Shown here: positions 1 through 22,110 of the stretch, in pieces
Layout of the letters: each line of letters begins with the position of its first letter
How positions within the stretch are numbered: the first letter of the stretch is position 1
Virus record (IMG/VR): IMGVR_UViG_3300031758_000645
Span: 1-22,110 of that record
Reading direction: 5' to 3' (one strand)
Length of the DNA: 22,110 bases
From: a virus
Position numbers and translations under genes: made by a program
The notes under the pieces: generated by a model
Database searches by the model: none
Told to the model about the DNA's origin: nothing
What the model saw: the letters and a program-made list of their open reading frames with translations, nothing else

Positions 1-1
1 C

Positions 2-91
2 AAGCGCGTGGTGGCCGACCGCGCCGTCGTGGAGCAGTTCTTTGCTTCACGACGGGCGGAAGGCCTCAAGGCGATCACGCGGCGCGGTTGA
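2..91 (+). CDS. 3' end of a convergent plus-strand gene, product unknown
   Basis: An open frame enters from the left edge and ends at TGA (89-91). It encodes the last 29 residues of a protein ending in LKAITRRG. Most of its codons end in G or C (aag, cgc, gtg, gcc, gac), as in the clear genes of this window, so it looks like real coding sequence. It converges on the integrase gene and overlaps it by 17 bases (75-91). The fragment is basic (several Arg and Lys) and probably helical, but too short to assign a family. It could be the end of an early phage gene on the opposite arm, or a host gene if the phage boundary lies here. The start and most of the gene are outside the window. Confidence 0.5.
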   Translation, partial: KRVVADRAVVEQFFASRRAEGLKAITRRG

Positions 92-1133
92 TCGGCACCA
101 CGTTCCCAGCCGCTGCCATCTGTTCGTGGTAGCGGCGGATCGCCACGGGGCCTTGGCGGATGTCGCGCGGCCGCAGATGGGTGTACCGCTGGAGCATCTT
201 CAGGTCTTTATGGCCAGAGAAGAGCCGCACCTCGGTAATGTCGAAGCCCATCTCGAACAGGCGGCTGATCGCTTCGTGGCGGATGTCGTGGACGTGGATG
301 TCCTCGACCCCGGCGCCCTCGGCGAAGTCGGCGAAGGCGTGTGAGATAGTGTTCGGCTCGTACGGGAAGATGAACTCGCCACCGCGCGGCTGGCGCTGGA
401 TGATCTCCCACGCGGCCTCGAGCAGCGGGGCCACCTCGTCGGTCTTCTTCTTCGGGTGCTTGCGCTGGCGGATGACGACCGTGCGGTCTTCCTCGTTGAG
501 GTCGGCCCAGCGCAGCCGGCACGTCTCGCCGATGCGGAACGCGCTGTGCAGCTGGAAGTAGAGGATGTCGCGGTACGGCAGGCGGGGCGCCACCATCGCG
601 GCCAGGATGGCCTCAAGCTCGGCGTCGGTCACCCGGCGGTCGCGGCTCTCGGACTCGCCAGTGATGCTGTGCTTGCGCATGAACACCGATGCCTTCTCAA
701 AGGCCTTGAGGTTGGGCGTGGCGTCCCACAGCGTCTCGGCCGTCGTCAGGACGGTGCGGAACGAGATCACATACCCCTGGCGGGTGCTGGGGCAGACCTT
801 CATGCCGGCCACCCAGTCGACCAGCACCTCGGTGGTCAGTTCCTCGAGGCGCTTCTCGCCGATCTGCTCGGACACCCGGCGCAGCAGCAAGTCCTTCTTG
901 TGCGAGATCGGCTTGCCGATCTGGGCCATGCGCTGGACGTACTTGGTGATGGTGTCGGCCACGGTGGCCTTGTCGGGTGCGCCAGCCAGCGCGCCGATGG
1001 ACATCTCGTACTCGGTCTGGTCGGCCCACCGCTGGGCCACTGCCTTCTGCTTGAAGGTCTTGGAAATCGGCTTCTGACCCTTCTTGCGGATCAGGACGCG
1101 GTAGCTGTCCCCGCGCTTCTGGATAACGGCCAT
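75..1133 (-). CDS. int: Tyrosine-family site-specific integrase
   Basis: A 352-aa tyrosine recombinase that should catalyse integration and excision of the phage genome by strand exchange at att sites. The C-terminal catalytic domain shows the family residues: Arg200 in HSAFRIGE, a Lys-rich beta-hairpin near 225-230, His282 and Arg285 in HDIRHE, His308 in SGHKD and the nucleophile Tyr317 in QRYTHL. The N-terminal part (about 1-55) resembles the arm-binding region of phage integrases (RGDSYRVLIRKKGQ). Residues about 58-150 would be the SAM-like core-binding domain. The start at 1133 is chosen because AAGGAG (1141-1146) lies 7 nt upstream; an in-frame start at 1187 would add 18 residues through that site. 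It is the last minus-strand gene and points the same way as the late genes. Length and motifs are complete, so it is probably active. Confidence 0.95.
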   Translation of the reverse strand: MAVIQKRGDSYRVLIRKKGQKPISKTFKQKAVAQRWADQTEYEMSIGALAGAPDKATVADTITKYVQRMAQIGKPISHKKDLLLRRVSEQIGEKRLEELTTEVLVDWVAGMKVCPSTRQGYVISFRTVLTTAETLWDATPNLKAFEKASVFMRKHSITGESESRDRRVTDAELEAILAAMVAPRLPYRDILYFQLHSAFRIGETCRLRWADLNEEDRTVVIRQRKHPKKKTDEVAPLLEAAWEIIQRQPRGGEFIFPYEPNTISHAFADFAEGAGVEDIHVHDIRHEAISRLFEMGFDITEVRLFSGHKDLKMLQRYTHLRPRDIRQGPVAIRRYHEQMAAAGNVVPINRAA

Positions 1134-1140
1134 CGGTACA

Positions 1141-1146
1141 CTCCTT
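1141..1146 (-). promoter_or_regulatory. Shine-Dalgarno site of the integrase
   Basis: AAGGAG on the minus strand, 7 nt before the ATG at 1133. It decides the start of the integrase. Its first three bases lie inside the 3' arm of the 11-bp inverted repeat (1144-1154), so a folded leader would partly cover it. Confidence 0.7.
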
Positions 1147-1221
1147 GGTACAGTGCCAGCGTTGGCTGGCGTGTTGCACAGTGGCAAATCAACGACTTAC
1201 CAATGGTGCTACTGTACCAAG
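1144..1221 (-). repeat. Inverted repeat in the integrase leader
   Basis: The 11-bp sequence CTTGGTACAGT (1144-1154) is matched perfectly by its reverse complement ACTGTACCAAG (1211-1221), 56 bp away. In the mRNA the arms could pair and hide part of the ribosome site. In DNA they could be paired binding sites for integrase, excisionase or a repressor. The core GGTACA occurs again at 1135-1140, so three copies of this hexamer (two direct, one inverted) lie within 90 bp of the integrase start. The repeat is seen directly; its role is inference. Confidence 0.6.
1155..1170 (-). other. Small hairpin nested in the integrase leader
   Basis: GCCAGC and GCTGGC form a perfect 6-bp stem around a 4-nt loop, directly next to the inner edge of the 1144-1154 repeat arm. 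It could stack on the larger stem in a structured 5' leader. It has no U-tract, so it is not a typical terminator. Confidence 0.45.
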
Positions 1222-1238
1222 AAACCTGACGTTTACAA
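1211..1238 (-). promoter_or_regulatory. Weak candidate promoter for the integrase
   Basis: On the minus strand TTGTAA (1238-1233) and TACAGT (1216-1211) are separated by 16 nt. Each matches four of six bases of the sigma-70 -35 and -10 consensus. It lies about 80-105 bp upstream of the integrase start, in the only sizeable gap of the window, and the -10 overlaps the distal arm of the inverted repeat. The match is poor and could be chance; integrase could instead be read from the late transcript. Confidence 0.22.
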
Positions 1239-1343
1239 CCCCCAAGTTGATGATTTGTGACGAAAAATGGGGTGCTTCCTCATGCCCTTCATCATGGGCA
1301 GGATTTCGTTGTAGATCAGGTGTTTAAGAGGCCGATGGTTCAA
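1233..1343 (-). CDS. Possible 36-aa small protein
   Basis: A short frame starts with TTG overlapping the stop of the metallophosphoesterase as TTGA, the same coupling style as the GTGA and ATGA junctions elsewhere here. A GAGG lies about 9-12 nt upstream. It would encode a basic 36-residue peptide containing HLIYNEILPMMKGMRKHP. Eighteen central codons end in G or C almost without exception; the last dozen do not. It could instead begin at one of the internal ATG codons. No family is recognised. It may be a real small gene, a decayed gene end, or chance; the codon bias is the main argument for it. Confidence 0.3.
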   Translation of the reverse strand: MNHRPLKHLIYNEILPMMKGMRKHPIFRHKSSTWGL

Positions 1344-2305
1344 TTCTGGTACACCACCTCGCCGCGGAAGTAAGCGGCACCGTCGTGAACCTCGACGAGT
1401 TCAGGCGGCAGCAGCTTGCCACCGCGGAAGGTCAGCACGGCGAAGCCCGAGGTGTGCGGCGTCGGGTTGTTCTCGCCGTAGTCGAACTGCGGCGCCAGCG
1501 GATCCGACAGAGTGCCTGTGTCGACGCCGTAGCGGCGGCCGTTGTAGTCGGCCCAGGGCGTCACGGCCAGCCGGTGAAGGTGGCCAGTGACGATGTTCAT
1601 GCCGCTCTTCAGGGTGTTGTTGTAGGTGGCGTGGATGCCGTTGTGGTAGCGGTGCTTGATCATCACGTTGCCGTTGAGGCGCAGCGACCAGGCGAAGTCC
1701 CAAGAACTGAACTTGTCCTCGAGCCGCTCGACCAGCCCCTCGTACTCGCCAGCGATGGCGGCCAGCTTCTTGTCGAAGCGGGTGTCGTGGTTGCCGACGT
1801 TCCAATCCAGCGCGCAGCCACGCGGGGCCACAAGCTCAATTTCGTGCATCCGCTCTTGGCAGGCCTCGATCTCTTCCTGAAGCGAAGGAACCTTGGCCCA
1901 GCCGAGTGGCGGGTGCGTCGAGATCCGGCCAGCGCCGTCGAAGATGTCGCCGTTGGCGACGATGCGCCGGGGCTTCAGGTCGCGGATCAGTTCCAGCAGC
2001 GCGTTGTTCGCCACGGTGCGCGGCTGAGGCCAGAAGTGTGCGTCGGAGAACACGATCACCGTGCCTTCGTGGACTTCGGCGGTGCGCTCACGGGCGTAGG
2101 CCCGCGCAGCGTCGGTCGTGTAGACGTTGGCTGCTTCGCCGCCCGCGCTGGTCGGGATCGACGGCAGGATGACGCCCTTCTCCGCGAGGCGCTTGCGGCG
2201 GCCGTAGATCCCGCGGACGTGGAGGCCGGTCAGCTTGGCAACTTGGGCGGGTGAACAGTCTGCGCGGTGCCACGCGGCGATAAACTCGTCGTCAGTCAGT
2301 GCCAT
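1340..2305 (-). CDS. Metallophosphoesterase (calcineurin-like) with N-terminal HTH-like segment
   Basis: A 321-aa protein of the calcineurin-like metallophosphoesterase superfamily, whose members hydrolyse phosphomonoesters or phosphodiesters with two metal ions. Metal-site motifs appear in order: Asp88 and His90 in FSDAHF, Asp120 in NGDIFD, Asn172-His173 in GNHD, a later His in KHRYHN (218 or 221), and His242/His244 in TGHLHR. All are intact, so it should be catalytic. Residues about 5-45 (SPAQVAKLTGLHVRGIYGRRKRL) look like a small helix-turn-helix, as if the enzyme also binds DNA. It lies 18 bp after the ejection-protein gene and before the integrase leader. The substrate (nucleic acid, nucleotide or protein phosphate) cannot be told from sequence. 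The Shine-Dalgarno site is weak. Confidence 0.85.
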   Translation of the reverse strand: MALTDDEFIAAWHRADCSPAQVAKLTGLHVRGIYGRRKRLAEKGVILPSIPTSAGGEAANVYTTDAARAYARERTAEVHEGTVIVFSDAHFWPQPRTVANNALLELIRDLKPRRIVANGDIFDGAGRISTHPPLGWAKVPSLQEEIEACQERMHEIELVAPRGCALDWNVGNHDTRFDKKLAAIAGEYEGLVERLEDKFSSWDFAWSLRLNGNVMIKHRYHNGIHATYNNTLKSGMNIVTGHLHRLAVTPWADYNGRRYGVDTGTLSDPLAPQFDYGENNPTPHTSGFAVLTFRGGKLLPPELVEVHDGAAYFRGEVVYQN

Positions 2306-2323
2306 CCATTGGGGCTTTCTTTG

Positions 2324-4540
2324 TTATTGCGCGAGGACGCCCTGCTTCGCCTTGGGCTTGTCCTCCGGGTCCGGTTCAGATGCAGCGTACTGCTTGGCGG
2401 ATTGGATGAAGGCAACGATGGCGCGGTCGGCCGCCTTGTTCGACTTGCGCATCTCCTCGAGGAGATCGTCGGCCGCCTTCGGGAAGTTGACGTTGACCTC
2501 TTCGGCCAACTGCCCTTGGCGAATGCGGGTGGTGAAAGGTCCGCCGGCCTTCTCCGCGGTCTTCGTTACCGCCCAGCGGGCGGCAGACAGCAACGTCCCG
2601 TAGACGGTCGTGTCGCGCAGGCGGGCCTTTTCCACGGCGCTGGTGGCCGCGTCGGCTTCCGCACCCTTGGCGACGGTCCCAGACTCCTTGGCGCGGCCGC
2701 GCGCCGCGATGTCCAGTGCGTCGGCCAGGTCGTCGATGGCTTGCTCCATGCCGGGTAGCGCCTGCTTCCACATATCGCGCGATGCCTCGGTCCCGAACAG
2801 GGCCTTGTTCAGCTGCGCGGGGACATTGCGTTCGCCGCCGCCCATGCCGTAGTCAGGAATCAGCGACAAGCGCCGCTGCAATTCGGCGCGGGCAAGATCG
2901 GGGTAGATCGTCGGGTCGACCTTGTCGAGGTTCTCCTTGACGAACTGCCGCTGGCCCTTCAGCGCGCTGTTCTCACCGAACAGGCGCTCAGTGAACTTGC
3001 CAAGGGTGAACGAATCCGACTTCGCCAAGGCGCCGATGGCGCTGCCCTCAAGCTGGTCAATCGGCTTGGTCAGATCGGTCCACAGCTGGTTAGCGGCGGT
3101 GTAGCCCTTGGCGTTGCCCTCGATGAACGTCGTGATCTCGTCGACCACCGGCTTGAGGCTGTTGGCCAGACCGTTCTTGCCCTGCCGCAGTGCCTCTTCG
3201 CGCGCGTCGTTGGTGGCGATGCGGACGCCCTGAAGCTGGCGCGGGGCCAGCTGCCACATATCGCCAGCGTTCAAGTCCTCGAGCGCCTTGTCGAGCGTCG
3301 GGCGCAGCGGGTCGTTCTTCGTCAAGCCGTTGCGGACCTTCTCGAGGTTCGCGACCAGCGGCGTCGTGTCGACTGGCGGGTTGGAGTCGAGCGCAGCGGC
3401 GTAGGCCGGGTCGGCTGCGGCCTTGCGGGCATCTTTGGCGTTCTTGACGACGGCGGCCGCGGCGTTCTGCGCACGGGTGTCGGCCAGGATGCCGGGGCCA
3501 GTCGTCGGCGGATTGACGATCTGCTCCACCGCCGTCTTGGTTTTCGTCGTCTGCGCGGCCAGTGCGTCGGTCATCTCGCCAGAGGTCTGCGGGTACTCTC
3601 CGAGGTTGCTCATCCGCGTACGCGCGGCTGGGGTGTTGATGACCTGACCGCGGGTGAACGGGATGCCGGTGTTCTCCGACAACACTCCCGCGTCACGCAC
3701 GTTCTGGACCACGTCGGCGGGGGCGCCCGCGAGGCGCGGGTATGTCGACGCGGCGTAGCCCACGCCAGCGCCGAGGCCTTCGCCAGCCCCGGCCGTGATC
3801 ATCTCGGGTAGGTCGATGCCGGGGACCAGGTTATCGTTGCGGCTGGTGTCACCCATCGCGTTGCCGGCCACCTGGCGGGCGGTGTCACCAGCCATAGCGC
3901 CGACCGCCGCAGACCCGCCCACTGCGAGCGTGCCGCGGAGGCCAAGCCCGAGGGCGCCGCGCGCGGCGAGGCCGCCGGGGATGGCGGTCATCGCGAGGTT
4001 GGTGCCGAGCGTGGTGGCGTCTTGCGCCGAGAACCCCGGCTGGTTGACGTAGAACGTCTTACCCTCGTTCGCGCCCGCGCCGAACGACACCATGATGTTG
4101 CCGAACTTGTCGGCGGTAAAGGTCGGGGCCTCGTCGGCATACATCTTCTGGATGATGCCCATCTTGCCTTCGTCGCCGAGGGCCGTGGACGTGGCCAGTT
4201 GACCACCCAGCCCAGGGCTGAACTCGGGGATGTCGTACTCCTGGCGGCTGTTGCCGGTGACCCAGCCCATGAAGCCGCCTTGGTCGGCCTTCGGGTTCTT
4301 CGGCAGCTGCGCGATGGCCGCGTCAGCGTTGTCGACTTGCTGGGCGCGGCGGAACTCGTCGAGCGAGATCTCGCCGCCCTGCGGCCCGACGTAGACGCCG
4401 TCTTTCCACTCAGCCGGGTCGTACGACACCGACGCATCAATCCCTGGCTGCGGCTGGGCGGCAGACTGCTGCCCGCCAAGCATCTGCTGGCGGGCCTGTT
4501 CGAACTCCGCGGGAGTGAGTGAGCCGTCAGGGTTGGGCAT
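2324..4540 (-). CDS. Large internal virion / DNA-ejection protein candidate
   Basis: A 738-aa protein, last of the block of large genes that follows the tail genes. The position matches the ejection (internal virion) proteins of short-tailed phages, which leave the capsid first and help carry DNA across the envelope. Residues about 177-219 are a long Gly/Ala/Leu-rich hydrophobic stretch that could insert in a membrane. About 300-700 is mostly helical and charged, rich in Ala, Lys, Asp and Glu. A short motif occurs twice near the N-terminus (SLTPAEFEQARQQ at 7-19 and ISLDEFRRAQQ at 58-68). No enzymatic motif was recognised. It starts 3 bp after the stop of the transglycosylase gene, with GGGGAA upstream. 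The role rests on position and composition, not on a recognised family. Confidence 0.6.
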   Translation of the reverse strand: MPNPDGSLTPAEFEQARQQMLGGQQSAAQPQPGIDASVSYDPAEWKDGVYVGPQGGEISLDEFRRAQQVDNADAAIAQLPKNPKADQGGFMGWVTGNSRQEYDIPEFSPGLGGQLATSTALGDEGKMGIIQKMYADEAPTFTADKFGNIMVSFGAGANEGKTFYVNQPGFSAQDATTLGTNLAMTAIPGGLAARGALGLGLRGTLAVGGSAAVGAMAGDTARQVAGNAMGDTSRNDNLVPGIDLPEMITAGAGEGLGAGVGYAASTYPRLAGAPADVVQNVRDAGVLSENTGIPFTRGQVINTPAARTRMSNLGEYPQTSGEMTDALAAQTTKTKTAVEQIVNPPTTGPGILADTRAQNAAAAVVKNAKDARKAAADPAYAAALDSNPPVDTTPLVANLEKVRNGLTKNDPLRPTLDKALEDLNAGDMWQLAPRQLQGVRIATNDAREEALRQGKNGLANSLKPVVDEITTFIEGNAKGYTAANQLWTDLTKPIDQLEGSAIGALAKSDSFTLGKFTERLFGENSALKGQRQFVKENLDKVDPTIYPDLARAELQRRLSLIPDYGMGGGERNVPAQLNKALFGTEASRDMWKQALPGMEQAIDDLADALDIAARGRAKESGTVAKGAEADAATSAVEKARLRDTTVYGTLLSAARWAVTKTAEKAGGPFTTRIRQGQLAEEVNVNFPKAADDLLEEMRKSNKAADRAIVAFIQSAKQYAASEPDPEDKPKAKQGVLAQ

Positions 4541-4543
4541 CGG

Positions 4544-6433
4544 TTAGTTCCCCATCGCGCGGTTGATTTGCTCCTGCGAGAGCGAGGTGATCGGCACCGC
4601 GTTCTTCCCGGTCTTAACGTAAACCTGGCCATTGACCAACGCAAAGTTCGAATACCGCTTCGGGTCGAGACGCGCAAGCGAAGGCAGGATGCGCGGTTCG
4701 AACTGGAAGAGCTTCTTCTGCGTGAAGCCCTTGTATTCGTCCGACTGCATGAAGTCGATCTGGTTGGCGCTCTGGCGTCCAACGCGATTGACGTACTTCA
4801 GGAAGTTGTCGCCGTACTCCTTCTGCGCCCGGAGCGATGCCAGGTTCGACAGCTGCGCCGTCTCGCGGGCGGCGAAGGTCGACTTGCTGCCGCCCAGCGA
4901 GTTGGTGATCATCGTCAGCTCCTTCTCGGAGTCGTTGCCGCCCAGCATCTGCATACGCGGCAAAGCCTGCTGGGTGATCAGGCCGTCAACCACGGCGGCG
5001 TTGCTGATATCCTCAGACTTGTAGCCGAGCGAGGCCAGCGAGTTTTGCAGTTCGCGCTTGGCGTCGCCGACGAGGCCGCCGTAGTTCACATCGCCGAGGC
5101 GGCGCGAGGCCGCCAGCAGCGACTCGGCCGAGTTGATCTGGCCCGAGGCGGTCTGCGCTGACAACAGCGTGTCGGACTGCCACTTCGCGTCTAGGTCGCC
5201 CCACTTGTCGTCGCGGCCCTTCGTGAACGCGGTGGTGAGGCCAGAGAGCGCGGCGGCGATGCCGGCGTTCGGGTCGGGCTTGCCGGTGTTCTCGGCGACC
5301 GACATCTGCTGCTTCAGGCTGAGAATGAACTGCTGCGCCTGCGGGGATGAGCGGTCGACGTTGCCGTACTGGTCGACGAAACCGTTCTTGCGCAGCGTGT
5401 CGTTGATGATCTGCTCTTCGGTCGTATTGCCGATGTTGGCCTTGCCCTGTTCGGTGTTCAGGTTGTAGGCGCTCTGCACCGCGGGCGCGACGGCCGAGAA
5501 GATTGACTGGCGCGTGTCCTGACGCATCCCGGCAATCTCTTTCTTGGCCTCCAGGCCTTGAGCATCGAGCGCGGCGATAGCCGCCTGCGCGCGGGTGCGG
5601 TAGGTCTTTTCCGGCGTGAACGCGGCGGTGTAGTCGATGTTCTCGCCAAGCGCGTTGCCGATGATGCCAAGCGGCGTACCGATGATCCCTTGCAGGATCG
5701 ACAGGCCCTTCTGGAGCGGGTTGACGTTCTTCTTGCCCGCCATCTCGAGGACGCGCGGGTCGTTGAAGGCGAGATTGTTCTGCTGCGCGAACTGAGCAGC
5801 CTCGGGGCCGAGCAGAGCGGCCTGCTTCGCGCGGACGTTGGCGTCGATGTTTCCTTCGAGCGCCTTCAGCTGCTGCATCGCCACGCTGTTCTCGGCGGCG
5901 TTGGTCTGGGGCGCCATCGCCTCGTTGACCATCGCGTCGGTGAGGACCGGGCGCGACTGGATCTGTCCCGGCGCGTTCGGGTTCTGCGCGAGGATCGGCG
6001 CCACGGGGTCGCGGGGCGGCTGCTGGGCCAGCAGGACCGGCTGACCGGCTGGCGCTTGAGTGGGTCCGTTCAATGCCATATTTCCACCCATGATCTTCCG
6101 TACATAGTCCCTAGTTTCTTTCGGGACGGCGTTCTGGTTCTGGCCGTTCTTGATCCATGTATCAACGCGGCCTGGCCCCCAGTTGTAGGCCATCAGCGCC
6201 AGCTTTGGGTCGCCATAGCGGTTGTGCATGGCGTCCAGATATTCACGGCCCGCGCGGCGGTTCTCGGCTTCCGAGTTGTCGCGCGGCGGCGTTACGCCGA
6301 ATCCGGGGTCGCGCATCGTCCCTGGCATCAACTGCATCACGCCACGGGCGCCCTTCGGGCTGACCGCTTTTTGTTTGCCGCGGCTCTCGACCTGTTCGAC
6401 AGTGTCGTAGAGAGGGGCCATCGGCCTAGACAT
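4544..6433 (-). CDS. Virion-associated lytic transglycosylase / ejection protein
   Basis: A 629-aa protein with an N-terminal soluble-lytic-transglycosylase domain (about 8-110) that cleaves glycan strands of peptidoglycan. The catalytic Glu16-Ser17 (QVESRG), the GVMQLMPGT motif (31-39) and AYNWGPGRV (82-90) are the classic SLT motifs, and the order is intact. The remaining 500 residues are Gln/Asn/Ala-rich and helical, with no recognised domain. Placed among the internal-virion genes, it probably travels with the DNA and opens a local hole in the cell wall during infection, like the transglycosylase ejection proteins of podoviruses. It is separate from the lysis endolysin at 11593. It follows the 184-aa gene by 3 bp. 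An alternative start at Met5 would still keep the catalytic Glu. Confidence 0.8.
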   Translation of the reverse strand: MSRPMAPLYDTVEQVESRGKQKAVSPKGARGVMQLMPGTMRDPGFGVTPPRDNSEAENRRAGREYLDAMHNRYGDPKLALMAYNWGPGRVDTWIKNGQNQNAVPKETRDYVRKIMGGNMALNGPTQAPAGQPVLLAQQPPRDPVAPILAQNPNAPGQIQSRPVLTDAMVNEAMAPQTNAAENSVAMQQLKALEGNIDANVRAKQAALLGPEAAQFAQQNNLAFNDPRVLEMAGKKNVNPLQKGLSILQGIIGTPLGIIGNALGENIDYTAAFTPEKTYRTRAQAAIAALDAQGLEAKKEIAGMRQDTRQSIFSAVAPAVQSAYNLNTEQGKANIGNTTEEQIINDTLRKNGFVDQYGNVDRSSPQAQQFILSLKQQMSVAENTGKPDPNAGIAAALSGLTTAFTKGRDDKWGDLDAKWQSDTLLSAQTASGQINSAESLLAASRRLGDVNYGGLVGDAKRELQNSLASLGYKSEDISNAAVVDGLITQQALPRMQMLGGNDSEKELTMITNSLGGSKSTFAARETAQLSNLASLRAQKEYGDNFLKYVNRVGRQSANQIDFMQSDEYKGFTQKKLFQFEPRILPSLARLDPKRYSNFALVNGQVYVKTGKNAVPITSLSQEQINRAMGN

Positions 6434-6436
6434 CGG

Positions 6437-6991
6437 TTACCCCCGCCCGTTGGTGCCGAACGGCGACTGCGGGCGCATCATGTCCAGCACTTGCATCATT
6501 GCATCGGGGCCGACTGCGGACGGCGCGTTCATCACCATCTGCGCAGGCCGGTAGTTCTTCGACTTGGTTCCCTGCGGCGCAGTGATCTGGAACGGCGCGG
6601 CGCGCTGCGGCAGCAGACCGAGGTTCGCCAGGGCGCTAGGCCCTGGCGCGTCCATCGACATCATCGCGGGCCGGTAGTTCTTCGCCTTGCTGCCCTGCGG
6701 CGCAGTGATGTTGAAATTGCCGGCCTGCGGCGGGGCGATCAGCCGCATTGTCGACGGCGATACGCCGCCCTGCGCTGCGGGTGCGGCGGATGGCGCGGGC
6801 TGAGCGCTAGTGCTGTCCCAAAGCCGCGCCATGTCTGTCAGGCCGCTGCCGTCCGTCGCGCCGCCCTGGTTGGCTTCGTAGAACGAGCGGGCCAGCGCGT
6901 CGGCCATCGCCGAAGCCCCTTGGCCGCCCTGCTGCTCGTTCGCGCTCTTCGCAGTCCCGAACAGCGTCTTGAAGATCGATCCAAAGTTCAT
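6437..6991 (-). CDS. 184-aa virion protein candidate with duplicated KNYRPA motif
   Basis: A small Ala/Gly/Gln/Met-rich protein in the ejection module, overlapping the stop of the 376-aa gene as ATGA. It carries two copies of a 24-residue unit, at residues 93-116 and 134-157, with the shared pattern ITAPQGxKxKNYRPA followed by a Met-rich MxMxAP end. The N-terminal 20 residues (MNFGSIFKTLFG) form an amphipathic helix candidate. No family is recognised. It may be a minor internal virion protein or a partner of the neighbouring low-complexity protein; this is inferred from position only. Confidence 0.6.
   Translation of the reverse strand: MNFGSIFKTLFGTAKSANEQQGGQGASAMADALARSFYEANQGGATDGSGLTDMARLWDSTSAQPAPSAAPAAQGGVSPSTMRLIAPPQAGNFNITAPQGSKAKNYRPAMMSMDAPGPSALANLGLLPQRAAPFQITAPQGTKSKNYRPAQMVMNAPSAVGPDAMMQVLDMMRPQSPFGTNGRG
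6521..6715 (-). repeat. Duplicated 72-bp unit inside the 184-aa gene
   Basis: Copies at 6644-6715 and 6521-6592 are offset by 123 bp (41 codons). They encode the two ITAPQGxKxKNYRPA units. Similarity is visible at DNA level (for example GGCCGGTAGTTCTTCG in both on the plus strand), so the duplication is either recent or under constraint. Confidence 0.75.
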
Positions 6992-8118
6992 TTGCCGAAG
7001 CCCACGCTAGCGTTGAACGACTTGCTGTTGCCGGTGGCAGAGTTGAAGCTCTGGCCGGCGCTCTGGTCGTAGCTGTACGAGTTATTGAAGCTGTTGCCGA
7101 AGCTGTTGCTGTTCGAGCGGTCGAGGCCAAAGCTGGTGCCGCTGGATAGCACGGTCGGGTCGCCGATGAACGACTTGTACATCTGGAGCGAGTTGTACGG
7201 GTTCATCTGGTTGCTGTAGTTCGTGTCCAGCAGCTGCTGCTGGTACTGCCGCAACATCGCGCCGGTATCGTTGACCATGCCAGCGTTGTTCGCGCCCGTG
7301 CCGTAGGCGTCGCGCAGACCTGTGCTGCCCGCCTGGCCGATGTTGTAATTCAACTGCGCGCCCTGGCCCATCAGGTTGGCGTTGAGGGCGTTGGTCCCCA
7401 GCATCGCGTTCTGGTTCGCCAGTGCCGTGGTGTTGGCGAGGCCGAGGCCCTGCGAGTATGCCTGGCCGCGCATCGTGGACCCGATGTCGGCCACGCGGTC
7501 GGCCGTGCCGCGCACGGCAATGGCGTCCATCACTGCGCGGCGGCTGGAGCCGCTGTTGCCAGTGCCTGCGGCCATCGCCGCGTTGCCGGTCAGCTGGTTC
7601 TCGTTCAGGTTGCGGACCACGTCGCGGCTGGCCGCGTCGATTTGGCCGTCGAGCCACGGGTTGTTAACCGCGCCAGCGAGAGCGGCGTAGTTCAACCCAT
7701 TGGTCATCGGTGCGCCGTAGGCGTTGCCGCCAGACATCCGGTTAGCCGTGTTGGCCGCCGCGCCGTAGCCGCCCATGTTGCCCAGCGAAGACATCAGCTG
7801 CTGGGTGTAGATGTCGTTGCCGCCGCCAGTGGCGAAGCCAGCGTTCGCGGCCATCATCGGGTTCAGGCCGGCGACTTGCCGATCCGGCATCCCGTAGTTG
7901 CCGTATAGATTTGCCGCATTTGCGTAGATGTCGTTGATGTACGGCTGCTGCCCGCCGTAGATGCTCTGGCCGGTCTGCGAGAAATTAATCCCGGTGCTGC
8001 TGGAGTCCGACCCCTGCTGCGAGCCGCTCTGGCTGATGTTCTCGCCAAGCGCGTAGTTCCCCTGAACGCCCGAAGAGACGTTGTTTGAACTGCTACCGCC
8101 GATTCCAAGAAACGCCAT
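6988..8118 (-). CDS. Low-complexity Asn/Gly/Ser-rich virion protein, probable ejection protein
   Basis: A 376-aa protein rich in Asn, Gly, Ser, Gln and Ala, with few charged residues. It opens with a Ser/Asn/Gln-rich segment (about 8-55). The centre is Ala/Asn-rich and helical with regular LN/AN patterns (about 150-285). The tail returns to Ser/Asn/Phe repeats such as SNSFGNSFNNSYS (about 333-376). Such composition is common in internal virion and ejection proteins of podoviruses, and its place at the head of the ejection block fits. No catalytic or binding motif is recognised. It starts with ATG after an AGGG-containing leader and overlaps the next gene by 4 bases. Function is inferred from context. 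Confidence 0.6.
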   Translation of the reverse strand: MAFLGIGGSSSNNVSSGVQGNYALGENISQSGSQQGSDSSSTGINFSQTGQSIYGGQQPYINDIYANAANLYGNYGMPDRQVAGLNPMMAANAGFATGGGNDIYTQQLMSSLGNMGGYGAAANTANRMSGGNAYGAPMTNGLNYAALAGAVNNPWLDGQIDAASRDVVRNLNENQLTGNAAMAAGTGNSGSSRRAVMDAIAVRGTADRVADIGSTMRGQAYSQGLGLANTTALANQNAMLGTNALNANLMGQGAQLNYNIGQAGSTGLRDAYGTGANNAGMVNDTGAMLRQYQQQLLDTNYSNQMNPYNSLQMYKSFIGDPTVLSSGTSFGLDRSNSNSFGNSFNNSYSYDQSAGQSFNSATGNSKSFNASVGFGK

Positions 8119-8127
8119 ACTTTTACC

Positions 8128-8376
8128 CTACCCGAGGAACTTCCAAACACCGTTGTCGTAGCAATAGATGCCGCGACCACTACCAGGATTCCATGCCGTT
8201 CCATCCGCCCTGGCCAACTGGCCATCGGTCGGTTTATCGGGAACGGCATAAAGAAGCGGGATCGTTGGTGTTTGCGCGGCCCTGAAGTTATCGGCGACAC
8301 GTTGGAGTTCCAGTGTCGCCCAGCGGCGCAAGTCTTCGACCGTTTTAGCGAGGGTTGGCGCGGGGACGTAACTCAC
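8128..8376 (-). CDS. 82-aa tail-associated protein, function unknown
   Basis: A small protein starting at GTG, overlapping the stop of the nozzle-like gene as GTGA and so probably translated by coupling. The N-terminal half (TLAKTVEDLRRWATLELQRV) looks like a helix or coiled coil. The C-terminal half (DKPTDGQLARADGTAWNPG, then YCYDNGVWKFLG) resembles the short beta modules seen in phage tail and fibre proteins that display a value-like strand pattern. No named family is recognised. It could be a small tail component or an attachment module. Confidence 0.6.
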   Translation of the reverse strand: MSYVPAPTLAKTVEDLRRWATLELQRVADNFRAAQTPTIPLLYAVPDKPTDGQLARADGTAWNPGSGRGIYCYDNGVWKFLG

Positions 8377-9944
8377 CGCTCCGACACCTCTTCTACGTCC
8401 AAATCAAATCCACCCAGTTGCCAATAACCTGCAACGTCGGAAGATTCAATCCTCAATGCAAGATAGCGCCCGGAAACGCGCGTGTCGACCTTGTAATCGC
8501 TCTCGACGTCGTAGCTCTTCGTGGTCTTCCACGTCACCGGCCCTTGCGGCGAGTTGGACGACCCGACCTTGATCAGGACGGTGCCAGTGCCTTTCATCTG
8601 CGGGACGATCCGCTTGATCTGGATGACGCGCTCGACCGGCCGCTGCAACACGGCGTCGAGGTCAATCTTGCTGGCTTCCACGAACGCGAGATACCCGGCG
8701 CCCGCTGCACCGTATGTTTCGTTGTGGGCGTGGATCTTTGACGCGCCATATCCAGCGGAGAACAGCCGGGTGTTCTTGGCCTGGGTGTCCGCACCGAGAT
8801 CCGACCACAGCAAGGACCAACTGTCCCAGACGACCCCGAGGTCGTCCCACGTCGAGCCAGTGCCGCTGCCGCCGCCGCCGATGGCGGGGCCGACACACAT
8901 CGACCGCACGTTCGGCAGATCGCGGAAAGTCCACGCATCGTTGCTGTAGTTCCACACCAACGCGCGGTTAGCCGTCTCGGCGTTGCTCGAGTTCTTGTCG
9001 GCGTAGCCGATCCAGATCTCGTTGCTCGGCGCGTCGTTGACGACGAAGACGCTGCGCGTGTCGGCGATTTCGCTGTAGAAGGTGTTTTTGACCCGCTTCG
9101 TCGCCACCGACTGCTTCGACGAGCCGTCGTGGATGTAGATGTCGTCGCGGCCGACCACGAAGTGGCGGTTGTCGAACACACAGGCAGCGCCACGGTTGAC
9201 GATGCCGCCGTCGTCGAATAGTTCGCGGAAGGTGAAGACCAGCGGCGCGCCGATGAAGCTCATGGCGTACGCGCCGCGTTCGGCATAAATGACGTTGACG
9301 CCAGCCAGCGGCAGCGAGTCCACTAGGCGGCCGAGGCGCCCGCCCAGGACGTTCTCGCCAGCCAGGTTGGTGGTGCTGGTGATGTCCCAAGACCCCGGCA
9401 CCGAGGTCGGGTCGAACTCGTCCGACCACCGCACCGTATACGGATACTCGGTCGAGCCGTCTGTGTAGCCCGCGAGGACAAGGAACGACAGGAAGGGCCG
9501 GATGCTGCTGCTGCGCAGCGCCGATGGCCAGTTGGTCAGGTCGGCGAAGTTGCTGCCCGCCGCTGTCATGTATTGCGGCTTGTCGCTGCCGTTGTTGGCG
9601 AGAAAGCCGGTGCCGAGTTGGGACGACTGCCACCGCGGGCTGTTGGCGTAGCCGCTGGGGTACGCCGTCGCGGTGACGTCGGATACCGTCGATCCGTTGA
9701 AGCGGTAGAGGTTGTTGTTCGTGCCGATGACGAGGCTGTTGTTGCCGTCGACCGCCCACCCGGCCACATGGGTCGGAGCGTTGGCCACCGTGGCCACGTC
9801 AACATAGCCCAGCGATTTGCCGAGGCGGCCGTTGAAGAACTGCACATTGTTGCCCGCCGGGAACTGCGTGAGTTCCACGTCGTACGGCTGCTGGTCAGGG
9901 ACCAAGCCCCCGGCGCCGATGCTCCGCAGCGGGACCATCACCAT
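8373..9944 (-). CDS. Tail tube / nozzle-like protein
   Basis: A 523-aa, beta-rich protein. The opening (PLRSIGAGGLVPDQQPYDVELTQF within the first 30 residues) and the repeated strand pattern resemble the large tail-stabilisation or nozzle proteins that form the distal tube of short-tailed phages. The middle suggests a beta-propeller-like fold with repeated short strands and turns (for example NNLYRFNGS, DDIYIHDGS, RALVWNYSNDAWTF). A Trp-rich segment around residues 365-385 (TWDDLGVVWDSWSLLWSDL) follows a Gly-rich linker. The C-terminus looks like a beta-sandwich. It lies directly after the S74 fibre gene (TAA then ATG with no gap), as expected for tail genes. Nozzle assignment is by analogy and could be another tail-hub protein. 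Confidence 0.65.
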   Translation of the reverse strand: MVMVPLRSIGAGGLVPDQQPYDVELTQFPAGNNVQFFNGRLGKSLGYVDVATVANAPTHVAGWAVDGNNSLVIGTNNNLYRFNGSTVSDVTATAYPSGYANSPRWQSSQLGTGFLANNGSDKPQYMTAAGSNFADLTNWPSALRSSSIRPFLSFLVLAGYTDGSTEYPYTVRWSDEFDPTSVPGSWDITSTTNLAGENVLGGRLGRLVDSLPLAGVNVIYAERGAYAMSFIGAPLVFTFRELFDDGGIVNRGAACVFDNRHFVVGRDDIYIHDGSSKQSVATKRVKNTFYSEIADTRSVFVVNDAPSNEIWIGYADKNSSNAETANRALVWNYSNDAWTFRDLPNVRSMCVGPAIGGGGSGTGSTWDDLGVVWDSWSLLWSDLGADTQAKNTRLFSAGYGASKIHAHNETYGAAGAGYLAFVEASKIDLDAVLQRPVERVIQIKRIVPQMKGTGTVLIKVGSSNSPQGPVTWKTTKSYDVESDYKVDTRVSGRYLALRIESSDVAGYWQLGGFDLDVEEVSER

Positions 9945-11006
9945 TTAGCGGCCCTCCAACTCCGCGACCCGCAACTCGAGATCCTTGATCGCTTCGATCA
10001 GCAGGCCGACCAGGTTCTGGTATGCCACGCTCTTCAGGCCATCGCCGTGGGTGTGAACCACCTCGGGGATGACGCGCTCGACCTCTTGGGCGATCACACC
10101 GATCCGCGGTTCCATGTTGAACTTGCTGATGTAGCTCACACCGCGCAGCTGCTTGACCTTGTAGATCGCCTCGCTGATCGTCTCGACGTGCGACTTGAGG
10201 CGGGCGTCCGAGAAGGCGGTGATGTCGCCAGTGGCGGTGATCGTGCCGGTGACCGACAGGTTGCCCGAGAGCGAGCCGCCGCTGGTCGAGAGCTTGCCCG
10301 CGAGAGCAGTGTCAAGCCCGGTTACGTCCGACGTGGCCAAAGTGATCGCGCCGGTCCTGCCGGCAACGCTGGTGACCGCGTCGGTGAAGCTGATGACGCC
10401 CGTGCCGCTGTTGTACGAGAGCGAGCCGCTGACGCTGATCGCAGACCGCGCGCGGGCGTTGGTGAAGTACAGGTTCGTCGCGCCCTCGGCGATGCCATCC
10501 GAGTTCGGCGTGGTGTAGCTGATGACGCCAGTGCCGCTGTTGTACGAGAGCGACCCGCCGACGCTGATTGCGCTGCGGGCGCGGGCGTTGGTGAAGTACA
10601 GGTTCGTCGCGCCCTCGGCGGTGGCGTCGGTCGTGAACGAGATGTTGGCCGAACCGTTGAAGCTGGCGCCGTTGATCGTCCGCGCGGTCTGGAGAACCGT
10701 GGCGGTCGAGGCGTTGCCGGTGACGTTGCCGGTGAGCGGGCCGACGAAGCTCCCGCCGGTCACCGCGCCGCTGAAAGTGGCGGCGGTTCCGTTAAGCGCG
10801 CCGGTCAGAGTCCCGCCAGCCAGCGGGAGGTACGCCGTGTTCAGCTGCGTGTGCGTCGCCGTCACCGCCCCGGTGATGTTCGGGAAGGTGGCCTTGAGCG
10901 TCGCCTTGATCAGGCGCAGATGGTTGTCGCCCTGGTTGGCGTTGTCAGACGACGTGGGGTTGGTGTCCACCAGCCCGTTGATGTAGGTCGCTGTCTCAAG
11001 GCCCAT
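9945..11006 (-). CDS. Tail fibre/spike with C-terminal S74 intramolecular chaperone
   Basis: A 353-aa fibre protein. The N-terminal region (GDNHLRLIKATLKATFPNIT, about 27-46) is a segment common in phage tail fibres. The shaft (about 60-260) is Gly/Ser/Thr-rich, with a 35-residue unit repeated at 131-165 and 174-208. Residues 265-353 match the peptidase S74 chaperone domain, which helps trimerise the fibre and then cuts itself off. The SDARLK motif gives the Ser266/Lys271 dyad, and cleavage is expected just before Ser266. IGVIAQEVE and the terminal coiled coil (IEAIKDLELRVAELE) are typical. GAGGA lies 7 nt before the ATG. It follows the spanin genes and precedes the nozzle-like gene, and is likely a receptor-binding protein. 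Confidence 0.88.
   Translation of the reverse strand: MGLETATYINGLVDTNPTSSDNANQGDNHLRLIKATLKATFPNITGAVTATHTQLNTAYLPLAGGTLTGALNGTAATFSGAVTGGSFVGPLTGNVTGNASTATVLQTARTINGASFNGSANISFTTDATAEGATNLYFTNARARSAISVGGSLSYNSGTGVISYTTPNSDGIAEGATNLYFTNARARSAISVSGSLSYNSGTGVISFTDAVTSVAGRTGAITLATSDVTGLDTALAGKLSTSGGSLSGNLSVTGTITATGDITAFSDARLKSHVETISEAIYKVKQLRGVSYISKFNMEPRIGVIAQEVERVIPEVVHTHGDGLKSVAYQNLVGLLIEAIKDLELRVAELEGR
10383..10616 (-). repeat. Tandem 129-bp repeat in the S74 fibre gene
   Basis: Two 105-bp units (10512-10616 and 10383-10487) repeat with a period of 129 bp (43 codons). They encode EGATNLYFTNARARSAIS followed by GSLSYNSGTGVIS. DNA identity is high, for example TGAAGTACAGGTTCGTCGCG in both copies on the plus strand. 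Such units lengthen fibre shafts and can change copy number by recombination. Confidence 0.85.
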
Positions 11007-11033
11007 CGTTAAATCCTCTTCAACCCCGCCATA

Positions 11034-11306
11034 TCACGGGATAGGCTTTGTTTCACCCGGTTTCTGCGGGCAGTCGTCCTCACACACGCAGGCGTACCGG
11101 CTGTTGTGCCGCTCAATCTGCGCCTGCGTTTCCGGCGAATCGACCGCGCTGTCGTACGTCAGCGGCTGGTTGATGCGGCAGTAGTCACTGGTCACGATTG
11201 TCGGGTTGATCGGGTTCTGCGCCACGGGCGCGGTCGTATTTGTTGCGCAGCCGCTCAGTGCGAGCGGGATCAGCCACAGATACAGCTTCTTGGGCTTGCT
11301 TTTCAT
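11034..11306 (-). CDS. Rz1-like o-spanin lipoprotein
   Basis: A 90-aa lipoprotein that should sit on the inner face of the outer membrane and join an inner-membrane partner to fuse the membranes at the end of lysis. The N-terminus is a lipoprotein signal: basic KSKPKK, hydrophobic LYLWLIPLAL, then the lipobox LSGC with Cys20 as lipidation site. The mature part is short and contains a CR-x-x-x-P region and ETQAQIERHNSRYACVC, resembling the small LysC/Rz1-type proteins of proteobacterial phages. It begins out of frame inside the upstream spanin gene (122-base overlap) and extends past it, the classic Rz/Rz1 arrangement. A perfect AGGAGG lies 9 nt before its ATG. It has fewer prolines than lambda Rz1 but is otherwise convincing. 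Confidence 0.85.
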   Translation of the reverse strand: MKSKPKKLYLWLIPLALSGCATNTTAPVAQNPINPTIVTSDYCRINQPLTYDSAVDSPETQAQIERHNSRYACVCEDDCPQKPGETKPIP

Positions 11307-11433
11307 GTTTCATTACCTCCTGAGTAGCGGCGTCGCGCTGCTGCGCCTCGCCGGCCCCGAGAAGCTGCCGGTCTGCCCGGAGGCGGATAAACGCCTCGAG
11401 CAGCCCGAACAGTTTCTTGAGTAGTCCGATCAC
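11185..11433 (-). CDS. Rz-like i-spanin candidate
   Basis: An 82-aa protein starting at GTG, which overlaps the stop of the 50-aa membrane-protein gene as GTGA. The N-terminus (MIGLLKKLFGLLEAFIRL) is weakly hydrophobic and amphipathic rather than a clear membrane span. Residues about 20-75 are a charged helix with coiled-coil character (RQLLGAGEAQQRDAATQEV), as in the periplasmic part of i-spanins. The strongest evidence is position: the lipoprotein gene at 11034-11306 begins inside it in another frame. The poor membrane anchor is odd, so anchoring may be peripheral or the protein may play a different role in the lysis cassette. Confidence 0.65.
   Translation of the reverse strand: MIGLLKKLFGLLEAFIRLRADRQLLGAGEAQQRDAATQEVMKHEKQAQEAVSVADPARTERLRNKYDRARGAEPDQPDNRDQ
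11316..11321 (-). promoter_or_regulatory. Shine-Dalgarno site of the o-spanin gene
   Basis: A full AGGAGG on the minus strand, inside the i-spanin gene and 9 nt before the o-spanin ATG. It shows that the embedded lipoprotein frame is translated independently and is not a shadow frame. Confidence 0.75.
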
Positions 11434-11582
11434 TGGATGCCGTTGCGAATGAACGCGCCGAGCAGCGCGGTGAAGACCAGCTGCGCGGTCTGCATCAGGT
11501 CGGCTTCGCCGACAAGGTAGGCAGCCACTGCGGTTACCACAGCAACGCCTGCGGTGACGTAGGTCTTGTATCCTGCAAACAT
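11430..11582 (-). CDS. 50-aa two-span membrane protein, holin or antiholin candidate
   Basis: A tiny membrane protein. Two hydrophobic stretches are visible: TAGVAVVTAVAAYLVG (about 10-25) and TAQLVFTALLGAFI (about 32-45), joined by a short acidic turn (EADLM). Its place between the endolysin and spanin genes, and its size, suit a class II-like holin or a regulator of one. The start at 11582 is chosen because AGGAG (11590-11594) lies 7 nt upstream; an earlier in-frame ATG at 11603 would put that site inside the gene. The sequence MFAGYKTYVTAGVAV resembles small phage membrane proteins often left unnamed. A second holin candidate precedes the endolysin (12084-12302). Confidence 0.7.
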   Translation of the reverse strand: MFAGYKTYVTAGVAVVTAVAAYLVGEADLMQTAQLVFTALLGAFIRNGIQ

Positions 11583-11589
11583 ATTCGTT

Positions 11590-11594
11590 CTCCT
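11590..11594 (-). promoter_or_regulatory. Shine-Dalgarno site of the 50-aa membrane protein
   Basis: AGGAG on the minus strand, 7 nt before the ATG at 11582 and overlapping the endolysin stop codon (11593-11595). It decides between the two possible starts. Confidence 0.65.
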
Positions 11595-12087
11595 ATGCTT
11601 CATTCGTAGTTGTGCCGACCTTGAGCGACAGGCGCTTCGGCCCGCCGATGACCGGCTCGCCCTTCGGCCACCGGATAGCAATGCAACGCACCTTGGCGAT
11701 CTTGGAGATCGTCACCGCGTTGCCTTGGTTGCCGCCGAGGACGTAGAAGTGAGTGCTGTCCTCGCCAGCGTAGAACCCGACGTGGCCGCCGCCGACGCGC
11801 GAGAACACCAAGATCGCGCCGGGGGCGACGTGGGTGCTGCGCAGGTGCGAGCCGTAGTCGGACCACGCCTTCGCGCGCATCCAGTTCTGCGGAACCGGCA
11901 GGCCCGCCTCGCGCAGGCAGTGCGCCACGAACACACCGCACCACGGCGTCTCGTCATCGCGCCACCACGCACCTAGCTTGGCCAGCCAGCCCTGGATGAC
12001 GCCGTTGTGCTTCGCGCCGGGGATCTCTTTCAGACCCACGCAGTCCTTGGCGATCTGCATCCAGCTGGGGATACCACTGTCAGTCAT
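11593..12087 (-). CDS. Endolysin, Cys/His (CHAP/NlpC-like, TIGR02594-type) peptidoglycan hydrolase
   Basis: A 164-aa lysis enzyme of the cysteine peptidase/amidase type that degrades the cell wall at the end of infection. Cys50 in TPWCGVFVAHCLRE is the likely nucleophile, and His102 in GGGHVGFYAGED the base. The spacing and the later GGNQGNAVTI (118-127) fit the TIGR02594 family common in proteobacterial phages and gene-transfer elements. The N-terminal part (IAKDCVGLKEIPGAKHN) is the usual family opening. No signal peptide or wall-binding domain is seen, so export would need a holin, in line with two holin candidates flanking it. It starts at ATG in an ATGA overlap with the 72-aa gene. The exact bond cut cannot be read from the sequence. 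Confidence 0.88.
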   Translation of the reverse strand: MTDSGIPSWMQIAKDCVGLKEIPGAKHNGVIQGWLAKLGAWWRDDETPWCGVFVAHCLREAGLPVPQNWMRAKAWSDYGSHLRSTHVAPGAILVFSRVGGGHVGFYAGEDSTHFYVLGGNQGNAVTISKIAKVRCIAIRWPKGEPVIGGPKRLSLKVGTTTNEA

Positions 12088-12302
12088 AGGCCAAACTTTG
12101 CCTTGAGTACGGCCCACAAAAAAGCAGCCGCGGTGCCGATACCCGCCAGCCACTTGACGAAAGCCAACACATTAGTCGCCGTCTTCCAAGCGTCAAGAAG
12201 GTCTTTCACCTCTTGGCGAAGCGCCTTCACATCGTCTTTCATTTGGCTGACATCCGCCTCCAACAGCGCGAGTTGTACGTCAGGGCTTGGGTGGTCGGAC
12301 AT
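12084..12302 (-). CDS. Coiled-coil, single-span membrane protein (holin candidate, XhlA-like layout)
   Basis: A 72-aa protein with a charged heptad-like N-terminal half (VQLALLEADVSQMKDDVKAL, about 9-36) and one C-terminal hydrophobic span (VKWLAGIGTAAAFLWAVL, about 49-66) ending in basic residues. This layout matches the XhlA/haemolysin-like accessory lysis proteins and some one-span holins. It directly precedes the endolysin with an ATGA overlap, so both should be made together. It begins 1 bp after the stop of the 187-aa tail gene. Whether it forms the hole itself or assists the 50-aa protein is not clear. Confidence 0.7.
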   Translation of the reverse strand: MSDHPSPDVQLALLEADVSQMKDDVKALRQEVKDLLDAWKTATNVLAFVKWLAGIGTAAAFLWAVLKAKFGL

Positions 12303-12303
12303 C

Positions 12304-12867
12304 TTACGGTTCCCAATTCGCTTCAAGGGTGATGGTCGCGGTGTCGAGAACCGTGCTGGTGCCGACCTTCCTGATTTCCACGACGATGACAGCCGTGCTG
12401 GTGCCGGTGGTCGAACGATTCCGCGTCCAACTGCGTTCAGACGTGAGCGCCAGCCAGGAGCCTGTCGTGCCACTGGAGAGCGTCCCCGAACTCAGGGTCG
12501 CGTAGCACTCAAAGTTGCTGGCGGACGACTTCGGCGTGATCCAGTCGCCGATGTCGGTCGTGTCGGTGTTGACGATCTGGTTGATGTCGCCGGTCGCCTT
12601 GAGAACGTAGGCCGACACCGCGGTACCCGAGGCTACCCTGGTCGACGTGATGAACTCGTCGGTTATGGTGACCAGTTCTGCGGTCGTGCCGTAGAACTTC
12701 GACACGGAGATAGCGCCGCTGGTCGGGACCGCGCCGTTGACGCCGGTCGTGCCGCTGGGGACGTAAGTCCCGCCAGCGTAGTACTCCGACATGGAGATCG
12801 GGTTTGCGCCGCCGAACTCGGTCTGCACGTTGGCGAGACTGATCGCTCCAGAAGATTGAAGGGTCAC
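12304..12867 (-). CDS. Minor tail / receptor-binding cassette protein, 187 aa
   Basis: A beta-rich protein whose opening, LQSSGAISLANVQTEFGG followed by NPISMSEYYAGGTYVPSG, is a segment found at the start of many phage tail or neck proteins and often repeated within them (here GAISVSKFYGTT near 51-62 echoes it). The rest (about 65-187) is a Thr/Ser-rich beta-sandwich candidate with no enzymatic motif. It starts at GTG with GAGGAG 7 nt upstream; an ATG 5 nt before is out of frame and quickly stops. It is the last of three fibre-like genes before the lysis cassette, which suggests a role at the tail tip or in adsorption. Confidence 0.7.
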   Translation of the reverse strand: MTLQSSGAISLANVQTEFGGANPISMSEYYAGGTYVPSGTTGVNGAVPTSGAISVSKFYGTTAELVTITDEFITSTRVASGTAVSAYVLKATGDINQIVNTDTTDIGDWITPKSSASNFECYATLSSGTLSSGTTGSWLALTSERSWTRNRSTTGTSTAVIVVEIRKVGTSTVLDTATITLEANWEP

Positions 12868-12874
12868 TGCATCT

Positions 12875-12880
12875 CTCCTC
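12875..12880 (-). promoter_or_regulatory. Shine-Dalgarno site of the 187-aa tail gene
   Basis: GAGGAG on the minus strand, 7 nt before the GTG at 12867. It supports the GTG start and shows initiation independent of the upstream glycine-rich gene, whose stop (12879-12881) overlaps it. Confidence 0.6.
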
Positions 12881-13670
12881 AGAACACCGCGAACATACCG
12901 CCGGTCGATGCCGGCGCCGGCGTGTAGGTGAGGATGACCAGACCATTGCGGCCGCTTCCGCCGTTGTAGCTGGCGACGTCAACCGAGTTGTAGCTGCCGC
13001 CGCCACCGCCACCGCCATAAAGGTCGCCTGTCGTTCCCGGCTCGCTGCCGCCGACGCCGCCCGCGCCGCCGCCGCCGCCCGCGCCGTTTGAAGCCGAGTT
13101 GCCCGACGAGATGAAGGCCAGGCCCGTCCCGCTCAACGACACGCTGTCGGCGGTCCAGCTGCCGCCGGTCCCTGCCGTACCTCCCGCGCCTGCGGCGGTT
13201 CCCGACGTTGCCGCAGTGCCGTTGCCGCCCACGCTGGTCTTGCCCGCCGCACCGCCGCCACCGCCGCCGCTGTCGTTGCTGCCTGAGTTGAACGCAGCGC
13301 CGCCTGAGCCGCCGAGGAACGTAGTCGTACCGACCTGGGTGGTCGACTGGCCGCCGCCGCGGGCCAGAACCCCTTGGCCGGTCGTGGTCGGGGCGGAGCC
13401 GGTGTTGCTGACCCAAGTGTTGCCGCCCGTGCCGACCGAAGTGGCGGTGCCGACGCCGCCGCTGCCGATGCTGATCGTCAGTGACTGATTGGCGGTGCCG
13501 AAGTTCGCTATCCTGGCGTAGCCGCCACCGGGGCCGCCCTGCCCGCCGGCATTTGCTGTACGACGCCCGCCGCCAGCGCCAGCACCGATGACCTCGATGG
13601 TGTTGTTCGCCGGATTCCAGTCCGATGGCAGCGTAACCGCCGTCCCAGCCGTGAGGATGATCGTAGGCAT
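12879..13670 (-). CDS. Glycine-rich tail-tip / adhesin-like protein
   Basis: A 263-aa protein dominated by glycine runs (for example GAGAGGG, SGGGGGGAAG, GAGGGGGAGGVGG, YGGGGGGGSY) between short Ser/Thr strands. It begins MPTIILTAGTAVTLPSDWNP and ends with GLVILTYTP. This is the layout of the glycine-rich domains of phage tail adhesins, in which packed polyglycine helices display variable loops to the receptor, as known from S16-type gp38. Start is at 13670, where the fibre stop and this ATG share a base (TGATG), so translation is coupled; an in-frame upstream start would lie inside the fibre gene. Adhesin function is inferred from composition and position; it might also be a capping protein of the fibre. 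Confidence 0.7.
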   Translation of the reverse strand: MPTIILTAGTAVTLPSDWNPANNTIEVIGAGAGGGRRTANAGGQGGPGGGYARIANFGTANQSLTISIGSGGVGTATSVGTGGNTWVSNTGSAPTTTGQGVLARGGGQSTTQVGTTTFLGGSGGAAFNSGSNDSGGGGGGAAGKTSVGGNGTAATSGTAAGAGGTAGTGGSWTADSVSLSGTGLAFISSGNSASNGAGGGGGAGGVGGSEPGTTGDLYGGGGGGGSYNSVDVASYNGGSGRNGLVILTYTPAPASTGGMFAVF

Positions 13671-15844
13671 CAGGCCTGCACCACCGCTGCGACGCACAAC
13701 CAAGCCGCCGCGTTGGTGTTGTAGATGAAGCCGACGTGGTGCCACTTACCCGCGGTGGTGGCGGCCGGCAGCGCCGCGCCAGCTGCGACGTAAACACCGT
13801 TCCAGTTGATCGTCCGAGTCGTGCCGTTATCTTTGATGCGGATGACCAGCTTCTCGCCGTCGCTCGCCGTGCCGCTAGGCGCGGCGAGGGTCAAAGCGAC
13901 GGCCTGCGCCTGAATGCACACAACGTCGTTAGTGTCAGCGTTCGGCGTGACCGTAGACGCGGAGGTTACGGTCTGAACACCCGGCACTTCCTTGGCGGTC
14001 GCGCCCGTCACCAGACCCTTGGCGTTTACCGTGACGCTGCGGTAGGTGCCGGCGGTGACGCCGCTGTTGGCCAAGGTGGCTGCAAAAGAGCCGGTGCCAG
14101 AGCCGGTAACGTCTCCGGTAAGCGTTATCGTCTGGTCGCCCGAATTGGTGCCGGTCAGGCCGAGGTCGGTCTTGAGCGTGGCGAGGGTCTGCACTTCCGG
14201 TGCGCCGGTTGCTGCCGTCTTGCGGTAGAACACCGTGCCGGTTGCCACGTCCGCCATCTTGGCGAGCGTCACCGCGCTGTTGGCAATCGTGCCGGCCGCC
14301 GAGACGTTACCTGAACCGTTGAAGCTCACCGTCCACGACACATCGCCGGTTATGGTGATCGAGCGCGAGGTGGTCAGGGTTGCCGCGCTGCCAGTGGTGT
14401 TCTGGTTCAGCGTCGGCACATCAGCTGCCACCAGGGCGCGGAAGGTCGGAACGCCCGCGGTGCCGTTCGGCGCGGCCAGCACGAAGTTGGCCGTCTTCGA
14501 CCCGTAGGGGTTGACCGTGTCGCCGTAGGCAGTGGCCAGCGTCCAAGTCAGCGCCGCGCTGCCGTTGAAGGCGGTCCCCGACAGGCCCGAACCCGCCGTG
14601 AGCGAGTTGGTCGTGTTCGCCGTGATCGTGCCGCTCGCGCCCAGCGCAATCGCGGTGCCGTTCACCGTGACCGAGGAGTTGGTGAGCTTGGCGTTGGCGA
14701 TGCCGCCCGCCAGCATTGTGTTCGTTACCGCGTTGGCGGCAATGGTCGTCGCAAACGAGCCGGTGCCGCTGCCCGTCACATCGCCCGTCAGGGTAATGGT
14801 CTGGTCGCCCGTGTTTGTGCCGGAAAGGTTGGACCCCGTTACAGTGCCGCTTGCCGCAACCGATGAAGGCGTGATGGCCCCCAGCGTAAGCGTGATGGCC
14901 GGGGTTGTGGTAGCGGTCGCAACCGAACCCGAAACACCGTTGGCCGTGGTAACCGAAACGCTGGTGACGGTGCCGCTACCGCCGCCGCCGCCGGCTGGCG
15001 TCGCCCAGGTGCCGTCGCCGCGCCAGAAGGTCGTCGCGCTGGCCCCGGTGCCTCCGCCCAGACGGGCCACGGCGAGGTTGCCCGTCAGGTCTGCCGCGCT
15101 GCCCGTGGTCGCCACAGTCGCCAGGGCGTCGAGCTTCGTCTTGTCGGCCGCCGACATGAAGCCAGCAATTGAGGTCGAAGCGTTGCCGTGCGCCGCGCCG
15201 GTCGCGCCGATGTGGGTGGTGTTGACCTTGTCGTCCAGCGCGGTCTGCAACCCGGTCACATCCGCGATGACGTGGTTGTGGACCGACGCCGCGTAGCTGC
15301 CCGCCGTCTGCTTGCCGTCCAGCGCGGTCTGAAGCCCCGTAACGTCAGCAATGACGTGGTTGTGCGCGGACGGCGTGAACGTCGTCGGCTTGCCCGCCAA
15401 GTTGGTCCAGGTGAAGTTTGCCGTCGCCAGCTTGAGATCGAGCGCGGTCTGGAGGTCGGTCTGGCTCGACAGGGTGCCGGTGATCGACCCCCAGACCCCG
15501 GCGCCGCCGCCACCGCCACCGCCCACCGCCCAGTAGGTGTCGTAGTCAGCGGCGGAGAGCTTGGTCAGCACTTGGCCAGTGGAGCCGCCGGCTGGCACAG
15601 CCGTTGTTGCTGCTTCCGCCGCGCTGGCGGCTGCGGCGGCCGCGCTCGCGGCTGCTGCTTCCGCCGCCTGCCGCGCGTCCTCTTCGAACGCCTGCACAGC
15701 CGGCGAGGCGCCGCGACCGTAGAAGCTGGACGTGGCTCCGTCTACGCCGGTCGGCTCTTGCACGACCACGTTGCCGGGGGGAGTACCTCCCTCTTCCTGC
15801 TCCAGAGGAGGAGGGTTGCTCTGCGAGAAGAAGCCGCTGCCCAC
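13670..15844 (-). CDS. Long tail fibre protein
   Basis: A 724-aa fibre. Residues 1-55 are Pro/Gly-rich and may attach to the tail. Residues 52-80 are a poly-Ala/Glu helix, followed by a run of eight glycines (108-115). The shaft contains two HNHVIADVTGLQTALD units (161-176, 189-204); HxH motifs of this kind bind metal in trimeric phage fibres. It also has two GDQTITLTGDVTGSGTGSFA units (346-365, 569-588). The end (about 625-724) is a predicted beta-sandwich tip with two Cys. It starts at GTG immediately after the TAA of the adaptor gene; no better start is available. It is the first of three adjacent fibre-like genes and is likely the main receptor-binding fibre or its shaft. Confidence 0.82.
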   Translation of the reverse strand: MGSGFFSQSNPPPLEQEEGGTPPGNVVVQEPTGVDGATSSFYGRGASPAVQAFEEDARQAAEAAAASAAAAAASAAEAATTAVPAGGSTGQVLTKLSAADYDTYWAVGGGGGGGAGVWGSITGTLSSQTDLQTALDLKLATANFTWTNLAGKPTTFTPSAHNHVIADVTGLQTALDGKQTAGSYAASVHNHVIADVTGLQTALDDKVNTTHIGATGAAHGNASTSIAGFMSAADKTKLDALATVATTGSAADLTGNLAVARLGGGTGASATTFWRGDGTWATPAGGGGGSGTVTSVSVTTANGVSGSVATATTTPAITLTLGAITPSSVAASGTVTGSNLSGTNTGDQTITLTGDVTGSGTGSFATTIAANAVTNTMLAGGIANAKLTNSSVTVNGTAIALGASGTITANTTNSLTAGSGLSGTAFNGSAALTWTLATAYGDTVNPYGSKTANFVLAAPNGTAGVPTFRALVAADVPTLNQNTTGSAATLTTSRSITITGDVSWTVSFNGSGNVSAAGTIANSAVTLAKMADVATGTVFYRKTAATGAPEVQTLATLKTDLGLTGTNSGDQTITLTGDVTGSGTGSFAATLANSGVTAGTYRSVTVNAKGLVTGATAKEVPGVQTVTSASTVTPNADTNDVVCIQAQAVALTLAAPSGTASDGEKLVIRIKDNGTTRTINWNGVYVAAGAALPAATTAGKWHHVGFIYNTNAAAWLCVAAVVQA
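14081..14809 (-). repeat. Two copies of a 60-bp shaft unit in the long fibre
   Basis: Units at 14750-14809 and 14081-14140 encode nearly the same 20 residues (GDQTITLTGDVTG then SGTGSFA), 223 codons apart. The DNA differs at many third positions, so the protein repeat is maintained while the DNA has diverged. Confidence 0.7.
15233..15364 (-). repeat. HxH repeat pair in the long fibre
   Basis: Units at 15317-15364 and 15233-15280, 28 codons apart, encode HNHVIADVTGLQTALD. Each HNH would supply an HxH ligand set in a trimer. Confidence 0.75.
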
Positions 15845-16462
15845 TTAGTACCCGCTCAGGATCGTAGCGGTGCTGCCAGAGGTTTCAGCCTGGCGAGCGT
15901 GTTCGGTCAGGCGGTCCATCAGTTCAGTGAACTTGGCCTTCCAAAGGCCGACCTTATCGGCGCTCATGCCAAGATAGACCCCGCCTTCGACCAAGGCGCC
16001 GTACAGATAGAGATCCGGCGACAGCAGGAATACGCTGTTGGTCGCCACGGTGCCGGACAGCCGATCCGGTTCGGCGTAGTAGACCATCCTGAGATCGTCG
16101 CCGGTCGTGGTGGTGTCGCCAGGGTTGGGCCAGAACATCAACTGGCCGCTCTCGCGGGCGAAGTAGTACGGCTTGCCCGAGTGCGCGCCGCGGGTCTTGA
16201 GATCGGTCAGCGAGATGCGCTCGAGCGGCGAGTCGTTAAAGAACACGTCCTTCGCCTCGAGGAAGTCGGCTGGGATGTATGCCAGGCCGTCGCTGTCTGT
16301 GTCCAACAGCACGATGCGCTCCATCGTCGGGATGCGCAGCTTGTGGAAGATGTGGTTCTCAGCGAACGAGACAAAATCGGCCAAACGCGCATCGCTGATG
16401 TCGTCCCGGTTCAGCCAGTCGGCGATTGCCGTCTTCAGTTCACTGTAGTTAGCGACGCTCAC
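15845..16462 (-). CDS. Head-tail adaptor (connector) protein
   Basis: A 205-aa protein with a helical N-terminus (SELKTAIADWLNRDDISDARL, about 7-28, then FVSFAENHIFHKLRI) and a central beta region (ERIVLLDTDSDGLAYIPADF, about 48-68). This pattern is typical of the adaptor proteins that sit below the portal in podoviruses such as SU10 and P22-like phages. The C-terminal helix (about 165-195, LWKAKFTELMDRLTEHARQA) fits the adaptor bundle. It lies between the capsid region and the tail genes, as expected. The start is GTG in a GTGA overlap with the 100-aa gene. A different small connector role cannot be excluded. Confidence 0.75.
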   Translation of the reverse strand: MSVANYSELKTAIADWLNRDDISDARLADFVSFAENHIFHKLRIPTMERIVLLDTDSDGLAYIPADFLEAKDVFFNDSPLERISLTDLKTRGAHSGKPYYFARESGQLMFWPNPGDTTTTGDDLRMVYYAEPDRLSGTVATNSVFLLSPDLYLYGALVEGGVYLGMSADKVGLWKAKFTELMDRLTEHARQAETSGSTATILSGY

Positions 16463-16761
16463 AGCTTACCTCCGCGGGTGCGGAGATATGCATAGTCTGG
16501 ATCGTTGAGCAACGCAACCATGCGGATCTTGTCTTCCGGCGTGGGCGCCATCGCGTTGATGCCGTATTTCTGTTTCCACTCAAGCACGACCGCCATCGGG
16601 ATGCTGGCCACGCGAGCGAAGTCGCCAAAGCGGGAGCCGATGCTGTCGGCCTGCGCGCGCCGATTGGCGTCAAGAATGGAGGACACGTCCTGCGTGTGGC
16701 GAAGGACGTGCTTGCCTTCCGCCGCGTCAAACTCGAGGGTGGTTTTGACTTCGTCGGACAT
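16459..16761 (-). CDS. 100-aa head-region protein, function unknown
   Basis: A small soluble protein just after the capsid gene. The N-terminal part (TLEFDAAEGKHVLRHTQDVS) is beta-like. The centre (SILDANRRAQADSIGSRFGDFARV) and the segment VVLEWKQKYGINAM suggest helices. It ends with a compact NDPDYAYLRTRGGKL. No family is recognised. Its position between capsid and adaptor suggests a minor head or head-completion role. It begins 61 bp after the capsid stop, beyond a stable hairpin, with no strong Shine-Dalgarno site. Its level may therefore be set by readthrough of that hairpin. Confidence 0.65.
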   Translation of the reverse strand: MSDEVKTTLEFDAAEGKHVLRHTQDVSSILDANRRAQADSIGSRFGDFARVASIPMAVVLEWKQKYGINAMAPTPEDKIRMVALLNDPDYAYLRTRGGKL

Positions 16762-16777
16762 CTCTGAACTTTCAATT

Positions 16778-16813
16778 GGGGAGAGAGGGCCGACCCGAAG
16801 GCCGACCCTCCCC
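16778..16813 (-). terminator. Hairpin with UUCG loop after the capsid gene
   Basis: Read on the minus strand, the RNA forms an unbroken stem of about 11 pairs (with two G-U wobbles) closed by C(UUCG)G. The stem is extended by a GGGG/CCCC pairing with a small bulge. It lies about 9 nt after the capsid stop (16823-16825). No U-tract follows (AAUUGAAAG), so it is not a standard intrinsic terminator. It may act as a partial terminator, an RNA-stability element at the capsid 3' end, or an attenuator before the 100-aa gene. Confidence 0.55.
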
Positions 16814-16822
16814 AGTTCCGAC

Positions 16823-17722
16823 TTAGGCAGTCAGATCCTTGGCCAGACCCGACGCCTCGTCGTTTTCGCAAACGAGGGTCAGTTCGGTCAGCATCATGCG
16901 CTTGTCGCTGTCGCCGTCCTTAGCGAGGACGGTGGTCGACATCGGGCGCAGAACCGCACGGCTCCAGTACTCGGTGTCGAGGACCATGGCAGTGTTGGCG
17001 TTCAGGAAGCGGTTCGGAACCACTGCGACTTCGCCGAACGGCGAGACGTAGAGGTCAACCGCGTTCACGACCTTCTTCTGCATGCCGAAGTCGCGGGTGC
17101 GACCCGAGGCAGCAGCGAAGCCAGCCACGATCAGCGAGTGCGACGGGGTCACCTGGAGCTGGTTCGGCATACCGCCAGCGGTGAACACCTTCTGCATCAC
17201 GTCGAGCAGGATGGTTTCGGTGAAGGCGCGGTTACCCGCGTTGCTGTTGGTCGTCGCAGCAGCGATCTGGTTCTGCGCCGAAGTCAGCTGGCGGGCGGTC
17301 GAACCGTTACCGGCAGTACCTGCCTGGCCGGCACCAACCATCGCGTACTCGATGTCGCGCTTCAGTTCCTTGCCCTTCTTGGCAACGAGACGAGCAAGCT
17401 CGTCCGCGCGGCCGTACAGACCAATGGCCTGCGAAGTGCCGGAAACTTCCACGACCTTCTTGAAGATCTGCGTGTTGGCAGACTTGATGGTCGTGTCGGT
17501 GGCCGAAGCAGTACCAGCTGCCGCGCCTTCAACAACCGCGTTAGCGGCCGGCGAGTCCAGCTTGTCCTGCTGCCACTGGTGAACAGTAGCCTTGGCCTTG
17601 CCGGTGCCGATGGACGAAAGGAAGGGAGTGTCGGTCGGCGAGATGTCGTAGATGATGTCTTCGACGTCTTCGCGCTTGCCGACGAGATCGTAGGTCTTTG
17701 CGACCCCAGTGATAGTAGCCAT
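16823..17722 (-). CDS. Major capsid protein (SU10/DUF5309-like)
   Basis: A 299-aa protein that builds the icosahedral or elongated head. The opening region (residues 15-42, GKREDVEDIIYDISPTDTPF then LSSIGTGKA) followed by HQWQQDKLDSP is characteristic of the DUF5309/SU10-type major head proteins with an HK97-like fold. The central part is helical (FKKVVEVSGTSQAIGLYGRA, about 87-106). The C-terminal half has the expected beta-rich P-domain-like stretch (VDLYVSPFGEVAVVPNRFL). It has no HK97-type protease gene beside it. It directly follows the scaffold gene (8-bp gap), with GAGG 11 nt upstream of the ATG, and is followed by a strong hairpin. The family call rests on remembered sequence pattern. 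Confidence 0.85.
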   Translation of the reverse strand: MATITGVAKTYDLVGKREDVEDIIYDISPTDTPFLSSIGTGKAKATVHQWQQDKLDSPAANAVVEGAAAGTASATDTTIKSANTQIFKKVVEVSGTSQAIGLYGRADELARLVAKKGKELKRDIEYAMVGAGQAGTAGNGSTARQLTSAQNQIAAATTNSNAGNRAFTETILLDVMQKVFTAGGMPNQLQVTPSHSLIVAGFAAASGRTRDFGMQKKVVNAVDLYVSPFGEVAVVPNRFLNANTAMVLDTEYWSRAVLRPMSTTVLAKDGDSDKRMMLTELTLVCENDEASGLAKDLTA

Positions 17723-17730
17723 GATTCGTG

Positions 17731-18711
17731 TTACCTCAAGCGATTGGCCAAGAGTGCCACTGCGTCATCGACCTTGCCCGTCTGCCGAAGCCGCTCGCGC
17801 TGCTTCGTGTTCTGCTTCCGGTTGTTGACGATCTTCGCTTCTGCGGCCTTCTTGTCCGACAATGTACGAGTAGGCGCCACCTTGACGGTTTTCTCGGTAG
17901 CTACCTTGCGACCCCTGTCGTACTGCATGGCCAGCCAGATGGACCGAATCGCGCGGTGGTCGGCGATGTTGTTGAACTCATCCGGCTTGAAACCCAGTTC
18001 ATTCTGGGCGTACTCGCCGATCTGAGCGTACAACTCGTTGTTCCAGCCAGGGATGGCGGTCTTCAAGATCGCCACGGATTCCTTGGCTTGCGCCTTCAGC
18101 GCAGTTTCCTGCGCCTGCTTGGTCCGCTGTACGAAGTCTTCAGTCTGCTGGCGGATGCCGTTGAACAGAGCAGAGGATTGTTCGTACGCAGCTTTGGCCT
18201 GACGGTACTGGTCAGGGTTTTCCGCTGCTGCGCGCTCCCAATCAACGCTTTCGAAACGCTGAATGTCGGCGCCCACGGCGGTCAGGATGCTGTTCAGCGA
18301 GGAAGCGAAATACTGCCGTTCATCTTCGGCGGCCTTCCGTTGTTCCGCGACTGCCTGCGTCTTCCTGGTGTAGTCGGCCTGACGGAGGTATCCGAGTTTG
18401 ACCTCTTCAACGTCGACCTTTTCTCCGTCGATCTCTAGGAACTCGGGTTCCTTGGCGTCGTCGGGTTCAGAGTCGTCGTCTGATTCCTCTTCGGTATCGG
18501 CTTCTCCCTCTTCGTCCTCGGTTTGGCCATCTTCGGCTTCCTCGGACTCTTCGGTATCGGCTTCAACCTCGTCCTCAACTACTGCGTCGCCCTCGTCGGG
18601 CTGATCATCGGCTTCGGCGTCCAGGTTGTCCGATACTTCGGGGCTGGAAAGGACCGCGGCCAAACGCTCTTCTACGCTCGGTGCAGAGTCCGCTTGGGTT
18701 TGCTCTGTCAA
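17731..18711 (-). CDS. Capsid scaffolding protein
   Basis: A 326-aa protein that probably directs capsid assembly and is then lost. It has a strongly acidic N-terminal third (about 25-90, runs of Glu and Asp), a GYLRQADYTRKTQ motif near 106-118 that is common in podophage scaffolds, a long Ala/Gln/Glu-rich coiled-coil middle (about 118-205), and a basic C-terminus (KKAAEAKIVNNRKQNTKQRE, then LLANRLR) that would bind the coat protein. Position directly before the capsid gene supports it. The start is TTG at 18711, with AGGAG 7 nt upstream; no ATG or GTG fits better. The rare start may lower its output relative to capsid. Confidence 0.83.
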   Translation of the reverse strand: MTEQTQADSAPSVEERLAAVLSSPEVSDNLDAEADDQPDEGDAVVEDEVEADTEESEEAEDGQTEDEEGEADTEEESDDDSEPDDAKEPEFLEIDGEKVDVEEVKLGYLRQADYTRKTQAVAEQRKAAEDERQYFASSLNSILTAVGADIQRFESVDWERAAAENPDQYRQAKAAYEQSSALFNGIRQQTEDFVQRTKQAQETALKAQAKESVAILKTAIPGWNNELYAQIGEYAQNELGFKPDEFNNIADHRAIRSIWLAMQYDRGRKVATEKTVKVAPTRTLSDKKAAEAKIVNNRKQNTKQRERLRQTGKVDDAVALLANRLR

Positions 18712-18718
18712 CTCAAGT

Positions 18719-18723
18719 CTCCT
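18719..18723 (-). promoter_or_regulatory. Shine-Dalgarno site deciding the TTG start of the scaffold
   Basis: AGGAG on the minus strand, 7 nt before the TTG at 18711. The same 7-nt spacing is seen for several other genes here, which supports TTG as the true start. Confidence 0.6.
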
Positions 18724-18730
18724 ATCTAAA

Positions 18731-18985
18731 TCAATCGTCGCTCTCGTTCAACACCAAATGGTTGATGCGGGATGCGATATTGTTAACGAACATCTGCGAT
18801 GCGCGGTGCAGATGGTAGAGAGTTTCACGCTCCCCCACCGCGCTGGGGTCGGTCATGAACATTTGCTTCTCGAGGTCGGCCATAAGGTTGGCGAACGCAT
18901 CGTTGAACGCATCGTTCTGGAGCAGCCGCGAAGCTTGGTCGGCCAGGTGCTGGGCGTCAGTTACCGGGGTCAGGTCGATGCTCAC
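18731..18985 (-). CDS. 84-aa head-region protein, function unknown
   Basis: A small acidic, helix-rich protein starting at GTG in a GTGA overlap with the 95-aa gene. It contains QHLADQASRLLQNDAFNDAF, then ANLMADLEKQMF, then a second helix region (GERETLYHLHRASQMFVNNI). The paired-helix layout with a conserved-looking DAFNDAF resembles small proteins that lie between portal and scaffold in many podophages, whose function is not established. No catalytic motif is seen. Confidence 0.65.
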   Translation of the reverse strand: MSIDLTPVTDAQHLADQASRLLQNDAFNDAFANLMADLEKQMFMTDPSAVGERETLYHLHRASQMFVNNIASRINHLVLNESDD

Positions 18986-19269
18986 TTGCGATTCCCCTTC
19001 CGCGGCTGGGCCGGCGGCAGTTCGATGTCGACAAAACCGATCAGGCTGTCGGTCAGCACGTCGAGATCGGCGGCCTTCCTGTCCTCGTCGCGCTTGTCGG
19101 TCATCTCCTGCGTGATTTCGCGCTCACGGCGTTCGCCGTTGACTGCCGGCGCGTACTTCAGGGAGGTGTAATCCTTGATCATCGCCCGGTACTGCTCGCG
19201 CTTGACGGTGGCCAAGTCCTGACCCTTCATCTTGCGCTGGAAGGCGGCTACTGCCTTGTCAAAGTCCAT
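18982..19269 (-). CDS. 95-aa head-region protein, function unknown
   Basis: A small charged protein (MDFDKAVAAFQRKMKGQDLA, then many Arg/Glu) between portal and the 84-aa gene. The start at 19269 shares its A with the portal stop (TGATG), so it is probably made by re-initiation. The frame is open for another 160 codons upstream, but that part lies inside the portal gene in the wrong frame and should not be counted. Residues 46-68 are highly charged and helical. The end (ELPPAQPRKGNRK) is Pro/Lys-rich and likely disordered. No family is recognised. Confidence 0.65.
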   Translation of the reverse strand: MDFDKAVAAFQRKMKGQDLATVKREQYRAMIKDYTSLKYAPAVNGERREREITQEMTDKRDEDRKAADLDVLTDSLIGFVDIELPPAQPRKGNRK

Positions 19270-21413
19270 CAGCTGTTGTCCTTGTGTTCCATCGCCATGC
19301 GTTGGTTCTCGGCTTGGATCGTTTCCACCTTCATGCGGTGGCGAAGCTCCATCGCGCTGAGAGCCGTGTCCGTGTCGAACTTCTCTGCCTCGTCGCCGAC
19401 TTGCTGCGCGCGGAGAATGAAGTCGTTCTTGGCGATCTGGATGTCGAGCAGCAGGCGGTCTTCGTCGATCTGGAGCTTGGCGGCGTCGATCTGTACCTTC
19501 TGCTCGCCAGTGGCCACCTTGCGGTCCTCGAACTCGAGCTTCTTCATCTCGAACTGCTGCGCCATCTGCTTGTCCTGCTCGGCCTTCTGCGCGGCCTGCC
19601 GCTGGCCCTGCTGGTATTCGGGCGTCTGCGGCGAGAGCAGGAACTTGTCGGCGCCCTTCAGGCCCATCAGGTCCATCGCGCGCGACAGCAGCGCGTAACG
19701 CTGCGGCACCTGATACATCCCGCCCAGCGTCGGATCCTGCGGGTTGGCCGTCCACATCTGGTCAAGCATCGTCAGAGTGCGCGCTTCGGCCGCGCGGGCG
19801 TCAGGAGTGAGCGCCACGGCCACTTCCATCTCGGTGCGGTCCTTGAGTTCGCGCGGGTCGATCTCGACGAACTGGCCTTCCAGCTGCACCATCTTCGGCT
19901 GGGCGTCGTTCTCAATGGACAGCCGGTACAGGTCGTACATCAGCGGCTTGAGGAAGCACTCGGCGAAGTTGCGCGCCATCACCATCGTGCGGCGGTTGCT
20001 GGCATTCATATAGCGCGTGATCAGGTCGCTGCTGTTCTGCTTGCTGACCACGTCGGAGTCGAGGCCCTTCGACATACGGCTCGAGCCGCTGCGCTGCTCC
20101 TTCTCCTGCTCCAGCAGTTCCATCGTCGTGAAGACGTTGGGGCTGATCTGCGGCGTATTCAGCGGCTGGACGACCGACGTCGGGTCCATCGCGTTCACGT
20201 CGATCACCGCGCCGACCTTGTTGTCGATCAGGTCGCGCGGGTTCCGAACCAACGAAAGGTTGGCAAGCCAACGTGTCGTGTTCGTCATGAAGGCGTTGTC
20301 GATCACGCTGCGCTTCAGCGACGACTGGCTCTTCTGGATGTCCAGCAGCACGTCGGCCAGGCTAAGGCCCACAGCCTTGTGCGGGATCGGGAACGGACAC
20401 CAGCCGCGGAACGGGTGGCTCTCGACCTTCTCCATGTCCAGCAGAACGCGCTTGGAGTGGATGACTTTGGCGGTGCAGCGCGCGTCGACCGCGGGGTCGT
20501 AGATGCGGATGTAGCTCTCGTAGACGGTGACGAACGAGCGGTTCGGGTGATCGTCGCTCATCCGGGTGTTCTCGGAGAACTCGTCGTAGCTGTCCCGGCC
20601 GGTGGTCGAGTCGCGGTACGGATCCATCTCCTCGTCCAGCTTCTCGACCTTTTCCGGGTCGTAGCCGTCCTCGAGAAGTTCGCCGATTTCCTTTTCGTGG
20701 CGGTAGGAGACGAAGTCGGCATCCGCCAGTGACTTGGCGCGCGGGCTGATGTACAGCCGCTCGGGTTCGCAGTTGACGACGCGCACTTGGCTCTTGTCGA
20801 TGCGGCGCTTGAGCTTACCACCGTAGATTGTAACGGCGGGCGCGACAAGCATCCCGTTGACCGGATCGACCACCGCCTCTTGCAGGGTTTCTTGTTCAAT
20901 CTCGGTGATCTCGACATCGGGCTGGGACGCCAGGCCGACAAACTCAGGCTCCGACAGGCCGGCGAACCGCTCTTCGGTGTAGGTGACGCGGCTGTCCCAC
21001 CACCGCTTCACTACACCCAGTTTCGCCACCAGGCCGTCGTGAACGGTGTCGTGGAGGATCTGGTAGCCCTCGTTCTGCCGGTAAAACAGGTAGTTGACCC
21101 AAGCCGTCGCCTGCCGCGCCTTCTCCACGTCCTGGTTGGTCTGCGGCATGAACTCGACCACGCGCCGGTCGGCGGTGAAGGTGTCGAGCATCAGCGCCTT
21201 GGTCGACTCGACAGCGTCAAACACGTCACGACTGACGTGCTGGCTGCGGCCCTTGATCTCATTGCCCAGCGGCTCGCCGTAGTAGTACCGATGCGCCTTC
21301 TCGCGCTGCTCGCCGATCAGCGACTCGGTGTAGGTGTCCGCGGACTCGAGATTTTGCTCGAGCAATGCCAGCAGTTCTTCCTCAGTAAGCTCTTCGGTTT
21401 TGATTTCGGGCAT
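19269..21413 (-). CDS. Portal protein
   Basis: A 714-aa portal, the dodecameric ring through which DNA enters and leaves the head. Recognisable parts include the opening EELLALLEQNLESADTYTES (about 12-31), YYYGEPLGNEIKGRSQHVSR (about 48-67), VFDAVESTKALMLDTFTADR, and the helical DVLLDIQKSQSSLKRSVIDN region. The C-terminal 110 residues (about 600-714) are an almost uninterrupted charged, Gln-rich helix (EQDKQMAQQFEMKKLEFEDR), as in the barrel of P22-like portals. Length also fits that class. It starts at ATG with AGGA 8 nt upstream, 8 bp after the terminase stop, in the usual terminase-portal order. Confidence 0.9.
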   Translation of the reverse strand: MPEIKTEELTEEELLALLEQNLESADTYTESLIGEQREKAHRYYYGEPLGNEIKGRSQHVSRDVFDAVESTKALMLDTFTADRRVVEFMPQTNQDVEKARQATAWVNYLFYRQNEGYQILHDTVHDGLVAKLGVVKRWWDSRVTYTEERFAGLSEPEFVGLASQPDVEITEIEQETLQEAVVDPVNGMLVAPAVTIYGGKLKRRIDKSQVRVVNCEPERLYISPRAKSLADADFVSYRHEKEIGELLEDGYDPEKVEKLDEEMDPYRDSTTGRDSYDEFSENTRMSDDHPNRSFVTVYESYIRIYDPAVDARCTAKVIHSKRVLLDMEKVESHPFRGWCPFPIPHKAVGLSLADVLLDIQKSQSSLKRSVIDNAFMTNTTRWLANLSLVRNPRDLIDNKVGAVIDVNAMDPTSVVQPLNTPQISPNVFTTMELLEQEKEQRSGSSRMSKGLDSDVVSKQNSSDLITRYMNASNRRTMVMARNFAECFLKPLMYDLYRLSIENDAQPKMVQLEGQFVEIDPRELKDRTEMEVAVALTPDARAAEARTLTMLDQMWTANPQDPTLGGMYQVPQRYALLSRAMDLMGLKGADKFLLSPQTPEYQQGQRQAAQKAEQDKQMAQQFEMKKLEFEDRKVATGEQKVQIDAAKLQIDEDRLLLDIQIAKNDFILRAQQVGDEAEKFDTDTALSAMELRHRMKVETIQAENQRMAMEHKDNS

Positions 21414-21421
21414 GGCTCGTC

Positions 21422-22110
21422 CTAAAAGTCGTAGTCGGGTGCCAACGAAAGGGTGTGCTTGCCGTACACCTCTGGCAACCGTAGCTCACCCTTCGATACA
21501 CCAAAACGCTGCACAGACAAAGACGCATATCGCACGGCGTCGAGAAGGTCGTCATGTTCCTTCACGATCTTGCCGTTCTTGCGGTGGTAGCGGCGGAACT
21601 CGTCGAAGAAGTCCTTGATATCAGCGAAAACTTTGAAGCGGCCCGTCCGCATTCGCTCGAGGATCTCCATGATCCCCGGCTCGACGAAGTTGGTTCCATC
21701 GGGATTGGTGAAGCGGCCGACCACGTTCAGGCCCGCTTCGCGGTAGAGGTCAGCCAGCGTGTTACCGCTGCCCTTTTCCGTGTTATCGCCATCGTGCGGG
21801 TATATCAACGGGATCGCGGCGCCCTTGCCGCGGATCATCGCCGAGTGGACCGCCGGGATCTCGCCCGCGCGCTTGTAGGCGTCGGTCAGGTACATGATGT
21901 CGCGGTCGGCGTCATACGCCATCCAGGCCACGGCGGTCGGGTGCGCGATGCCGAAGTCAATGGCGGCGACGATGCGGAAGTGGTTGGGTATCTCAAACGG
22001 GTCGCACTTGATCGCCTCTTCGGCCACCGGGTAGACCATCCCTTCGCCCAGCACCGGGATGCCTTTCGACCGCGTCTCGCGCTGATACTCGGGGATCGCC
22101 GCCAGTAGCT
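21422..22110 (-). CDS. terL: Large terminase subunit, C-terminal nuclease part (5' end outside window)
   Basis: The visible 228 residues are the end of the packaging motor. The ATPase domain lies beyond the right edge. The fragment begins LLAAIPEYQRETRSKGIPVL, the linker-like segment seen in many phage terminases, then enters the RNase H-like nuclease domain. That domain has a metal-binding Asp in AAIDFGIAHPTAVAW, a middle acidic region (YPHDGDNTEKGSGNT) and late Asp residues in KEHDDLLDAVRYASL. These cut concatemeric DNA into headfuls or at specific sites. The frame continues open to position 22110, so no start is given. The first internal GTG at 22054 is not a credible start. It directly precedes the portal gene. 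Confidence 0.92.
   Translation of the reverse strand, partial: LLAAIPEYQRETRSKGIPVLGEGMVYPVAEEAIKCDPFEIPNHFRIVAAIDFGIAHPTAVAWMAYDADRDIMYLTDAYKRAGEIPAVHSAMIRGKGAAIPLIYPHDGDNTEKGSGNTLADLYREAGLNVVGRFTNPDGTNFVEPGIMEILERMRTGRFKVFADIKDFFDEFRRYHRKNGKIVKEHDDLLDAVRYASLSVQRFGVSKGELRLPEVYGKHTLSLAPDYDF

Follow-up and report, generated by a model that had tools for sequence, protein, structure and literature searches.

Introduction

Temperate phages must hold integrase low in lytic growth, and the known control of integrase acts mostly at transcription or message decay. In phage T4, as described in PMC2988022, RNA structures sequester the ribosome sites of I-TevI, other homing endonucleases, soc, e and 39, and a late promoter yields short, open messages of I-TevI. 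For KplE1 intS, attL overlaps the integrase promoter and the gene is autoregulated; the account in PMC2951348 includes a mapped sigma-70 promoter and measured repression. Integron attC sites act on downstream cassettes as ribosome obstacles (PMC8876359), and dusA-associated integrases have a dusA core (PMC4482086).

Here we describe the leader of a tyrosine integrase gene in a viral sequence of 22,110 bases, an entire IMG/VR virus record that we refer to as the window. Like the T4 I-TevI type (PMC2988022), the leader is predicted to form a stable structure that masks the Shine-Dalgarno site (SD) of a phage DNA-mobility enzyme in long transcripts initiated upstream. I-TevI as described there has a late promoter, whereas no sigma-70-like promoter was found in the window leader, and the structure of the window leader, unlike that of I-TevI, is predicted to be a three-way junction and coincides with a probable attachment site. 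KplE1 intS (PMC2951348) is alike in having integrase-type sites and an attachment region directly upstream of int, features that we recognise in the window by sequence only, and by analogy the window integrase could act on its own gene. Relative to the KplE1 system as reported, the window leader lacks a recognised promoter and has a conserved RNA fold in addition. As with integron attC (PMC8876359), a recombination-linked sequence is predicted to fold in the mRNA and affect translation, but in the window it is the SD of the integrase itself that is predicted to be paired. The dusA-associated integrases of PMC4482086 resemble the window in leader layout and may do so in tree grouping; their core is a dusA core, whereas the window core does not score as one. 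Among the matches listed, our search of the open-access PMC literature showed no integrase leader of this kind.

The integrase gene and its neighbours

Ten minus-strand frames of the window were scanned, and portal, tail and ejection genes were among them. Record L002, the twin of the window (99.94% identity over 5,133 bases), extends into a convergent helicase and DNA polymerase A. The integrase matches Pfam Phage_integrase at 9.3e-27 and carries an integrase annotation in PHROG as well. The tyrosine recombinase active-site residues expected of the dusA-associated class are present in the window protein, and R200, K225, H282, R285, H308 and Y317 are invariant in 12 of 12 rows of one alignment (A2) and 10 of 10 of another (A5). 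In the AlphaFold model the N-terminus consists of three strands and a helix, which we take to be an arm-binding type of domain. A Foldseek comparison of the model returned lambda Int (1z1b) among several matches, at 5e-9 with a low TM-score of 0.39.

Upstream of the integrase on the same strand is a metallophosphoesterase gene, the supposed source of read-through transcripts into the integrase; 206 nt separate its stop from the integrase ATG. The phosphoesterase frame runs into a pair of predicted integrase sites (window 1337-1356) and stops at the TGA found there. Its C-terminus reads VVYQN, where by eye the relatives L006 and L014 have DAV. A possible explanation is insertion of an int-attP unit at the end of the phosphoesterase gene. 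Among 80 loci compared for phosphoesterase synteny, this type of integrase was seen, over the stretches of DNA covered, only in the twin, and the comparison was uninformative.

An inverted repeat within a predicted three-way junction

The initial annotation described an inverted repeat in the integrase leader that could hide the ribosome site, and its observations on the sequence hold. The perfect 11-bp repeat is present at 1144-1154 and 1211-1221, the nested 6-bp hairpin is GCCAGC-4-GCTGGC at 1155-1170, the gene-proximal arm includes AAG of the SD AAGGAG (1146-1141, minus strand), and TGTACC/GGTACA occurs at 1135-1140, 1147-1152 and 1213-1218. A fourth copy, at 1348-1353, lies beyond the stretch covered by that annotation. 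As a bare repeat the structure is not rare at the scale of the window, because windows shuffled in two-base blocks (20 shuffles) average 0.65 perfect repeats with arms of at least 11 and a spacer of at most 80, against one in the window.

The leader as a whole stands out more clearly. Folding it against shuffled sequence, a check suggested by the annotation, gave -50.8 kcal/mol against -33.75 kcal/mol (z -4.55), and none of 200 shuffles was as stable. The inverted repeat belongs to two larger elements, a predicted three-way junction and a probable attP arm (Table 1). In a long RNA most of the SD is predicted to be paired, with a mean unpaired probability of 0.145, and the closing stem is predicted to pair the start codon too; in short RNAs starting at -40 or -48 the mean rises to 0.83 and 0.68, respectively.

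Table 1. Coordinates in the window of the genes, predicted RNA elements and predicted DNA sites of the integrase leader
Feature	Positions	Strand	Basis or remark
Tyrosine integrase gene (352 aa)	75..1133	-	ATG at 1133-1131
Metallophosphoesterase gene, upstream of integrase	1340..2305	-	PHROG 221 at 8.4e-22
Conserved RNA leader, three-way junction predicted to pair SD in long transcripts	1134..1245	-	Fold z, covariation
P1 closing stem, 5' strand (arm 1211-1221 plus two pairs)	1211..1223	-	Window MFE
P1 closing stem, 3' strand (arm 1144-1154 plus two pairs), enters SD	1142..1154	-	
P2 middle hairpin of junction	1182..1202	-	Four both-side pair changes among relatives
P3 inner hairpin GCCAGC/GCTGGC	1155..1170	-	Compensatory GCCAAC/GTTGGC in ten relatives
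Shine-Dalgarno site AAGGAG	1141..1146	-	
Predicted integrase site (TGTACCG) adjoining start codon	1130..1143	-	Matrix 11.05, rank 4
Predicted integrase site CTGTACCAAG	1142..1155	-	Matrix 12.64, rank 3; 12 bp from 1130..1143 site
Predicted integrase site, inverted orientation	1210..1223	+	Matrix 15.70, rank 2
Exact IHF consensus AATCAACGACTTA, within hairpin P2	1187..1199	+	
IHF-like site, one mismatch to consensus (by eye)	1243..1255	-	Aligns with relatives' IHF-like sites
Probable attP core word ATGATGAA	1288..1295	-	Aligns with dusA-type core of relatives
Weak IHF-like site left of core	1311..1327	-	Alignment only
Outer predicted integrase site pair, TGTACC and degenerate TGAACC 11 bp apart	1337..1353	-	Overlaps end of upstream gene

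The fold is conserved and covaries in close relatives

A DNA pattern scan for both arms retrieved L256/L262, with an integrase 80% identical to that of the window and the arms again 56 nt apart. Searching with the window integrase and the 80% integrases added ten further relatives at 63-65% identity, and a final scan of viral sequences with ten of the twelve integrases as queries returned no additional close relative. The resulting close set holds 12 records, the window or its twin included, with integrases 63-100% identical, and falls into group A (the window and L262), group B (L264-L267, L269, L270 and L272) and group C (L263, L268 and L271).

The leader fold is strong in all 12 records, with z-scores from -3.84 to -5.89 (-4.70 for L262). 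In every one of the long leaders the SD is predicted to be masked by stable structure, its mean unpaired probability being 0.145-0.208 in the long RNA as against 0.53-0.68 in the short RNA. The register differs: in the window AAGGA pairs with UUCUU as a straight continuation of the stem, and in groups B and C GGAG pairs with CUUU (UUUU in C) past a bulge. When the upstream part alone was shuffled, the SD was still equally masked in 0 to 10 of 50 shuffles, and masking alone is therefore weaker evidence than covariation.

Covariation statistics were computed on 10 distinct rows with 320 paired-position cells. Pairing is kept in 94.7% of the cells, compared with 90.9% in shuffled alignments (reached by 0 of 500). 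Five pairs changed on both sides, at alignment columns 44-64, 45-63, 48-60, 49-59 and 80-87, where shuffling gave 2.3 (4 of 500 reached five); cells with both-side changes numbered 13 against 3.1 (0 of 500), and the covariation score was 0.198 against 0.134 (0 of 500). One measure points the other way: further pair types numbered 13, with a shuffled mean of 14.8, and 494 of 500 shuffles reached that count. Structures slid along the alignment were just 32-41% paired, a control that favours the fold because the structure was derived from the same sequences. With 12 loci and 10 distinct rows the independent events are few; two or three splits may be the origin of all five covarying pairs.

The changes are spread over the junction. 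Helix P1 (columns 27-34 with 93-100) has every position paired in the 10 distinct rows. The inner hairpin reads GCCAGC/GCTGGC in group A and GCCAAC/GTTGGC in groups B and C, and the middle hairpin varies in sequence by group with its hairpin form kept. G-U accounts for 43 of the 303 paired cells (A-C on the opposite strand), which fits an RNA of the minus strand rather than a DNA cruciform. Between the window and L262, two of ten changes break a pair of the window fold, where random placement gives a mean of 5.8 and is as low in 2% of cases. The leader is also more conserved than the coding start, since 78 of its 112 columns are invariant among the 8 distinct leaders of groups A and B, compared with 122 of 297 in early int. 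All 12 rows retain GTGCAACACGCCA, partly unpaired within the junction. The antisense strand folds fairly well also (z -1.9 to -5.2).

We regard the fold itself as well supported. Compensatory changes, which the initial annotation had proposed to look for in the leaders of related phages, are present at 63-80% integrase identity. The translational mask that it suggested gains from the fold and SD pairing in 12 of 12 close records and from this covariation, but neither the mask nor the conservation of the arms with compensatory changes extends generally to integrases about 30-45% identical.

The same DNA has the layout of a probable attP arm

A site matrix was built from 13 chosen relatives with the window left out, and all positions on both strands were scored. 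Its four best positions in the 22 kb of the window are 1343-1356 (rank 1, score 17.56), 1210-1223, 1142-1155 and 1130-1143, spanning 227 bp, and the SD sits between the two tandem TGTACC words. Four hits score at least 11.0, against a mean of 1.0 and a maximum of 6 per shuffled window; the strength of these hits is their clustering. In nine of nine group A and B loci the elements occupy fixed positions relative to the gene: outer site -220, core -162, inverted site -85, IHF -66, tandem sites -19 and -7. Given a layout common to relatives and the ranking by a matrix that omitted the window, the stretch looks like an attP arm, and the leader DNA of 9 of the 12 records probably forms the arm of attP on the integrase side. 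Of the annotation's second suggestion, binding sites for integrase, excisionase or repressor, it is the integrase part that the independent matrix and the attP-like layout support.

Two other candidates in this stretch were discarded. Near 1340, GGTTCAATTC is similar to a T-loop, as in a tRNA-like core; however, these bases belong to the outer site pair and to the last part of the phosphoesterase gene, and ARAGORN reported no tRNA. A leader peptide was considered for a frame of 17-20 codons; its counts of variable columns at the three codon positions are 9, 8 and 6 of 17, and no ribosome site was seen. In nine of nine group A and B loci the frame (window 1233-1295, minus strand) runs from the core word to the RNA fold.

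A host and attB search at E 1e-60 over 784 sampled genomes (399 + 385) returned only the known 39% relative, the RNA model had no match in the three genomes searched with it, and PF01207 was not found in seven phage records, which are possibly fragments.

Integrons recombine through folded single strands. An integrase that acted in the same manner on this leader, folded as single-stranded DNA, would account for arms that are themselves integrase-like words. Hindrance of translation by attC hairpins in mRNA, as described in PMC8876359, would fit as well. The core word, however, is at -162, outside the fold (-112 to -1), which is not the attC arrangement; the 43 G-U cells suit RNA and not DNA, and the IHF and site pairs suit a double-stranded attP. 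We consider recombination through a folded strand here extremely improbable, and keep to the reading of a double-stranded attP arm that also encodes an RNA.

Many distant leaders repeat words of their own

The distant set comprised integrases about 30-45% identical from viral contigs and from genomes, with at least 80 matches each. Its 164 starts gave 136 leaders, that of the window among them, once those with less than 250-260 bases upstream, with non-ACGT letters or with identical sequence were dropped. Most of the 16 chosen nearest leaders, aligned for layout, share that of the window: at the far end a TGTACC-type pair near -200, an IHF-like site, a central element and a second IHF-like site, and at the near end a further pair near -83/-73 (in some) and a tandem pair immediately preceding the start codon. 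Among the matches listed, 71 of 136 leaders repeat an exact 6-mer at 9-13 bp in their last 45 nt, where shuffles give 5.8 (maximum 13) and a control inside int gives 7. The exact IHF consensus occurs in 33 of these 136 leaders among the matches listed (shuffles 1.5, maximum 5). By their sequence, the repeated words just before the int start are probable arm-type sites. Across L085-L170 and L171-L250 the words differ; those repeated at 9-13 bp, mostly 11-12, are 6-9 nt long and belong to the individual leader, among them TGTACC, GTGCTAC, GCACAC, TTACGGA and GTGATAC.

Two other counts discriminate less. Inverted 7-mer pairs are found in 82 of 136 leaders against 31 shuffled (maximum 44), but also in 49 inside int. 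For the best 8-mer word the mean number of copies is 4.10 in leaders, against 3.23 in shuffled sequence and 3.49 within int; in 22 of 136 leaders the count is above that of every one of 60 shuffles. The window has four copies, a number that 12 of 60 shuffles attain. In 59 of the 136 leaders the last 110 nt contain a perfect inverted repeat whose arms are 8 or longer, with spacers of 4 to 82, and by eye many of these arms contain the leader's own word. Word similarity tracks the N-terminal 50 residues of the integrase given the catalytic part (0 of 500 permutations) and not the reverse (447 of 500), with the caveat of genetic linkage, because the N-terminus is nearest the leader; the middle part of the integrase correlates with leader words too.

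The fold is far less widespread than the words. Besides the window, 8 of 135 leaders among the matches listed have a fold z of -4 or below, and the mean is -0.95. Pairing of the start region in 138 leaders (the window included, close relatives excluded) is no higher than that with shuffled upstream sequence (Wilcoxon p 0.74). Covariance model R1 retrieved from 181 sources only the window and its twin L091 (1e-33), the next hit having an E-value of 0.66. Distant integrases often keep repeated site words without this RNA. The strongest fold of a distant leader (z -7.0) is that of Pseudomonas phage vB_PaeP_Tr60_Ab31 (L090); in this phage AAGGGCTCCAGA, a perfect repeat of 12 bp, is found 70-104 nt before int.

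These data bear on a rival account, in which the repeat is nothing but two inverted arm-type sites in the P' arm, bound integrase represses int as in KplE1 intS, and the fold is a by-product. It would explain why the leave-window-out matrix places its top four hits on the four sites, why tandem words and perfect inverted repeats are so frequent in distant leaders, why the words follow the N-terminal rather than the catalytic part, and why the model shows N-terminal strands and a helix; in one alphaproteobacterial subgroup, the flanks of the inverted words pair about as often as when re-dealt, which is also in its favour. Against it are the covariation and the G-U pairs retained in the middle and inner hairpins, which lie outside the TGTACC words, and the state of group C described below. 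DNA sites by themselves seem to us an unlikely explanation of the leader, and we prefer one that includes the RNA.

Relation to dusA-associated integrases

Many distant loci have a dusA gene that starts from the central element and runs in the opposite direction. A dusA motif is present in 78 of 164 starts among the matches listed, some of which lack upstream sequence, and ten of ten chosen divergent frames were Dus by Pfam. A divergent dusA at the central element fits the dusA-associated integrases as described in PMC4482086. In Shewanella phage vB_SspM_M16-3 (L254) positions 1-29, annotated att, contain by eye the dusA-like codons IAPMLDW in the opposite direction, about 170 nt upstream of its integrase.

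A tree was built from 57 rows of the family, taken as the 46 nearest and every sixth one after them with short and identical rows removed, and from three phage integrases, which were meant as an outgroup and fell inside the tree. In the tree without Rci, the window integrase groups with 20 viral integrases (support 99/96) on a long branch of 0.92, and six of those 20 have a dusA-type core by the pattern used. The window core itself does not score as a dusA core: compared with the 5' end of dusA its best score was -0.51, and 5 of 60 shuffles scored as high.

Group C retains the fold after loss of most DNA sites

In all three group C records the outer site, core word, inverted site and IHF site are absent, and neither CATGATGAA nor the IHF consensus was found elsewhere in their loci of 5-7 kb. 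Both tandem words remain in two of the three and one in L271, and 130 nt separate the end of the upstream frame from int. The fold is nonetheless retained, with A-U pairs that became G-C, and where the inverted site GGTACA reads GGTATA pairing is preserved via wobble. L263, L268 and L271 have intact integrase active-site residues and no attP core in the surrounding 5-7 kb.

Retention of the fold after loss of the core, IHF and outer sites counts against the DNA-site account set out above. No other observation argues as strongly as group C for an RNA maintained in its own right.

Promoters and a proposed mechanism

Among the 12 close leaders, scored for sigma-70-like sites only, no promoter rose above chance. 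The best site of the window scores 7/12 and is reached by 48 of 100 shuffles; the best one inside the arms, in L262, scores 9/12 and is reached by 9 of 100. A TTGTCA-17-TANANT element at about -60 occurs in 8 of 34 leaders scanned, all of one clade, and each instance is reached by 1-15 of 100 shuffles. Because no sigma-70-like promoter exceeds chance, the short message of a switch driven from an internal promoter was not seen. With no visible site of this type, int may depend on upstream transcripts, and the RNA may have taken over its control.

The lack of a sigma-70-like internal promoter would also suit a regulated RNA of another kind, a switch responsive to a protein, a ligand or temperature that recognises the invariant GTGCAACACGCCA and for which read-through is irrelevant. 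That element, kept in 12 of 12 rows and partly unpaired in the junction, speaks for such a switch. Rfam, on the other hand, gave no gathering-score match in the window, L262, L265 or L268, and nothing in the analysis identified a ligand or protein. We think a switch of this sort distinctly improbable.

The reading we favour, which is also the simplest and which we hold to be probable, is that the integrase leader works in cis as an RNA brake on translation of int from long read-through messages and overlaps attP. Long transcripts, for example read-through from the same-strand upstream gene, would include the whole leader, of which about 110 nt would fold into the three-way junction, its closing stem pairing the SD and, in the window, the start codon too. 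With the SD paired, little integrase would be made. The SD could be freed in a shorter transcript lacking the 5' arm, or by a factor that opens the fold. The RNA brake and an action of integrase on its own leader are compatible, and both layers could operate.

Implications

If the proposal is true, integrase would have an added layer of control, in the form of a leader, conserved and covarying, that overlaps attP and conceals the integrase ribosome site. A broader scenario strikes us as evenly poised between right and wrong. In it, a single stretch of 110 nt holds two overlapping codes, a double-stranded attP arm with its integrase and IHF sites and an RNA brake on the same integrase; the ancestral int was driven by a promoter and controlled through sites, like that of some 38-45% relatives, and the lineage moved to RNA control with no visible promoter; and one branch kept the RNA after its attachment site was lost. 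That branch, group C, is a natural experiment separating RNA function from the DNA sites, and in the other close relatives recombination and its control may share one short stretch.
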